Shown one piece after another: positions 1 through 64,000 of a stretch of 64,000 nt of DNA. Below the pieces are notes generated by a model. It searched no databases and was not told the DNA's origin. It worked only from the letters and a program-made list of their open reading frames with translations. The stretch covers positions 1-64,000 of the forward strand of contig JHWW01000013.1 in the NCBI GenBank assembly GCA_000621985.1. Reading direction: 5' to 3'. Made by a program: the position numbers and the translations under genes. This DNA comes from Lachnospiraceae bacterium V9D3004. Its GTDB lineage: Bacteria; Bacillota; Clostridia; Lachnospirales; Lachnospiraceae. Each line of letters starts with the position of its first letter. The stretch's first letter is position 1.

Positions 1-30
1 TCATTAAAAAATCAACTTTGTCTCAAACGG

Positions 31-306
31 CTATTTTTGAATAGCTTGTTTCAGTGCGCCAGTTTTTGGCTGTCCTCTACTATCTTTCACACTATTCTCC
101 ATGGATACAATGTTCCGGTAATAATTCATCCATTCTTCTTCGGGAACGTCCAGGAATTCAAGAATACCCATCACGGTATCAATATCCATTTGGAAGAATA
201 TCTCCTTATCTTCCATCATTTCTTCAAGCAATTCATACTTTTCGATATCTTCTTCGGTTGAAAGGTTTTCTTTCTTTTTGCTCATGAGTTCTTCTATTGA
301 TTGCAT
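31..306 (-). CDS. small acidic hypothetical protein
   Basis: A 91-residue soluble protein of unknown function, rich in Glu, Met and Lys, with no signal peptide or membrane segment. The first half looks helical (many E/K/M residues) and the tail is basic. The ATG is preceded by a clear AGGAGG about 6 bases upstream, so the start is well supported even though I recognise no family. It lies downstream of and co-directional with the large DUF6273 surface-protein gene, 43 bases from that gene's stop, and may be cotranscribed with it. I see no motif that gives a function. Confidence 0.65.
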   Translation of the reverse strand: MQSIEELMSKKKENLSTEEDIEKYELLEEMMEDKEIFFQMDIDTVMGILEFLDVPEEEWMNYYRNIVSMENSVKDSRGQPKTGALKQAIQK

Positions 307-349
307 GGATTGTTCCTCCTACCTGATACATGTATATAGGTTGGTGTAG

Positions 350-3300
350 TTACCTGGATTTTTTTATTAAGTTTACATATTTACCCTGAACATTCTTCGG
401 AATAATAATATCTGTTTTTCTGGTTACACCACTAAAGGTATGCTTACCAAATGAAGTAATACGTGATCCGGTATACTTTATCGTTTTCAGGTTTTTATCT
501 CCTGCCAACACTCCGTCTCCCAATTTCTTTACTGCTTTGCCAAAAACTATCATGCTGAGATTGCTGCATTTGGAAAAAGCTTTTTTACCAATATATGTAA
601 CGTTTTTGCCAATCATTACTGTTCTTAGTCCATTTAACTTATAACAAGCTTTTTTATTAATCTCAGTTACTTTATAATTTTTTCCTTTATATCTTATGGT
701 GGCCGGAATTCTGATAACGCGTACACTCTTAACCTTTGGTCTTATATACATCGCATTATTCTTACTTATTATCCGGTAGAGACTATTCTTGTATTCTATA
801 TTCTTAACTTTCTGATTTGACTCATTGTTATTCTGTGATGAACTATTATCTGTAACCGTGCCTTCAGTATTACTGTGATTGTAATTATTTATATTATACG
901 TATACGAATTATTCACATTTCCACTATCTGAATCTCCGGATATATTTATTATATTCGTATTATTTATATGAGCGATCGGTGTTGCCGTAGGACTTGAACT
1001 TGGCGTTACCATCGGTGTCGCTGTTGAATCCTGACTTGGACTTGGGTTCGGCGTCAACGTCGGACTTGCCATTGGCACCACTGTCGGACTTGCCGTTGGC
1101 ACCGCTGTCGGACTTGCCGTCGGTACTGCTGTCGGACTTGCCATTGGCACCGCTGTAGGACTTGCCGTTGGCACCGCTGTCGGACTTTCCGTTGGGGCCA
1201 CTGTCGGACTTGCCATTGGCACCACTGTCGGACTTGCCGTTGGCACCGCTGTCGGACTTTCCGTTGGGGCCACTGTCGGACTTGCCGTTGGGGCCACTGT
1301 CGGACTTGCCGTCGGTACTGCTGTCGGGCTTGCCGTCGGTACCGCTGTAGGACTTGCCGTTGGGGCCACTGTCGGACTTGCCGTCGGTACCGCTGTAGGA
1401 CTTGCCGTTGGGGCCACTGTCGGACTTGCTGTCGGTACTGCTGTCGGACTTGCCGTTGGCGTTTGCCCTCCATTTTTTGCCGAATTGGTTGTACCCGCAT
1501 ATTCCCATGCATACGATGCAAGATTTATATGCATTACAGGACACACTCCCACAGTTTTGTCTTCCATTCTATTCCCATATCCTTGTACATTTCCAGCATC
1601 ATTTACAACAAGGGCATTCCTTCTCGCATTTATATCACCGTCTACTGTACGAAGCCACCAAAAACATCCTCCCCATTTATCTTCGGTTTTTGAATATATC
1701 ACCCCTCTGTTTGTTGCATAATCGGTTGATATTTGTAATCTGTTAAAAGTATTACTGTCAAACCCATATCTTTCGTTTCTCGCCTCATTATCAGACAAAC
1801 AATATAGTCTTTCGGTTGTCATATTATCATAATCATCAGATTTACTTCTATTATTAACAACAAAACTTTTTTTGATGATCGCTTTCTCTTCTTCCGTAAA
1901 TACAGAATTATAGAATTCATTATTCAACCATTTTCTAAGTGAACACTCCTCCCATATTACCCCATTCTGTAAAGTATCATCATAGGGCATACTGTCTAAA
2001 GCTTTATCTGATATTATAAATGCGTCATTTTCTCTTCTTAATAACACTTTCCATTCAATACTTTCTTTTTCATATTCTGCATTCTGTTTATAATTTCCAA
2101 AATATATACAATCCCATGTTGTAATATTATTATCACGTCTTGGAGAGTGATAACCGTTATTAAGCATAGTTATATTTCCATTCGAATCGACTTCTCCTGC
2201 ATCTTCCACAAGCTCCGACCTCAGATCTATACGCATAACCGGGCAAACTCCTACACTTTTATTAATAATTTTACCAATATACTCACACGCTCCTGTATTA
2301 GATATATACGCAGCATATCCTTCTTTATTTCCGGGAGTTCTTAACCAATAAAAGCAATTATCAACGCCATTATAACCGGTCACGCCATTGATCTTGGCAT
2401 AATCTGTTTCCTTAACGATTCTATCTACACATTGATAATCATTCTTCTTAAAATAATATCCATAATCATTATTATTTGCTTCTTTTTCCGAAAGTACATA
2501 TATTCTGTCTGTAGTATCTTCTCCTCCTTCAATCCCATATTTCTCATTATCATCATTTGTAATCTGAGTATCCTTAATAATAGCTCTCTCTTCTTCTGAG
2601 AATGCCTTATATATAAAATCCTCATTCAGCCATTTCCTAAGGGTGCAATCTTTCCACGTTATACTCTCATAAGTATCATTATATGGAAAACAATCGAGTG
2701 CCTTATCCGCAATTACAACTGCATCTGAACCATCTCTTTTTGCATATAGTATCTTCCACTTTATAGGTTCGGAATGAAAAGTTGCATTCTGTTCATACTT
2801 ACCGAGCTTTATTTTGTCCCATGTTACAACTCCGTTCTCATCTTTTCTTGGACTGTTAATCTTATCTATATCCGGAATATCATCCGGTACCGCACTCGGT
2901 GTTGCCACCGGATATGGCTCCGGATTAACCTCTGAACCGGATGCAGTTTCTTTTCCTTCTGAATCGACTGTTCCTGAATAAGACCACACGGTCTTGGAAA
3001 GATCTATATGAAGTGCGGGACGTACATTGATATAGCAATCATCACAGTAACTAGCCCATGCACATTTTCCATCATACCATGTATACAATACAAAATTATT
3101 ACTGTTAATATCCCTTGTCCACCAGAGACAATCATTTTTATTGTATGGTTTCTCACCTTTAATACAGCTGTAATCAGTTGCTTTTGCTATTCTGTTTTTA
3201 CTTGCATATGTATATTCATCATTAAATCCATAACTGATTCTTTCCAGATCTGATAATGATAATATGAATACGTTATCATGAGTAACAATAATGTCTTTGT

Positions 3301-4438
3301 CCAGACCTATTGTTTTATTGCTTCTTAGAGTAGTTGTTGTTATTGCCGATCTTTCTTCTTTTGTAAATGCTCTGTACATAAATGTATCATTAAGCCAATT
3401 TCTCAAAGTACAATTCGACCAATTAACGTACTCACTTTTTTTAAAATGATATGGTATACAATCCAATGCCTTATCAGACAATAACAACGCATCATCTCCA
3501 TCTACAGATAATACTCTCCATTCAATTGGCTCTCTGTCATAGTCAGCATTCTGTTCATAGTGTCCAAAATATATGCAATCCCACATTGTTATACCATTAT
3601 TTCTCTCGGGTGGATAGTAACCGTCTTCCATATCACCTGTCCGTCCATCAGAATATACTTCACCCGCATCCTTAACATACTCTGAAGTCAAATCAATATG
3701 CATAACCGGACATACTGCAAGACCAACTGTTGTAACATAATTTCCCGTCACACTGACATACCCATATTTACCTACAAATTCCGCCTCATTGTCCTTTTCT
3801 CCTACTGAACGAAGCCACCATGAACATTGCTTCGCTCCCACTCCTGATTCCCTTTGTTTTACACCATTAACCTTTCCGTAATCAGTAATATACATCTTTC
3901 TTGTATTACTGTCAGCATTTTTATCCTCAAATCCATACTCTATATTCCCTGCTTCATCTTCCGACAGCAGATATACCTTATCAGTTGTATCCTCTCCACC
4001 TTCAGTAAAGTATTTTGAATTGTCGGAATTCGTTACATCCGAGTCTTTAATACATAACTTTTCATCGGAGTTAAATGCCACATTGTAAAAATCTGTGTTA
4101 AGCCAGGTACGTAAACTACAATCTTTCCAGGTTACGGACTCTTTTGTATTGTTATAGCTTCTAATTGCAAGAGCTTTATCAGCCATAACAAAAGCTTCGG
4201 TTTTGTCTTCGTTCAAGGACAGTATTCTCCACTTGATCGGCTCCGGAGTAAACTTAGCGGTCTGTTCATAATTGCCAAACTTGATCTTATCCCATATTAC
4301 CGTACCATCTTCTTGTGTTCTTGGATTATTGATCCCATAGTACACAGGCTGAGCTGAGGCGTGATCGCAATCAATACGACAATCCATCAATAAAACTAAT
4401 ATAAGAATCAGTGCAAGTATTCTACGTCTTTGGTTCAT
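350..4438 (-). CDS. secreted protein, four DUF6273 domains plus BspA-type LRR tail
   Basis: A 1362-residue exported protein with an N-terminal signal peptide (about residues 1-30). Four repeats of roughly 230 residues start near 46, 283, 538 and 771. Each opens with a W-D-x-I-x-F/L-G-x-Y motif, then a W-R/K-V/I-L core, an LR-x-WLN motif, an aromatic WWLR segment and a closing CPVMxIDL or VRPALHIDL motif. This matches DUF6273. A low-complexity PTASPTAV linker covers about 995-1150. An Asn-rich stretch and a BspA-like LRR_5 module (about 1218-1362) follow. It probably acts as an adhesin or ligand-binding surface protein; the ligand is unknown. A GAGAGGACAGG ribosome site precedes the ATG. No LPxTG motif is seen, so attachment may rely on the C-terminal domain. 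Confidence 0.8.
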   Translation of the reverse strand: MNQRRRILALILILVLLMDCRIDCDHASAQPVYYGINNPRTQEDGTVIWDKIKFGNYEQTAKFTPEPIKWRILSLNEDKTEAFVMADKALAIRSYNNTKESVTWKDCSLRTWLNTDFYNVAFNSDEKLCIKDSDVTNSDNSKYFTEGGEDTTDKVYLLSEDEAGNIEYGFEDKNADSNTRKMYITDYGKVNGVKQRESGVGAKQCSWWLRSVGEKDNEAEFVGKYGYVSVTGNYVTTVGLAVCPVMHIDLTSEYVKDAGEVYSDGRTGDMEDGYYPPERNNGITMWDCIYFGHYEQNADYDREPIEWRVLSVDGDDALLLSDKALDCIPYHFKKSEYVNWSNCTLRNWLNDTFMYRAFTKEERSAITTTTLRSNKTIGLDKDIIVTHDNVFILSLSDLERISYGFNDEYTYASKNRIAKATDYSCIKGEKPYNKNDCLWWTRDINSNNFVLYTWYDGKCAWASYCDDCYINVRPALHIDLSKTVWSYSGTVDSEGKETASGSEVNPEPYPVATPSAVPDDIPDIDKINSPRKDENGVVTWDKIKLGKYEQNATFHSEPIKWKILYAKRDGSDAVVIADKALDCFPYNDTYESITWKDCTLRKWLNEDFIYKAFSEEERAIIKDTQITNDDNEKYGIEGGEDTTDRIYVLSEKEANNNDYGYYFKKNDYQCVDRIVKETDYAKINGVTGYNGVDNCFYWLRTPGNKEGYAAYISNTGACEYIGKIINKSVGVCPVMRIDLRSELVEDAGEVDSNGNITMLNNGYHSPRRDNNITTWDCIYFGNYKQNAEYEKESIEWKVLLRRENDAFIISDKALDSMPYDDTLQNGVIWEECSLRKWLNNEFYNSVFTEEEKAIIKKSFVVNNRSKSDDYDNMTTERLYCLSDNEARNERYGFDSNTFNRLQISTDYATNRGVIYSKTEDKWGGCFWWLRTVDGDINARRNALVVNDAGNVQGYGNRMEDKTVGVCPVMHINLASYAWEYAGTTNSAKNGGQTPTASPTAVPTASPTVAPTASPTAVPTASPTVAPTASPTAVPTASPTAVPTASPTVAPTASPTVAPTESPTAVPTASPTVVPMASPTVAPTESPTAVPTASPTAVPMASPTAVPTASPTAVPTASPTVVPMASPTLTPNPSPSQDSTATPMVTPSSSPTATPIAHINNTNIINISGDSDSGNVNNSYTYNINNYNHSNTEGTVTDNSSSQNNNESNQKVKNIEYKNSLYRIISKNNAMYIRPKVKSVRVIRIPATIRYKGKNYKVTEINKKACYKLNGLRTVMIGKNVTYIGKKAFSKCSNLSMIVFGKAVKKLGDGVLAGDKNLKTIKYTGSRITSFGKHTFSGVTRKTDIIIPKNVQGKYVNLIKKSR
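1060..1460 (-). repeat. in-frame tandem repeat encoding PTAS/PTAV linker
   Basis: About 400 bases of near-perfect 12-base units (4 residues each, PTAS, PTAV or PTVA), often grouped as 24-base units. They code for the flexible linker of the DUF6273 protein. Units differ mainly at codon third positions and by Ala/Val/Met/Glu swaps, which suggests expansion by slippage or recombination. Such arrays commonly vary in length between strains and are prone to assembly collapse. Confidence 0.85.
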
Positions 4439-4528
4439 ATTCCTGTCCTCTCGCTAAAAATATAATATCTGCCAAACAATATTTCCACATAATATGATAT
4501 TATAATAATATAATCAGGAATGCAAATT

Positions 4529-6868
4529 TTATCTGACCTTAACTGTAGTCTTCTTCCACTTGCCATATACTCCGTTATAATAAGCCCTTATTCGAACGTA
4601 ATATTTTCTCTTCGACCTTAAACCTTTGATCTTAATCTTTTGCTTATTCTTTGAAGCATATTTTTGTGTCTTCCCTTTGAAGATTTTGTTGGAACTGATC
4701 TGGATCTCATAACCTTCTGTGTGTTTGTTTTTTGACCAGTAAAGTGTTGCTTTTTTTCTTCCTCCCTCTCCGACAAACAAACCTATTGAAAGATCTGAAC
4801 GCGATACCGTTTTATATGCTTTACTATCACTGGTTGGCGCCGAATCAACCTGTTGATCCGCATTAGATTTTTTCGGCGGAATTACTTTTGATTTTGATCC
4901 TGAAAATATGGAGCTGTTAGAACCCGATTGTGAATTATCTGGAGTTGGCGTTGGTGTTTCGGATTTGCCATATTCTACAATAAATCCGATCTTTTCATTG
5001 TACCCATTGTTATCATCCCAGTACCCTGTCGGTTGGATTACTCCGTAATTCTGATTACCAACAGTAATCCCGCCATTATTGGGTTCTCCGGCTGCAAAAT
5101 TAGTATAATCCGCTTTTTTTCCGTCAGACCATACAAATGTTCCTTCTTTTTCCCTGTCTGTTAATCCTATATAGAAGTAGCCTTTCAGTTCTTTAGCTTT
5201 TTGTGATATTTTTTCACTTATCACAGAATTCTTAATTGTTGCCAGTCTGCCTCCGTTTACTCGCGCATATTCCTCGGCAATATTATACGGAAGCTTTTGC
5301 TCATAGAATTCATATACAGAATCTCCTATCTCCATAGATGCTCTAGGCTCTAATTTTGCAGATGTCTTTGTAATAAATCCAGCCAAAGAATAATCAGCCG
5401 GAACGTCATTCCACATTCCACTTTTTTTAGTTCCGTTTATCGCTGTCAGATAGAATTCGTTATTACCTGCGCAATCCGGTTGATTCGGACTCCAATTGGT
5501 ATATGAGAATTCTTTTCCATCAAGCCATTTCCATGGTTTACCGACTCCGTCCCGGTAGCCTCCGATAGAATAATATGAGTAATACATTCCCCTTATAAGT
5601 TCCGTGATAATGCTTTGTTCTGCTTCACTTGTTATCGAAGCCAGTGTACTGTTGGTTTTTCCGGCAAATGAGACTTTATCCGACCAACTGCAGTTCTCTT
5701 CATACGCTGCATATATAATATTGTTATATGTTTTTATTCTCTTTGGCATAGTATCCTTGTTAACCATTATTTTGTTAATCGTGGCTTTTGATGAATTGGA
5801 ACAGTCATCATATACATAAACATGTGTATGATATGTTCCATATTCTCCGTTATGCTCAGATACATTCACCCTGTATCTGTATATATTATTACCAACAGAA
5901 GCCGCTGTAGCGGAAGGATTGGTCCACCAGTCCTTCTGAATATCATCCTGACCATTATGATCTGTCCATGTCGGACACTGAACTCTGGCAATTTTCTTGT
6001 TATCTGTTGCTTCTACTTCAACAACATAACCAAGAGAATCCATTTCTATTACTTTTGCGCTCTTTATAACGGGAGCAGTTCGTTCAATATTCACAATACT
6101 TGTAGGTACACAAGTCTTATTACCGGCTGCATCATATGCATATATATGAGTAATATAATTACCCTCAACAGCACCGGATTTCAATGCAGAAAGATTGACA
6201 CGACATGACGACTGATTACCTGATATATTTCCCGACAGCCAGTTAGCATCTTCACCTCTGTGTATGTCAACATTCCATGATGGATATTTCATACTTGTTA
6301 CTCCGACATTGTCACTTACATTACATGTCACGGTATACCCATCGGCGGTGACATCGGTTATCCTGACATTACTGATTGTCGGAGGTGTAGTGTCGGATGA
6401 CGTAAAATCCGGTCTTATCGCACAATCCAACACTGAATTATTAAACCAGATAATCTTACATACTCCGGCACCATCTATCGGTTCATCAAAATTCTGATTA
6501 ACAGCATTAAATCCTACACTATCCGCAGATTCAATAATTCCCACGTGATTTGTCTTCCATACAGCAACATCTCCGGGTTGAAAATTGCTGTAAACCCTGA
6601 CCCAGCCTGAAGGCAGCGCATTATTCTTATAATCATATCCATTTCCATATGTTTCAACACCTGCAAGCCATTTATAATAAAATTTGATTAAATCAACACA
6701 CTGATTTCCATATATCCCATCATAATCCAATCCTTTTCCCAGCTGACTTCTTGCCCATGCTACCGCTTCCTGTTGAGAATGATATACATAGGCATATGTT
6801 TTTTGAGTATTGAAAAACACAGATGCTGCAAAAAGAAATAAAAGAATTGCAATAGTTTTATTCTTCAT
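4529..6868 (-). CDS. secreted CHAP-domain protein with Bsp-like repeats and two C-type lectin domains
   Basis: A 779-residue exported multidomain protein. After a signal peptide (about 1-26), a CHAP/NlpC-like amidase domain (about 30-155) shows the expected Cys in GNQCVDL and His in TNHVGII, so it probably cleaves peptidoglycan peptides. Next come two GBS Bsp-like repeats (about 163-360) and two C-type lectin-like domains (about 370-605) with WxDG and WND/WDD signatures. A Ser-rich linker leads to a basic Fn3-like tail (about 685-779). I chose the ATG at 6868 because a GAGGA site lies 7-8 bases upstream. A longer frame begins at 6982 but overlaps the neighbouring antisense-RNA promoter and has no signal peptide at its start. 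The lectin domains suggest carbohydrate-targeted wall hydrolysis. Confidence 0.8.
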   Translation of the reverse strand: MKNKTIAILLFLFAASVFFNTQKTYAYVYHSQQEAVAWARSQLGKGLDYDGIYGNQCVDLIKFYYKWLAGVETYGNGYDYKNNALPSGWVRVYSNFQPGDVAVWKTNHVGIIESADSVGFNAVNQNFDEPIDGAGVCKIIWFNNSVLDCAIRPDFTSSDTTPPTISNVRITDVTADGYTVTCNVSDNVGVTSMKYPSWNVDIHRGEDANWLSGNISGNQSSCRVNLSALKSGAVEGNYITHIYAYDAAGNKTCVPTSIVNIERTAPVIKSAKVIEMDSLGYVVEVEATDNKKIARVQCPTWTDHNGQDDIQKDWWTNPSATAASVGNNIYRYRVNVSEHNGEYGTYHTHVYVYDDCSNSSKATINKIMVNKDTMPKRIKTYNNIIYAAYEENCSWSDKVSFAGKTNSTLASITSEAEQSIITELIRGMYYSYYSIGGYRDGVGKPWKWLDGKEFSYTNWSPNQPDCAGNNEFYLTAINGTKKSGMWNDVPADYSLAGFITKTSAKLEPRASMEIGDSVYEFYEQKLPYNIAEEYARVNGGRLATIKNSVISEKISQKAKELKGYFYIGLTDREKEGTFVWSDGKKADYTNFAAGEPNNGGITVGNQNYGVIQPTGYWDDNNGYNEKIGFIVEYGKSETPTPTPDNSQSGSNSSIFSGSKSKVIPPKKSNADQQVDSAPTSDSKAYKTVSRSDLSIGLFVGEGGRKKATLYWSKNKHTEGYEIQISSNKIFKGKTQKYASKNKQKIKIKGLRSKRKYYVRIRAYYNGVYGKWKKTTVKVR

Positions 6869-6897
6869 CGACTTTTCCTCACTTTCTGTAGAATTGT

Positions 6898-6921
6898 ATG
6901 TAAAGCTGAATGTAAAGCTGA
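6898..6921. repeat. tandem 12-bp repeat upstream of the CHAP gene
   Basis: Two perfect adjacent copies of ATGTAAAGCTGA lie 30-53 bases upstream of the CHAP-gene ATG, between it and the antitoxin promoter. They may form part of the CHAP gene's promoter or leader. Two copies with a one-turn period could be a protein-binding site, but no regulator can be assigned. Confidence 0.5.
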
Positions 6922-6936
6922 CTTGAAAAATAATAA

Positions 6937-6965
6937 TTGATTTTTCGCAGATAATAGAATATAAT
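6937..6965 (+). promoter_or_regulatory. sigma-A promoter of antitoxin RNA 1
   Basis: TTGATT (6937-6942), a 17-base spacer, then TATAAT (6960-6965) on the plus strand, pointing towards the toxin gene's 3' end. Expected start of transcription is near 6972. The second copy of the locus has the same -35, spacer length and -10. Confidence 0.75.
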
Positions 6966-6971
6966 GACATC

Positions 6972-7077
6972 AATAGGAGCAATCGCCCACAAGGTGGGTT
7001 GACCTCCCTGAGATAGTCTTTAGAGAATCAGCCTATCCTAGACAGTCCAATGTACAAGGATAGGCTGATATTATTTG
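6972..7077 (+). ncRNA. predicted antisense antitoxin RNA (type I TA, copy 1)
   Basis: A roughly 105-base RNA predicted from a strong plus-strand promoter at 6937-6965 to a hairpin terminator at 7028-7068. It runs convergently to the holin-like toxin mRNA and overlaps its 3' untranslated region, the layout of txpA/ratA-type type I systems. The 5' end begins with GGAG and an ACAAGGTG block. An imperfect copy of these is found at the 5' end of the toxin mRNA on the other strand, so the locus has imperfect terminal inverted repeats. No open reading frame is apparent in it. Confidence 0.65.
7028..7076 (+). terminator. 12-bp hairpin terminator of antitoxin RNA 1
   Basis: Perfect inverted repeat TCAGCCTATCCT (7028-7039) and AGGATAGGCTGA (7057-7068), followed on the plus strand by TATTATTTG. 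It lies immediately 3' of the toxin stop codon and so also folds in the toxin mRNA. The stem is conserved in the second copy at 11952-11989. Confidence 0.65.
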
Positions 7078-7166
7078 TGCTTATTCCTAATGTCTATATA
7101 GGTAAGCAATGCTAATAGTAACATACTGTTGTGAAAAATTAAAGTGATAACTTCATATGTATCCAT
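7071..7166 (-). CDS. holin-like type I toxin peptide, copy 1
   Basis: A 31-residue peptide reading MDTYEVITLI, then a single hydrophobic segment (MLLLALLTYI), then a basic tail (RNKHK). This is the pattern of the putative holin-like toxin family (Hol_Tox, TxpA-like), whose members insert in the membrane. A very strong GGGGAGGTGG ribosome site precedes the ATG. It is partly buried in a CTCCCC/GGGGAG hairpin of the mRNA, a usual way to keep type I toxins untranslated. A near-identical peptide is encoded at 11993-12088. Too short for most gene finders; recognised from the peptide pattern and the surrounding RNA layout. Confidence 0.75.
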   Translation of the reverse strand: MDTYEVITLIFHNSMLLLALLTYIDIRNKHK

Positions 7167-7236
7167 CAGCACCACCTCCCCTCTTATTTCCCGGGGAGAT
7201 TAACCACACCTTGTAACACGATCACTCCATATTCTT

Positions 7237-7265
7237 ATTGTAGCATTAAATATTTAATAGGTCAA
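7237..7265 (-). promoter_or_regulatory. sigma-A promoter of toxin 1
   Basis: On the minus strand TTGACC (7260-7265), a 17-base spacer, then TACAAT (7237-7242). Transcription should start near 7230 and give a leader of about 64 bases before the toxin ATG. Copy 2 lacks this promoter because the similarity between copies ends near the predicted start site. Confidence 0.7.
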
Positions 7266-7320
7266 TGTTTTTTCGAACTGGCGTTCTTTTTGGTTCAGTC
7301 ATTTCACCTCGAATCATAGT

Positions 7321-10300
7321 TTATACTTTTATTTTTATCATCATTTTTTTACTCCACTTACCATATATTTTCTTTTTATTAACAACCCTATATGCTCTTA
7401 TTCGAATATAATATTGTTTTTTCTTTAGTTTATTTATTGTCACTTTTGTTTTGCTCACTTTTACCTTATAAGTACTTTTTTTCTTGAATTTCTTGTTAGT
7501 CGAATATTGAACAATATATCCCTTCGCTTTTGATATTTTTTTCCACTTAACAATTACTTTTCGTTTTCTCTTGTTCTTTACAGACTTGATCACTACACGT
7601 CCTGGTTTCTTTGCGCTTTTTACGGAAGACGATGTATTCCCTGATTTTTTTGTACCATTACCTTTTTGAGTAATACTACTTCTGTCAGAATCTTTAGTAC
7701 CGGAAGACTTTGATGTATCCTTAGTTGAAGGACGTAATTCCCATTTTGCATATAAAGTGATGTCACCGGCCGTTCCGCTTTCAACCTTACTTATACTTGA
7801 TCCATTTGCAAAATCACTTGTTGTATACCATCCACCGAATGAATAATCTGTCTTATATGGGGCATACAGTGTAAAACTATCTGTAGTCACATATGTTTCA
7901 GGATTACTTGATGAATTAGTTCCTCCATTCAATTCATAATTAATGTTATACTGTCCATAATTCTTTGACGCATATTCATAAGAATAATTATTTAAATCGT
8001 CATATTCGTACGAAGCGCCTAATACTTTTGACAACAGACTAACTTTACCATTATCGTCAAACCATTCGTTCTTTAAATTAATTTTAAATACTTCAACATC
8101 ACCGGGCTCCAAATTCTCTATCTCTCTTGTTGCATATTCCTTAGTTGTATCCCCGGCATTAACAAGAGAATATCGTGTTGTGTCTGTCAACTCTCCTGTA
8201 TTTCTAACTTCAACAAGAAGGTACGGATAAGAGCTTGCATTATGTAATGACGATTTCACATCAAAATCACTGGCTCCTGCTTGAATTTTAAAGTTATTAT
8301 TATCGTAATTCAACTCTGTAATGTTGTCTTCTGCTTCATCGGCAGAATTATTATCTTCTCCATCAATACTTACAATTTTATTTTTTATTTTGCATTCCAA
8401 TGTCCATTTACCATAAGAAACACTTTCCGGAGCACCTACATCTAATGTCACATTAATACTTTCACCGGACTTAATTATTTTGCTGTAGTCATTTAATATA
8501 GTAAGTTCTTCTCCATCATTACCTTTAATTACAATTTCATAATCCTCTATATCATTTGTTCCCTTATTAGTGATAGTACATGGGATTTCCGCAATCTTAT
8601 TTATATTATTCTCTTCTGACTCATCATCAGTATTGTTATAATCTTCTTTTTTAATATTTTCATTTACCCATGAATCGGTATCATTAATAAATGTTGCTCC
8701 ATCTATAGCAATATCATAAAAATCTCCAATCTGATAAGCCACAAGAGTCGAATGTATATCGGATGTGCCATCATCGTTTATTTTATATTCATCAGATAAT
8801 GCAACTGCAACATCCGAATCATTAAGTGTTATCATATTAAGATTTCTGAGCCAGCGATTGTCAGATGTGACAGGTACAGGAGAACTATATTCACTGTCTG
8901 ATCCTCGTTTTTTGAAAAATAACTCTGTTGCATCATTGGAATCTCCAACAAAATATATACCTGTATCAGTTATTGAGAATTCAGAATTCTTCTCATTAAC
9001 ATGTTCTGCAATAATATTTAACTGTCCTGAAACATAATCATACAAATTATCCCCTATTAAAATATAGAATTTACCCTCACTAGCCGAAGGAATTCTTGTA
9101 TATTTAATATCAGATATCATTTCATCCGTAACCATATTTTCAGAATTATCATAAATATATGTTACCGTTCCCTCCTCATTAGTGACATCACCATCTTCAT
9201 CTATAGTATACATACAAGAAGATATTCCATTATAAGTACCGGCCTCTACAACAGTTACCGGATTAAATGTATTTTTTATTTCATTAATTTTCCATGAACC
9301 GGAAGCTAACCCAGCACGCATTATTGTGTTTACTGTGTCTATATCTGTTCCCAACAAATCTCCATCATTTTTCACCCAATATACAACCGGCGAATTATTC
9401 ACTACATCAATTTGAGCAAGATAATCATACTCATTTTCGGTAATTATTTTTCCCAAATCTGTAAACTCATCCGCAACAGCATTATATTTTATTACATGCA
9501 GATCTACACTGTTAGTAAATTGCTTCATCAGTTCATCTTTTTGTTCATCGGTCATCGCTTCATAACCATTGTATAATGAATAATCAAAATCACTGTCTTG
9601 ATACAAAATATAATAGTCATCACCATTATTCACAATCTGTGGTGTCATTTCATTACTTATGTTATTATCAATCGCAACACTATTTTGCCATACTCCATTC
9701 GTGTTAACAGAATAGTATAACTTTGAATACGGATACTCTGTGTTCTCCATATCTTTATATGAACAGAATACTGTCATAGCATGCTTGCCATTTGAAGCTG
9801 CCACCGGCTGTGAGCCTGTACTGACATTCTCACCAAGAATTGTTTTTTCATTTAATTCTGTTCCTGATGAGCCATATACTTTATTCTGTACCGTTACATA
9901 TTCTTCACCTTGTGCTTTATCTTCCGGAGTATAATTGCTCGCGTCATATATATAATCCAACGAATTATTATTACCATCATTAATGCTCATAGCCTGCATC
10001 GAATCAGGATTTTTTTTTAAGGAATCCTTTTCAGAACGGGAAAATAGGCTGATTCTATTCGTCCTTAATGGCTTTTCAGCATTAAACAACAATGCATTTG
10101 CATATATTCCAATAGAAGAAATTATATCGACTTTTTCGAAACCTGTCTTTTTCTTGTTGCTGACCCATACAAAATCTATATCAAGCTCGGCATCACCATA
10201 GATACCCGCTGAAAGTTTTGGAAATCCAGCCCCTGCTTTTACAGTTATAGAAGGATTAATATTCGAAGTTACATCAACATCTCCACCAACAAATTTATTA

Positions 10301-11622
10301 TCTTCAACATCGTATACAATTGCTCCAGACACATCAGCCTCAATTACTCCCTTTACATTAACAGTGAGCGGAAATGACATTATAAAGTATTGCCAATTCC
10401 AATTACATACCGTTTGTTTTATTATTAAACTGGCTTTTCCGGTTCCATTAGATATTTCACCTAAACTGTTAAAGCCTGCTTCTACATATCCATTAAATAC
10501 TACCTCCGGTTTCGTAAACCCACTCATATTAAATTCACTTTTTTTTGCCTGAAATCCTCTTAAATTTTTAACAGTTGATTCATACGAAGACAGATTTGAT
10601 TTAACTTTTTCAAGATCATCTATATTTTTTTGATATGTTTTTAATCTTTCCTTACTACTCAAAACCTCTTTAGAAATATTAAGTCCTACCCTTAATCTAG
10701 GATTACCTTCCTCATCCCTAATCAACGTAGTATATACCGGAAAATCTATATTATCAAAACTGAAAGTTGTTCCGCCGAATATTGGAACATCATCATCAAT
10801 ATTTACAGAAAAGCTGTCTCCAAAAAGATTAAAAGAAGCTCCATCCATATATGTCGGCTCCTTAGCAATCTCTAAATTAATAGCCGTATTACAGCTAAGA
10901 TTGTATACGTCAATTACCTTAATATATACTCCGGCTCCTACCTGAAAATCTTTAGGTGCAATATTTTTAAAGTTGCCGTCATAACTACGTGCTATCACAT
11001 TTTCGCGTTGTGCTCCATCTTTTACTATCTTCTGACAAAGGCAAAATTCTCTTACAGTATCTTCATCACCAATAACTTCTGTCTCTATAGAAAATGTATA
11101 ATTGGGAGCACTTGAATATAATCTTTTATTGCCATCAAGCAAGTCCACATCCAATAATCGTGTTTTTCCTCTATATATAGCTTTGTTTAATCTATGCTTT
11201 TCAGACGAAATACTTCTTAACGTAATCGTATCCGTTGCTTTTTCTTTCAGATTATATCCCTTATATTCAACTGTTGCATAATTTTCACACGAAACAATAA
11301 GATTAAGATTCTTACCTGAAGGTCTTTCAAATGTCGCACTGCCATTTTGACCTGTTTTATTAATTGTTCCTCCAAGATTCACACTTGCATCTTCCAAAAC
11401 TTCACCACTATTACTCATGACTATAATTGTATATGTAGCTTTTTTTTTGTTTTTTGATGTTCTTGAGGATCCTGATGAATCATCCGAAGAGTCATAATTT
11501 CCTCCACCGGGTATTCGAGCATAACCATCTCCTTTTTTGTCACTGCTTCCACAACCGGTACATGCAATACCTATCAACATCGTTAATGAAATAAATATGA
11601 TTGTAAGCTTGATTTTTTTCAT
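7321..11622 (-). CDS. giant multidomain lipoprotein (CARDB, InlB-type repeat, Fn3-like tail)
   Basis: A 1433-residue predicted lipoprotein whose signal peptide ends in a lipobox-like CTGC. A carboxypeptidase-regulatory-like beta domain (about 61-137) follows. The long central part has mixed beta character and no clear family. Two CARDB-like adhesion modules lie near 1007-1080 and 1107-1194, an InlB/Listeria-Bacteroides repeat (ELNGG to YAKW) near 1220-1294, and a Lys-rich Fn3-like tail near 1339-1432. The tail resembles that of the CHAP/lectin protein. Start: the ATG at 11622 follows GAGGAGG by 6 bases. A GTG 15 bases further upstream overlaps that site and is unlikely. Probably a cell-envelope protein; function unknown. 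Confidence 0.75.
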   Translation of the reverse strand: MKKIKLTIIFISLTMLIGIACTGCGSSDKKGDGYARIPGGGNYDSSDDSSGSSRTSKNKKKATYTIIVMSNSGEVLEDASVNLGGTINKTGQNGSATFERPSGKNLNLIVSCENYATVEYKGYNLKEKATDTITLRSISSEKHRLNKAIYRGKTRLLDVDLLDGNKRLYSSAPNYTFSIETEVIGDEDTVREFCLCQKIVKDGAQRENVIARSYDGNFKNIAPKDFQVGAGVYIKVIDVYNLSCNTAINLEIAKEPTYMDGASFNLFGDSFSVNIDDDVPIFGGTTFSFDNIDFPVYTTLIRDEEGNPRLRVGLNISKEVLSSKERLKTYQKNIDDLEKVKSNLSSYESTVKNLRGFQAKKSEFNMSGFTKPEVVFNGYVEAGFNSLGEISNGTGKASLIIKQTVCNWNWQYFIMSFPLTVNVKGVIEADVSGAIVYDVEDNKFVGGDVDVTSNINPSITVKAGAGFPKLSAGIYGDAELDIDFVWVSNKKKTGFEKVDIISSIGIYANALLFNAEKPLRTNRISLFSRSEKDSLKKNPDSMQAMSINDGNNNSLDYIYDASNYTPEDKAQGEEYVTVQNKVYGSSGTELNEKTILGENVSTGSQPVAASNGKHAMTVFCSYKDMENTEYPYSKLYYSVNTNGVWQNSVAIDNNISNEMTPQIVNNGDDYYILYQDSDFDYSLYNGYEAMTDEQKDELMKQFTNSVDLHVIKYNAVADEFTDLGKIITENEYDYLAQIDVVNNSPVVYWVKNDGDLLGTDIDTVNTIMRAGLASGSWKINEIKNTFNPVTVVEAGTYNGISSCMYTIDEDGDVTNEEGTVTYIYDNSENMVTDEMISDIKYTRIPSASEGKFYILIGDNLYDYVSGQLNIIAEHVNEKNSEFSITDTGIYFVGDSNDATELFFKKRGSDSEYSSPVPVTSDNRWLRNLNMITLNDSDVAVALSDEYKINDDGTSDIHSTLVAYQIGDFYDIAIDGATFINDTDSWVNENIKKEDYNNTDDESEENNINKIAEIPCTITNKGTNDIEDYEIVIKGNDGEELTILNDYSKIIKSGESINVTLDVGAPESVSYGKWTLECKIKNKIVSIDGEDNNSADEAEDNITELNYDNNNFKIQAGASDFDVKSSLHNASSYPYLLVEVRNTGELTDTTRYSLVNAGDTTKEYATREIENLEPGDVEVFKINLKNEWFDDNGKVSLLSKVLGASYEYDDLNNYSYEYASKNYGQYNINYELNGGTNSSSNPETYVTTDSFTLYAPYKTDYSFGGWYTTSDFANGSSISKVESGTAGDITLYAKWELRPSTKDTSKSSGTKDSDRSSITQKGNGTKKSGNTSSSVKSAKKPGRVVIKSVKNKRKRKVIVKWKKISKAKGYIVQYSTNKKFKKKSTYKVKVSKTKVTINKLKKKQYYIRIRAYRVVNKKKIYGKWSKKMMIKIKV

Positions 11623-11646
11623 CTTAAGCCTCCTCACTTTGTTTTC

Positions 11647-11796
11647 TTATTTATTTATCTTTTTATTATCCTTGGTATATCTTACTATTGCACCCTTAAA
11701 TTTTTTATTCCCACTATATTGAATCTGATAGCCATCTACCTTGAAATTAGAATTCCACTGAAGAGTTATTTTCTTTTTACCTGAATTTGCACTTAA
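11647..11796 (-). pseudogene. remnant of a surface-protein Fn3-like tail
   Basis: An open stretch of about 49 codons with no start codon. It encodes a segment beginning SANSGKKKITLQW, with a GYQIQYS motif and a NKKFKG motif, and ends in TAA. This matches the start of the Fn3-like C-terminal modules of the flanking proteins (for example KKATLYW and GYEIQIS in the CHAP/lectin protein). It is cut before the final YYVRIRAY part. I read it as the leftover 3' end of a deleted surface-protein gene. Confidence 0.65.
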
Positions 11797-11860
11797 TTAT
11801 TTTATTATGCCGACATAAAACTAAAGTTTAATCTTGGGAGTATTCTTATGAAAATAAACA

Positions 11861-11889
11861 TTGATTTTTAACAAACAATATATTATAAT
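11861..11889 (+). promoter_or_regulatory. sigma-A promoter of antitoxin RNA 2
   Basis: TTGATT (11861-11866), a 17-base spacer and TATAAT (11884-11889) on the plus strand, the same boxes and spacing as the promoter at 6937-6965. The spacer sequence differs, so the boxes are conserved in an otherwise diverged region. Confidence 0.75.
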
Positions 11890-11895
11890 AAGCCC

Positions 11896-11998
11896 AATAG
11901 GAGCAATCGCCCACAAGGTGGGTTGACAGCCCCAAGTTATTCTGAATGTATCAGCCTATCCTAGACTGCCAATGTACAAGGATAGGCTGGTGTTATTT
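11896..11998 (+). ncRNA. predicted antisense antitoxin RNA (type I TA, copy 2)
   Basis: Second copy of the predicted antitoxin RNA, about 100 bases, from the promoter at 11861-11889 to the hairpin at 11952-11989. Its 5' block (AATAGGAGCAATCGCCCAC and onward) is the same as in copy 1, while the 20 bases before the terminator differ. It overlaps the end of toxin gene 2 and lies opposite its 3' untranslated region. Confidence 0.65.
11952..11998 (+). terminator. hairpin terminator of antitoxin RNA 2
   Basis: Inverted repeat CAGCCTATCCT (11952-11962) and AGGATAGGCTG (11979-11989), followed by GTGTTATTTATG on the plus strand. The stem is identical to that of copy 1, while loop and flanks differ. 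Confidence 0.6.
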
Positions 11999-12088
11999 AT
12001 GCTTGTTCCTAAAATCAATATAGGTAAGCAACGCCAATAGGAACATACCGCTGTGAATCATTAATGTGATCACTTCATATGTACTCAT
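11993..12088 (-). CDS. holin-like type I toxin peptide, copy 2
   Basis: A 31-residue peptide starting MSTYEVITLMI, then a hydrophobic core (MFLLALLTYI) and a basic RNKHK tail. It differs from copy 1 at several core positions but keeps the YEVITL and LALLTYI blocks. A GTGAGG site precedes the ATG. Just upstream a CCCGGGG/CCCCGGG hairpin lies against it in the mRNA. No clear toxin promoter is visible here. The region upstream of the expected start site is the 3' end of the neighbouring secreted-protein gene, so expression may depend on read-through. Confidence 0.7.
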   Translation of the reverse strand: MSTYEVITLMIHSGMFLLALLTYIDFRNKHK

Positions 12089-12156
12089 TAGCCTCACCCG
12101 GGGTCATTCCCCGGGGATGATCAACCGCACCTTGTAACACGATCACTCCATATTCT

Positions 12157-12801
12157 TTAAAAATACATACTTCTGTTATTTATTGTATTATTCTTATAAT
12201 CAATTTCCTTTTTCTTAGCCCCTTTCATCAATTTTTTTATATATTTCTTGTATTTATTCTTTGGAACAACCTTCCCATTAATTGAATACTTGTATGGAGC
12301 ATATGGATTTTGGGGATTGTATTTTTTTGCTTTTCCGGTCACCACATTAGTACAATCGTTTCCAATTTTTTCAGCCACTAATTTCATTTTTTTCCCATCA
12401 AATTTATAATATGAGCTGTAATATTCTCCTCCATGTTTTACAACCGAATGATAAATTTTTTTGTTTGGGTAGAATGTTTCTGATCCTGCATATCCACTGC
12501 CAACTCTTTTTGCTTCACCGGATACATATGCAATAATATCTATGTGATATCCACAATCTGATGTAAATATCATTTCATTAACGCCGTCACAATTTAGGTC
12601 GATAATATCAAATTGACACTCTTCCAAACCGGAAACAGGTGTAATGTTTAATACCCTTTCCATCTCATTTTCATCAGTTAATATCGTTTCATATGCCTGC
12701 ATTGCTTTTTGATTTTTTGATGCTGCATCGATATTACTAGAGGACATGAAAGCATATAATATTGTTGCAAGTGTTAGTATTAATAATAATCTTTTTTTCA
12801 T
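12157..12801 (-). CDS. small secreted protein of unknown function
   Basis: A 214-residue exported protein with signal peptide (about 1-26). The centre has an Asp-rich LNCDGVNEM turn like the calcium-type D-x-N/D-x-D loops of FG-GAP or EF-hand-like domains, followed by beta-rich sequence and a Lys-rich end. I chose the ATG at 12801 because AAGGAGA lies about 9 bases upstream; a start at 12843 would put extra residues before the signal peptide. It is one of a run of minus-strand secreted-protein genes. I do not recognise a family. Confidence 0.7.
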   Translation of the reverse strand: MKKRLLLILTLATILYAFMSSSNIDAASKNQKAMQAYETILTDENEMERVLNITPVSGLEECQFDIIDLNCDGVNEMIFTSDCGYHIDIIAYVSGEAKRVGSGYAGSETFYPNKKIYHSVVKHGGEYYSSYYKFDGKKMKLVAEKIGNDCTNVVTGKAKKYNPQNPYAPYKYSINGKVVPKNKYKKYIKKLMKGAKKKEIDYKNNTINNRSMYF

Positions 12802-12873
12802 AGTTACCAATCTCCTTCTATTATATGGAATAATTAATGACACTTTAAATATTTGAACATAGTATCAATCATT

Positions 12874-13482
12874 TTATATGCCATAATTGAATGCATCATC
12901 TCCAGCTGTTCTCTTCAACACAGCAGACTTCATAATACAATTATAATTTGAATAAGAAGCGTTTTGTATCTTTAATTTTAATTCTCCAATTTTCGTTTTA
13001 CTCACTCCATTTATTGCTTCTTCATCAAATGCTACTATATATATATTTGCATTAACGAAATATAACCCTTTTTTTTTCTTTATTTTCTTAATTTTTATAG
13101 CGTAATCTGTATCTCCCCATTCACCTTCAAAATAATATGTATTTGATGTTGTTTCCCCAAATAGCCATCTTGAATATTCATTAGAAAAGTCTACATATTT
13201 ATCATAACCATAATATTGATATGTAGAAAGATAACACACTCCAAGAGCCTGTCTTCTAATTGATGCTTTTGAAAAATTATATTTTTTAATATCTCCACAA
13301 TTCATTTTTTCAAATATATCTTTTCCCCAAAAAAAACTTAACTGATCACATAAATTTATAATGTCTCTTTTTTTTGCAGCACTAACCGTAATACTATTAC
13401 TTATCAATGCCAAAGTTATAACGAATACAACGATTATTATTTTACACAGATTAATATTTTTGCATTTGATAGTATTATTCAT
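12874..13482 (-). CDS. small secreted protein of unknown function
   Basis: A 202-residue exported protein. A hydrophobic segment ending near SITVSAA fits a signal peptide. The mature part is rich in Tyr, Lys and Ile, has two Cys residues, and shows no catalytic motif I can name. The ATG at 13482 has a GTGGGGTGA site 8-9 bases upstream; a GTG four codons earlier overlaps this site. It lies between another small secreted protein and the lipase, 31 and 86 bases away, in the same direction, so an operon is possible. Confidence 0.65.
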   Translation of the reverse strand: MNNTIKCKNINLCKIIIVVFVITLALISNSITVSAAKKRDIINLCDQLSFFWGKDIFEKMNCGDIKKYNFSKASIRRQALGVCYLSTYQYYGYDKYVDFSNEYSRWLFGETTSNTYYFEGEWGDTDYAIKIKKIKKKKGLYFVNANIYIVAFDEEAINGVSKTKIGELKLKIQNASYSNYNCIMKSAVLKRTAGDDAFNYGI

Positions 13483-13567
13483 ATAGTTTGTCACCCCACT
13501 AAAATGTATTTTTCATTCTATTGTGTTTATTATTGTTGCAAATCATTTCAATTATTTAGTATTTTAG

Positions 13568-15052
13568 CTACTCATATATCGCTTCAAGCCATGACAAATA
13601 TAAGCTTTGACAATGTGCATGACCAATTTTCTTTATTTCATGATCAATCATTTTTGCAAAAATCGATCCAATATTTTCATAACCTGTATTTTCGCCTGTA
13701 TATGATTCATTAAAATCACCAATCACTTTTTTTGTATGATTACCTTCAAATTTTTTACCCGTCTTTTCTTTAAAAATCTTGCTCATTTCAGTATATTTAT
13801 CCGCAAACAAAATATCTTTGCCATACCGTTTGTAACAAGAACGTACAGCCTCAGCTATGTTTAGGACTGTTGAAGCCGAAGCCGAACCTCTTTGTGGTGG
13901 AATTGCTGCAACAACATCTCCCGGATTTATATAGTTTACAATATTACTGTATTGCTTATTCTTATTATTACCTTTTTTTGATACATAGGGCGAAGCAAAT
14001 GTATATGCAAATACCTGCTCTTTTCCATATTCATTTGTCATTCTGCTACCAAATAAATTAGCAATTGCAGCACCTCTGCTATGACCTGTTATCCATAACT
14101 TAATTGTCTTTTTGCACTTATTATCACTTTTCAGTTTTGTAATGTACTGTTTTACTTCTTTACTCATCTCCTTTTCCGCATTTCCGAAGCCTTCATGCAC
14201 AGTCCTTCTTCCTATATTGAAATTACTTTTCCAGTCTGGTGGCAACTCAGTCAACTCTCCTACAGAACCTCTTATCCATACTGCTACCAATGTGAAATCA
14301 TCTATGTTCTTATATCCAATCATATAATTCGAATGATCGTAATTCGTTTTTGATGTTTTATGGGTAACATAATTTACTTTTTCAAATTTTAATTTATCTT
14401 GCATAAAAGCCTTTCCACAGTCTGCATTGTATACAGAAGCTGACGCAAGCATTGACAGTTTTGCAATTTTACCTTGTGTTTTTTTGTTTACTTCATTTGC
14501 CTTTCCAGAAAAATAATCATCTGAATATTCTACTTCCCAGTCAAATATCTTTTTCTTTCCAAATGCACCATCAATATAGCTTGCTTTTACTGTGTTCTTG
14601 ACATTTTTATTATTGGAACCACGTGGTGTTTCTGTTGATTCATCCATTACTTTTCTGCTTTCTGATGATTCCTTTGTTTTGCCACCAAGTGTTGTTATTT
14701 TTTTTATTTTGCAAATATAATACCAATAATCATCACCCGATAAACTAGCTTTAATTTTAATATTTATATTTTTATATTTCTCTAATTCACTAATTTCTGC
14801 ATCTGTACCTTTTACTCTGAGCTTCTTTTCTTTAGATTTAAAATTCCTATATTTAATGTAAACTGGTTTTGTAAATTTAAAATAATACCCTTTTTTATTT
14901 TCTTTTAATACACCTTCAACAGTAATACTGTGATATGGTTTATCACCAATCTTTATCGTCTGTGCCAAAGTATCAGTTGTAAAAAAACATGCACTGCAAA
15001 TAAAACATAGAAATGCAAATATCACAACAATTTTTGTTTTTATTTTATTCAA
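13568..15052 (-). CDS. secreted class 3 lipase
   Basis: A 494-residue exported alpha/beta hydrolase of the lipase class 3 family. The nucleophile elbow GHSRG lies near residue 324, followed by FASPYVS and a DVVAAIPP segment where the acid residue is expected; a His occurs in the C-terminal part. An N-terminal region (about 35-130) of beta-rich sequence precedes the catalytic domain. The likely substrate is an acylglycerol or phospholipid ester outside the cell. The start codon is TTG at 15052, with GGGAGG nine bases upstream; no ATG occurs before the signal peptide. Confidence 0.8.
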   Translation of the reverse strand: MNKIKTKIVVIFAFLCFICSACFFTTDTLAQTIKIGDKPYHSITVEGVLKENKKGYYFKFTKPVYIKYRNFKSKEKKLRVKGTDAEISELEKYKNINIKIKASLSGDDYWYYICKIKKITTLGGKTKESSESRKVMDESTETPRGSNNKNVKNTVKASYIDGAFGKKKIFDWEVEYSDDYFSGKANEVNKKTQGKIAKLSMLASASVYNADCGKAFMQDKLKFEKVNYVTHKTSKTNYDHSNYMIGYKNIDDFTLVAVWIRGSVGELTELPPDWKSNFNIGRRTVHEGFGNAEKEMSKEVKQYITKLKSDNKCKKTIKLWITGHSRGAAIANLFGSRMTNEYGKEQVFAYTFASPYVSKKGNNKNKQYSNIVNYINPGDVVAAIPPQRGSASASTVLNIAEAVRSCYKRYGKDILFADKYTEMSKIFKEKTGKKFEGNHTKKVIGDFNESYTGENTGYENIGSIFAKMIDHEIKKIGHAHCQSLYLSWLEAIYE

Positions 15053-15110
15053 TGTCTATAACCTCCCGAAAAATCGTGATAAATTGTTTTTGACTAACCA
15101 CAATCAATTC

Positions 15111-18100
15111 CTAATACCCACCGGCGATACGTCTTCTAAGCAGAATTACATCTGACGAGTTGATTTCACCGTCTCCATCCATATCTGCCACAGTCTCGTT
15201 AATCCTAACACCATATCCACCGGCTACATATCTTCTAAGCATAATTACATCCGTGGAATTAACACTCTTATCACCGTTAACATCTCCCAGAAGATCTTTT
15301 GTTGTTGGATTAATCTCCGGTTCTTCTGTATTATCAGTCTTGCTTACCGAAACCAATGATGTTACCACCGATCCGTCTTCAGATTCTGCACTGATTATCG
15401 AAGTTCCGGCTTTTTTGGCAGTTACATATCCGTCTGTAACTGTTGCTACCGATTCATTACTGCTTGTCCAGGTACAATTGACAACCGAATCCTCATAATA
15501 TACATACAGATAATCACTTTCATTCTCATTAAGGAATAGATATGGAGCCGACATCGTTATCTTGCTTTCTTCATATCCAACAACACCCTTAACGGAACAG
15601 CTTGCAAGATATGTTCCATTCTTTGCGTATGCATATATAGTTGTAGTTCCTTTTTTATTAATTGTTACTTCTCCGGTATCTGACACTGTGGCAATACTGT
15701 CGTCACCTGAATACCAATCTACTTCCTTATTCGTTGCATTATCAGGGTATACAGAGGCGTTCATCTGGATTTTGTCTTCAACCAGACCTACAACTGAATA
15801 ATTATCAAGCTCAATGGATTCGACTTCAATATCGGTTGTCGTTACTTCTACATCACAATAATCCGCATATTTACTATCTTCGGTGCTTACAAATATCTGA
15901 GTCTTTCCTACATTGTTCGCACGGAGCATACCATCCTCATCAACCGATGCAATCTTTTCATCAAGACTGTAATACTGTACTCCTATATCAGGATTCTCAT
16001 GACTTAAGAAATATGTCAGCTTAACGCTTTCTCCACGCTCCATATTGTATTTTTCTTTCTTTATTACCAAAGCACCCTCATCATCTTCACCGGATGCCAC
16101 AAGAAACGATACATTTACAACATCGCTTGTATTCTTTTCCGGTTCAGCTGCGATGAATTGAAGATAAGTATTCCTGTCAATTGTAATACTGCCATCATAA
16201 TGTTTGCTAGCCTTTGTAGGTATTGTACCGTCAGTTGTGTAATATATATCTGCTTTATCACCTGCATATAAGTGAACTTCTTTACTCTCTGTAAACACTC
16301 CCGAAGTCGTATCACATGTAGGTACCTCTGCTGTATATATATACTTATACACAGGATATACATCAAGATCACCTTTTACATCACGGAAACCATAGTTACT
16401 CCATCCCTCGAATACCATATTCTCTATCTCATCAACATTCGGTTCAAGAGCATCCTTGCCATATTCGACTTTTTGTGAGCTTATCAGTTTTCCCTGATTG
16501 TCATAAAAATTTATATCAAATACCTTGATTTTGTAATTTGCCATTAATACAGTATTATCAAGTACTGTATCAACAGATAATCCATCAGTAGTAGTCCATC
16601 CGACAAAATCATATCCTTCAATATCTGTTGCTTCAGGGTATGTTACAGGATCTCCATAGCTGAATACATCGGTATATACTTCTTCTGTTTCCCAGTTAAC
16701 AAATGCAACACTATATTTATTCTTAGTATACTGAGCTGTTATTACCATATCATCATTAATATTGGTGACTCCAAAATCCCAGCCTACGAATGTATAGCTC
16801 TCCTCCTCAGGTACTGTAGGTGCCGTTGCACTATGTCCTTTAGTAACAGTTTGTGTATCAATTACATTACCATTCAAATCCTTGAATACAACAGTGTACT
16901 TAGGTTTTGGAGCTTCAATCGTTTCAAGATAAAATGGTTCACTTCCTCCTTCAATTGCCATCATTACTTTATAATCACCTGTTTGCTCGCTGATTTCCTG
17001 ACGGCAGACAAAACTATGAGAAAACTCTCCGGCTTCACCTATCGAAACTTTACCAACATATTCATTGTTGGAATCAGAAGGCTCATCACCTTTATATACC
17101 TGAATCAGAGCTTCCTTTCCTGCGAGAGAAGCATCAACCTTACCTGAGACAGTGTATTCCTTTCCTGTATTATCCTCAAGATCTGCCATCTTTGCCCTAT
17201 GTCGATAAGTTGTTCTTGTCTCCACTTCCCTGGATTTGTTTGCCGTAACAACGGAATCAGTCCATTTGGTCCAGGCATCCCACTTATTCCACTTATATGA
17301 ATAGCCTTTTGTACCATCCCTGTAACGGTATTCTTTATGAGTTGTTGCTGCTACATTTGTCGAATTCTTCAAGAACCATATCTCAGAATTAAAATTCACG
17401 CCATACCCATAATTGTTTTCATTCAACCTATAAGTTGTCTGTCCGTTATAAGAACCATACACATACATTCTCGGTTCATTATCATTTGATCTCTGAGAAT
17501 ACTCATAATATACCATTCCACCCTGATTATAATTTGAGAACGCAAGCTTATTAGGGTCTTTCCAGTAATAATATGTATTAATGGTATATCCGTTATTATC
17601 AGAAACATTTTTGGATTCTACTTCACGTTTCTTAGTTGTAGTTTCACTTGCCGTATATTGTGTTCTTGAATATGAGCTCCAACTACCGAATGACCACGAA
17701 CTATCCAACACCTTATCAACCAGTGTCCATCCTTCATTTACTGATGTTCTTGTAGTCGTTGTAAGCAAATCTCTGTACCTGTATTCGGTTCTCGATTCTA
17801 CTTCTACATTGTCACCCGGATTCGTTTCTTCATAATCGCTCCATTCCCTCTCAATAGGCTTACTTACAGTTTCCGAATATGGAATACCATTTGCAAAACG
17901 GTCAACTATATACAAGCTTATGTTGGTTGCAACACCATCATACGGAATGTACATCTCCAGATTCTTTCTGTACTCTTCCTTTGCAAGTGAAAATGCATCA
18001 GATTCTGTAGAATTAATTAATTTACCCGTCGAAGTCCTGAGAGAGAATATAGCTCTTCCTTTTGTCCTGTTGTTGGGATTATTTTTTATATTGTAATTAA

Positions 18101-19727
18101 CAACATATCCGTCTTCTTTGAATTCACATTTATTTAATTCCACTACAACGGGCAGATTATCATTAGCCCATACATAACATGCTCTGACGTTAACATTCCC
18201 TTGAACATTCTTATAATCTTCATTATCCCATCCGACAAATACATATCCAGATTCAGCTTCAGGCGGTTCCGGAGCTGTTGCGTCGTCTTCAAATAACACA
18301 GACTGAGTATTTATGATATTGTCATATTTATCATAAAAAACTACTTTATAAGTATTCCTCTTGAACTGTGCAACAATAGTTCTGTCAGATGTTACATTAC
18401 TATATTCACCTTTCCATCCAATAAATGTATGTCCTTTTCTACTGATTCCTGTCGGTGCTGTTGCAGAATATCCATAACGGACTGTCTGCTCACACAGAAG
18501 ATTCTCTTTATTATTCTTGTCATATTCTACAAATCTGACCTTGCTGGGATTATGTGCAACAATAGTCTTGTTTAGTGTTGATGTTGCACTGTTCTCACTT
18601 CCCCTGGCATATCCGGTTATCTTATACTCACCAGCATTAGGCAGAGTAAATGCTAGCGATGTCGCATTTGACGATTGTGTTGACATCGTCTTCGAATATG
18701 TTCCGCCCTTTGTCTGTGTTAAAGTCAGACAGTATCCTCCGGTTGCGTTAACGTCTGCTCCCCAACTAACTGTAACAGCATCCCCGACTGCATAATCTTT
18801 CTTCGAGGTACTGAAGGTTGGAGCATTAGGTTTCTCAGTTCCGGTCGTCTTGTCAAATATCCAATCCGTATAACGTCTTACTCCTCCAATGTCTGCGTAT
18901 ATCTGCCATCCGTACACATGACCGGGACGAAGAGTAATACCGACTTCCGTATTACAATCAAACCATATATTAGATGTTGATGAGTACTGATCTTCCGGCA
19001 CCATCATTGACTCTTTTCTTCCAATAATATTATTGCCATCCTTTATCTGAATTCCGCATGTTGTTACTCTTTGCCTGCCAGGATTATATACTTTTGCTTT
19101 CGGAATAAGATTGCGGTCAAATTTATCACACCAAACTGCTTTGACAGAGGCGTTGGATATTGGGGTGCCACCACCGCCACCATTTACATCCCCAGTATTA
19201 AAATGATAACCAACACTCAAATAATAGTTTTTGGCGTGTGAGTACGAATTATATAAACAGTTGCCAGATATTACATAGCGTGAATTTGATATAACTACTG
19301 AACTATCAAAATTTCCCTCAGCCGTGTACAAGCTATTTCCATCTCTATATAAAATAACAATCCAATGCTGACCTTGTGAGCAGTTTACATACAAAATATC
19401 CCCCGCCTTAATTTCCGATACACCATAGAATTTTGAACCCTGCCATCCCTGTGTTCCATACATGTATTTTTCAAAATCAGCACAATAAGCGCAACAACCC
19501 TGTGAACGCCATGTAGATAATTTAGGTCCCTCATTATTACCCCATGCTATTCCATTTTTCCATCTGTTATCAGTTATAAATGCATTAACTTTAGAGTCAT
19601 AATTACTTGCAGTATAACCTTTTTTACTCCAATCAATCCTTGTACCCGGTATCCCCTGAAACATTGATACAAACATAGCTATCACAAGTAATATTGCTTT
19701 CATTCTTTTCGTCATTATCTTCTTCAT
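15111..19727 (-). CDS. dockerin-bearing surface protein with CHAP-like domain and InlB, Big_2 repeats
   Basis: A 1538-residue exported protein. A signal peptide is followed by a CHAP/NlpC-like cysteine hydrolase domain (about 45-180; Cys near 78-82, His in GQHWIVIL near 121). Several InlB-type repeats follow (about 396-520 and 940-1130; FIGW, FVGW and FEGW signatures). A chitobiase-like beta module (about 1135-1205) and Big_2-type domains (about 1218-1465) come next. The type I dockerin (about 1478-1538) has two Ca-binding repeats, DVNGDKSVNSTDV and DMDGDGEINSSDV. The Ser-Thr and Ser-Ser pairs sit at the usual recognition positions. The next two genes upstream encode cohesins, so this protein could dock onto them. 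AAGGAGG precedes the ATG. Confidence 0.85.
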   Translation of the reverse strand: MKKIMTKRMKAILLVIAMFVSMFQGIPGTRIDWSKKGYTASNYDSKVNAFITDNRWKNGIAWGNNEGPKLSTWRSQGCCAYCADFEKYMYGTQGWQGSKFYGVSEIKAGDILYVNCSQGQHWIVILYRDGNSLYTAEGNFDSSVVISNSRYVISGNCLYNSYSHAKNYYLSVGYHFNTGDVNGGGGGTPISNASVKAVWCDKFDRNLIPKAKVYNPGRQRVTTCGIQIKDGNNIIGRKESMMVPEDQYSSTSNIWFDCNTEVGITLRPGHVYGWQIYADIGGVRRYTDWIFDKTTGTEKPNAPTFSTSKKDYAVGDAVTVSWGADVNATGGYCLTLTQTKGGTYSKTMSTQSSNATSLAFTLPNAGEYKITGYARGSENSATSTLNKTIVAHNPSKVRFVEYDKNNKENLLCEQTVRYGYSATAPTGISRKGHTFIGWKGEYSNVTSDRTIVAQFKRNTYKVVFYDKYDNIINTQSVLFEDDATAPEPPEAESGYVFVGWDNEDYKNVQGNVNVRACYVWANDNLPVVVELNKCEFKEDGYVVNYNIKNNPNNRTKGRAIFSLRTSTGKLINSTESDAFSLAKEEYRKNLEMYIPYDGVATNISLYIVDRFANGIPYSETVSKPIEREWSDYEETNPGDNVEVESRTEYRYRDLLTTTTRTSVNEGWTLVDKVLDSSWSFGSWSSYSRTQYTASETTTKKREVESKNVSDNNGYTINTYYYWKDPNKLAFSNYNQGGMVYYEYSQRSNDNEPRMYVYGSYNGQTTYRLNENNYGYGVNFNSEIWFLKNSTNVAATTHKEYRYRDGTKGYSYKWNKWDAWTKWTDSVVTANKSREVETRTTYRHRAKMADLEDNTGKEYTVSGKVDASLAGKEALIQVYKGDEPSDSNNEYVGKVSIGEAGEFSHSFVCRQEISEQTGDYKVMMAIEGGSEPFYLETIEAPKPKYTVVFKDLNGNVIDTQTVTKGHSATAPTVPEEESYTFVGWDFGVTNINDDMVITAQYTKNKYSVAFVNWETEEVYTDVFSYGDPVTYPEATDIEGYDFVGWTTTDGLSVDTVLDNTVLMANYKIKVFDINFYDNQGKLISSQKVEYGKDALEPNVDEIENMVFEGWSNYGFRDVKGDLDVYPVYKYIYTAEVPTCDTTSGVFTESKEVHLYAGDKADIYYTTDGTIPTKASKHYDGSITIDRNTYLQFIAAEPEKNTSDVVNVSFLVASGEDDEGALVIKKEKYNMERGESVKLTYFLSHENPDIGVQYYSLDEKIASVDEDGMLRANNVGKTQIFVSTEDSKYADYCDVEVTTTDIEVESIELDNYSVVGLVEDKIQMNASVYPDNATNKEVDWYSGDDSIATVSDTGEVTINKKGTTTIYAYAKNGTYLASCSVKGVVGYEESKITMSAPYLFLNENESDYLYVYYEDSVVNCTWTSSNESVATVTDGYVTAKKAGTSIISAESEDGSVVTSLVSVSKTDNTEEPEINPTTKDLLGDVNGDKSVNSTDVIMLRRYVAGGYGVRINETVADMDGDGEINSSDVILLRRRIAGGY

Positions 19728-19792
19728 AATCCAACATCCTCCTTAAGTTGTCAGCCCTATATAATTGTTACATGCTCCTTACTTACAAAACC

Positions 19793-21433
19793 TTATCTTA
19801 CAGTCACATATCCTTCTTTCAATTCCATCATTATCTGCTTTGCATTATTGTTACTTATATCATCCGAAGTAAAGCTGATTGAATATTTTCCCGCTTTGGC
19901 ATTTTCTGATATCTTGAATGTCAATAATAGAATAGTGCCATCTTTAATTCTATCTCCTTCCACGGATTCTCCATCCCAAAAGAAATTACAACCGTTCTTA
20001 AGTACTTTTGATTTCGTCATGTTCAAAACTCCGGAAAATACCTCACCATTGACAGAATCAACCAATGTCATAACTGAACTATCATAATGAATTGTTAAAG
20101 TCATTCCCAAAATACCCGGATTATTATATATATTTACCGGTACTTCTACGTTTTCATCTCCGGGATTGGCAACAACATCTTTTACAGTTATTGATCCGGG
20201 CTTTTCATTTTCAGATAATATACTTACATATCCTTCTTTCTTATCCAGTGAAAGGGCACTCAAATTATTATCAACAATATCTCCTTTATTCCAACTGAAA
20301 CTTACTCTATATTTTCCGGAGACTGCGTGCCTCTCTATATCAAACGTCAGAACAAGTATTTTTCCATCCTTAACATCTTCTTCATTTAGCGATTCACCAT
20401 CCCATGTGAAGTTACACCCGTCTTTTAATACATTTGCCTTAGTCATAACCAATACACCATCTAAGGCATCGCCATTTACCGCGTTCTTAAGTGTCATGAC
20501 TGAATCATCATAATGAATAGTCAGTGTCATTCCTAGTATTCCCGGATTATTGTTGATGTACACCGGCAACTCAACACTCGTATCTCCCGGCTTAACATTA
20601 ATATCTCCGACTATTATTGACTTGGAACTGTCCTTTTCATATACAGCCTTGATTTCTGTATCTTCGGTAATACTGTAATAGCTCCCATCCCATTTCTTGA
20701 ATATATAACCTATTCTCTTAGGCGCTGCAGGAGGTTCGGCATCCTCACCGGCTTTAACCGTAACCCTTTTTAATTCCTTGTTATCATAATCCTTGAATGT
20801 GACAGTATAGTTTTTCGGTTCTTCTGTTGTCTTTGGATTATCTGTTGCTTTAGGTTCATCTGTTACCTTTGGCACTTCTGTATTCTTTGGTTCCTCAGTG
20901 TTTTTAGGATTTTCCGTTATCTTTGGACTTTCAGTTATTTGTGGAACCTCAGTTGCCTTTGGTATATCTATGGGGTTAATTGTTGGGTTATTAGCTGTTA
21001 ACTGATTTTTACTATCTGCCTTGTTTTCAGTTGTTATTTGTTTATCGGAGTTATCCGAAGTACTATCTAAACTATCAACAACCGATATTTTACATTTTGC
21101 TTTTACTTTTTTATTAACGGTTGACGTCGCTGTAACGGTGGAATTACCAACCTTCTTAGCCGTAACAGTACCTTTGCTGCTAACTGCAGCTACTTTCTTA
21201 TTACTACTTTTCCACTTGACTTTTGTCACTGCCTTTGACGGTTTTACGCTTTTGATTTTCAACTTGAATTTACTGCCAACCGTTAACTCTTTTTTTGTAG
21301 CATTCAGATAGATTTTTTTTGGTTTTACAATCTTTTTCTTTGCTCCTGCTACGGCAATCATGCTCATCATTAATACCAATAACAGCATACTGCAATATTT
21401 TATTTTTTTACGTAGATATCTTTTTGATGTCAT
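19793..21433 (-). CDS. secreted scaffold-like protein with Big_2 domain and two cohesins
   Basis: A 546-residue exported protein. After the signal peptide come a Big_2 Ig-like domain (about 37-119), a PKxTE-repeat linker (about 157-208), half of an InlB-type repeat (about 209-266) and two cohesin domains (about 272-406 and 412-546). The cohesins show the PGD-x3-ELPVY/EVPVN strand, NPGILGM, HYDxSVMTL, NGCNFFWDGES and DG-x-ILxLTF blocks typical of cohesins that bind dockerins. It could tether two dockerin proteins. There is no anchor motif. The ATG at 21433 is preceded by GGGAGG five bases upstream. It lies 65 bases upstream of the dockerin gene, so co-expression is likely. Confidence 0.85.
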   Translation of the reverse strand: MTSKRYLRKKIKYCSMLLLVLMMSMIAVAGAKKKIVKPKKIYLNATKKELTVGSKFKLKIKSVKPSKAVTKVKWKSSNKKVAAVSSKGTVTAKKVGNSTVTATSTVNKKVKAKCKISVVDSLDSTSDNSDKQITTENKADSKNQLTANNPTINPIDIPKATEVPQITESPKITENPKNTEEPKNTEVPKVTDEPKATDNPKTTEEPKNYTVTFKDYDNKELKRVTVKAGEDAEPPAAPKRIGYIFKKWDGSYYSITEDTEIKAVYEKDSSKSIIVGDINVKPGDTSVELPVYINNNPGILGMTLTIHYDDSVMTLKNAVNGDALDGVLVMTKANVLKDGCNFTWDGESLNEEDVKDGKILVLTFDIERHAVSGKYRVSFSWNKGDIVDNNLSALSLDKKEGYVSILSENEKPGSITVKDVVANPGDENVEVPVNIYNNPGILGMTLTIHYDSSVMTLVDSVNGEVFSGVLNMTKSKVLKNGCNFFWDGESVEGDRIKDGTILLLTFKISENAKAGKYSISFTSDDISNNNAKQIMMELKEGYVTVR

Positions 21434-21536
21434 TTGAACCTCCCACTTTCTATAATTCATCTTTTTATTTGGAATAAGCAATTATATTTCATATCCCTAG
21501 AAAAAGCCGAATAATTATCAGTTACCATATAATATC

Positions 21537-22511
21537 TCAATCAATTGTAATACTCCCATTCTCCACAACCGGCTCTACTTCATTCATATTACCGTCAACG
21601 ATATCCCCCACATTGTAGCCAAGCTCAATAGGATAAGTTCCTTTATCGACTTCATCTGCAACATCGAATTCCAGCACCATAATCTCACCGTCTTTTATAT
21701 GCTCTTCTTTTATATCTGTTCCGTCCCACAACACCTTACAGCCACTTTTCAGCTCTTTACCTGTGGTCATTGTAAGCAACCCTTTTAATGCACCACCATT
21801 TTCTATCTTCTTGAGCTTAAGAATACTCTCGTCATAAGATATGGATAACATCATGCCGAGAATTCCGGGATTATTCATTACATTTACACTCAACCTGACC
21901 GACTGCGCTCCTACAGTTGAATTGATCTTATCCACCTTAAATGAACAAGTATTATTCTGTTCACTTGAGTTACCGACTAATTCCGACTGTTCGGAATTCA
22001 CATTATTACCGCTGTCAGTCATATGGTTATCCGAATTGATATTTTGTTCCGTTTTTTTTTCTTCCGAATCATCTGATTCATTATCCAATACATCAATAGT
22101 TTCGATATTCGTTGCCTCATTAGTCTCGCCCAGGTCTAATTCACTTTTGTCAGACAATTCAAGTATAAGGTGCCGATCTGCATTGATATGATATGCAATC
22201 ACTTTTACATCCCCGAAATCTTTATCCGGATCAATCCGTAACCCTTTGATACCGGTATCTGTGTCTCCGATTTTAACAATCCCGTTTTTAATATATACAT
22301 TTTCACCGATTATGGATGTTAGCCACTCATTCATACTTCCTTCATATCCATTGATAACAGCATTATCGTAAGCTTGCACACTATTAGGTCTTTCATGATC
22401 TATTGTATCTATTCCGGAGTTGTCTTTTTTAGCATTTCCACAGCCGGATATATACAAACCTACTACCAATATCATCAATACAACATTGCGCAAATTGGTT
22501 CCTTGTATCAC
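21537..22511 (-). CDS. cohesin-containing lipoprotein
   Basis: A 324-residue lipoprotein with lipobox ISGC (Cys about 24). A small N-terminal domain (about 30-130) and an acidic Ser/Asn/Glu linker lead to one cohesin domain (about 189-324) with NPGILGM, SYDESILKL and DGEIMVLEF motifs. Being membrane-anchored, it could be the cell-side receptor for a dockerin protein such as the neighbour at 15111-19727. The start is GTG at 22511 with GGAGG six bases upstream. The gene diverges from the LytTR-FHA regulator across a short intergenic region that holds paired direct repeats. Confidence 0.8.
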   Translation of the reverse strand: MIQGTNLRNVVLMILVVGLYISGCGNAKKDNSGIDTIDHERPNSVQAYDNAVINGYEGSMNEWLTSIIGENVYIKNGIVKIGDTDTGIKGLRIDPDKDFGDVKVIAYHINADRHLILELSDKSELDLGETNEATNIETIDVLDNESDDSEEKKTEQNINSDNHMTDSGNNVNSEQSELVGNSSEQNNTCSFKVDKINSTVGAQSVRLSVNVMNNPGILGMMLSISYDESILKLKKIENGGALKGLLTMTTGKELKSGCKVLWDGTDIKEEHIKDGEIMVLEFDVADEVDKGTYPIELGYNVGDIVDGNMNEVEPVVENGSITID

Positions 22512-22589
22512 TGTAATCCTCCACCTATTTTCCCCTATCTCCACTGCACTATACACATAATACTACGTTCTAAAACCATCTGAACGCAG

Positions 22590-22626
22590 ATGTAAAAAAT
22601 TGAGCTTTTCATGTAAAAAATCGAGC
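22590..22626. promoter_or_regulatory. paired direct repeats, candidate LytTR binding site
   Basis: ATGTAAAAAATTGAGC (22590-22605) and ATGTAAAAAATCGAGC (22611-22626) form a direct repeat with a 21-base period. LytTR regulators typically bind two short direct repeats spaced by about two helical turns. The site lies between the divergent cohesin lipoprotein (22511) and the LytTR-FHA gene (22738), so it may control either. Next to it is a short CATCTG/CAGATG inverted repeat (22578-22593). Confidence 0.5.
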
Positions 22627-22737
22627 GCATTACGCCCTTTCATCTATCCCATTTTCAAACAATATATGTTAAAATATAGTATGTCAAAAAGTGCTTACGA
22701 GGAAATACTTAAGAATCAAGTGAAAGGAGTAATTCAT

Positions 22738-23439
22738 ATGACCACCATTCCGATGTTAACCATAAAGTTTCGCGGGAAGAAGCAGCTGATTCCATATGAT
22801 TTTATTCAATACATTGAAAGCATCTCAAGAAAACTTATCGTACATACGGAAAATCACGATTATATATATTACAACACACTTGATAATCTATATGCTGATA
22901 TCTCAAAGGAGCAATTCATACGTATTCATAAAAGTTACGTCATATCAAAGAATTACGTGTCACATTATACTAATAAGAATGTTACTTTATTATCCGGAAC
23001 CATATTACCCATCAGTTCCACTTACAAAGATGAAGCATTGCAAAAGCTGGATACTTGTATTACAACACAAACTGAGCAAAAAGTGTCCACCAACGTAACC
23101 GGTTCCATTCAATGTATCCGTGGAAAATATAAGAGTTCGATAATTCGGATCTATGCGAATGTTCCTGTTCTGATCGGCAGAGACGAGCATTGTGATATAT
23201 GTTATAATCTGCCGTTTGTGAGTCGCTCCCACTGCTCGGTAATATTCCATGCGGATGCCAACACATATGAATTGACCGACTTCTCTTTTAACGGAACTTT
23301 TGTATTGGAGACACCTCCTGACACCGGGAAATATTCTCAAAAAATGTTTAAGAAACTTAAACCCGATACTCCATTCAATTTGAGACCTGGAACAATTATT
23401 CACTTTGGGGATATCGATAATATATTCCAGCTCGTTTAA
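22738..23439 (+). CDS. LytTR-FHA fusion regulator
   Basis: A 233-residue cytoplasmic protein. The N-terminal half (about 5-100) is a LytTR DNA-binding domain, with IQYIESISRKLIVHT, a FIRIHKSYVIS core and an LPIS end. The C-terminal half (about 120-233) is an FHA phosphothreonine-binding domain with IGRDEHCDI, SRSHCSV and NGTFV, all key FHA residues present. LytTR is normally joined to a response-regulator receiver; here FHA replaces it, which suggests control by Ser/Thr phosphorylation, fitting the kinase encoded 650 bases downstream. AAAGGAG precedes the ATG at 22738; the open frame extends upstream through the direct repeats but has no good start there. Confidence 0.8.
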   Translation: MTTIPMLTIKFRGKKQLIPYDFIQYIESISRKLIVHTENHDYIYYNTLDNLYADISKEQFIRIHKSYVISKNYVSHYTNKNVTLLSGTILPISSTYKDEALQKLDTCITTQTEQKVSTNVTGSIQCIRGKYKSSIIRIYANVPVLIGRDEHCDICYNLPFVSRSHCSVIFHADANTYELTDFSFNGTFVLETPPDTGKYSQKMFKKLKPDTPFNLRPGTIIHFGDIDNIFQLV

Positions 23440-23531
23440 TATGACATTTCAAAAAACGACAATTACTATACAGAGTATATTTTTAATATATCCAAAGTTG
23501 AACTTTATGAATCTTACAAGGAGAGAAATGA

Positions 23532-24038
23532 ATGAATCTTATAAAATGTGAGAATAATCATTACTATAATGCCGATAAATTCCCTTACTGCCCACATTGT
23601 ATCAATGCGCAGGGAATCGCAGCCGCTGATATCCCTTCAGATCAAAAAGATGTTTCTACGGAAGAAGTATTCTCATCGCTTTCCGCTGATGAACCTCTTT
23701 TTGAAAAGCTTACTGTCGGATGGCTTATGTGCCTTAACGGTTCAAGCAGAGGACAGAGCTTTCCTATATTCAACATAGCCAATCATATTGGTCGCAATTC
23801 CAATATGGATGTTATTCTTAAAAATGAGAAAACAATAAGTCGTGAAGACCATGCTGTGATCGAATATGATAATGAGAATAATTCATTTTCAATTATCCCC
23901 GGGGACAGCACCAATCCTACTATGGTCAATAATTCAGTCATTACCAAAAAAACATCCCTCAAAGACAGGGATATGCTGATACTTGGGGAATGTCAGTTAA
24001 TGTTTGTAATATTATGCGATGATAATTTTTCATGGTAA
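23532..24038 (+). CDS. FHA-domain protein with zinc-ribbon-like N terminus
   Basis: A 168-residue cytoplasmic protein. The N terminus carries a Cys-x6-YY then YCPHC pattern (about 6-22) resembling a short zinc ribbon. The FHA domain (about 60-165) has IGRNSNMDV, ISREDHA and NNSVI motifs, so the phosphothreonine-binding residues appear intact. It sits between the LytTR-FHA regulator and the Ser/Thr kinase, 92 and 52 bases away, in the same direction. It is probably a substrate or adaptor of that kinase. AAGGAGAG lies upstream; an out-of-frame ATG four bases earlier is closed after seven codons. Confidence 0.75.
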   Translation: MNLIKCENNHYYNADKFPYCPHCINAQGIAAADIPSDQKDVSTEEVFSSLSADEPLFEKLTVGWLMCLNGSSRGQSFPIFNIANHIGRNSNMDVILKNEKTISREDHAVIEYDNENNSFSIIPGDSTNPTMVNNSVITKKTSLKDRDMLILGECQLMFVILCDDNFSW

Positions 24039-24090
24039 CTATTATCACCATATACTGGAATTACCAATTCATATATGATACTATACTCCC

Positions 24091-25725
24091 ATGGATACCA
24101 ATAATAGTGCTCATACCCTGCCGGCAGGGTTCATATTGAATGATATATATGTTATAGACTCTGTGCGTGGCGAAGGCGGATTCGGAATAACTTATGCCGG
24201 ACATATCAAAGACTCCGATCCTGTGCGTGCCATCGCGATCAAAGAATATTTTCCGTCAGGTGTTGCAGGAAGGGATCATTCAGGATCTCCATTCGAAGTA
24301 ACACACTTCGGCGGGGATTTTTCAGTGAGCTTTAAGAAAGGACTTCATCGTTTTTTTAACGAAGCAGTCCTTTTGAAGAAGTATTCCGATCTTGACAGTA
24401 TTGTTACCATCATTGATGTATTTGAAGAAAATAATACAGCGTATATTATAATGGATTATATCGAAGGCATATCCCTTAAGCAGCTAATTGTCAACGAGGG
24501 CGTGCTTTCTTTTGATGAGATATATGAACTCATGAAGCCTGTTATGGATGATCTGGCTGTTATTCATAAGGAAGGTCTTATACACCGCGATATCAGTCCT
24601 GATAACCTTCTGGTTGGCATTGATAACAAACTTCATCTGATCGATTTCGGTTCGGCAAGTTACAGCAATCCAAATGAAAGCAAAACGATAACAGTGATCA
24701 TTAAAGCAGGATACGCTCCACCTGAACAATACCTGCCAAACGGTCACATAGGTCCGTGGACCGATGTATATGGTCTGTGCGCCACTATGTATTACACTTT
24801 GACCGGTAAAGCCCCTGATAATGCTGTTAGCCGTATGCAGAATAAACATAACGATACCCTGCCGTTTCCCGATACCGCACATATTGATGATACCAAAATA
24901 GAAGCACTTACAAGAGGACTCAGTCTGTCATATTCCGAACGCTTTTCATCAACAAAAGCGCTCTGTCAGGCATTTTCTGTGCACACAATGCCCGAAGAGC
25001 ATGTCACTGTAATGATGAATGAGACATTTATAAAAATGATCACCAGAAGATCGGGCAGATTCGTTATGAAACATGCAAAGACCGTAGCTTTACTTGCAAT
25101 CGCTGTTCTTATAACAGGATTCTCCGTATACTACATGCTGTCAAAGGATCAGGCTATGTCGCCCGATAATAACGATGTGGCTGTATCATCTGCAGACAGT
25201 TCAGATTATACAGAAGCAGCCTACAACACACAAAACATTAATAACGATAATAATACCACAGCTATTAGCGGTGATGACTCTGCCAGTACTGAAAACACCG
25301 TAACTGACACCGCCGCAAATTATAGTGATTCAGACAACGATACTTCAGAATCCTATGTCCTCACCATACCGGAACTTACCGGAATGTCTCTTGAGAAAGC
25401 AACCAGAGAACTTGCCACTCTCGATTCGGGCATTAACATCGTTACAGATTATAAGTATGATAAATCACATGACATAGGCGTTGTTACTGCTCAAAATATC
25501 GCTCCGGAGCATACCTTTAAAACAGGCGAGATTGACAGCATTACCCTGACTGTCAGCAAAGGAAAGCGTCCTAAATCAACTGCAAAGCCTACAGCAACTG
25601 CCAAACCTAAGGCTACTGCTAAACCCAAGTCAACTGCCGCTCCGACTTCAAAGCCAACGGCAAAACCAAAAACCGCCTCTCCTACCAAAAAACCGAAAGA
25701 CTATACGGTTATCCATCTGGATTAA
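24091..25725 (+). CDS. membrane Ser/Thr protein kinase with one PASTA domain
   Basis: A 544-residue Hanks-type kinase. The kinase domain (about 14-300) has the glycine loop GEGGFG, ATP-binding Lys in AIKEYF (about 51), the catalytic loop HRDISPDN (about 165), DFG (about 185) and an APPEQY segment. HRDIS instead of HRDIK/L is typical of one bacterial subgroup. A transmembrane helix lies at about 331-350. An extracellular Asp/Asn/Ser-rich stretch, one PASTA domain (about 424-491) and a Lys/Pro/Thr/Ala tail follow. PASTA domains sense muropeptides or lipid II, so the kinase may report wall status to the two FHA proteins upstream. The last 17 bases overlap the convergent ATPase gene. Confidence 0.85.
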   Translation: MDTNNSAHTLPAGFILNDIYVIDSVRGEGGFGITYAGHIKDSDPVRAIAIKEYFPSGVAGRDHSGSPFEVTHFGGDFSVSFKKGLHRFFNEAVLLKKYSDLDSIVTIIDVFEENNTAYIIMDYIEGISLKQLIVNEGVLSFDEIYELMKPVMDDLAVIHKEGLIHRDISPDNLLVGIDNKLHLIDFGSASYSNPNESKTITVIIKAGYAPPEQYLPNGHIGPWTDVYGLCATMYYTLTGKAPDNAVSRMQNKHNDTLPFPDTAHIDDTKIEALTRGLSLSYSERFSSTKALCQAFSVHTMPEEHVTVMMNETFIKMITRRSGRFVMKHAKTVALLAIAVLITGFSVYYMLSKDQAMSPDNNDVAVSSADSSDYTEAAYNTQNINNDNNTTAISGDDSASTENTVTDTAANYSDSDNDTSESYVLTIPELTGMSLEKATRELATLDSGINIVTDYKYDKSHDIGVVTAQNIAPEHTFKTGEIDSITLTVSKGKRPKSTAKPTATAKPKATAKPKSTAAPTSKPTAKPKTASPTKKPKDYTVIHLD

Positions 25726-27022
25726 TATACCCCATCATTCTCCTAATATTATACAACGGAATATTAACCATCCAATCCTGCTCCCTGTAATCGGACATTG
25801 ATATCCTTATTGAATACCTTGGTTTATATTTTTCATAAAAGGCTCTTAAACTTCTGGCTTTGAGGTTCTCCTCAGCCTTTACCTCAACAGGTATAACAGT
25901 TGTACTTCCCTGAATAATAAAATCTATCTCACCGGTGGAGTTTGGGGATGAATAATAATATGGCCTGACATTCATATCCGATACAAACTGCTGCATAACG
26001 TACTGTTCCGTCATAGCTCCTTTGAACTCCGTGAATATATCGTTCCCTGATATAATAATCTGTGGATCAAGATTAGCCATGGCATTCAACAACCCCACAT
26101 CTAACAAAAATAACTTGAATATGTCACTCTCACTGTATGCACTTACAGGTATTGTCGGTTTCTTTATACGATTGACCTTATGAATAAGGCCGCAATCCGT
26201 AAGCCACTGTATGGCAAGCTCAAAATCTTTTGCCCTGGCACCTTTTCTTACCTGTCCGTATATATATTTCTTATTCTCTTTCGCAAGCTGTGACTGAATA
26301 GATTTCCATACAAGATTAAGCCTTGGAACAAGGTTTGCCGGCGCATGTTTTGAAAAGTCCTGTTCATAATACGTCAACAGGTTATTATGTATCTCTCTTA
26401 CACTTCTGTAATCCTTTTCATCTACAAATGTCTGAACCGCCTCAGGCATTCCACCTACATAATAATATTCACGCAATCTCTCAATGTATTTGGACTTAAA
26501 TGAAGTGATCAACGTTACATCATCACCATCAAGTATATCGACATAATTCTTCTCGCCGAGTGCGTACATGAATTCCCTGTATGATAACGGGTACAGTTCC
26601 ATGAAATCAACCTTGCCCACAGGAAAAGATGTTCCCCGATGCATTGCAACTCCAAGCAATGAACCGGCAGCGATAACATAGTATTCCGGTGCCATTTCAC
26701 AGAAGTATTTCAAAGAAAGAAGCGCTCCGGGTGATTCCTGTATCTCATCCAGTATGATAAGTGTATTATGACTCTCAACTGTAATACCGGTCTCCGCATT
26801 AATTGCAAGAATAATTCTCTCGATATCAAATCCGCCTGCGAAGATTTCTTTCATTCTCAGGTTATAATCAAAATTAATATATACTTTTTTTTCAAAGTAC
26901 CGATCGCCGAATTCATTCATCAACCATGTTTTGCCAACCTGTCTGGCTCCACGAACAATTAGTGGCTTGCGTTTCCTGCTTTCTTTCCAACGTAACAGTC
27001 TGTCAATTGCGATACGCTCCAT
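25709..27022 (-). CDS. AAA_14/DUF4143 family ATPase
   Basis: A 437-residue ATPase. Walker A GARQVGKT is at about 25-32 and Walker B LIILDEIQE near 88-96. A DUF4143 C-terminal region includes GEIDFII and PVEVKAE, which resemble a PD-(D/E)xK nuclease core. Members are common, often multicopy, and of unknown role; a link to toxin-like or mobile loci has been suggested. The ATG has GGGAGG about 12 bases upstream and a promoter at 27066-27094. The 3' end overlaps the kinase gene by 17 bases (convergent). Confidence 0.8.
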   Translation of the reverse strand: MERIAIDRLLRWKESRKRKPLIVRGARQVGKTWLMNEFGDRYFEKKVYINFDYNLRMKEIFAGGFDIERIILAINAETGITVESHNTLIILDEIQESPGALLSLKYFCEMAPEYYVIAAGSLLGVAMHRGTSFPVGKVDFMELYPLSYREFMYALGEKNYVDILDGDDVTLITSFKSKYIERLREYYYVGGMPEAVQTFVDEKDYRSVREIHNNLLTYYEQDFSKHAPANLVPRLNLVWKSIQSQLAKENKKYIYGQVRKGARAKDFELAIQWLTDCGLIHKVNRIKKPTIPVSAYSESDIFKLFLLDVGLLNAMANLDPQIIISGNDIFTEFKGAMTEQYVMQQFVSDMNVRPYYYSSPNSTGEIDFIIQGSTTVIPVEVKAEENLKARSLRAFYEKYKPRYSIRISMSDYREQDWMVNIPLYNIRRMMGYINPDG

Positions 27023-27065
27023 ATACGCCTGACACCTCCCATATTACAGTGTATGTTTTAAACTC

Positions 27066-27094
27066 AATATAACACCCCTCTGTCTGACAGTCAA
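27066..27094 (-). promoter_or_regulatory. sigma-A promoter of the DUF4143 ATPase gene
   Basis: Minus strand TTGACT (27089-27094), 17-base spacer, TATATT (27066-27071). It lies directly downstream of two direct repeats (27099-27150), which are placed where an activator or repressor could act. Confidence 0.6.
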
Positions 27095-27098
27095 CCAC

Positions 27099-27150
27099 TT
27101 TATGTCCTCAAAAGTGTATGGTATGCACATTTTTATGTCCTTAAAAGTGT
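27099..27150. repeat. two 19-bp direct repeats upstream of ATPase promoter
   Basis: TTTATGTCCTCAAAAGTGT (27099-27117) and TTTATGTCCTTAAAAGTGT (27132-27150), 18 of 19 bases identical, period 33 bases (about three helical turns). They abut the -35 box of the minus-strand ATPase promoter and lie upstream of the plus-strand promoter at 27166-27194. A binding site for a regulator is the simplest reading. Confidence 0.6.
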
Positions 27151-27165
27151 GATATCCCCTCCATA

Positions 27166-27194
27166 TTGCAAACCTTCATCTTTTGTTTTATAAT
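27166..27194 (+). promoter_or_regulatory. sigma-A promoter of the headless polymerase gene
   Basis: TTGCAA (27166-27171), 17-base spacer, TATAAT (27189-27194), followed by AAGGAGG at 27235-27241 and an ATG at 27244. The promoter and ribosome site are intact, but that ATG is out of frame with the polymerase-like reading frame. Confidence 0.55.
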
Positions 27195-27246
27195 GATAAC
27201 GTATCTTTAAACATATGATTAAAATTCAATTAACAAGGAGGCAATG

Positions 27247-28286
27247 CCGAGCTTCGTCTCACAAAGGCTCAGCATCACATCGAAAAATCAGTATTCGGTG
27301 CCAATGCAAATGAAGTGGTAGATCTGGCTACATATCAGAATATTCCTGCACAATTCAAAGGCAAACCGCTTATTCCGGATTTTGATCCGAAGGAATTCAC
27401 AAGCAATAATATAGTATTCGATTCATTTGAGCGCGATCTCACAATGAATGCCATATATTATGATATGAAAACGGAAGAAGTTGTTACTTTCCACGGTGGA
27501 ATCCATGATCTTCGTGATTGTCGTCTTGACACTATCGTTGATGCGGATCTGGAATTCACTGTCAATCCGGCTGCAGCAATCCGCGTGCTTCGTTTCCGCG
27601 CCCGCTACGGCTACATGTTCTCGGATCGTATTGAAAAGGACCTGAGAGAGCATACAAAAGACTATATGAAGCTTCTTACTCCTGAGACCTCCGCTTTCCA
27701 ACAGCAGAAAATGTGGGATACCGACTATACTTACGATTGCTACCGCATATTGAGTGAATATGGTGCTCTGCCGGTACTCTTCCCTTCAGTTGCATCAATA
27801 TACATGAAGGCAGATTACCGTCATTATGTGACTGAACATCTGAAGCATGTTGATGTAAGCATGAGTACGGAGAGCAAAGATTATAAGATCTCTCCGATCG
27901 CAATAATCCTGTATCCTGCTGTATCTGCACAGGTTGCTTCAACAGGTCTCGATCAGGCTATAGCAACGGTGCTTAACGCCCAGGCTGCAATCTATGACTT
28001 TAATTCCAATAAAGACCGTACGATCATAGAGACAGACCTTAAGACATTGTACCAGGAAGCTACAGCCACACCGGCTCCCGCTCCCGCAAGTCCCGAACCA
28101 AGTACATCAGCAACGATCAAGGTAGGCGGCAAGAACGTTACGAAAGCAGCCTTAAAGCTCACCGTTAAGTACAGCGATCTCAAGAAGAAAGCGAAGAGCT
28201 ACAAGGTTACAAGACAGGGAAAAGGAAATTTCGGTCTGATGGCAGTTTTTGTAACGCCAACCCGGCAAGAGTCTGCCGTGCCCTAA
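27247..28286 (+). pseudogene. headless CCA/poly(A) polymerase-like gene fused to a secreted-protein-type tail
   Basis: The open frame encodes a CCA-adding/poly(A) polymerase middle region, with RDLTMNAIYYD, GGIHDLRD and AAAIRVLRFRARYG motifs. The catalytic head (GGxVRD and the DxD aspartates) is missing. No ATG is in frame: an ATG at 27244 with AAGGAGG opens another frame, and similarity continues upstream of the first in-frame GTG (27315) to about 27247. After the polymerase-like part (about 170 codons) a PAPAPASPEPS linker and a Lys-rich beta segment follow, unlike any cytoplasmic polymerase. The stop falls inside a dispersed palindromic repeat (28250-28296). I read it as a decayed or rearranged gene; a translated chimera starting at GTG cannot be excluded. 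Confidence 0.6.
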
Positions 28287-28296
28287 CGAGCAGACC
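28250..28296 (+). repeat. dispersed palindromic repeat, copy A
   Basis: Starts TGTAACGCCAACCCGGCAAG, then a hairpin with stem GTCTGC (28271-28276) / GCAGAC (28290-28295) and loop CGTGCCCTAACGA. Shares its head and loop with the copy at 63144-63199, where the stem is GTGTGT/ACACAC, a compensatory change. It supplies the last codons and stop of the polymerase-like frame. Confidence 0.6.
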
Positions 28297-28336
28297 TACT
28301 ACAGGGAAGAGAATATGGAGCACAAAGTATCGATTT

Positions 28337-29389
28337 TTACGTAATGTTCTGCCTGCAGCTCTCACGTTCAACAAGCTTACCTTCAAGTTCCACCTTGGCA
28401 ATGCTCTTATGCTTTCCTTTTATCCTGCTTAACAGAAGATCAACCGTGAACCTCCCCATCTCACTGCAGGGAAGATGTATTGTAGTGAGCATGGGGTCGG
28501 TATAACCGGCCTGCTCAATATCATCACTGCCTATTATCGCCGGTCTGTATGAGATCCCTCTGTACTGCCTGAGGGTTTTTAGCATTCCTATAGCGATAAT
28601 ATCATTTGCACAATAAATGGCCGTCGGCGGGTCCTGCATTCCCATGTACATACGCATAGTCTCTCCTGCCGCTTCTTCACTAAGGGCGGTCTCCTGTACA
28701 TAAGAGGATTCGATATCGATATTATTCGAACGCATGGTATCTACGAATCCCAGATATCTTGCCTCAAAATGACTGCTTCCCGCATAACCTATGGCAGTAT
28801 GCCCGAGCCCGATAAGATATTTCACTGCCATCGATGCTACTTTCCAGCCGTCGCACAACACTTCATCCACTTCGTAATTGGTTGAATTCCTGCTTACAGA
28901 CGCGATGCAGTTGTATCTTTGCTTCCATGCTTTTAAGGCATCCGAACAGCATTTACCGATGATGATCAGACCATCTGACTTCCCTTCTGCTTCGGCGATC
29001 GCCTTATCTACAAGTTCATTCACGTCCGTTCTCTTACATCTTCTCTCATCCGAAAATACCGGCATATACCATATGTGCGACAACACACACTGATTATCAT
29101 ATATCTCGCTCTCTATCACTCTTAACAGATCATTATAAAATGGGTCCACCTGCCTGGACTCGGTTCTGGTCATCAATATACTTATAGTGTATCTTTTTAT
29201 CCTGCCCTCGGATATACCAAGTTTCAGGTTCCTTGCTTCTATATTGGGAGTATAATTAAGCTCTATCGCAGCGTTCCATATCTTATCCCGGATCCCCGGA
29301 TCCGAACACTTGTAATCCGGATTATTGAGAACTCTTGATACGGTTGAAGCTGACACTCCGACCATCTCAGCTATTTTTTTGATCGACAT
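28337..29389 (-). CDS. LacI-family transcriptional regulator
   Basis: A 350-residue LacI/GalR regulator: helix-turn-helix at the N terminus (SIKKIAEMVGVSASTVSRVLNN pattern, about 2-24), then a periplasmic-binding-protein-like effector domain (about 60-345). It closes the organosulfur operon, 203 bases downstream of the ATPase gene and in the same direction. An inverted-repeat operator candidate lies upstream of the first operon gene (34669-34682). I chose the ATG at 29389 since LacI proteins begin just before the HTH; upstream in-frame ATG and TTG codons are possible and no ribosome site is strong. Confidence 0.85.
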   Translation of the reverse strand: MSIKKIAEMVGVSASTVSRVLNNPDYKCSDPGIRDKIWNAAIELNYTPNIEARNLKLGISEGRIKRYTISILMTRTESRQVDPFYNDLLRVIESEIYDNQCVLSHIWYMPVFSDERRCKRTDVNELVDKAIAEAEGKSDGLIIIGKCCSDALKAWKQRYNCIASVSRNSTNYEVDEVLCDGWKVASMAVKYLIGLGHTAIGYAGSSHFEARYLGFVDTMRSNNIDIESSYVQETALSEEAAGETMRMYMGMQDPPTAIYCANDIIAIGMLKTLRQYRGISYRPAIIGSDDIEQAGYTDPMLTTIHLPCSEMGRFTVDLLLSRIKGKHKSIAKVELEGKLVERESCRQNIT

Positions 29390-29592
29390 GATATACCGCC
29401 CTCTCTTCATAGTAAACAAGACTGTCTGTCCTATACAAACCCGTCCTGCACAAGAACATTATGTGCCTGCCCGCCTTCATATGTCTGTCATGTATCTTAC
29501 ATTCTTCTGCCGGGACATTTCCAACATACACCTGCTCTTCTATAAGAGATATGATACCAACTTGTCAGCCTTACGGCAAATCTTTTTTTCAA

Positions 29593-30447
29593 TCACGCCG
29601 ACTTATCAACGCCGCTGTCCTTATGTACATTGATGGCTTCTTCAAGCTTCGCATGAACTCCACGCTCGAACTCAGCCACTTCACTGCTTCCCGGAAGCCT
29701 CGGATAATCGAACGGCACCTCGATCTGTGTAATGATCTTAGCGTCCGGCGAGGCGGAGAATATACTTATCTTCTGTCCGAGATATACGGCTTCCTGCAGA
29801 TCGTGTGTTACGAAAAGTATAGTTTTTTTAGTCTTCTTCCATATCCTTATGAATTCGTCCTGAAGAGTCCTTCTTGTCTGTGCATCAAGCGCACCGAACG
29901 GCTCATCCATTATAAGGATCTTCGGATCGCTGGCGATGCTTCTTGCGATCTGGACACGCTGCTTCATTCCTCCGGACAGTTCTGCCGGATGTTTTTTTGC
30001 ATGGTCGGAAAGACCTACAAGTTCAAGAGCCTCTTCCACGATGGCTCTTCGTTCAGCCTTGCTCTTATGCTGCATGCGAAGTCCGTATTCAACATTCTTA
30101 TATACATTAAGCCATGGGAATATTGCCGAATCCGCATTCTGGAATACCACACCGCGTTCGGGACCGGGTTTCGTTATCGGCACGCCTTCGCAGCGTACTT
30201 CACCGATCGTCGGCTTAAGGAATCCCGCAATAATATTAAGCAAGGTTGACTTGCCGCATCCGCTCGCCCCGAGAAATATATGGAATTCCCCTTCACTTAT
30301 CGCAAGGTTGACATCCTTAAGGACATATCCTTCGCTGTTTCCTGCGAATACCGCGTCCGGATTAATATTCTTTGAAAATAACAGATTCTTATTCTTGGCA
30401 TCATACTGCTTGCATAAGCCGTTAACCTCTATTATATTGGTTGCCAT
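29593..30447 (-). CDS. ABC importer ATP-binding protein, sulfonate/nitrate/taurine type
   Basis: A 284-residue ATPase of the SsuB/TauB group. Walker A GASGCGKST (about 58-66), Q-loop, signature LSGGMKQR and Walker B ILIMDEPFGALD are all intact. With the permease and the binding protein it forms a complete importer for an organosulfur anion. AAGGAG precedes the ATG. The gene follows the permease by 102 bases. Confidence 0.85.
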   Translation of the reverse strand: MATNIIEVNGLCKQYDAKNKNLLFSKNINPDAVFAGNSEGYVLKDVNLAISEGEFHIFLGASGCGKSTLLNIIAGFLKPTIGEVRCEGVPITKPGPERGVVFQNADSAIFPWLNVYKNVEYGLRMQHKSKAERRAIVEEALELVGLSDHAKKHPAELSGGMKQRVQIARSIASDPKILIMDEPFGALDAQTRRTLQDEFIRIWKKTKKTILFVTHDLQEAVYLGQKISIFSASPDAKIITQIEVPFDYPRLPGSSEVAEFERGVHAKLEEAINVHKDSGVDKSA

Positions 30448-30549
30448 ATTCCGGTCTCCTTATCATATTTGCCACTAGTACTTGCAGCCATTTAATTCAG
30501 TAGCAGCTTCGCACTGAATATATATCTAACCTACTTTGGTCATGAATCA

Positions 30550-31344
30550 CTACATCTTCTTCACGCCGTAATACTTGAATATCTTGTGTCCTATTATCCT
30601 TAACAGCTTATCCGCCACGAATCCGATAATTCCGAGTGTTACGATTCCAACGAATATCCAGTCTGTCCTGTAATACAATCTGGATGTGTATATCAGATAT
30701 CCAAGTCCTTCGCTTGCGGCCATCATTTCTGCAGCAACTATGGATATGATCGCTCCGCTCAGTCCAAGCCTTACTCCGGTGATGATTCCCGGGATCGCAC
30801 ATGGGATCGTAACCGTGAAAAATGACTGGAGCTTTGTGGCGCCAAGCGACTCGGCAGCCTGATTTTTTACGGGGTCGATGCTGACCACACCGGCCGTTGT
30901 GTTAATTATTATCGGAAATACAGTAGCATATGTGATAAGCACTATCTTGGATGCTTCACCGACACCGAACCACATAAGGAACAGTGTCAGGAATCCGATA
31001 GCCGGTACGAATCTGAAAAAATTGATCAAAGGATCGATTATTATCCTTGCAACCTTGAAACGACCGATCAGAAGTCCTGTCGGAACTGCGATCAGGATTC
31101 CTCTGATCCATCCGTTAGCAACTCTTATCAGACTGATCTTAATGTCATTCCAGAGTACGCCGTTTCCGGCGATCTCTACAAGCCCGTCCCATGTGGCAAG
31201 CGGTCCGGGTAAGAAGTTCGGATCATTTAGATTCGATGCTATCTGCCATACGATGAGCAATAATATCCACGATATTATTCCGCTGTTCAATATAGTACTG
31301 ATTATACTTTTTGAAGTACCGGTCTTACTGCCCTGTTCTTTCAT
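30550..31344 (-). CDS. ABC importer permease, sulfonate/nitrate/taurine type
   Basis: A 264-residue inner-membrane permease of the SsuC/TauC family (BPD_transp_1), with about six membrane helices and the EAA-like loop (ESLGATKLQSFFTVTIP) that contacts the ATPase. It follows the alkylsulfatase gene by 14 bases, so the two are probably translated from one mRNA. ACGGAG precedes the ATG. Confidence 0.85.
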   Translation of the reverse strand: MKEQGSKTGTSKSIISTILNSGIISWILLLIVWQIASNLNDPNFLPGPLATWDGLVEIAGNGVLWNDIKISLIRVANGWIRGILIAVPTGLLIGRFKVARIIIDPLINFFRFVPAIGFLTLFLMWFGVGEASKIVLITYATVFPIIINTTAGVVSIDPVKNQAAESLGATKLQSFFTVTIPCAIPGIITGVRLGLSGAIISIVAAEMMAASEGLGYLIYTSRLYYRTDWIFVGIVTLGIIGFVADKLLRIIGHKIFKYYGVKKM

Positions 31345-31358
31345 ATCATTCTCCGTTC

Positions 31359-33314
31359 TTATGGTTCGATTATCGGGAAGTTCCTGTATTCGTACATATT
31401 AACGATACTGTCAGCGATCTTCTTCCATACACCATTTATGTCGCCTTCAAATGCATCTGACGCTCCCTTATCTCCTGCGATAAGTCTTATCAGATCTTTT
31501 CTGGATACATCGACACGGGTATAATCCGACAGTACATTTTCTTCTTTCTTGTCATAACCTGTCTTGAGAATGGTTCCGCCGTATATGCGAAGTACGAAGC
31601 TGTTTGAAGCATTCACACCATTTACCGTGAGAATAAGCTTCTCATCAAGTTCTTCTATACTGTTGCCGTCTACGGTCATTCCAAGATAATCAAGCAGGAT
31701 ATCATCCTCCATTCCCGCAAGGACTTTCACTGCATGTTCGCCACGACCGAAGAAATCACCTACTTCGGTTCTAAGCTCCATAGCACCGGTAAGATATGCA
31801 TTCCTGAAGATTCCCGATTCAGACTGATAACCGAGCTGTTCAAGTGCGTCCGCGCACAGATATCTTGCATCCTTGTTATCCGGATCGGCAAATACAACTG
31901 CATTGGCGGCCTGTGCGGCATACTGATAATTCCCTTCGTCATAATCCTTCTTTGCCTTGGCAAGAACAGCTTCCGGAGAGCCAACGTATTCAACGAATTT
32001 CTTTGCATTTTCAACATTGGAGAGGGGCATAAGATTGATCGGATTACCGTCATAGAACCCGATATACTTATTGTATATTGCCCTTCCGTTCATTCTTACA
32101 TCACCGTAATACGGGCGAAGATACCACGCCTTACCAACCTTATCGGGAAGCTCGATCTTATTCGATATCTCCTCAGCCGTATCGCCTTCATTGAGATACA
32201 GAAGCGCCTGGTCATGAGTGAACTGATATGCTGCCGCATGGTTAAGAAGGACTTCCTTCACCGCATCCGGCTCCTCTTCGGTCTTCCAGTGCGGCCATGC
32301 ATGACCCTGGAATATGACTTCGGCTTTCTCACCGTATTTCAGATAAGCCTGATACATACTGTCAGCCCATGCTTTGGCATCTCTTATCCTTGCGCCTCTT
32401 ATCGTATATATATTGTGCATTGTTCCGATACAGTTATCGGCTACCCACAACGCCTTATATTCATGAATATAATTAAGCATGTTTGCAACTGCTTCGGTAT
32501 CGTCCGATAATATGAAATCAATATGGATCCCGTCAATGACAAGTGTACAGTCTTCTTCTACGAAATCGGTAGGCTCAATATATGAAGCCGTTCCGTTCAC
32601 ATAAGATATTGCCGCTCCCGCAGACACCTTGGAATCAACACCTGCACTGAGTCTGTTGCCCATCTGGTATTCACATCTTCTTCTCATAGCATTTCCCGCA
32701 TATACATATTCATCACGGGTCGCGAGGTCAAAACCTCTCGGCGCGTATATGCGGACTTTGCCTTCTTCTTTGCCGACTCTTTCTTCATTAATGATACCGG
32801 CAATCCCCCCGAAGTGATCCATATGTGAGTGACTGATCAGTATGGCCCGGATATTGTCCCTGATATTTTCTCCAAGTGCTTCTTCCGTAACCTTTAATAT
32901 ATACGCTGCACTTTCTACTGTTGATGCCGCATCTATTATGATCCAGCCTGTGTTTCCCCTGATAAACTCCACATTGGCAAGATCGAATCCCCTTGTCTGC
33001 ACGACATCATGTCCCACCACAGAAAATACTCCGAACTCCCTACTCGCTCTGGTTTCAATCCACAAACTCGGATTGACCGAATCAGGGACCTCCGACTTAG
33101 TTCCATATTCATAATCAGCCACATCATATATCTTCTCCCCCGTAAGAGATGTGAAGCTGCCGGTATCATATTTCTTGATATAGTGCGAAGCTGCAAGCTC
33201 AAGTTCACGATTGACCGCATTGTTAACGTCAATTCCAAGCTTTGCCGCTACCTCGAGGTTATGTCTTTTCGTGTGCTCTGTCGCACCCTTGACTGTATTG
33301 TTGTATACGCCCAT
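31359..33314 (-). CDS. alkyl sulfatase, metallo-beta-lactamase fold
   Basis: A 651-residue enzyme of the SdsA1/BDS1-type alkylsulfatase family that hydrolyses primary alkyl sulfates to alcohol and sulfate using zinc. The metallo-beta-lactamase domain (about 80-330) has the SHSHMDHFGG motif near 161. The alkylsulfatase dimerisation domain follows (about 380-515) and a C-terminal SCP2-like domain (about 525-650) ends the protein. No signal peptide is seen, so it acts in the cytoplasm on imported sulfate ester. Its place inside an organosulfur ABC operon agrees with that. AGGAGG precedes the ATG by 6 bases. Confidence 0.85.
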   Translation of the reverse strand: MGVYNNTVKGATEHTKRHNLEVAAKLGIDVNNAVNRELELAASHYIKKYDTGSFTSLTGEKIYDVADYEYGTKSEVPDSVNPSLWIETRASREFGVFSVVGHDVVQTRGFDLANVEFIRGNTGWIIIDAASTVESAAYILKVTEEALGENIRDNIRAILISHSHMDHFGGIAGIINEERVGKEEGKVRIYAPRGFDLATRDEYVYAGNAMRRRCEYQMGNRLSAGVDSKVSAGAAISYVNGTASYIEPTDFVEEDCTLVIDGIHIDFILSDDTEAVANMLNYIHEYKALWVADNCIGTMHNIYTIRGARIRDAKAWADSMYQAYLKYGEKAEVIFQGHAWPHWKTEEEPDAVKEVLLNHAAAYQFTHDQALLYLNEGDTAEEISNKIELPDKVGKAWYLRPYYGDVRMNGRAIYNKYIGFYDGNPINLMPLSNVENAKKFVEYVGSPEAVLAKAKKDYDEGNYQYAAQAANAVVFADPDNKDARYLCADALEQLGYQSESGIFRNAYLTGAMELRTEVGDFFGRGEHAVKVLAGMEDDILLDYLGMTVDGNSIEELDEKLILTVNGVNASNSFVLRIYGGTILKTGYDKKEENVLSDYTRVDVSRKDLIRLIAGDKGASDAFEGDINGVWKKIADSIVNMYEYRNFPIIEP

Positions 33315-33381
33315 GATGTCCTCCTGTTATTCTGTTCATGTTTGTCACATATTCATATTGTTACGTTGCATCATGTTCCTA

Positions 33382-34458
33382 TTACTGTATGGTCACGTTC
33401 TCAGGATGCACTGCCTTAAGTGCGTCTGTATTGATGAAATCATGCACATCAACAGACGGTGAATAGAATCCGTTATCAACTGCCCACGTATCGATCTCCT
33501 GCAATCCTTTAACTGCATCCTCAGTGAATTCAGCCTTAACTTCCATTGCCTTGATACCATTCGCAAACAGATCTTCTCCGATACCGATCTGCTCACTTAT
33601 AGTCTTGGCTGCATCATCGCCGTTATTGATCATATAATCATATATCTCTTCATATGCTTTAATGAAATTGATCACCGTATCCTGATTATCCTTCAGATAA
33701 CTCTCGCTTGCCACATGGAATACATAAGTGTTAACGCCTATATCCGACTGCTTCATGATAGGCTGCCAGCCGACACTCATAAGCTTCTTGGCTTCATCAC
33801 CGGTCGTCCACATGGCATCTGCCTGATCGGTCTGCGCCATTGACAGTGAAGTTGCCGGGCTGTCAACCGGAACAACCTCTATATCATCTTTGTTAAGTCC
33901 TGCCTTCTCAAGTGTCTTTGCATCAAGATACTCAAGAAATGTTCCGAGCATTACCATTACTCTTGCTCCCTTAAGATCTTCGATCTTCTTGATCTTCTCC
34001 GGATTAACATATAATGCATAAGAACTTATCTTTGACTGTTCCTCGAAGAACTTAAGATCAGTCTTGCCCTGTGTATTACCGAATCTGTTAAGTCCCGCGA
34101 AGTCCGTTACAAAACCGATATCTGCCTGTCCTGTTGATACTGAATCAACTGTCTCAATTCCATTTGCGAATTCAGTGATCTGAATGTCAATTCCGTATTT
34201 ATCCCATATTCCTTTTTCCCTGCCAAGCACTGCGAACCAGTGTGTTGAAGAACCGCTCATGACTGCGTATCTCACCGTGGTCTTTTCACCACTCTCGCTG
34301 CTTCCCGATTCATTTGCAGTATCTGATGACTCGGTTCCCTCTTTGGAATCGGTTGCCTGGTTATCCGATGAGCCGCCGCAAGCCGTAAGGCTTAATGTGA
34401 TCGCCAGTCCCATGACTAATCCTGCTGCCGTTTTTACTATTCTCTTTGCTTTGATCAT
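33382..34458 (-). CDS. ABC importer substrate-binding lipoprotein, sulfonate type
   Basis: A 358-residue lipoprotein (lipobox LTACGG, Cys about 27) of the SsuA/TauA/NMT1-like family. It captures an organosulfur anion for the permease and ATPase downstream. First gene of the operon; AGGAGG lies 8 bases before the ATG. A broken paralogue is found at 40068-40580. Confidence 0.85.
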   Translation of the reverse strand: MIKAKRIVKTAAGLVMGLAITLSLTACGGSSDNQATDSKEGTESSDTANESGSSESGEKTTVRYAVMSGSSTHWFAVLGREKGIWDKYGIDIQITEFANGIETVDSVSTGQADIGFVTDFAGLNRFGNTQGKTDLKFFEEQSKISSYALYVNPEKIKKIEDLKGARVMVMLGTFLEYLDAKTLEKAGLNKDDIEVVPVDSPATSLSMAQTDQADAMWTTGDEAKKLMSVGWQPIMKQSDIGVNTYVFHVASESYLKDNQDTVINFIKAYEEIYDYMINNGDDAAKTISEQIGIGEDLFANGIKAMEVKAEFTEDAVKGLQEIDTWAVDNGFYSPSVDVHDFINTDALKAVHPENVTIQ

Positions 34459-34490
34459 TATGATCTCCTCCTGATATTAAGTAATGATTG

Positions 34491-34510
34491 TTCCGTATCA
34501 AATAACGGAA
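34491..34510. promoter_or_regulatory. inverted repeat in leader of the organosulfur operon
   Basis: TTCCGTATCAAATAACGGAA, arms TTCCGT and ACGGAA with an 8-base centre, 32-52 bases upstream of the binding-protein ATG. It may be an operator or a short leader hairpin. Confidence 0.35.
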
Positions 34511-34668
34511 AATGATGAGTTCGCGGTTATGTTAACGTATGACACCATATATTGGCAACAAAAAGGCTTGCAAACGTTGTCAGAGCCGAAATATCGGAAT
34601 TTGTAAGTGTTTTCTGGGTAGTTTTGAGATTGTTATGTTGGAGCACGGAGAAGTTTTAGGCTAATATG

Positions 34669-34682
34669 TGCAAACGATTGCA
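34669..34682. promoter_or_regulatory. LacI-family operator candidate
   Basis: TGCAAACGATTGCA has TGCAA/TTGCA arms and resembles the usual LacI/GalR operator with a central CG. A related half-matching site, TTGCAAACGTTGTC, lies at 34569-34582. Both are upstream of the organosulfur operon that ends with a LacI-type regulator, so autoregulation is likely. The 450-base region to 34909 holds no gene that I can support. Confidence 0.5.
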
Positions 34683-34754
34683 GGATTGATGTGAACATAT
34701 TCGACATTTTGATATAAGTCCTCATGGTGGATGGACCTATATGTTAAGCTTTTA

Positions 34755-34789
34755 TGACAATTGTCACATCATTTTTCTTACATTATTCA
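34755..34789 (+). promoter_or_regulatory. palindrome over a weak promoter of the ABC-2 exporter operon
   Basis: Perfect 12-base palindrome TGACAATTGTCA (34755-34766). Its right half is a -35-like TTGTCA (34761-34766), with a 17-base spacer to TATTCA (34784-34789). A repressor on the palindrome would block this promoter. The -10 is poor, so the promoter call is tentative. Confidence 0.35.
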
Positions 34790-34909
34790 CTACCATATTA
34801 TTCCTCCGGGCTGTAGAATGATAGCAACATCAGATGACGGTGTGCAAAGTAAGAACACTTAATGCAAACTTCCGGTGCTCACCGCATTCTTAAGAACGGA
34901 GGAATAATA

Positions 34910-35854
34910 ATGTCTAATATCATCGAAGTTAACAATCTCGTAAAACGTTACAAAGAACTCGTTGCACTTGATCATTTCAACCTTACGATAAAAGAAGGTG
35001 AAGTGTTCGGACTTCTCGGACCTAACGGTTCCGGCAAGACAACGACGATCAACTGCATCCTGTCATTACTCAGTTATGACAAAGGAAGCATTAAGGTGTT
35101 CGGCAAGGACATGAAGCCGGATTCTTACGATCTTAAGAGAAAGATCGGAGTCGTACCTCAGAATGTCGCTGTATTCAATGAGCTTAGTGTATATGAGAAT
35201 ATCGATTACTTCTGCGGGCTCTACATTAAAGATGCCGCCACAAGAAAACAATACGTAAAAGATGCGATCGATTTTGTGGAACTCGGCGAATTCACGAAGT
35301 TCCGTCCCAAGAAATTATCAGGAGGTCTTTTAAGAAGACTTAACATAGCGTGCGGGATCGTACATAAACCCGAGCTCATATTCTTCGACGAACCGACGGT
35401 CGCAGTCGATCCCCAGAGCAGGAATAAGATCCTTGAAGGCATTGCCGAGCTGAATAAGAACGGCGCAACCATCGTATATACATCACATTATATGGAAGAG
35501 GTTGAGCAGCTGTGTTCAAGGATACTGATCATGGATAAGGGTAAGAGCCTTGCAAGCGGCACCAAGGAAGAGCTCAAGAACATCATTAAATGTACTGAAA
35601 AGATATCCGTTGAAGTGTGCGATCTTACAGAGGACAATCTTGAAGAGATCTCGGGACTTGCACACGCTTATGAAACCTCTTACGATGATTCGATCCTTAA
35701 AGTATCTTTCAGCGGCGGTCGTCACAACCTCGTTCGCGTGCTGGATTATCTCGGTGATCACGACTATTCTTTCGGAAGGATATATTCCGAACTTCCTACG
35801 CTCAATGACGTATTCCTTGAGATCACCGGCACGGAGTTAAGAGACAGCGTCTGA
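34910..35854 (+). CDS. ABC exporter ATP-binding protein (ABC-2 type)
   Basis: A 314-residue ATPase with Walker A GPNGSGKTT, signature LSGGLLRRL (LSGG followed by unusual LLRRL instead of QRRV) and Walker B LIFFDEPTVAVDP. A C-terminal regulatory extension of about 90 residues follows, usual in DrrA/CcmA-type exporters. The ATG at 34910 is preceded by GGAGG. It heads a three-gene operon with two ABC-2 permeases. Substrate unknown (drug, lipid or peptide). Confidence 0.8.
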   Translation: MSNIIEVNNLVKRYKELVALDHFNLTIKEGEVFGLLGPNGSGKTTTINCILSLLSYDKGSIKVFGKDMKPDSYDLKRKIGVVPQNVAVFNELSVYENIDYFCGLYIKDAATRKQYVKDAIDFVELGEFTKFRPKKLSGGLLRRLNIACGIVHKPELIFFDEPTVAVDPQSRNKILEGIAELNKNGATIVYTSHYMEEVEQLCSRILIMDKGKSLASGTKEELKNIIKCTEKISVEVCDLTEDNLEEISGLAHAYETSYDDSILKVSFSGGRHNLVRVLDYLGDHDYSFGRIYSELPTLNDVFLEITGTELRDSV

Positions 35855-35955
35855 GGACGATCGATCCGGATATATGATACCACCTGCCATGTTCATTGAT
35901 GCAAAGCTGCAATGAACCCGGGTGCTTAACAGTAATCAAAAAGGAGGCACTGATA

Positions 35956-37104
35956 ATGTTCTTACATTATTTTAAATATACGATCAAGACTACTCTCCGC
36001 TCGAAGGAAAGCATATTCTGGTCATGCATATTCCCGATCGCACTTGCTACTTTCATGTTCATGTCCTTCGGCAATGTATATAACAACACAGAGGTAATGA
36101 ACCCTGTTAAGACAGCGATCGTTACCATTGATGACAAAGTTAACAACAACGATATCTTCTTAACTATAGTAGACGAGCTGTCAAAAGGTGAAGATAAGTT
36201 ACTTGAACCGGAATACACCGATGAAGAAAAAGCTCTTCAGATGCTTCGCGACAAGGATGTTGACGGAGTGATATATGTTGATGATAAGATCCACATGACT
36301 GTTCGCGAGGAAGGCTATGAAGCTACGATCCTCAGTACATTTCTTAACCAGTACAGCCAGAAGCAGAGTCTTATCGAGAACATCGCGAAGAATAATCCTT
36401 ACGCGTTAAATGAAGGGATAGTATCAATAACAGCAGCATCAACCAATGCCTGCAGAGAGCTTAACACAAGTAACGGCAACCAGGATAACCTCGTCAATTA
36501 TTTCTATGCGATATTCGCAATGAGCTGTCTCTTCGCAGCATTTTCCGGAAATGACAGGATATTCTCAATTCAGGCTAATATAACCAGTCTCGGAGCAAGA
36601 CGTGCTACGGCGCCTACGCATAAGTCGATCATAATCATATCCGAGTTCCTTGCTTCAAGCCTTATCCAGTTCGTAGTAGAATGTATCACGTTAGTTTATA
36701 TGATATTCGTTCTCGGCATCGACTTCGGAGACAAGATACCTGCGATCTTCCCGATACTGTATCTCGGTTCGGCATGCGGCCTTGCGATCGGAATGATAAT
36801 CGGAGCTCTTCCGAAACCTGCATCCGAAGGCGCAAAGATCGGTATTACGGTATCATTTACAATGGTATTAAGCGTTCTGGCAGATCTCTGCGCAAATGGT
36901 ATTAAGGATCTTATTGAGCACAATGTTCCGATCATCAACAGACTCAATCCCGCTGCACTCATATCGGACGCATTCTATTCTCTTAACGTATACGACACTT
37001 ATTCAAGATACTTAAACAACATCGCACTGCTCGGAGGCATTACAGTCGTTTTGTGTATAATAAGCTTTTTAATGATCAGGAGGAACCGCTATGCAAGTTT
37101 ATAA
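35956..37104 (+). CDS. ABC-2 type permease
   Basis: A 382-residue membrane protein: one N-terminal helix, a large extracytoplasmic domain (about 45-180), then about five helices, the ABC2_membrane_3 layout. AAGGAGG precedes the ATG at 35956. Its last 14 bases overlap the next permease, so the two are translationally coupled and likely form a heterodimer. Confidence 0.8.
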   Translation: MFLHYFKYTIKTTLRSKESIFWSCIFPIALATFMFMSFGNVYNNTEVMNPVKTAIVTIDDKVNNNDIFLTIVDELSKGEDKLLEPEYTDEEKALQMLRDKDVDGVIYVDDKIHMTVREEGYEATILSTFLNQYSQKQSLIENIAKNNPYALNEGIVSITAASTNACRELNTSNGNQDNLVNYFYAIFAMSCLFAAFSGNDRIFSIQANITSLGARRATAPTHKSIIIISEFLASSLIQFVVECITLVYMIFVLGIDFGDKIPAIFPILYLGSACGLAIGMIIGALPKPASEGAKIGITVSFTMVLSVLADLCANGIKDLIEHNVPIINRLNPAALISDAFYSLNVYDTYSRYLNNIALLGGITVVLCIISFLMIRRNRYASL

Positions 37105-38239
37105 GTTATTTTTCAAGATATTAAAAACCCAAATTGGTCAGGTGATAATGTATATCGGTATATTCATAAGCGTATTGTCGATAGTTGCTTCTCAGCATGA
37201 TTCGGACAGTAACAATGCATTCAAGATGTCTTCCATGCGTGTTGCGGTTAATGACCTTGATAATTCTTCCGCGAGCAAAGCGCTTGTTGAATTCCTTAAA
37301 ATGGACAATGAGATCAAAGAGATCGACGATTTTGATACGGAGACCGTTCAGGATGAATTGTATAACAGAAATATTCACGCAGCCATCACTATCCCTGCCG
37401 GTTATGAGAAAAATCTGTCAGACGGTATGTTCGAGGATGTCCTTGATGTATATTCGATACCGGGCACTATGATGTCAGATATCGTTACAAATGAACTCAA
37501 CAATTATATGGGTAATGTCGGAGCGCTCATCAATTCGGGCAGCAATACGGATAAAGCTCTTGCATCCGCAGCAAAGATCGCGGACACACATACCGACGTC
37601 GAGATACTTGAACATGAATCTTCGGAAAAGAGCATTATAAATTATTTCTTCTCATATATAGCATATATAGGATTATGTATATTATTCGTGGCCGGACTTC
37701 CGGCGCTTATGGTCATCAACAAAGAAAACATCCGCTCACGTATACAGTGCTCTTCATACAAACTCGCCGGAATCAATTCGGAATCATTCCTCGGATTACT
37801 TACTTTCGGATTCGGAATATGTGTAATCTTCGCGATATTCTCACTTATATACCTGAAGGATGCAATGATCTCGGTAAATGGCGCATTATTCGTTCTTAAT
37901 ATGTTTGTTTACATTATATTATCAGCCGGACTGGCATTCTTCATCGGACAGCTCATCAAGAAGGTGAATATGATATCGATCATTGCCAATGTTATAGGTC
38001 TTGGCTTCAGCTTCCTCGGCGGAGTATTCGTACCTCTGTCGGTCATGGATGAAAGCGTGATTAAGATTGCTCATTTCCTGCCGTCATACTGGTATGTCAG
38101 TGCATGTGACTTCATAAGCGACTTTAAAGCAGGTGACAATATCACGACACTTATGCAGTATATGGGAATTGAGATCGCATTCGCAGTTGTATTCTTCCTT
38201 GCCGGAGTAGTGACGATCAAGGCAAAGCAAAAGGCCTGA
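37091..38239 (+). CDS. ABC-2 type permease
   Basis: A 382-residue paralogue of the preceding permease with the same arrangement of one helix, an extracytoplasmic domain (about 35-175) and a block of helices at the C terminus. AGGAGG lies inside the end of the previous gene. It completes the exporter with the ATPase at 34910-35854. Confidence 0.8.
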   Translation: MQVYKLFFKILKTQIGQVIMYIGIFISVLSIVASQHDSDSNNAFKMSSMRVAVNDLDNSSASKALVEFLKMDNEIKEIDDFDTETVQDELYNRNIHAAITIPAGYEKNLSDGMFEDVLDVYSIPGTMMSDIVTNELNNYMGNVGALINSGSNTDKALASAAKIADTHTDVEILEHESSEKSIINYFFSYIAYIGLCILFVAGLPALMVINKENIRSRIQCSSYKLAGINSESFLGLLTFGFGICVIFAIFSLIYLKDAMISVNGALFVLNMFVYIILSAGLAFFIGQLIKKVNMISIIANVIGLGFSFLGGVFVPLSVMDESVIKIAHFLPSYWYVSACDFISDFKAGDNITTLMQYMGIEIAFAVVFFLAGVVTIKAKQKA

Positions 38240-38260
38240 CCGGTAAACAAAGCAACAGGC

Positions 38261-38288
38261 TTGACATGGTTATAATATATGGTATAAT
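38261..38288 (+). promoter_or_regulatory. sigma-A promoter of the ATPase_2/DUF234 gene
   Basis: TTGACA (38261-38266), 16-base spacer, TATAAT (38283-38288), a near-consensus promoter. It is followed by a 110-base, extremely AT-rich leader in which TTTTAATAAAA-like units repeat three times. The leader is bounded by GTTCAGAT and ATCTGAAC inverted arms. Confidence 0.7.
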
Positions 38289-38405
38289 TTAGTTCAGATT
38301 GATTTTATTCAAAATAATTTTAATAAAATGGATTTTAATAAAAATATTTTTAATAAAAATTGTTTTGATAATGTTGATCTGAACTTTTATTATGGGGTGA
38401 TAAGT

Positions 38406-39830
38406 ATGTTCATCGGAAGGAAAGAAGAATTAGACACTCTTAATACCATATATCAAAAAAACGGATTTGATATGGTTGTTATGTACGGGCGCAGGAGAAT
38501 CGGCAAGTCAACACTGTTGGCTGAATTCATCAAGGACAAGAAAGCCATCTTCTTCACTGCTACCAAAGTCGGTGCGGACAGAAATCTGGAACTTATGTCC
38601 AGGCAGACTGCTGCCGTGCTTGATCCAAGTGTGATCAATGTATCATTTCCGACAGTTGAAGATCTATTCGACTTCATCACGGCCAGAATGACAGATGAGA
38701 AGCTGATAATAGTCATCGACGAACTGCCCTACTGGGCCGAAAAGGACGAAGCATTATTATCCATTATACAAAAATATATTGATACTTCCTGGCTTGAAAG
38801 CAATCTTATGTTGATATTGTGCGGGTCTGCATTAAGTTTCATGGAGGACAAGGTGTTAAGTGAAAAAAGTCCCGTATTCGGCAGAAGAACCGCCCAGATA
38901 AAGTTAGAAGCTTTCGATTACCTCGAAGCAGCCGAATTCGTTCCCAATTATACATATGAGGAAAAAGCAATATGCTACGGAGTGACGGGCGGTGTTGCGA
39001 AGTATCTGTCCCTGTTCGACCCTGACAAATCACTGGATGATAACATCAAAGAGCAGTTTTTCAACAAAGCGGGATATCTCTTCGATGAGACAAGGAATCT
39101 GCTTACACAGGAATTTAACGACATCACTCCGGTCAACAATGTCATTGAGCGTATTGCTTCGGGCTCTGTTGCACTTAATATCATCGCTGATAAAGTACAC
39201 GAAAAAGAAGCTACCGTAACTTACACTCTTAAGAAGCTTATGAGTGTAGGACTTGTCGACAAAAAATTGTGTATAACCGAGGAAAAAAACAAGAAAAAAG
39301 TCCAATATATATTGAAAGATCATATGTTCAGATTCTGGTACAGTTTCATACCCCAGGCATACAGCCTTATTGAGCTTGGCGCCGGTGCCTCTTATTATGA
39401 TGCTGCGGTCAAACCAAAGCTTCATACATATATGAGTTATGTATTCGAGGACATGTGCAGATATTATACTCTGAAGGCCGGCGTTAACGGAACCTTCGGA
39501 ACTTTTATTACTTCTGTCGGAAACTGGTGGGGAAATGAGGTTCTGACTGACAGCACCGGCAAAAAATACCAGCAGACAGCAGATATTGACGTTGTGGGAA
39601 TATCAGACATCGACAAGACATTTGTTGTCGGTGAATGCAAGTTCAGAAATGAAAATGCTGACAAGAATGTGTACGATACTCTTGTCAGAAGAAGCAATAT
39701 AATAACATCCAGATATTCTTTGAAAAAACTATTGATATTCTCTCTCGGGGGATTCACGAAGTGGTTTGATGAATGTGATGACGAGAGACTTATGCTTATC
39801 GGACTGAAGGATATGTATGAGGAGGTGTGA
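38406..39830 (+). CDS. ATPase_2/DUF234 family ATPase
   Basis: A 474-residue protein: ATPase_2 domain with Walker A GRRRIGKST (about 27-35) and Walker B LIIVIDELPYW. A winged-helix part follows, and the C-terminal DUF234 region has DIDVVGIS and VVGECKF, resembling a PD-(D/E)xK nuclease core. The biological role of this family is unknown. I chose the ATG at 38406 because GGGGTGAT lies upstream and the FIGRKEEL motif is the usual N terminus. An upstream in-frame ATG at 38328 would translate the AT-rich leader. Confidence 0.8.
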   Translation: MFIGRKEELDTLNTIYQKNGFDMVVMYGRRRIGKSTLLAEFIKDKKAIFFTATKVGADRNLELMSRQTAAVLDPSVINVSFPTVEDLFDFITARMTDEKLIIVIDELPYWAEKDEALLSIIQKYIDTSWLESNLMLILCGSALSFMEDKVLSEKSPVFGRRTAQIKLEAFDYLEAAEFVPNYTYEEKAICYGVTGGVAKYLSLFDPDKSLDDNIKEQFFNKAGYLFDETRNLLTQEFNDITPVNNVIERIASGSVALNIIADKVHEKEATVTYTLKKLMSVGLVDKKLCITEEKNKKKVQYILKDHMFRFWYSFIPQAYSLIELGAGASYYDAAVKPKLHTYMSYVFEDMCRYYTLKAGVNGTFGTFITSVGNWWGNEVLTDSTGKKYQQTADIDVVGISDIDKTFVVGECKFRNENADKNVYDTLVRRSNIITSRYSLKKLLIFSLGGFTKWFDECDDERLMLIGLKDMYEEV

Positions 39831-39844
39831 ACATCACACCCCAT

Positions 39845-39872
39845 TGTAGAGCCAACCCGGCAAGTGACTGCC
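39845..39872 (+). repeat. dispersed palindromic repeat, copy B (partial)
   Basis: TGTAGAGCCAACCCGGCAAG followed by TGACTGCC, 14 bases after the ATPase_2/DUF234 stop. It has the shared head of the repeat family but leads straight into a terminator instead of the conserved loop. Confidence 0.5.
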
Positions 39873-39910
39873 AAGCTGAATTCATTCAAGAAGAATTCAG
39901 CTTTTTTCTT
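39873..39910 (+). terminator. intrinsic terminator after the ATPase_2/DUF234 gene
   Basis: Perfect stem AAGCTGAATTC (39873-39883) / GAATTCAGCTT (39893-39903) followed by a run of six T. A strong rho-independent terminator on the plus strand. Confidence 0.85.
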
Positions 39911-40067
39911 GTCAAAACTTCCATTAAATGTTAAATAATTAAGAATATACTCATAAATATTAACTAATTCTATTACTTATATAAATTATTAATGATTATA
40001 TGTACTGATCATAGCCTACTTTAGAATTCCACGGACTCGCATAATTACATATTGAAAGGAGCAGCTT

Positions 40068-40580
40068 ATGAAAAAGAAACTTCTGTCACTATTTTTATCA
40101 TTTACTATGATTCTGTGTCTTATCACCGATAGCGGATGCAGCTCAAAAAAAGGAATATCAACCAACATGGTTTGCATAGCCGTGCAACCTTCCGCAGCAT
40201 TTATACCAATGTTCATTGCAAGGCACAATGGCTACATAGAAGAAGCACTCAAAGAATACGGAGTAAGTGTTATATGGTATGATTACGAATCAGGTCCTCC
40301 TATGAACACATCACTTACCAACTGTGAGACAGACCTTTGTGTATACGGTGACGTACCGACGGTATCCGACCTGACTAACGGTCAGGAACGTGAGGTCCGC
40401 TCAGGCAGCTGATTCGTATGCAATTCTCGTTCTTAATGATTCGGATATTAAGTCGGCTACAGATCTCAAAGGCAAAAAAGTCAAGGTTCGGACTGCGGTC
40501 TTGCCGGTACCAACACAATGGTCAGACGCGTTTAATACTGCAGGCTTCAGGTTACTACTTTCATCTTTATTCTCTTAAAC
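40068..40580 (+). pseudogene. broken sulfonate/nitrate-type binding-lipoprotein gene
   Basis: GAAAGGAG precedes an ATG and a lipoprotein signal (lipobox DSGC). NMT1/SsuA-like sequence follows (VCIAVQPSAAFIPMFIARHNGY) to about residue 105. The frame then shifts near 40390, where DSYAILVLNDSDIKSATDL continues in another frame. It shifts again near 40490, where GLAGTNTMV appears in a third. The gene ends after about 170 codons, where the convergent DUF6273 gene begins, so at least half is deleted. It is a paralogue of the intact gene at 33382-34458. Confidence 0.8.
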
Positions 40581-43500
40581 TTCTTTCCGTTCCACAGATA
40601 AGTTAATTCAACCGTCTTATACCCTTTTTTATTAATGGTCACAACGATCTTGGCATTTTTCTTAAGTTTGGATTTAATTTTAAGATCGTACTTTTTCTTT
40701 CCCTTTATGGTGTGTTTTTTATATTTTCTTGAACTGATCTTAATCTGGATCGTTACATCCTTCACGGACAGTTCAACTATTATCTTCTTATTTTCCTTGT
40801 CGTAAGTGATCTTTGCTATCTTAAGTAATTTCTCTATAAGGGCATTCTTGTCATTAACTGTCTGCATGTTCGTCGGATCCGGCGATGCCGTAGGCACGAC
40901 CACTGCCGTTGGTTCGGGTGGTTGTGTCGGAGGCGTGGTCGGCCAAATGATCAGAACCGGTGACGATGGCTGAGCCGTGGACGGCGCATCGATGATCACC
41001 ATGTTCGATGTCGGCGCCGGTGTCGGACTTGTTGTCGCTGATGGATCTGGTGTTGATATTGGGGCCGGTGTTGGGCTTGTGGTAGCCGTTGGTGCTGCTG
41101 TTGCTGTCGCAGTCGGTACTGCGGTCGGGCTCGCTGTTGCGGTTGGTGCCGTGGTTGGGCCCGTCGTTGCCGGTGGCGCCGGTGTTGAACTCGCTGTCGC
41201 AGTTGGGCCCGTCGTCGCGGTCGGCGCAGATGTAGAACTCGCCGTTGCAGTTGGCGCCGAGGTTGCTGTCGCAGTTGGCGCTGCGGTCGCGGTCGGCGCA
41301 GATGTAGAACTCGCTGTCGCCGTTGGCACCGGTGTTGAGCTCGCTGTCGCAGTTGGCGCTGCAGTTGCGGTCGGCGCAGATGTAGAACTCGCTGTCGCCG
41401 TTGGCGCTGCGGTCGCGGTCGGCGCCGGTGTTGAGCTCGCTGTCGCTGTTGGACCCGGCGTTCCAGTTGGTGCAGGTGTTGAGCTTGCCGTTGCGGTTGG
41501 CGCTGCGGTCGGGCTCGCTGTCGCAGTTGGCGCTGCAGTTGCTGTTGGCGCCGAGGTTGCTGTCGCTGTTGGACCCGGCGTTCCAGTTGGTGCAGGTGTT
41601 GAGCTTGCCGTTGCGGTTGGCGCTGCGGTCGGGCTCGCTGTCGGCACCAGTGTTGGAGGAACGATCTCATTTATTGTGCCGTCACTGCACACTGTTCCAG
41701 CCGGATACCATACTTCAGAGGAAAGATTAATATGAAGTGCCGGACGGACACATATTATATTATAATCTGCATTATATGAATCGCCGCTTCCGTTTCTGTG
41801 TATGGTCATTGCCTGATGATCAAACTGACCCGGTGAACGAAGCCACCACAAACATCCGAATCTTTCTCTGTGCGCACCGTTATGTACTGCAAAGTCAGAC
41901 ACGTGAGTTCGTCTTGTCTTTGACTGTTCTGACCAGTCTTCGGCAAAGCCGTACTCTTTGTTGGTGACTTCCTTGTAACTTAACAGGAAGACTCGGTCTT
42001 TTGTATTGTTACCCGCATGGGTTGACCATATCGGAGTCTTTTCATTAATTACGGAAGTTTGCTTTATTGCTGCCTGTTCCGACGAATTGAAAGCTTCCTC
42101 AAGAAAATAACCGTTCAGCCATTCACGAACAGTACTGGTTTCCCATATTCCGCTTGCGGTTGAATTGTCGTACATCCTGCAGTCAAGACCTTCATCCGCG
42201 AGGAGGAAAGCATCGTCACCGTCCACTGACAATACTCTCCACTTGATGGGACGTTTTGCATCATTTGTATCGGCGATGTCATCACCGTTTGAATCGTCCC
42301 ACCAGTAATTGCCGAACCATATACAATCCCATGTGGTCTCAACCGACTGTGAATCATTATCTCCTACCACTATTTCCTGATCAACCACTACCGGATCATC
42401 AATACCATAAGATATTCCCGCCACAGGAGTCGAAGTAGGTTTCGGTGAAGGAGTCGGCCCATGTATTACATGTGATTCTGCCTCATCACTGCACACCTTT
42501 CCGGCATATAACCACGAAGACTTCGACAGATTAATGTGTAATGCCGGACGTACACATATAGCGTCATTATCTACATGACCATAAGACTCCATATATCCGT
42601 CGTCATCCACATTCATTGCAGTACCGTTATGCTGGCCCGGAGTTCGAAGCCACCAGCAGCCTGCATCAATATAATCTCCGACCTCATCCTTGTATCCGCC
42701 ATTTTGATAGGCAAAATCCGTGACAAATGCACGTCTGCTTCTTGTACATTCGTACGCTTCGGTAAAACCGTAATTCCTGTTTACAGCCTCAGCATAATTA
42801 AGCAGATATATACTGTCATACGTATTGTTGCCGGGATACGCATTATCGCCCCATAATCCTGATAATGTATTCAGGTTATATGTCTGAATTATCGCTTCTT
42901 TCTCGGAATCGTTGAAAGCATCATTCATGAAATCTTCATCTAACCATTTACGAAGCGAACAGCTCTCCCATGTAACTTCATTAAACCCGTTGTTGTATGG
43001 CTTACAATCAAGACATTCGTCTGCCAGCAAAAATGCATAATCACCATCTACCGCCAACACTCTCCACTTGATGGGGAGCTTCGCATCCTGCCTGTCGGCA
43101 ATGTTATCACCATTTGTATCTTCTTTCCAATAATTACCAAAGTATATGCAGTCCCATGTAGACCTGACAGTCTGCACATCTCCGGCCGGATCTGTCTCGT
43201 TATCTTCTTCCACAACCGGATCAAATAAACCGTAAGGATGTCCCGTAGGCCATGCTGTCGCGGTCGGCCTTGGGGTTGCTGTCGCGGTCGGTACCGCTGT
43301 TGCCGTTGCGGTAGGTGCCGCGGTTGCAGTAGCTGTCGGCATCGCTGTCGAAGTAGCAGTCGGCGCTGCAGTTGCCGTCGCTGTCGGTCTTGCGGTTGGT
43401 GACGCTGTTGGTCTTGCGGTTGCTGTCGCTGTTGGTCTTGCGGTTGCCGTTGCTGTCGGTCTCGCTGTTGCCGTCGCAGTTGGCCTTGCCGTAGCCGTTG

Positions 43501-45838
43501 GCCTTGCCGTAGCCGTTGGCCTCGCGGTTGGTGACGCTGTTGGCCTCGCGGTTGCTGTCGCTGTCGGTCTTGCTGTTGCAGTTGCCGTTGGTCTTGCGGT
43601 TGCTGTTGCTGTCGGTCTCGCTGTTGCAGTTGCCGTTGGTCTTGCGGTTGCTGTTGCTGTCGGTCTCGCTGTTGCCGTAGCCGTTGGTCTTGCGGTTGCT
43701 GTTGCTGTTGGTCTCGCCGTTGCCGTCGCTGTCGGTCTCGCTGTTGCAGTTGCTGTTGGCGCTGCGGTTGAAGTAGCGGTCGGAGCCGCTGTTGCTGTTG
43801 CCGTTGGTGCTACGCTTGTTGTTGCCGTTGTAGTCGGTCTTGCTGTTGCTGTCGGCGTCGATATCGGTGCGGTTGGTGTCATGGTCGGTGTCGCAGTCGG
43901 CGTCTCGGTCGGCCACGGCGGGCTTATGATTCCTACCGTACCGTCACTGCTTACATCACCTGAATATGACCAGACAGGAACCGACAGATCAAGATGCAAT
44001 ACCGGGCGCACACATATATATTGATTATCAACATATGTGTAGTTCACCATACATCCGTTAAAATCCACATCAATTGCTGTTCCGTTATCATTACCGGGTG
44101 ACCTGAGCCACCAGCAGGTATTACCGGCGTAATCCCCGTCTTCCAATACATACCCACCATTATTTACTGCAAATTCAGATGCTTGACAATGTCTGGTTGT
44201 TGAATTCTCTAATGGATCCGGTGCAAATCCGTATATCTTACTCATTGCCTCCTGATAACTAAGAATATATATTTTGTCTGAAGTGTCGCCTCCGGTATCT
44301 GCAGTCTCATACAGTGTTCCGGCAATCTCATTGAGTACATTGGTATCTTTTATAGCCGCCTGTTCCGAGGAATTGAATGCATCATTTATAAATTCCTCAT
44401 TAAGCCACGTTCTGAGAGTACTGATATCCCATGTCGTGTCGTCATATGCATCGTTATATTTCACACAATCAAGACATGTATCAGCCATAAGGAACGCATC
44501 ATTGCCATCTACCGACAATACTCTCCATCTGATAGGGGTCTTACTGTCCTGCCTGTCAGCAGTACCATCCGAATTAACATCGTATTGCCAATAATTACCA
44601 AACCATATGCAGTCCCATACTGAATATACCGACTGATCTTCTCCGCTATCATCGACCCAATCAATATCACCGACTATAGGATTATTAACTCCATACGGAG
44701 CCCTTGTGGGTTCTGCCGTCGGAACGGGAGAAGCCGTGGCCGGTGCCGCAGACGGACCGGGTGATGCCGTGGCCGGTACAGTAGACGGACCGGCAGTCGA
44801 TGAAGATTCCGGTGATGCGGTTACATCTGCTGAAGACGTCGGAGTGTCGGTAGGATCTGGTTGTTGTGATTGCGACGGCGTTGGAGTATCTGTAGCTACA
44901 GGGATTGAAGGCTCAATCTCATTTACAGTTCCGTCGCTGCATACGGTACCCGCGTGAGACCAGACTGTGGAGGACAGGTCAATGTGCATAGCTGGGCGAA
45001 GACACATGATACCGTCGTCAAATGCATCTATATCTCCGTATTCTGTCACATAAAATGAATAATAATCGTCTCCGTCCACACAGACCGGTGAACGTATCCA
45101 CCATGCTCCGGCTCCTTCATTTTCATAATTATGACCATAAGGGACACATTCCACAACCTGATCTGTATACGCTGTAGCTATTCCCCATCTGGCATTCGAA
45201 TATTCAAATGGATAAGAACTGAGAACTCCGTTGGAATCATCCGGGAAACCGTACCTGCTGTCAGTCACCTCATCAAAACTCAGTATATATACATAGTCTG
45301 TAGTGTTATTGCCGGCTATATACGTATCATCGGTCAAGTTGGAAAATATTGGATGAACATCATTGACTACATCTGTCTGTTTTATGGCAGACTTTTCCGA
45401 ATCGTTGAAGGCTTCATCCATAAAGTCTCCGTTCAACCATGTTCTGATCGGACTTGTATCCCATGTATAAGATGTACTGTCATCAGTATGTTCGTTATAA
45501 CTTTCATAAGATATACACTTGTCCGCAAGAATGAATGCATCATCGCCATCTATAGAGAGAACACGCCATTTTATGGGCTGCTTGTCATCCGATTCATTGG
45601 CCAGTCTGTCTCCGTTTGTATCTTCCTGCCAGTAATTACCAAACCATATGCAGTCCCATGTGCTTTTTACGGTTTGAAGATTATTATTCAGGTTCATTTC
45701 ATGTACTGATACAACCCTCGGATCACTGAGACCGTAGGATGACTCTGTCGCTTTTACAGTTGTATTCGTATTACATATCTGTAACAGAAGCGCCAATATG
45801 GTTATCTTAGCTATTCTTTTTCTTAATCCCTGAGTCAT
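40547..45838 (-). CDS. giant secreted protein with four DUF6273 domains and Thr/Ala/Pro linkers
   Basis: A 1763-residue exported protein. Signal peptide (about 1-31), then four DUF6273 domains starting near 58, 408, 893 and 1168. Each has W-D-C-I-W/Y-FGNYW, a DTNGD-like Asp loop, IKWRVL-x-VDG, WLN, WWLRSPG and CVRPALHIDLS. Long linkers of PTATAR units (about 643-868) and PTATASSTPAP units (about 1393-1609) separate the parts. A basic C-terminal beta domain (about 1660-1763) ends in GYKTVELTYLWNGKKFK. The closest relative in the window is the 350-4438 protein. Likely a cell-surface binder. The ATG at 45838 follows GGGGGAGGA. Confidence 0.8.
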   Translation of the reverse strand: MTQGLRKRIAKITILALLLQICNTNTTVKATESSYGLSDPRVVSVHEMNLNNNLQTVKSTWDCIWFGNYWQEDTNGDRLANESDDKQPIKWRVLSIDGDDAFILADKCISYESYNEHTDDSTSYTWDTSPIRTWLNGDFMDEAFNDSEKSAIKQTDVVNDVHPIFSNLTDDTYIAGNNTTDYVYILSFDEVTDSRYGFPDDSNGVLSSYPFEYSNARWGIATAYTDQVVECVPYGHNYENEGAGAWWIRSPVCVDGDDYYSFYVTEYGDIDAFDDGIMCLRPAMHIDLSSTVWSHAGTVCSDGTVNEIEPSIPVATDTPTPSQSQQPDPTDTPTSSADVTASPESSSTAGPSTVPATASPGPSAAPATASPVPTAEPTRAPYGVNNPIVGDIDWVDDSGEDQSVYSVWDCIWFGNYWQYDVNSDGTADRQDSKTPIRWRVLSVDGNDAFLMADTCLDCVKYNDAYDDTTWDISTLRTWLNEEFINDAFNSSEQAAIKDTNVLNEIAGTLYETADTGGDTSDKIYILSYQEAMSKIYGFAPDPLENSTTRHCQASEFAVNNGGYVLEDGDYAGNTCWWLRSPGNDNGTAIDVDFNGCMVNYTYVDNQYICVRPVLHLDLSVPVWSYSGDVSSDGTVGIISPPWPTETPTATPTMTPTAPISTPTATARPTTTATTSVAPTATATAAPTATSTAAPTATATARPTATATARPTATATARPTATATARPTATATARPTATATARPTATATARPTATATARPTATATARPTASPTARPTATARPTATARPTATATARPTATATARPTATATARPTASPTARPTATATAAPTATSTAMPTATATAAPTATATAVPTATATPRPTATAWPTGHPYGLFDPVVEEDNETDPAGDVQTVRSTWDCIYFGNYWKEDTNGDNIADRQDAKLPIKWRVLAVDGDYAFLLADECLDCKPYNNGFNEVTWESCSLRKWLDEDFMNDAFNDSEKEAIIQTYNLNTLSGLWGDNAYPGNNTYDSIYLLNYAEAVNRNYGFTEAYECTRSRRAFVTDFAYQNGGYKDEVGDYIDAGCWWLRTPGQHNGTAMNVDDDGYMESYGHVDNDAICVRPALHINLSKSSWLYAGKVCSDEAESHVIHGPTPSPKPTSTPVAGISYGIDDPVVVDQEIVVGDNDSQSVETTWDCIWFGNYWWDDSNGDDIADTNDAKRPIKWRVLSVDGDDAFLLADEGLDCRMYDNSTASGIWETSTVREWLNGYFLEEAFNSSEQAAIKQTSVINEKTPIWSTHAGNNTKDRVFLLSYKEVTNKEYGFAEDWSEQSKTRRTHVSDFAVHNGAHRERFGCLWWLRSPGQFDHQAMTIHRNGSGDSYNADYNIICVRPALHINLSSEVWYPAGTVCSDGTINEIVPPTLVPTASPTAAPTATASSTPAPTGTPGPTATATSAPTATAAPTATASPTAAPTATASSTPAPTGTPGPTATASSTPAPTATAAPTATASSTSAPTATAAPTATASSTPVPTATASSTSAPTATAAPTATATSAPTATASSTSAPTATTGPTATASSTPAPPATTGPTTAPTATASPTAVPTATATAAPTATTSPTPAPISTPDPSATTSPTPAPTSNMVIIDAPSTAQPSSPVLIIWPTTPPTQPPEPTAVVVPTASPDPTNMQTVNDKNALIEKLLKIAKITYDKENKKIIVELSVKDVTIQIKISSRKYKKHTIKGKKKYDLKIKSKLKKNAKIVVTINKKGYKTVELTYLWNGKKFKRIKMKVVT
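41000..41660 (-). repeat. in-frame low-complexity repeat (PTATASSTPAP type)
   Basis: GC-rich array of Pro-Thr-Ala-Ser units coding for the C-terminal linker of the giant DUF6273 protein. Part of it (about 41450-41525 and 41570-41645) is an exact long duplication of some 75 bases. The opposite strand is open by chance and would encode a Val/Gly/Ala polymer. Confidence 0.8.
43235..43910 (-). repeat. in-frame 18-bp repeat (PTATAR)
   Basis: Array of 18-base units (Pro-Thr-Ala-Thr-Ala-Arg) coding for the central linker of the giant DUF6273 protein. Synonymous differences are scattered between units. Arg makes it basic, unlike the PTAS linker of the 350-4438 protein. Confidence 0.85.
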
Positions 45839-46079
45839 GATGATTCCTCCCCCCGTGTAGCCTCCGCTACCTGACGCCGGATACTCCGCTATCCGCTGCA
45901 ACGAATTCCCATACCTGCTGTCGCGCGTTCCTCTATCTGAAGTGATGTATTCAACTACCTGCTGCGTATTCTGCTATCCTATGCCTGATACCATATATTC
46001 CGGTGCCTGCTGCCACGCCTTCCTCTACTCGACGTAGGGTATTCCGGCATCTGCATCCGGCAAACTGTGATAACCGGTA
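45839..46079. other. intergenic region with decayed imperfect repeats
   Basis: 240 bases between the S15 peptidase remnant and the DUF6273 gene. No promoter is obvious. Degenerate direct copies of a block like CCTGCTGYCRCGC-x-TTCCTCTA begin near 45914 and 46007 (about three quarters identical by eye), with a weaker partial copy near 45958. I see no gene. Confidence 0.4.
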
Positions 46080-48827
46080 TCACTCCTTAATTACCGGAAG
46101 CTTCGCATAACTTCCGTCACTCTTTACCGTAAATGAATAATCCGCATTATGAATATCAACATAGTATCCGTTTCCCGACATGGACGGACCGCTGTATGTC
46201 AGTATATACAACTGCAGCTCATGTCCTTTTTTCACTATTTACGAGCATGGCTGAAGATATATCGTATAGTCATAATATTCTCCCGTCTTAACGCTCTCTG
46301 CCGGTGTTACAGCCGTCTCCGGAAGATATCCTGCTGCCGGATTCTCAAGATCCACCCAGCCCTGAGAGATCAGCTTCTTATCGGTCTGAGTCTGTTTTTT
46401 ATAGACTATCCTTTCGCCGTACAAACCCTGTCCCACATCAAAATATGCATTATTCTCTGCTGCCCAGGGTATATCCCCGTTACTGTCCTTAATATATGCC
46501 GGGAATTTCTCCTCTGCAGTATCAACAAGCATGGCGCTCATCATAAGATCTCCCGGTTTATTTACAGAATTAACCGCTGCTTTCAGATGTACTTCGATGG
46601 CACCCTGAATATGGGTATCTTCCGAAATGACCTTTTTTATACAATATGTATTGGCACTGCTTGCACCTTTAAGAACGCTGTTAAGCAATGTCTTATTGTC
46701 ATGTTTTGCACCCTTCGATCTGACAACATGGTTTTCCGACTTATCTTCAGGCTCCATACGAACAGAATCCTTCGCATCCCATTCGGTATAGTTTTTATAT
46801 TTTCCGTCAATATTGCTCTGCCACATTATCTCCGGAATATTCTCTGCTCCGTTATCCACCCCGAGAAGATAATGGCTGTACCAGCGGTTCATTAATTCCG
46901 AATAACATTCATTATCCGTACCGACCCTGTACTCGCCTTCGTAGTAGAACAGGTCTTCATGAGCTCCCTGATGAAGCAGCAGCTTGACATTCTGATCATG
47001 ATTCTTGAACGCTCTCCTCATAAGGTCACTCTGCTTCATGGTAACATTATCATCGTTCATTCCCTGAACTATAATGGCCGGAACCTTCAGATCACCACCA
47101 TCCGAAAAATCAAGGCTTTTCCAGAAATCACCGTAATCCGCTTTAAGATATGCCTGATCATCCTTCAGTCTGCTTATATATGACACATAACGCTTATATC
47201 TGTCATCTAAAGCATATCTGTCGGAATATGCTGTTGCAACGTCAAATCCCAGAAAATCGATATAATTGTAATTTCCTTCGAACTTATACACACCCTGGGA
47301 ATTACAGTAATCATACCAGCTTGACACACCCCCGAGAGGCACAACGGTATCAAGTCCCTCTACACCGGTTGTGGCTACTTCATAAGCCATGGTTCCGAGC
47401 CAGGATAATCCGGTCATTGCGGTATGTCCGCTCGACCAGTCCGCAAGAACCGCTACATTTCCCGTAAGATCGGTATATGCTGTTCTGTCACCGTGAAGCC
47501 ACTCAACAATATTCTTCATGGATTCAGCTTCAACTTTGGTTCCGCAACATTGAAGACCTTCCGAACCGTAGGTTCCAAGCCCCGCACTCTCTATTACCGC
47601 AAACCCTCTTACAAGATAATAGTCATACATGCGATAGAGGCTGTAATGCTGTTCCGCCTTATCTTCTCCATAAGCCTCAACTTCTGCCGGAAGCTTATAA
47701 TACCAGTCAGATCTTACAGCGCTCTTTGCGGCATCTTCGGTATACAGTACTTTGTCGGGAATTCTTGCAGGAACCGACTTCTTAAGCTCTCCGAGGTCAA
47801 AATCACTGCCTGACACATAAGGTTCTTCATATACATTTTCACCCGTTGAATACGGATTCGCGATAAATAACGAAGCTGCCTTATAATCTCCGTCAACTGC
47901 TGCCTTTGGCACCTGTACAACTGCCTTCACAAGATCTCTCTTGCCGTCATTATCCGTATCATAATCAGTCTCAACATATACCGCATAACGGATTATATTG
48001 CTCTTCTCATTGCTGTACCCTTCCACAGTGCCGTCAGTATAAGGAAATACGGGAAGCGTCATGCCACCCTGTATCACCGGTGTTATCACATCTTTCTCGG
48101 GTTTCGGGGTCCTGTAGGCGGTTGGTTCCGGTACAGGTGTAGGTACAGGTGAAGGAGATGAATCTATAGGAGAGTCTGACACCCTAGGTTGATCTCCGGA
48201 TGACTGACCCTGCGAGCCCTGTCCTAGCGAGTTCTGACCTTGAGGGTTCTGTGCGCTCTGACCTTGTGAGCCCTGACCTTGCGAGCCTTGGCCCTGTGAT
48301 CCTTGACCTTGCGAGCTTTGATTCTGTGATCCCTGAGTCGTTTTCTTGGAACTGTCGTCTGCACTATCGTTGTTTTTTTTGTTCCCCGGATCTTTTGAAC
48401 CGGAAGCTTTCCCCGAACGGTCTTTTTTCTTAACACTTACTTTGCATCTTAATGTGGTATATTTTTTATTCTTTCCGTAAATGTATGTAACTTTTATCTT
48501 TATTACCGCTTTTCCGGTTTTTTTTGCAATTATCTTAACCGAACTTTTCTTTTTACCTGCCAGTCTGATTATCCTGCTATCCTTTTTTAACACTTTATAT
48601 TCTGATTTTTTAATTGTTGTTTTTGAAGAGGAATCCGACTTTTTTATTGTAAGAACGACAGAATTCTTACCGGACAGATACAGTGTTGTCGTATTAAATG
48701 ACAGTCTGATATCTTTTCCTGCCGCCGATATCTTTTTGTCACTTGACAGCATCGGAACCGTTAATAATACGGCTAATAATATAACCGACGGTATTATTAT
48801 ATTTCTCGAATTCTTTCTCTTAGACAT
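46080..48827 (-). pseudogene. secreted S15 Xaa-Pro peptidase interrupted by an in-frame stop near its C terminus
   Basis: A TAA at 46239-46241 ends the main frame after 862 codons, but the same frame continues for 53 codons to TGA at 46080-46082 and encodes the last beta strands (IVKKGHELQLYIL and onward) expected of PepX-like enzymes. Layout: signal peptide (1-36), Big_2-like domain (about 37-130), a GSQGQ-repeat linker (about 140-215), then a Peptidase_S15 domain. Its nucleophile is in GLSWLGTMAYEVATTG (Ser about 475), the acid in GMNDDN (about 589) and the His in HQGAHED (about 622). It removes Xaa-Pro dipeptides. The catalytic domain is complete, so the 862-residue product may still work. 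AGGAGG precedes the ATG. Confidence 0.7.
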
Positions 48828-49033
48828 AACATGCCTCCTGCCTATTATTGCTCTATTTTATCCTAATGCTTACCCAAAGCTCATAAGCTCATTCCCATAT
48901 CGGACCGGTATGCTGAACAATCCGAATTATAGTATGAAAATGATATCGAGTAGCATAAGAATTCCTTCCCAGCTACCCGATACCTCTAATATCTCCACAC
49001 CCTGTTATTCTGATATGTTATATACACACATTT

Positions 49034-49062
49034 ATTATAATATAAAATTCAGGATTATGCAA
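49034..49062 (-). promoter_or_regulatory. sigma-A promoter of the S15 peptidase gene
   Basis: Minus strand TTGCAT (49057-49062), 17-base spacer, TATAAT (49034-49039), in an AT-rich stretch. It would give a leader of about 200 bases to the ATG at 48827. The rest of the 400-base intergenic region shows no gene. Confidence 0.6.
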
Positions 49063-49156
49063 AGATTTTATTTAATTATTATTAATAATGTAAATTATTC
49101 CTTTATGAGTTATTAATTGAATATTATATAACTTAGGGCACTCCTTATTGGTGCAA

Positions 49157-49190
49157 ACAGCCCCGGAATAACTTTCCGGGGCTGTAAAAA
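49157..49190 (-). terminator. GC-rich hairpin terminator
   Basis: Perfect 12-base stem ACAGCCCCGGAA (49157-49168) / TTCCGGGGCTGT (49174-49185) with a 5-base loop. On the minus strand it is followed by TTTGC, on the plus strand by AAAAAC. It probably closes minus-strand transcription from the signalling operon and the gene remnants. Confidence 0.6.
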
Positions 49191-49234
49191 CTATAACATA
49201 TCCATTATATTAAGTTATCACCTGTTTGAAGTTG

Positions 49235-49385
49235 TTACTTCTTCGAAGATTCCTTGATCTTCTTGAACTTCTTACCATCCCAGATATATGACTGCGTTAC
49301 CGTCTTATATCCATCTTTCCATAACTTGATCGTAACACCTTTTACACGCAGTTTAACAATTATCATCTTCTCAACCTCTCTGAAT
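49235..49385 (-). pseudogene. remnant of a DUF6273-protein C-terminal domain
   Basis: About 48 codons encoding KMIIVKLRVKGVTIK directly joined to DGYKTVTQSYIWDGKKFKKIK. In the intact protein at 40547-45838 the matching blocks are KKIIVELSVKDVTIQ and GYKTVELTYLWNGKKFKRIK, separated by about 38 residues. This is therefore a tail fragment with an internal deletion. No start codon of its own is supported. Confidence 0.7.
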
Positions 49386-49404
49386 ATGTATAGTAACCCT
49401 GGGG

Positions 49405-49792
49405 CTACCTTTTGTGTTTCTGCCTGATCCATATGATAACTGCGATTAAAATTATAGGAAATATACAAGCTATCGTCATTCCTGATTTGAGATCGTCGTT
49501 ACATATCTGTGATGCATATACGACGATACCGGGGCCAATGCCCATATGCATGAAAGCCATCTCCAGTTTTCCACACCGAAAATGGCAAAAAAGCCGTAGA
49601 GAGCACAATAACTCCTACACTTCCAAAGCAATAAAATGTTGTTGACACAAGCGCTATCTTTCCAAGTGATATTCCAAAACTCTTATGAAAAGTTAAAAAG
49701 AGTAACGGTGCAAAATTGGCTGCTATAGCCTGGGTGATGAATCCAAGAAAGCATACCAATAGAGTCTTTTTATATATTTCTTTTGCTTTCAC
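49405..49792 (-). pseudogene. truncated MFS transporter gene
   Basis: The 5' part (GTG at 49792) encodes about 75 residues with two membrane helices of a major facilitator transporter (LVCFLGFITQAIAANFAPLL). It then loses frame near 49570. A second frame carries a C-terminal helix pair (HMGIGPGIVVYASQ and a final IILIAVIIWIRQKHKR). Some 250 residues in between are deleted. Three bases after the stop of the HD-GYP gene, so it was once the last gene of that operon. Confidence 0.75.
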
Positions 49793-49795
49793 AGG

Positions 49796-52180
49796 TTATT
49801 GTATCCTTATATCAGTCAGTGCCACCTGATCTCCGGTCAGAGCCACATATACCTTATCTTCGTACTCTTCGTTGATCGTAGTGGTACATTCAATATTGAT
49901 TCCAAGATTCTCTGTCTTTAATATGATGCGGTTACCTTTCTTTTCCAAGGTTATCTCGCATTCCATTCCTTTCTTGCAGGCTTCCTTCCAGGCATCCCAT
50001 CCCGGGAACTCTTCCTTCTTTTTTAGCCTGAACCTGTTTGCGGCATATTCATCCGTTCCCGTACTCTCACCATTTAACTTGGTAAGTGAATATTCACGGT
50101 AATTATCTCCTTCCACAGTACCGTCATCGGAATAGAATAACAACACATAGGGACAATGCCAGATAAGATCTGCCGACGGAAGACTCATTGTATTGAAAAT
50201 AAGTTTCAAACGGTTACCTATCTCAATTCCTTCCGTGTATGCTGAACGTGTTCTGTCTATCTGGACATTCTTAACGTCCGATTCCATATGATCGATATAA
50301 CTGATCTCGTCAACAATTCTTGGAATGTCTCCCAAATGCACTGTTTTTCCGGTAGGTTTGACTGTTATATCCTTAAGCATGCCATGCTCACCCGTAAGAC
50401 CGATATAAGTAGTAGTTGATCTGTCGGGAAGAGCGATTATGATCTCTTTTACATACTCCGGACCATTCATTTCAAGTCTGATATGATCCTCGAATTTGGC
50501 TGCGATTATTTCATATTCTGCTTTATTTTCTCCGGAATTGTTACCTGAATTCCCATCATTATCCTTTTTAGTAATATTTACCAATTCAATTTTCCTGGCT
50601 CCGGATGATATCATATGATCGTTGAACCATATCTCTCCGTGTTCAAAGTAGTGATATTCTTTTATTGTCTTTTCATCTCTGTGATTACGCCTATCAAATG
50701 AATCGAATATTATTATGGCAGGTTCACTAAAACCGTTATCTGCGTCCGGTGTGGGGATAAATTCGAACCGAATACTCTTCTCATTACTCTCTATACGTAT
50801 CCCGCCTGATATATGTTCTCTGAATTCGCCGCAGGACAGTTCTTTTTCAACATCATCGATGTCTTTATTCTTTCCTTTGTTTTCTTCATCGATAATACCT
50901 ACCATGATCCCTGCATATTCGGGATCGAATTCCACACCCGCACCTTTAACGAATCTCTCTCTTGCCACAAAATATGGTCTGGCGTCACGATACCTTTTTT
51001 TGGTAGTCATCGTGACATATGCATCCGCGATCGCTGTAATACGGGCCATCTCAGGTATATCAGCTCCCGATAACCCTTCCGGATAACCTGTTCCGTTGTA
51101 CCTCTCATGACTGTACTGGGCTCCCTGACTGAGATAAGGATATTCTGTAATACTTGATAATATCTCCTTACCTATGATTGGTTTCTTTCTTATGGCCTCA
51201 TAATCCCATTTGTCGGGATCTGCCTCATTCTTTATTACGCTGTCGGGAATTCCTATCATTCCGACATCATGAAGAAGTGCCGTATAATATACCTTCTCAC
51301 AATAATCCTCGTCTTTTCCGGAAAGCTTCGCGATCTTTTCGGCATATTCGGCAACTCTGATCGCATTTCCTTTTACAAAATCATCCTTATTCTCAACTGC
51401 GGACACGAAAGCCGTGGCAGTCTGGTCGAACAGCCTCTGCATACGGACTTTCTCACCCTGCATATTCTGTATCTCGATCTCATGGGCGTGTTCGACAGTG
51501 TTATTGATATCAAGATATGCGAACAGATACAGAGATATCGACACAGCAACCATGGACATATTCACAATTGATATGCCGTACGTAAATATCTGCAGGATAC
51601 CGCATATTATCGGAACGAATATATACAGAACGATGGAGATATATATAAGTTTGCTGAACATTTTCCGGTACTTTCTTATAATGGTATATTGTAAGATCGG
51701 ACATACGATGGGAACAATATAAGCTATGAGGAATCCCGATCCTCTGTGGTACACATTATTATCATCAAAATAGTAATACATATTCGTGTAAGCAGATATA
51801 ATTGCCAATGCCATTCCAAGTGCAGACAGACTTCCGACCAGCTTTATCCTCATAGGAAGCGTAGTCGTGTCATTTCCTGCCCCGATCAGATCTTTAAGAT
51901 ACCGGTTGAACACAAAAACTATGGCGGATGTCAGGAAGAATACCATGAAGTTGCTTACTCTGACCATTATATATCCTGACTGTCCCGTATTGCCGGCATA
52001 TATGTATGCAAGCCTGTCAAAAAACAGCAAAAAGAAAGCAACTATCTCCATATAGATAAGTACCTTTTTTCTGCTCTTGGACATGAATCTCGTGATAGCC
52101 AGCAAAAATACAAGTATACCGCAGGCGCCGCATAACAAAAGCATTATATTCAACTGATGCTCTCTGATAAGCTCAAACAT
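49796..52180 (-). CDS. membrane HD-GYP protein with long C-terminal domain
   Basis: A 794-residue protein. The N-terminal part (about 1-225) has seven or so helices like 7TM sensor or MASE-type regions. A short coiled region follows, then an HD-GYP domain (about 250-420) with LLHDVGMIGIP and SHERYNGTGYP. The usual HDxGK motif has Met instead of Lys, and HHE has become SHE, so metal binding and c-di-GMP cleavage may be altered. About 350 C-terminal residues are mostly beta with no family I recognise. AAGGAG precedes the ATG. It is in an operon with the hybrid kinase (12 bases) and another HD-GYP protein. Confidence 0.8.
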   Translation of the reverse strand: MFELIREHQLNIMLLLCGACGILVFLLAITRFMSKSRKKVLIYMEIVAFFLLFFDRLAYIYAGNTGQSGYIMVRVSNFMVFFLTSAIVFVFNRYLKDLIGAGNDTTTLPMRIKLVGSLSALGMALAIISAYTNMYYYFDDNNVYHRGSGFLIAYIVPIVCPILQYTIIRKYRKMFSKLIYISIVLYIFVPIICGILQIFTYGISIVNMSMVAVSISLYLFAYLDINNTVEHAHEIEIQNMQGEKVRMQRLFDQTATAFVSAVENKDDFVKGNAIRVAEYAEKIAKLSGKDEDYCEKVYYTALLHDVGMIGIPDSVIKNEADPDKWDYEAIRKKPIIGKEILSSITEYPYLSQGAQYSHERYNGTGYPEGLSGADIPEMARITAIADAYVTMTTKKRYRDARPYFVARERFVKGAGVEFDPEYAGIMVGIIDEENKGKNKDIDDVEKELSCGEFREHISGGIRIESNEKSIRFEFIPTPDADNGFSEPAIIIFDSFDRRNHRDEKTIKEYHYFEHGEIWFNDHMISSGARKIELVNITKKDNDGNSGNNSGENKAEYEIIAAKFEDHIRLEMNGPEYVKEIIIALPDRSTTTYIGLTGEHGMLKDITVKPTGKTVHLGDIPRIVDEISYIDHMESDVKNVQIDRTRSAYTEGIEIGNRLKLIFNTMSLPSADLIWHCPYVLLFYSDDGTVEGDNYREYSLTKLNGESTGTDEYAANRFRLKKKEEFPGWDAWKEACKKGMECEITLEKKGNRIILKTENLGINIECTTTINEEYEDKVYVALTGDQVALTDIRIQ

Positions 52181-52192
52181 AGGCCAATCTCC

Positions 52193-54127
52193 TTACTGTT
52201 TTATCAATTCTTCCATGCCGTCCCAATCAAATGATCTGAGCATACAATCTATCTCTTTCATCTTCCTGTCGTCTTCTTTCGGAAGAGCATATTCTTTTAA
52301 CTGTTCAAGTATCATCTCCACCGCATCATAATCCATCATAGGAATTACTTCAGCAAGTGCACTGTAGGCTTCTTTAAGTTTATCTTCGGGGATCATTTCC
52401 TTATCTTCCCCATCTTCTTTTACCTCGCGGAGACGACTGAGTTTTTCTTTATATGCCTCATATTCCGATAAGAGTTTATCGTGATTCTCATCTATATAAT
52501 CCTTATCTTCCCTGTTTCCTGCATCCTCAAGTGAGGCAGCAAGTTTTGAAAGCTCCATGGCACCGATGATCCTTGCGGAACTCTTCAATGCATGAACCTT
52601 GATCGTATATAATCTTATATTGTCACTCTCATAGGAATTCCTTATAACATTCGCGTTACTGTCAATAGTGTCAAGGAAGAGATTGAGTGAGAATATATAA
52701 TTACCGATTCCGCCGGAATTACTTATTCCCTCATCAACGGACAATCCTTCAGTCTCATATATCCAATGCATATCCGGTGGTATCTCGGTAAGATCTTCCA
52801 CTGCATCTTCTTCTGTCGGTTTTTTAACCATATTTTCGGGGAGATACTTAAGTATTGCCTTCTCAAGAGCAAGACTGTCTACAGGTTTTGCAAGATAACC
52901 GTTGAATCCTTTTGATACGTAATATTCTTCTCCCAATGCGGAATTCGCGGTAAGTACGTATACCGGAAGATCCGGATCGCTCTCACGTATCTTTGCGATC
53001 GTCTCTATTCCATCCATGCCGGGCATCATATGATCAAGAAGCACCACGTTGAATTTTGTCTCTTTTATCTTCTCAAGACATTCTTCTCCGCTGCTTGCAG
53101 TAGTAACGAATACTCTCGTTGCCTTTAACAGACCCTTGATAACATTAAGATTCATCGGAGTATCGTCAACAACAAGGATATCCGCATCCGGAGCAACAAA
53201 CTGCGGCACGTACGGTCCGTTTGCCGCATTTTCATCATGTTCTCTGAATACGCCTATCGGTGTAGCGTCAATGATCTTTTGTGTCACTGTCAATATGAAT
53301 TCTGTTCCTTTTCCATACTCACTCTCAAAAGTGATATCACCCCCAAGAAGCTCAGTGAATCTCCTCGATATATCAAGTCCGAGTCCTGTTCCCTGTATAC
53401 CGCTGTTTTTCTGCTCATCAAGGCGTTCGTATGCCATGAAGAGTTTGTCTTTATCTTCTTCCTTAACGCCTATGCCGGTATCTTTTACATTGATGCGGAT
53501 CTTACATTCGTCATCCTCTCTTTCATCCATTGACACATACAGCGCAAATCCGCCTTTTTCGGTATATTTTAATGCATTCGTAAGAAGATTCAACACGATC
53601 TGCTTGATCTTTCCCGCATCGCCGTACAGACGTTTCGGCAGCAGTTCGTCAATAACCACTTCGAATACAAGCTCTTTTTCGGTACTCCTCATTCTTATCA
53701 TGGATACGATGGATCTTAACACATCCTGCACATCATATTCCTGTTCCACAAGATGCATCTTTCCGGATTCGATCTTTGACATGTCAAGTACATCGTTGAT
53801 CAGAGAAAGAAGCGATTCGGTTGCATTTCTGATATCGAAAGCATAATTCATCATCGACATAAAATATTCCTTGGGAACGCCGGTTGGATCCTCTCTCATG
53901 ACCATTTCGTTCATTCCCATTATTGTATTGATGGGCGTACGTATCTCATGAGATATGTTGGCTAAGAATCTCGATTTTGCAGTATTGGCACGTTCGGCCT
54001 CTTCCTTTGCCATTCTGATCTCTTCGTACTGCTTATTAATGGTCAGCTTCATGATACGCCAGACAATAATGCCTGTGATCATCATGAGGATCAAAGCCGC
54101 AATTATATTAATAAGGATATCTGACAT
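52193..54127 (-). CDS. hybrid sensor histidine kinase with receiver and HPt
   Basis: A 644-residue membrane kinase. One N-terminal helix (about 5-25), coiled linker, HisKA (about 50-115; ANISHEIRTPINTI, His about 60), HATPase (about 165-285; NLLTNALKYTEKGG), receiver (about 305-425; DD, LLDHMMPG, K) and HPt (about 455-560; HALKSSARIIG). A complete internal phosphorelay with no DNA-binding output. It is likely to pass phosphate to a partner outside the window. Flanked by two HD-GYP genes in the same direction, which suggests c-di-GMP-linked control. AAGGAGG precedes the ATG. Confidence 0.85.
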   Translation of the reverse strand: MSDILINIIAALILMMITGIIVWRIMKLTINKQYEEIRMAKEEAERANTAKSRFLANISHEIRTPINTIMGMNEMVMREDPTGVPKEYFMSMMNYAFDIRNATESLLSLINDVLDMSKIESGKMHLVEQEYDVQDVLRSIVSMIRMRSTEKELVFEVVIDELLPKRLYGDAGKIKQIVLNLLTNALKYTEKGGFALYVSMDEREDDECKIRINVKDTGIGVKEEDKDKLFMAYERLDEQKNSGIQGTGLGLDISRRFTELLGGDITFESEYGKGTEFILTVTQKIIDATPIGVFREHDENAANGPYVPQFVAPDADILVVDDTPMNLNVIKGLLKATRVFVTTASSGEECLEKIKETKFNVVLLDHMMPGMDGIETIAKIRESDPDLPVYVLTANSALGEEYYVSKGFNGYLAKPVDSLALEKAILKYLPENMVKKPTEEDAVEDLTEIPPDMHWIYETEGLSVDEGISNSGGIGNYIFSLNLFLDTIDSNANVIRNSYESDNIRLYTIKVHALKSSARIIGAMELSKLAASLEDAGNREDKDYIDENHDKLLSEYEAYKEKLSRLREVKEDGEDKEMIPEDKLKEAYSALAEVIPMMDYDAVEMILEQLKEYALPKEDDRKMKEIDCMLRSFDWDGMEELIKQ

Positions 54128-54139
54128 GACAACCTCCTT

Positions 54140-56278
54140 TTACCGCTCCCTGTTATACTTTCTTAAGATAACCTTAACTTCGGGCAGAGCCTCCAAGAAT
54201 ACTTCCACACATTTCGGATCAAACTGGGTACCTTTTCCCTGCTCTATTATCTTAACGGCTTCATCGAGTGAATATGCCGGTTTATAAACACGCGCCGACG
54301 TAAGCGCATCAAATACATCCGCAACGGCCATTATTCGTGCCGATAACGGAATGACTTCACCGTGAAGCTCTTCGGGATATCCTTTTCCGTCCCAGCGTTC
54401 ATGGTGATAAGCTGCCATATTTCTTGCTTCCTTAAGATAATTCTCTCCTTCCATCGTGCTGATGGCATCTTCTATGATCTTCTTGCCCAATGTGGTATGT
54501 GTCTTCATGATCTCATATTCTTCCGGCGATAATCTCTCAGGTTTGTTAAGAACGCCGTCGGAAATATTGATCTTACCCACATCATGAAGCGGTGATGATC
54601 TTATAACGTCGGATATGAACTTTGGAGTGATCTTCTCGGCATAATATCCTTTTTTCTTCAATCCCTCCACTATGAGCTTCACATATGCCGATGTTTTCTG
54701 AATATGAGCACCGGTATCCGAATCCCGGTTTTCCACCATGTCCGCCATCGTTATGATAAGACCGTCCTGCATCTTTGCGGTTGAATTGGATAATTGAGTT
54801 ATACTCCTTGTCTGTTCGGCCTGATTTGTTGTCATACGACATATTGAATTATATAATCGTTCGATCTCATCTCCCGTATGGATATTAAGGCCTCTGAGCC
54901 CCTTGACATATTCATCCAGATGTTCCTGTGAATCTCCGATATGGTGTGAGAAATCATCCACATACATTGTCATTGACCTTACCGGATATATGATATGATA
55001 ATCTGTCATCCATACGATAAATGTACACAACAGAACAAAGAATCCAAAAAATACCGAGATCATCTCAACTACGAAACTGTGATCAAGATCGATAAGCCGT
55101 TGAACATCAACATCTGCGATGGCATAGCAGGTACATTTTCCTTTTGAATCGTATACCGGATAAGCAGCCGTAAGCAAATGACCGTATTCGTCATCGGTAA
55201 TTATCGGCTCAACTTCTTCTCCCGCAAGTAACTTGGAAATAAACGGAGTAAATCCCTCATCAAAAGGTATTACTTCTCCAATATCATCCGCCGGAGTGTC
55301 TTCGGTATCTATATCAAATACAACATGGAATCCGTCTTCTTCCATCCTGTATACATACAGATACGCTATCTCCGGTGAACTGAACAGAATATCTTTAAGG
55401 CGCTTTTCGGTTTCATAGTAATCCTCTTCTTTTCCTTCATTTTTCAGATATTCATCTACCCTGTTACCATTTATCATTGTTGAAGCTAACTTTGCAGTTC
55501 CCATTGCCATGGCCGTATGTTCATTTACAAGAGATTTGTGATATGTTCTTGCGCTGATAACCGTTCCCACAACGGCAACGATAGTAAGTGAGATCATAAG
55601 AACGAGAAGCATCTTGATACGCATGGATACGACGCGGACATTTGACTTCTCTTTATGGACCATCTTATCAATGTCCTCAGGTGTCTGCATCCACATATTA
55701 AACTTAAAATATCTGTATAACCTTTTCGGCACAATATGTAATATACCTAAAGCAATAGTGGAAGTGACTGCCTTATCGGGCAGATCTGTTATAATACTTG
55801 CAAGAATGTAGGACATATACCTGTTAAATATCCCGGTCCTGTATATCGCTGCACTCAGAGATTCACTGTCAAATGTAATACCATCAATAAACATCGGGAT
55901 CAGCGCTCCGATACCTCCGCCTATTAACGTAAAAACAATGATCGCAACCGGAAATCCCCATTTATGTTTTAATATTCCCTTACTTGCAAGATATGTCGCC
56001 GATAAAGCGATCAATATATTAATGATCCCGTAATATAATGATGCGGGTACGATCATACTCTTAACGATATAGGTTGCAAAACCCACGGCAACACCGGGAA
56101 GATATCCGCCCATAACCGCAACGGCAACCGTGCCGGCCGTATCCAGGTACATCGGCCAGCCAAACACAGTCACCAGTTCGTTTAGCAGCATATTGATCAT
56201 AAAACCGCCAAGACATACTAACAAAGCGGTCATATTCTGTTTTTTAATGAAAAAATCAGGCGTTTTGTTTTTTTTCAT
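54140..56278 (-). CDS. HD-GYP protein with ECF-like membrane region and extracytoplasmic sensor
   Basis: A 712-residue protein. Residues about 15-195 form helices like ECF substrate-binding components. A second membrane pair brackets a Cache-like sensor region (about 245-385). A HAMP-like linker leads to an HD-GYP domain (about 515-705) with LHDVGKINIS and YHHERWDGKGYP, so all catalytic residues look intact. Expected reaction: c-di-GMP to GMP or pGpG. It overlaps in ribosome site with the stop of the upstream secreted-protein gene (GGGTGAGGTAA) and lies 12 bases upstream of the hybrid kinase. Confidence 0.85.
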   Translation of the reverse strand: MKKNKTPDFFIKKQNMTALLVCLGGFMINMLLNELVTVFGWPMYLDTAGTVAVAVMGGYLPGVAVGFATYIVKSMIVPASLYYGIINILIALSATYLASKGILKHKWGFPVAIIVFTLIGGGIGALIPMFIDGITFDSESLSAAIYRTGIFNRYMSYILASIITDLPDKAVTSTIALGILHIVPKRLYRYFKFNMWMQTPEDIDKMVHKEKSNVRVVSMRIKMLLVLMISLTIVAVVGTVISARTYHKSLVNEHTAMAMGTAKLASTMINGNRVDEYLKNEGKEEDYYETEKRLKDILFSSPEIAYLYVYRMEEDGFHVVFDIDTEDTPADDIGEVIPFDEGFTPFISKLLAGEEVEPIITDDEYGHLLTAAYPVYDSKGKCTCYAIADVDVQRLIDLDHSFVVEMISVFFGFFVLLCTFIVWMTDYHIIYPVRSMTMYVDDFSHHIGDSQEHLDEYVKGLRGLNIHTGDEIERLYNSICRMTTNQAEQTRSITQLSNSTAKMQDGLIITMADMVENRDSDTGAHIQKTSAYVKLIVEGLKKKGYYAEKITPKFISDVIRSSPLHDVGKINISDGVLNKPERLSPEEYEIMKTHTTLGKKIIEDAISTMEGENYLKEARNMAAYHHERWDGKGYPEELHGEVIPLSARIMAVADVFDALTSARVYKPAYSLDEAVKIIEQGKGTQFDPKCVEVFLEALPEVKVILRKYNRER

Positions 56279-56283
56279 TTACC

Positions 56284-57138
56284 TCACCCTGCAAGCATAA
56301 CTCCCTTAAACGGTCCGTCTGTTTCAGCCGGAAGCCATCCGGTCTTTTTTCCGCATTTGAACTGAAGGAAGTATTCTTTTTTATATTTTCTTACTTTCTG
56401 AATCTTTACTTTCTTTCCTTTTTTTACAGTGAAAGCAACTTTCTTGGATCCGGCCTTCTTATAGAACTTTACATCCGATGCTGTTTTATAATTCTTAGCC
56501 TTATTAACTTTTACTGTATCACCGCTTAATACGAACTTTCCGTTCTTTAATACGTACTTATAAGTATAATTAATATATCCCGTTGCTACCATCTGTCCAC
56601 TGTATTCAACTTCGATCGAACCTTTACCGCCTTTTACTTTACCGGTATATATATGAAAACTTCCTTTGGGCCAGTTAGTTGAATCGAACGCCACAAGATT
56701 GTCAAGCTTTTTCGTTGATGAATTATAAGCATATATTCCGTCGATACCCGGATCTTCATTTTCAAAGGTATTCTTGATATGGAGATATTCTTCGGTATTG
56801 TCAGCTCCCTTAACATATTCTATCGTAAATGAATATCCCGAATCACTAGGAAACGTCATGACCGAATTGCCATTGATCGTCATTTTAAGGTTGGACAGAC
56901 CGTAACTGTCATTATCGATCGTTGAAGTAACGGCAATCTTATCGGCAACGCCGTCCCCGTCCACATCAACATCCATGGTGCCTTCGCTGACAGAATTAGC
57001 AAAACTGAGCTCAATAACGTCTGCTACCGCAGCCGCACTGTTTCCTTTTACCATTGATACTCCTGTGATACACACTGCCCCCGCAAACAATATTGCGCTA
57101 CCTTTCAGACATTTACTGATTAATTTGTTTTTCTTCAT
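56284..57138 (-). CDS. secreted protein with SH3-like C-terminal domain
   Basis: A 284-residue exported protein. Signal peptide (about 1-37), a beta-rich domain with a DVDVDGDGVADKI Asp loop (about 50-70), then a Lys-rich end with SH3b-like features (KVKIQKVRKYKKEYFLQF, GWLPAE). It may bind wall material. First gene of the operon with the two HD-GYP proteins and the kinase; GGGGAG precedes the ATG, and a TATAAT box lies at 57178-57183. Confidence 0.7.
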   Translation of the reverse strand: MKKNKLISKCLKGSAILFAGAVCITGVSMVKGNSAAAVADVIELSFANSVSEGTMDVDVDGDGVADKIAVTSTIDNDSYGLSNLKMTINGNSVMTFPSDSGYSFTIEYVKGADNTEEYLHIKNTFENEDPGIDGIYAYNSSTKKLDNLVAFDSTNWPKGSFHIYTGKVKGGKGSIEVEYSGQMVATGYINYTYKYVLKNGKFVLSGDTVKVNKAKNYKTASDVKFYKKAGSKKVAFTVKKGKKVKIQKVRKYKKEYFLQFKCGKKTGWLPAETDGPFKGVMLAG

Positions 57139-57317
57139 AACCTAACACTCCCCTTATTTTTTTAATGTTTCGCCCCTATTATACCCTATATGAGGCTGTG
57201 ATTCCACTATATTTCTTTGAATTTGAGGAACTTTATGGCAGGCGGCAGGTCCGCAGGGGCGAAAAGTCTCACAGCGAACTACGTTCGGATTGTGGCCGCC
57301 TCAAGCTACTCGGCGCC

Positions 57318-58526
57318 TCACGTCTTCTTGAGGTTTCGCAGGATCCGCACTTCCCTTATTATATTGCCGCTTCTTAAGAAGATTCCCCTCAGAATTCGAA
57401 TCACCCAGACGAACGGAATAAGTACAGTGTACTTTGCGGGCGGATAAAACGGATATAACTCGTTCTTGCCGGGAAATGTCCGCTTTATACAATATCGTAA
57501 TCTCATACCGGCAGTAACTTTTCCATCTTCTCCGGCAAGATCCTTCATTCGGTTGGTGACCCTGTATTTCACTGTTCCGTACGTACCTGAAGTGAGTATA
57601 TATGTCAATTCGGATCTGTAGTCTTCAGGAAGAGCACGTAATTGTTTTATTGTATTATCCGGATCCGATAACAACGTTTCAGCAAGATATCTGATCTTCT
57701 TTTCAAATTCCGACAATCCAAGCTTCTCAAGTTCCGTGTCAATATAATCTCTGTCGGCATCCGCAAATACCCTGTTCATCACATATGTATCGGTAAGCGT
57801 ACGTATCCCCGTTCCGGAACCGGAATGGTGCTTATTCGCATGAGTGATCACATACACATAAAAGTCTTCATCCGAAAAATGATATCCATATCTTTTATCA
57901 TCATCAATAACTGCCCTGCTCCATACATCCCTGTAATAATCTGCCACATCATTTTCATTATCCGAATCTTCAAATAACTTCATGTGCATCTCAAAATTAT
58001 AGACAGGCTCCTTGTAATAGCAGTCATGCACGGCGCTTCTTCCTGTTTTGGCATCATAACCTTTTTCTACCATGAATGTTTTAAATTTCTTTCTGCATTC
58101 AGCCCCCGAATCATACAGAATATCATTATCAGCCATCTGTCTCATACCGTACTTCGGGTAGTATGTCTGCAATACCACGCCTTTCAAAGGAAGATAACGG
58201 ATCTTTTCTCTTTCCATAAATGAGATCATTTCTCCCCTCTCGGCATCAAACAGGATGCTCTTTCGGATTGCCTTATTCTTACCTGTTCTAAACCTGTCCG
58301 CCACGTCCGGAGCAATACCTTTGTATCCATTATTTTCCAGTGTAAATGCGATCAGCGATTCTATAGAATGCCTTTTGGCTACTGAATATAAAAGTCCGGA
58401 ATCCACTCCGGAATATATATCTGTATCGGGCAAGGCCTCATTAAGGGCACATGCCGCAAGGTACATAAGTATCTCTCCGACGCTTCCCGTCATCTCTTCC
58501 CTGGTGTGTTCTTTGTTGTTATTCAT
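57318..58526 (-). CDS. nucleotidyltransferase-fold protein (NTP_transf_5 type)
   Basis: A 402-residue protein with LPLKGVVLQTYYP, then RQMADNDILYD (D-x-D pair near 137-140) and a later FEMHMKLFED segment, matching the NTP_transf_5 family. Such proteins appear in lasso-peptide and capsule loci and are thought to modify a peptide or sugar by nucleotidyl transfer. It lies at the 3' end of a cluster with PqqD-like, HPr-kinase-like, S26 peptidase and ABC genes. A 307-base gap to the ABC gene holds a gene remnant (58565-58714). Confidence 0.75.
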   Translation of the reverse strand: MNNNKEHTREEMTGSVGEILMYLAACALNEALPDTDIYSGVDSGLLYSVAKRHSIESLIAFTLENNGYKGIAPDVADRFRTGKNKAIRKSILFDAERGEMISFMEREKIRYLPLKGVVLQTYYPKYGMRQMADNDILYDSGAECRKKFKTFMVEKGYDAKTGRSAVHDCYYKEPVYNFEMHMKLFEDSDNENDVADYYRDVWSRAVIDDDKRYGYHFSDEDFYVYVITHANKHHSGSGTGIRTLTDTYVMNRVFADADRDYIDTELEKLGLSEFEKKIRYLAETLLSDPDNTIKQLRALPEDYRSELTYILTSGTYGTVKYRVTNRMKDLAGEDGKVTAGMRLRYCIKRTFPGKNELYPFYPPAKYTVLIPFVWVIRILRGIFLRSGNIIREVRILRNLKKT

Positions 58527-58564
58527 ACATCTGTTATTATCCCTCCAAAGTGTCTAAGTCTTTA

Positions 58565-58714
58565 TTAAAAATCCAAACTATCTCTATTCAAAAGAAAACT
58601 CTTCATTCCCATGATCACATATCCTTCATCATTTCTCCATGGTTTTGAAGATCCATTTACAATTACGATTTTTTTAAAGGAATCGGGAATATTTCTAAAG
58701 CAAAAGTCAATCAT
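58565..58714 (-). pseudogene. probable remnant of a DUF4143-type ATPase tail
   Basis: A 49-codon open frame with FRNIPDSFKKIVIVNG, a DEGYVIMGM motif and FLLN near its end. This resembles the C-terminal end of AAA_14/DUF4143 ATPases, where a KKIVIV strand is followed by a G-I/Y-V-x-M-G-L-x-D-FLL block. A stop codon directly precedes the ATG and no ribosome site is seen. The surrounding gap (58527-58833) has no other gene. An independent small ORF is the alternative. Confidence 0.4.
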
Positions 58715-58789
58715 TTATTACCATTTTTTAAATCTATTTTTCTTTTGTTTTGTCGAGTTAAACCAAGTTAAAGACAACAGAAATTATTA

Positions 58790-58838
58790 AATGTATGTTC
58801 GTAAAAACACAGCAGTCACTTATCGAGTTGGTGCTACA
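58790..58838 (-). repeat. dispersed palindromic repeat, copy D (degenerate)
   Basis: TGTAGCACCAACTCGATAAG at the head, TACGAACATACATTT at the far end, matching the ends of the copy at 63144-63199 while the middle is diverged. The TAG in its head is the stop codon of the ABC exporter gene. Confidence 0.45.
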
Positions 58839-60537
58839 AAAAATGCACCTGCCTGTCACATACCGACAATGCCGCCGGTCTGTGAGTTACAATTATAACT
58901 GTCTTGTCAGTCATTGATTTAAGGTTCTTAAGCAGCCTTTCTTCCGTCTGTCCGTCGAGTGCGCTTGTTGCTTCATCAAGTAACAATACCGGACGATCCG
59001 AATACACTGCTCTTGCTATTGCTATTCTCTGCATCTGTCCTTCGGACAATCCCGCACCTTTTTCACCGAGGATAGTATCGAGTCCTTCGGGCAGCTCCTC
59101 TATGAATTCCGATGCACAGGCTATATCAAGAGCTTCTCCTACACTTAATTCTTCGCCACGCGCATCTTTTTTTTCTTCATTTTCTTTAGCGAAAGTAACG
59201 ATATCTCTTATACTTCCGCTCATGAGGTAATTTCCCTGGGGCACATATGCGAACAGCTTTCGATAAGACACGTCCAATGTGAATCTTCCCTGTTCAGTAT
59301 TTATATATCTCTCACCCGATGATAACGGATACAGACTCATAAGAATCTTTAACACCGTGCTCTTGCCGCATCCCGATTCCCCAGTGAATGCCACATATTC
59401 TCCATTTTTTACAGAGAGATCATAATTGTCGAATACATGTGTCTCGCCTTTTTCACCGTTCGTATATGAAAATGAGGCGCCGTTTAGTCCGAACTCCAAG
59501 AATCCGGAACCTACATACTCTATGTCTGCACGGTCACTTCCGGCCGGCCCTGTACACACACCGGCTTCGCCGTCCTCCGGGAATTCCTCCGCCTCCATAA
59601 GGCGCTCCGCGCTGGCTATCATGGCGTAATATTTTGGCAGGTAACCCGTAATATTCGCAAATGGTGATTGTATCTGTCCGATAAGCTGTATAAGAGCGAT
59701 GAGTGTACCGTAAGATACAGTACCATTCAATATTCCGAACGCACCGTATACGATGCCGAGAAGGTATGCGCCGTTCATCGCAGACGCGAAGCCGACATTG
59801 CATATATTCGAAAAATGATTCTTTCGTATTCTCGCCTTCTTATGCCTATCCATCCTGTAAGAAGCCTGCTCAACATCCTCTTCTTCCACAGAATAGCTTT
59901 TTATGATCATAAGACTCTCAAGATGCTCCTGAAGGAACACCCTCACTATTCCGTCAGCCTCCTGTACTTTCTTATGAAGAGACTTCAAACGCTTTCTGAA
60001 AATATAGGTCAGTACTACAAGTAACAATCCTCCGGGAATAAGAATTACCCAGAATAACGGCTCAATGACCAGTATCATTATCGCCGCACCGATCATCCTT
60101 GCAAGCATTTCTCCTAAACCGGGCAATATAGTGCTCATTCCCTCCGCGATCACTGCTGTATCCGACGTAAGCCTGTTGACCCATTCTCCGGAATGGACTT
60201 CTGACACAGATCCGTAATCCTTCGACAAAAGAGTCTCATATAACCTCTTCTTAAAAGCATTCTCATATCCGGCTCTTGAGTATTCCTGAAGAAAACGCAC
60301 TACGGCGCGCAGAGCGATCTGAACTGCAATTAGCAGGATAAGAAATAGAATGTTCCTTATCATTTCTTCCCTGTTTCGCGACACTGCGTAATCTATCACA
60401 TTGCGAAATAAAAGAGCATATAAAATACTGCTCATACCCAGGATTATCTGTACGAGCATTAAAGTAAGTATATGAATTCTTGTATTACCTAAGACCCTGT
60501 TAATATAACTGAGAGCTTTTTTATCTTTGTCCTTCAT
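58834..60537 (-). CDS. ABC exporter, fused permease-ATPase
   Basis: A 567-residue exporter half-transporter: six-helix ABC_membrane region (about 15-310) and ATPase (about 345-567) with Walker A GESGCGKST, signature LSEGQMQRIAIARA and Walker B VLLLDEATSALD. No peptidase C39 domain. Coded 4 bases after the S26 peptidase gene within the peptide-maturation cluster, so the matured peptide is its likely cargo. Its stop codon lies inside a dispersed repeat. Confidence 0.85.
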   Translation of the reverse strand: MKDKDKKALSYINRVLGNTRIHILTLMLVQIILGMSSILYALLFRNVIDYAVSRNREEMIRNILFLILLIAVQIALRAVVRFLQEYSRAGYENAFKKRLYETLLSKDYGSVSEVHSGEWVNRLTSDTAVIAEGMSTILPGLGEMLARMIGAAIMILVIEPLFWVILIPGGLLLVVLTYIFRKRLKSLHKKVQEADGIVRVFLQEHLESLMIIKSYSVEEEDVEQASYRMDRHKKARIRKNHFSNICNVGFASAMNGAYLLGIVYGAFGILNGTVSYGTLIALIQLIGQIQSPFANITGYLPKYYAMIASAERLMEAEEFPEDGEAGVCTGPAGSDRADIEYVGSGFLEFGLNGASFSYTNGEKGETHVFDNYDLSVKNGEYVAFTGESGCGKSTVLKILMSLYPLSSGERYINTEQGRFTLDVSYRKLFAYVPQGNYLMSGSIRDIVTFAKENEEKKDARGEELSVGEALDIACASEFIEELPEGLDTILGEKGAGLSEGQMQRIAIARAVYSDRPVLLLDEATSALDGQTEERLLKNLKSMTDKTVIIVTHRPAALSVCDRQVHFL

Positions 60538-60541
60538 TGAT

Positions 60542-61039
60542 CTACATTTTCCTATCGAATGTTCTCTTCATCACATGCTTCACCAGTAATATTCCTGCCC
60601 TGATGTAATACAGATCACACCAGAGATGTACATAACAACGGTAACGGATATCAGTAACCGGAATCTCTTTCCCGTTCCTTAAAACCGCAGTCAGCACACC
60701 GACAACATGCCTGTCATTTATACCGTATTCCCTATGCCTCCTGTTATCTCCGCATATTACATAATCCTCATCACGGACTTTGAGCACTCTGTGAAGCACA
60801 TATGCGTGCCCCCCGTCACGTTTGTATAAAGGGACATCATACTTCTTAAGCTTCTCTGTAAGGCTGTTATCAGAAAGCATCTCCCATTCTTTTGGCCTTT
60901 CTATCACAAGCAGATCTCTTCCCTGCTTTATGTACGGATTCATGCTGTCGCCGACACTTGTGTATATGACTTTGCCGTTTTTCATAAGCTCCGCTTCAAG
61001 ACCCGATCTTTTAATGTTTGACATCATCTCACTGCTCAT
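60542..61039 (-). CDS. S24/S26-type signal-peptidase-like protein
   Basis: A 165-residue protein with VGDSMNPYI (nucleophile Ser), YVLHRVL (His in place of the usual Lys, as in SipW/ER-type signal peptidases) and VICGDN. A hydrophobic segment occurs near the C terminus and none at the N terminus. It may cleave the leader of the peptide encoded at the start of the cluster. It overlaps the PqqD-like gene by 4 bases, so the two are coupled. Confidence 0.75.
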   Translation of the reverse strand: MSSEMMSNIKRSGLEAELMKNGKVIYTSVGDSMNPYIKQGRDLLVIERPKEWEMLSDNSLTEKLKKYDVPLYKRDGGHAYVLHRVLKVRDEDYVICGDNRRHREYGINDRHVVGVLTAVLRNGKEIPVTDIRYRCYVHLWCDLYYIRAGILLVKHVMKRTFDRKM

Positions 61040-61293
61040 TCCAAAGCACCAATCTTTTCGAGGTCATTTATCACTGTATCAACATCGCGTCTGATCACAT
61101 CCTCAGGTGCATCGTACCGTTCCTTAATAACTTCCACTATCTCATCCCTGCTTGTTTCATTTTTAAGCAGTTCAAGTATTACACCAAGTGTCTTATTGCC
61201 TTTTACTATCCCGTTAAATGATGCGCCGCCCGCAGCAACCATCAACACTTCATTATCTGAATTATGTAAAATGTATTCTTTTTTTAATTTCAT
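61036..61293 (-). CDS. PqqD-like leader-binding protein
   Basis: An 85-residue protein with a PqqD/RRE-like fold pattern: KEYILHNSDNEVLMV, GNKTLGVILELL and a C-terminal VINDLEKIGAL helix. PqqD-like proteins bind the leader of ribosomal peptide precursors and present it to a maturase. It overlaps the genes on both sides by 4 bases, so three proteins should be made together. Confidence 0.8.
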   Translation of the reverse strand: MKLKKEYILHNSDNEVLMVAAGGASFNGIVKGNKTLGVILELLKNETSRDEIVEVIKERYDAPEDVIRRDVDTVINDLEKIGALE

Positions 61294-62081
61294 GACTTGT
61301 TCCTTTCTTTCGCACCACTCATTACTTCATATGACATCCGTGCAGCATCCGGATCCATATTACATTCCATTCTGAACAACCCGACGCTTTCAGTAAGTGA
61401 ATCGATCAGTGACAGAGTTTTATGAAGCGATGCAGGCTCAAACGGACGATAGCTCTGTGCGATAATTTCCGGCATTGCTGTTTTTTTATCAATCTTAACG
61501 ATCCGATTCTCTTTGCCTCTTTCCAGTATACATACCGCCTTAACGGGTACACTGACAGGACTGCTCAACCGGTGCTTACCATCCCATGGAGTACCGTAAA
61601 CATATGCCAGGAATCCATTTTCACTACCGCATTTCTCTCCGGTTTTTTTTATTCTGATAAGGGGCTTATCGTCATTTACCATAACAGCTCTGTCTCCGAA
61701 TACCTGTCTCCAGAGCCCGGTATGGGTTGACTTTCCGGTGCCGCTTTTTGCTGTGAATATATACGCCTGTCCGTCTACCGCCACAGCTGACCCGTGAAAT
61801 AAAAATGTATCATGATCCGGCATTCTTTCCGCGATCTTACGATATACGGCCAGCGTTTCAAGGTACTCGCCCGAAAATTGTCTGACGGGATTACCCGCAG
61901 CCATATCTTCTTTTGCGAATCTTTCTCTTTCACATTCGATATCTTTCGGTGTTATTGTAATACTGATATCGGGTTCATTTTCCGCTTCCTGTTCATTTAC
62001 TGCATAATCCCTGCAATAGTCTTCGATATAAGGATACAACGTATCTGCGCAGATGATCCGATCAGCAAGTCTGATAAGCAT
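61290..62081 (-). CDS. HPr-kinase-like protein of a peptide cluster
   Basis: A 263-residue protein with Walker A TAKSGTGKST (about 110-119) after FLFHGSAV, then VNDDKPLIR and GTPWDGK motifs. This is the HprK-related kinase type found with PqqD proteins in lasso-peptide and similar loci, where one member phosphorylates a precursor Ser. The ATG at 62081 lies one base after the stop of the LRR membrane-protein gene with AAGAAGG upstream, so it is translationally coupled to it. Confidence 0.8.
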   Translation of the reverse strand: MLIRLADRIICADTLYPYIEDYCRDYAVNEQEAENEPDISITITPKDIECERERFAKEDMAAGNPVRQFSGEYLETLAVYRKIAERMPDHDTFLFHGSAVAVDGQAYIFTAKSGTGKSTHTGLWRQVFGDRAVMVNDDKPLIRIKKTGEKCGSENGFLAYVYGTPWDGKHRLSSPVSVPVKAVCILERGKENRIVKIDKKTAMPEIIAQSYRPFEPASLHKTLSLIDSLTESVGLFRMECNMDPDAARMSYEVMSGAKERNKS

Positions 62082-62082
62082 A

Positions 62083-63054
62083 TCAAGCCTTCTTTCTTCT
62101 GCGTAAGATTGTAAGATACAGAACCACACCTATCGCTAATATAACAATTACGATCACAACATATATAACGTAATTATGATCGGTGCTTTCATCCACAGAA
62201 CCTTCGTAGGCTGCGTTTACACTGTCTGAGTCTTCCGCTCCCGGGTTTTCTCCTTCAAAACTTCTGCCTTCAGAACTTCCATCTTCCGAACTTCCGGCTC
62301 CTGTCTTTCCTGTATTCGAACTTCCGTCTTCCAAACTTCCGGCACCTGTCTTTCCTGAATCGGTTCCTTTTCCGTTTTCCTCGTATCCGGAATCCCCGAG
62401 AGTATTGGCATTGCCGGCAGATTGGGAGCTGTCACCCTTCGAATCGTTAGCACCGGAAGTATCTTTCTTACCTCCGGAACTGTTAATACCGGAAGCATCT
62501 TTCTTGCCTCCGGAACTGTTATTACCGGAAGCATCTTTCTTGCCTCCGGAACTGTTATTACCGGAAGCATCTTTCTTGCCTCCGGAACCGTTATTACCGG
62601 AATCTTCTTTCTTACCCTCAGTGTCATTCTTGCCGGAATCATCTTTTTTATTTTCAGCAGAAGCATCATCCGGATATTCAACTGTCACATCTTTGTCAGC
62701 ATTTATCGTAATGCCAACGGTATGACTGATGATCTTCTTTAACGACGACGCGCCGGTAAATGAATCATCGTGAACCACCACAACCGTATCCGGTACGGTA
62801 ATCGTCTGAATGGAATTACAGCCGGCAAATGAATTGCTTTCTACTTCCGATACCGGTTTTCCTGATATTCCTGAAGGTATCTCAATATCAGTTTCTCTTC
62901 CAAGATAACCGCATATTGAGACATAACCATCATGTGAATGATAATAAAAATGTCCGAATGAGTATTTTGTATTATCCTCTGCTGCAAGCACGGTTGCGGA
63001 CGCAAGCAGGAATAATATAAAAGCAACAATTATTGTTTTACCATATTTTACCAT
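62083..63054 (-). CDS. LRR (BspA-like) membrane-anchored protein with repeat linker
   Basis: A 323-residue exported protein. Signal peptide (1-24), short LRR_5/BspA-like part (about 30-125; FAGCNSIQTITVPDTV, FTGASSLKKI), a hydrophilic linker with four GGKKDxSGxNSS units (about 145-215), Gly/Ser/Glu-rich stretch, one C-terminal helix (about 295-318) and a RRRKKA tail. It is fixed in the membrane with the LRR outside. It starts an operon with the peptide-maturation genes, stopping one base before the kinase ATG. The role is unclear; it could be a receptor or immunity-type protein. AAGGTGAT precedes the ATG. Confidence 0.75.
   Translation of the reverse strand: MVKYGKTIIVAFILFLLASATVLAAEDNTKYSFGHFYYHSHDGYVSICGYLGRETDIEIPSGISGKPVSEVESNSFAGCNSIQTITVPDTVVVVHDDSFTGASSLKKIISHTVGITINADKDVTVEYPDDASAENKKDDSGKNDTEGKKEDSGNNGSGGKKDASGNNSSGGKKDASGNNSSGGKKDASGINSSGGKKDTSGANDSKGDSSQSAGNANTLGDSGYEENGKGTDSGKTGAGSLEDGSSNTGKTGAGSSEDGSSEGRSFEGENPGAEDSDSVNAAYEGSVDESTDHNYVIYVVIVIVILAIGVVLYLTILRRRKKA
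62440..62600 (-). repeat. in-frame 36-bp tandem repeat
   Basis: Four to five nearly identical 36-base units encoding GGKKDASGNNSS-type segments in the LRR membrane protein. The opposite strand is open by chance. Confidence 0.8.
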
Positions 63055-63143
63055 ATAATCACCTTGTATTTTTTCCTTTAATGATGTATGAGATTATTTT
63101 CACACCTTCGAACATTCCGCACTACCGTGCTCCATGTTCCCCT

Positions 63144-63199
63144 CCCGGCAAATGTGTGTTCGTTAGGGGACGACACACGCTTGCCGGGTTAGTGCTACA
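63144..63199 (-). repeat. dispersed palindromic repeat, copy C (most complete)
   Basis: On the minus strand TGTAGCACTAACCCGGCAAG, then stem GTGTGT, loop CGTCCCCTAACGA, stem ACACAC and the outer arm TTGCCGGG, which pairs with CCCGGCAA. On the plus strand outer arms are 63144-63151 and 63181-63188, inner arms 63154-63159 and 63173-63178. It lies between the precursor peptide gene and the LRR gene of the peptide cluster. Confidence 0.65.
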
Positions 63200-63257
63200 G
63201 AATAGTATGGGAGGCAGGATCACCTCTGCCTCCCTGTTGAGATATTTATAATGATTC

Positions 63258-63383
63258 TTAATAATCTCCTCCACCGTTACCCACTTCCGGTGTCGGTATC
63301 GGATCATCGTTTGAAGTTGTTATTACATCTTCAACCTCAAATTCAATTATTTCTATCTCCATCTCTTGGTATTGCTCTTTCAT
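63258..63383 (-). CDS. candidate RiPP precursor peptide
   Basis: A 41-residue peptide. The N-terminal 24 residues form a leader-like acidic stretch (QEMEIEIIEFEVEDVITTS) and the rest is short and Pro/Gly-rich (DDPIPTPEVGNGGGDY). The EIIEFEVEDVITTS motif resembles small peptides next to PqqD, HPr-kinase-like and nucleotidyltransferase genes in Firmicutes; this is from memory and unchecked. A Ser or Tyr in the tail could be the kinase target. No strong ribosome site stands before the ATG at 63383 (an AAAGGA lies 12 bases upstream); an upstream in-frame ATG near 63405 is possible. It lies about 200 bases before the LRR gene, in the same direction as the whole cluster. Confidence 0.6.
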   Translation of the reverse strand: MKEQYQEMEIEIIEFEVEDVITTSNDDPIPTPEVGNGGGDY

Positions 63384-63432
63384 TTTGAACCTGATTCCTT
63401 TCATATTCATGTATTTGTTAAACATCCTTTAT

Positions 63433-63480
63433 TTGTCTATGCACGGCCACCGGAAATCTCCGTGTCACAGGCATAGACAA
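63433..63480 (-). promoter_or_regulatory. long inverted repeat upstream of the precursor peptide
   Basis: Outer arms TTGTCTATGC (63433-63442) and GCATAGACAA (63471-63480), with inner CACGG/CCGTG arms (63442-63446 and 63460-63464). It lies between the stop of the right-edge surface protein and the peptide gene. It may be a terminator of the former (no T run) or a leader structure of the peptide mRNA. Confidence 0.5.
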
Positions 63481-63551
63481 TTGTTAGTAATACAACATGT
63501 GCATAAGCAGTCATGTGAATGTGACGGATAATTTATTGATTACGTACTGCT

Positions 63552-64000
63552 TTAGAATGTCTGGGTTACCACATCTCCGTACATTGTATGCATATTACCG
63601 TCGGCATCAAGATATCTGAGATATGCTTTTACATACCATGTTTCTCCGGCATTTACATTGCCCTTTGTGAATGTATATCTGTATGCTGTTCCCGACCAGG
63701 CATTTCCAACTGCATAAGTGGCAGTATTCTCATTGAAATATGAATTGTTATGTCCTACGGTGTAATTGTTTGTTGCGATAACGCCGGCCTTGATGATCCT
63801 GCATCCTTCCGGAACGGTACTCATGGATACAAATATCAACTTATGATTATCCTCATCCTTAGACATGTTAATGATCTCTGTTGAACCTTCTGCCAGAACT
63901 TCAGAAGCATCATCAACATAAACTGCCGTAATACTTATATCCTTTTCAACATAAAAACTGTAATTTGTGTTGTAACCGAGTATCTTATCATTTGAATCAT
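63552..64000 (-). CDS. C-terminal part of a secreted surface protein (runs off right edge)
   Basis: The frame is open from the right edge to TAG-less stop TAA at 63552, about 148 residues. It begins with DKILGYNTNYSFYV and DISITAVYV, the pattern of InlB-like beta repeats in Lachnospiraceae surface proteins. A beta domain follows with YTFTKGNVNAGETWYVKAY and a QTF end. The start is outside the window; an internal ATG at 63866 is not a supported start. It is cotranscribed in direction with the peptide cluster. Confidence 0.65.
   Translation of the reverse strand, partial: DSNDKILGYNTNYSFYVEKDISITAVYVDDASEVLAEGSTEIINMSKDEDNHKLIFVSMSTVPEGCRIIKAGVIATNNYTVGHNNSYFNENTATYAVGNAWSGTAYRYTFTKGNVNAGETWYVKAYLRYLDADGNMHTMYGDVVTQTF

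Follow-up and report, generated by a model that had tools for sequence, protein, structure and literature searches.

The window, by which we mean the whole stretch of 64,000 nucleotides from Lachnospiraceae bacterium V9D3004 that was analysed, is likely to carry a RiPP operon of the LPP type with the order A-[LRR]-K-B-S-D-N, which would belong to a divergent clostridial branch and whose exported phosphopeptide would partner the secreted protein encoded upstream. LPP ('Linear Polyphosphorylated Peptide') operons were published in May 2026 from Bacilli, where deletion and mass spectrometry of a cluster with the same gene order, lppA-K-B-S-D-N of Paenibacillus alginolyticus, revealed a linear polyphosphorylated peptide that is cut by a SipW-like peptidase (PMC13381572). 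The biological role of LPPs was given there as unknown. The window cluster shows the six same functions in the same order. Next to a precursor with a Y-containing leader and a Ser at the leader/core junction, it encodes an RRE protein, a SipW-like S26 leader peptidase with Ser/His/Asp, an HprK-like kinase, an NTP transferase and an MsbA-like exporter, and no macrolactam cyclase. The operon is probably a divergent clostridial branch of the LPP kind. The biosynthetic reading is well supported; for the peptide itself, we hypothesize a docking role. New here are the conserved precursor family, its dispersal, the linkage to secreted proteins, the co-variation of cores and partners, the tip echoes and the pairing of Cys-bearing cores with radical SAM. 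The main text of PMC13381572 mentions neither surface protein, lipoprotein or radical SAM nor any word beginning with Lachnospir, Clostridi or Ruminococc.

All seven same-strand ORFs that a sequence-only reading had grouped together (peptide, LRR, kinase, PqqD, S26, ABC and nucleotidyltransferase) are present on the minus strand (Table 1). The overlapping or nearly touching junctions that it had described are seen at LRR/kinase (touching or overlapping), at kinase/PqqD and PqqD/S26 (4-nt overlaps) and at S26/ABC (spacing of 4 nt), with wider spacings at ABC/nucleotidyltransferase (307 nt) and peptide/LRR (204 nt). Scripted gene calls took the longest start. For the precursor, the ATG at 63383 (41 aa) fits the family, the longest ORF starting from the ATG at 63425 (55 aa); the kinase at 61290-62129 is again the longest ORF and its likelier start lies near 62081. 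The gene for the 1012-aa protein is separated from the precursor by 168 nt if the ATG at 63383 is used, and by 126 nt with the one at 63425. A promoter scan stayed at chance level, and terminator-like sites (8 in comparison to 4.1 expected) were left unused. The same reading had proposed looking for conservation of the peptide beside these genes. In our search, its relatives adjoin the same genes in many genomes, and the cluster is therefore more than a chance arrangement.

Table 1 Features of the candidate LPP-type operon and its upstream neighbour.
Feature	Position	Strand	Description
LppA-like precursor	63258..63383	-	41 aa; leader ending YQEMEIEIIEFEVEDVITTS, variable acidic core NDDPIPTPEVGNGGGDY; based on a family of 97 distinct relatives
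Predicted secreted LRR/TM protein	62083..63054	-	BspA-type LRR fragment behind a signal-like N-terminus, then a Ser/Gly-rich linker; TM and basic tail at the C-terminus
HprK-like kinase (LppK-like)	61290..62129	-	P-loop SGTGKST and NDDKP
PqqD/RRE protein (LppB-like)	61036..61293	-	PF05402; N33 invariant, D70 nearly so (alignment)
S26 archaeal/SipW-type leader peptidase (LppS-like)	60542..61039	-	Ser32/His83/Asp98
MsbA-like ABC exporter (LppD-like)	58834..60537	-	ABC_membrane and ABC_tran
Nucleotidyltransferase (LppN-like)	57318..58526	-	PF14907, KG...DxD
1012-aa InlB-repeat secreted protein, C-terminal part with type-B Ig-like domain	63552..63998 (whole gene, contig 63552-66590)	-	Proposed to partner the peptide

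The PqqD protein matched PF05402 with 43.3 bits (cut-off 23.4), and its conserved N33 and D70 match by number residues named for LppB. When its profile was compared to solved structures, the lasso RREs TbiB1 (E 7e-4) and TfuB1 (E 0.0016) outranked LppB (E 0.25), which came level with PbaB1 (E 0.22); this ranking counts against the LPP reading. A tie of the window RRE to LppB via this structure-database profile was discarded as a weak match, and the window RRE as a single-sequence query found nothing. The kinase matched no Pfam family at E values of up to 1; similarity to ScmC/HprK_rel in NCBIfam fell below the cut-off, and the P-loop and NDDKP are retained in at least 90% of 101 sequences. The sole Pfam match of the S26 protein was at chance level. 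It matched NCBIfam TIGR02228 (signal peptidase I) at E 2.4e-5, under the curated cut-off, and it gave six PDB matches including signal peptidase I and SEC11 chains (E 0.0012 and weaker). Its Ser/His/Asp residues, the counterpart of S29/H68/D93 in LppS (PMC13381572), are invariant in 18/18 relatives. The best NCBIfam match of the exporter, TIGR02204, was below the cut-off, and a peptidase domain is absent from its Pfam matches. The nucleotidyltransferase reached 137 bits. Among 80 related loci, S26 was found in 63, PqqD in 66, the nucleotidyltransferase in 42 and ABC in 45, all of which are lower bounds since many of these loci are short.

The precursor family comprises 97 distinct members at an HMM threshold of E 0.05, which may admit a few false ones, and the Ser is conserved in 94 of them. 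Of 52 aligned sequences, 48 have the Y, 49 the F, 51 the Ser and 27 the Pro, and the consensus is devoid of HQ. While the LPP leader reads YxxPxVLxHQxIxFETxxS, the one of the window branch is approximately YxxxxMEVIxFxxEDVITTS with Pro often lost, and the leader in the window carries Met where LPP and lasso leaders have the RRE-contacting Pro, which speaks against the LPP reading. The stretch behind the conserved Ser has a median length of 15 aa across the 97 precursors, compared to a 45-aa core in PMC13381572; cores often span 6-12 aa and their first residue is not fixed. Besides its clostridial origin, the branch further differs from the published LPPs by many dispersed precursors behind secreted-protein genes and by radical-SAM variants. 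Cys-bearing cores accompany radical-SAM genes, with 5/6 precursors in such loci versus 0/46 others. None of the seven cluster proteins is a radical SAM enzyme and the window core is free of Cys; the label of a radical-SAM RiPP (sactipeptide/ranthipeptide-like) thus applies to a side branch and not to the window.

An RRE, an HprK-like kinase and a nucleotidyltransferase-like enzyme also form the tailoring set of paeninodin/pseudomycoidin-type lasso clusters (PMC13381572; consulted passages of PMC9266682), which would suit a lasso cluster with its cyclase and B2 protease encoded elsewhere in the genome. The sequence-only reading had pointed beyond position 64,000 for such a cyclase. Neither lasso cyclase nor B2 was found on the contig from 64001 to 96999 (of 97,630; minimum ORF lengths 120 and 150 aa), and the whole 98.7%-complete genome gave no match to PF13471 (B2). 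PF00733 occurs as one fragment of 57 positions and 23.7 bits on another contig, above the family cut-off of 21, which was not taken as a cyclase domain since it is too short. PF13471 over its cut-off was likewise absent in 20/21 precursor-bearing genomes, two of which had weaker matches on other contigs. In place of the macrolactam cyclase and the B2 transglutaminase-like protease of paeninodin-type clusters, the window cluster holds an S26 protease, and the short cores with their variable start speak against a lasso fold as well. We therefore rejected a lasso cluster as highly improbable. The earlier idea of a cyclase-less RiPP, modified only by phosphorylation or nucleotidylation and leader cleavage, gains support from the missing cyclase, the conserved peptide and the LPP parallel.

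By analogy to the LPPs, the product is probably a small linear peptide, phosphorylated at one fixed Ser; we infer its chemistry by homology to PMC13381572, and infer also the exact cut site. The RRE protein B would bind the leader Yxxxx[ML]E[VI][IV]xFxxEDVI, kinase K would phosphorylate the one conserved Ser where leader and core meet, and the S26 peptidase S, aided by B, would cut near this Ser. The ABC protein D would export the short acidic core, and its phosphate may receive a sugar or nucleotide from N, all without formation of a ring. Once exported, the phosphopeptide would act with the secreted protein whose gene lies immediately upstream.

In 299 family genomes, 36 of the 54 precursor matches lie more than 12 kb from any kinase match or on another contig. 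Genomes with precursors overlap with those harbouring a close kinase in 19/21 cases (p=3e-21), and 9/28 close-kinase genomes gave no precursor match. Our best reading is that LPP-type machinery also acts in trans. In prochlorosin-type trans-acting RiPP systems, one maturation machinery serves many dispersed precursors. The window branch is alike in this respect, whereas its dispersed precursors tend to adjoin a secreted-protein gene and the chemistry differs. The gene directly upstream encodes at least 400 aa for 60 of 90 precursors, 49 of them within 60 nt, and 45 of 54 untruncated upstream proteins of this size show a signal-like N-terminus, as judged by a crude hydrophobicity window and not a predictor. 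The background is 31% and 16% of 893 genes, respectively, a conservative comparison since these genes include the partners themselves. The Pfam scan of partners covered 55/60 proteins (all but L068 and the four longest), with 25 of 52 families listed. The sequence-only reading had missed both the dispersal of precursors and their association with large secreted proteins.

Linkage in 60/90 precursors is not universal and cores are variable, as might be expected if the peptide were a conventional secreted RiPP with an antimicrobial or signalling function, and the large upstream protein its neighbour by chance or through a shared regulon, e.g., among co-expressed surface genes. The phyletic pattern of LPPs is also patchy, which was interpreted as typical for genes in biological conflicts (PMC13381572). 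We nevertheless regard this explanation as unlikely. In genome G259, a single kinase match is accompanied by 12 precursor ORFs. Each of the 12 directly follows an ORF of 406-565 aa, 11 of these longer ORFs have a signal-like N-terminus, and no machinery occurs in the flanking stretches examined. Moreover, no dedicated-immunity-like family recurs in at least six loci, and it is the core that follows the partner, as set out below. Families f5-f7 among the locus neighbours were discarded as likely antisense ORFs because of their position opposite core genes.

For the co-variation test, L201 was dropped from a 25-member cluster, as were L171-L174 and L182 from a 16-member one, because they had been drawn in while the profiles were grown iteratively. 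Core similarity tracks the class of the partner's C-terminal domain (p=0.0004; 0.0002 after leader correction), whereas leader similarity shows no association with it (p=0.80). The [LTIVM]P core motif in the contrast of type A versus type B alone gave p=0.057, and the core of L010, which belongs to type A, is rich in Gly as in type B. Genomes with type-A/B domains overlap with precursor genomes in 11/16 cases (p=4e-11), and the type-B domain is single copy in the genome of the window, where it adjoins the precursor. The prediction of a precursor behind every type-A/B domain failed in most of 20 further stretches: precursor-like peptides were seen by eye in three (L204, L209 and L223), three others had acidic tails in cis (L206, L207 and L211), L220 and L221 had no precursor, and L210 had no stop inside the stretch. 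Solved-structure relatives of both domains were weak and of generic beta-sandwich/Ig-like kind (best E 6e-3 for A and 9e-4 for B), from which no function was deduced.

Because precursors are dispersed behind secreted-protein genes and cores, not leaders, track the partner's C-terminal domain, we propose a concrete and testable role for LPPs, that of a modified peptide paired with a surface protein. If the two act together, the exported phosphopeptide would most likely dock on the C-terminal Ig-like domain of the upstream secreted protein at the cell surface; the evidence for docking is indirect. More tentatively, a central factory K-B-S-D-N might mature the many dispersed peptides. Each of these, bearing phosphate or glycan, would be the dedicated ligand by which one large secreted adhesin or enzyme is docked through its C-terminal Ig-like domain, with the tips of membrane stalk proteins showing the same epitope. 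If surface assembly holds true, LPPs would be protein-display tags and not antibiotics, which would fit their capsule loci in Bacilli, and clostridia would have a new means of displaying or controlling large adhesins and carbohydrate-active enzymes. Precursors missed by a cluster-restricted search become visible.

The LRR protein matched LRR_5 with 25.3 bits, just below the cut-off of 27.7, and a search with it gave matches in six loci, its own included. A coupling of this protein to the kinase, as the sequence-only reading had suggested, is unsupported, since secreted or anchored proteins of more than one kind are encoded between precursor and kinase. Across all 41 candidates, an echo of the core at stalk tips was not significant (KS p=0.11), and the top-ranked one, L173 (score 30), looks spurious. 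Locus-specific cases were kept, in which tips on secreted neighbours echo the core: L077 (GGAGxED), L189 (EYELPFIP), L058 (DPF) and L186, where DEDGWTxIIVKP was recognized by eye in the protein upstream of the precursor. Such tips would allow for membrane docking and release, in which a stalk protein anchors the secreted partner via its core-like tip, in competition with the exported LPP. With the overall test as given, and echoes confined to a minority of loci and missing from the window's LRR protein, we consider this mechanism improbable, although a fused copy in L100 and acidic core-like tails carried in cis by the type-A proteins L206, L207 and L211 are in line with it. Many of the relatives come from gut and rumen genomes.

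Transcription of the gene row runs on the minus strand from a 41-residue peptide through an LRR/TM protein, a kinase, a PqqD protein, an S26 peptidase and an ABC exporter to a PF14907 nucleotidyltransferase. This arrangement, described in the sequence-only reading, is borne out, with close junctions at kinase/PqqD and PqqD/S26 (4-nt overlaps) and at S26/ABC (a gap of 4 nt). Relatives of the kinase were found in 70 of 299 Lachnospiraceae family genomes. A wider contig search gave 360 candidate places, of which the best 80 were retained, and both searches together, with the window's own locus, yielded a set of 110 loci. Within these loci, many of them short, blast detected S26 in 80, PqqD in 83, ABC in 56 and the nucleotidyltransferase in 48, and all five in 30. 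Ser32/His83/Asp98 of S26 are kept in 18/18 aligned sequences, and so are N33 of PqqD in 19/19 and D70 in at least 90%; at least 90% of 101 kinase sequences retain the motifs SGTGKST and NDDKP.

Linear Polyphosphorylated Peptides (LPPs) have been described from Bacilli, with a gene set of precursor, HprK-like LppK, RRE protein LppB, SipW-like peptidase LppS, exporter LppD and NTP transferase LppN, in the same order as the window row (PMC13381572). LppK adds several phosphates to core Ser3, LppS cleaves via Ser/His/Asp aided by LppB, whose residues of the same numbers as window N33/D70 hold the leader, and lppN deletion in a heterologous host caused no change (PMC13381572). Because gene order, S26 Ser/His/Asp, PqqD N33/D70 and kinase motifs agree, the row is taken, at the sequence level, as a divergent LPP operon. 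Speaking against full membership, however, the leader consensus of the window family departs from the LPP leader, and in a PDB profile search with the window PqqD, lasso RREs outscored LppB.

A lasso peptide is excluded to the extent of the assembly. PF13471 had no match anywhere in the own genome (estimated 98.7% complete), which holds one PqqD match, and PF00733 matched only as a 57-position, 23.7-bit fragment on a different contig. The cyclase reported missing from the window was not found in these searches either. On the 97,630-base contig, of which the window forms bases 1-64000, ORFs (at least 120 or at least 150 aa) from 64001 to 96999 encode surface proteins first and housekeeping proteins after (parA/parB-like, tRNA-modification, dnaA-, gyrB- and gyrA-like ones included, named by eye).

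In its chemistry, the divergent LPP operon adds a new branch to a class published in 2026. In the literature searched, the phrase 'linear polyphosphorylated peptide' and any three or more of RRE, signal peptidase, HprK and Lachnospiraceae each led to PMC13381572 only, and four or more of PqqD, signal peptidase, precursor peptide, surface protein and Ruminococcus to no paper. The main text of PMC13381572 makes no mention of Lachnospir*, Clostridi*, surface protein, lipoprotein, radical SAM or Ruminococc*. By analogy with LPPs, the RRE would guide phosphorylation of the conserved Ser, and S26 would cleave near it, followed by export. A candidate cut between DVI and TTS would place Ser at +3, as does the cut between FET and AQS. 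Judging from pseudomycoidin (review PMC9266682), the nucleotidyltransferase-like enzyme may attach a hexose to the phosphate.

An HMM built up from the peptide of the window recovered 52 small ORFs, spread over 49 of the 110 kinase loci, in keeping with the precursor proposed in the sequence-only reading. Conserved residues are Tyr (48 of 52), Phe (49), Asp (50), Ile (49) and Ser (51), and the position occupied by Pro in lasso and LPP leaders holds it in only 27/52. Behind Ser follows a short, acidic, variable tail, the core (median length 15 among 97 distinct members), with net negative charge in 92/97 and no further Ser/Thr in 23/97. Six of the first 52 precursors lie in loci with a radical-SAM cluster member, and Cys occurs in 5/6 of their cores vs 0/46 others; in the exception, locus L100, the radical-SAM ORF is more distant and on the opposite strand. 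Two of the later 45 precursors (L197, L198) likewise have Cys cores, and the DNA fetched around them contains an ORF with a CNARCxYCY motif. These pairings suggest that it is the variable tail that becomes modified.

Coordinates and loci of features (L, fetched related loci; G000:C7, contig of the own genome)
Feature	Position	Observation
Precursor	63258-63383 (-)	41 aa
Three large ORFs outside the cluster	window 49796-56278	resemble histidine-kinase/response-regulator and HD-domain signalling proteins
Lipoprotein-like ORF	L100:7128-7670	second precursor-like stretch at end (EEYTTPKIEVTEFDDEDVITTSNG...ELPIIPIR); stalk apparently fused to a precursor
Second precursor remnant	G000:C7 about 139735-139863 (L203 7736-7864)	leader-truncated (FDTEDVITTSG..., no leader start codon)
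Cys core + radical-SAM-motif ORF	L057, L089, L093, L098, L113; also L197, L198	several: ORF between precursor and kinase

Excluding 7 of the 97 precursors at contig edges, the nearest same-strand upstream ORF is at least 400 aa long for 60/90, with a gap of at most 60 nt in 49/60. Of these 60 upstream ORFs, here called partners, 54 are untruncated, and 45/54 look secreted by a crude hydrophobicity test; of the 893 genes called in total across these loci, 31% reach 400 aa and 16% look secreted. Scanning 55 partners revealed Listeria-Bacteroides repeats (10), InlB repeats (9), DUF285 (4), some LRRs and, once each, glycosyl hydrolase family 53, family 38 and a subtilase. Two classes of C-terminal domain were distinguished: type A, whose model (pLDDT 90.8) shows an Ig-like sheet and a pair of helices at the C-terminus, and type B, whose model (pLDDT 89.6) shows a beta sandwich, with weak Ig-like/beta-sandwich matches. 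The window partner, a 1012-aa InlB-repeat protein, ends in type B (last 130 residues), which occurs once in the own genome. Genomes with either domain and precursor genomes overlap in 11/16 (p 4e-11), a figure favoured by profiles built from precursor neighbours.

Cores are more similar within a partner class (24 type-A, 11 type-B precursors; permutation p 0.0004), also after regression on leader similarity (p 0.0002); leaders, a rough control for shared descent, are not (p 0.80). The [LTIVM]P motif occurs in 18/24 type-A vs 4/11 type-B cores (p 0.057) and Gly-Gly in 7/11 type-B vs 4/24 type-A cores (p 0.015); the window core has both. We infer that the exported peptide would partner the upstream secreted protein via the latter's C-terminal domain. 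The link between precursors and secreted proteins, new as far as our literature searches reach, would give LPPs a role. What speaks most against the inferred partnering is that a precursor-like peptide was present in only 3 of another 20 stretches behind type-A/B domains (five genomes lacking precursor matches and two with them). Acidic core-like tails in cis occur in three others of these 20. In genome G211, type-A proteins at L206, L207 and L211 carry such tails (e.g. ...DEDEKWGPLL, ...DEHDWGPVS), and those at L204 and L209 are followed by divergent precursor-like peptides missed by the HMM. A second contrary result is that 9/28 close-kinase genomes lacked a precursor match.

The space between precursor and kinase is often taken up by a stalk protein, either secreted or anchored. 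At L077, L189 and L058 its C-terminus matches the own-locus core better than all other loci's cores, and at L186 the protein upstream of the precursor has DEDGWTxIIVKP in common with it (by eye). Taken over all 41 candidates, this echo falls short of significance (KS p 0.11); the window LRR protein shows none.

A 39-precursor profile gave 54 matches in 21/299 family genomes (E at most 0.01), the one in G082, within a 427-aa frame, being probably false. A kinase match lies within 12 kb of 18/54 and 36/54 are without, a separation inflated by fragmented assemblies in some genomes (G240, G051). G259 has 11 precursor matches and one kinase match, and the single-contig G282 has four precursors, three of them far from the kinase. 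One of the 54 matches is the truncated precursor remnant of the own genome, which immediately follows the stop codon of a gene for a secreted, xylanase-like protein of 591 aa (GH10 by eye).
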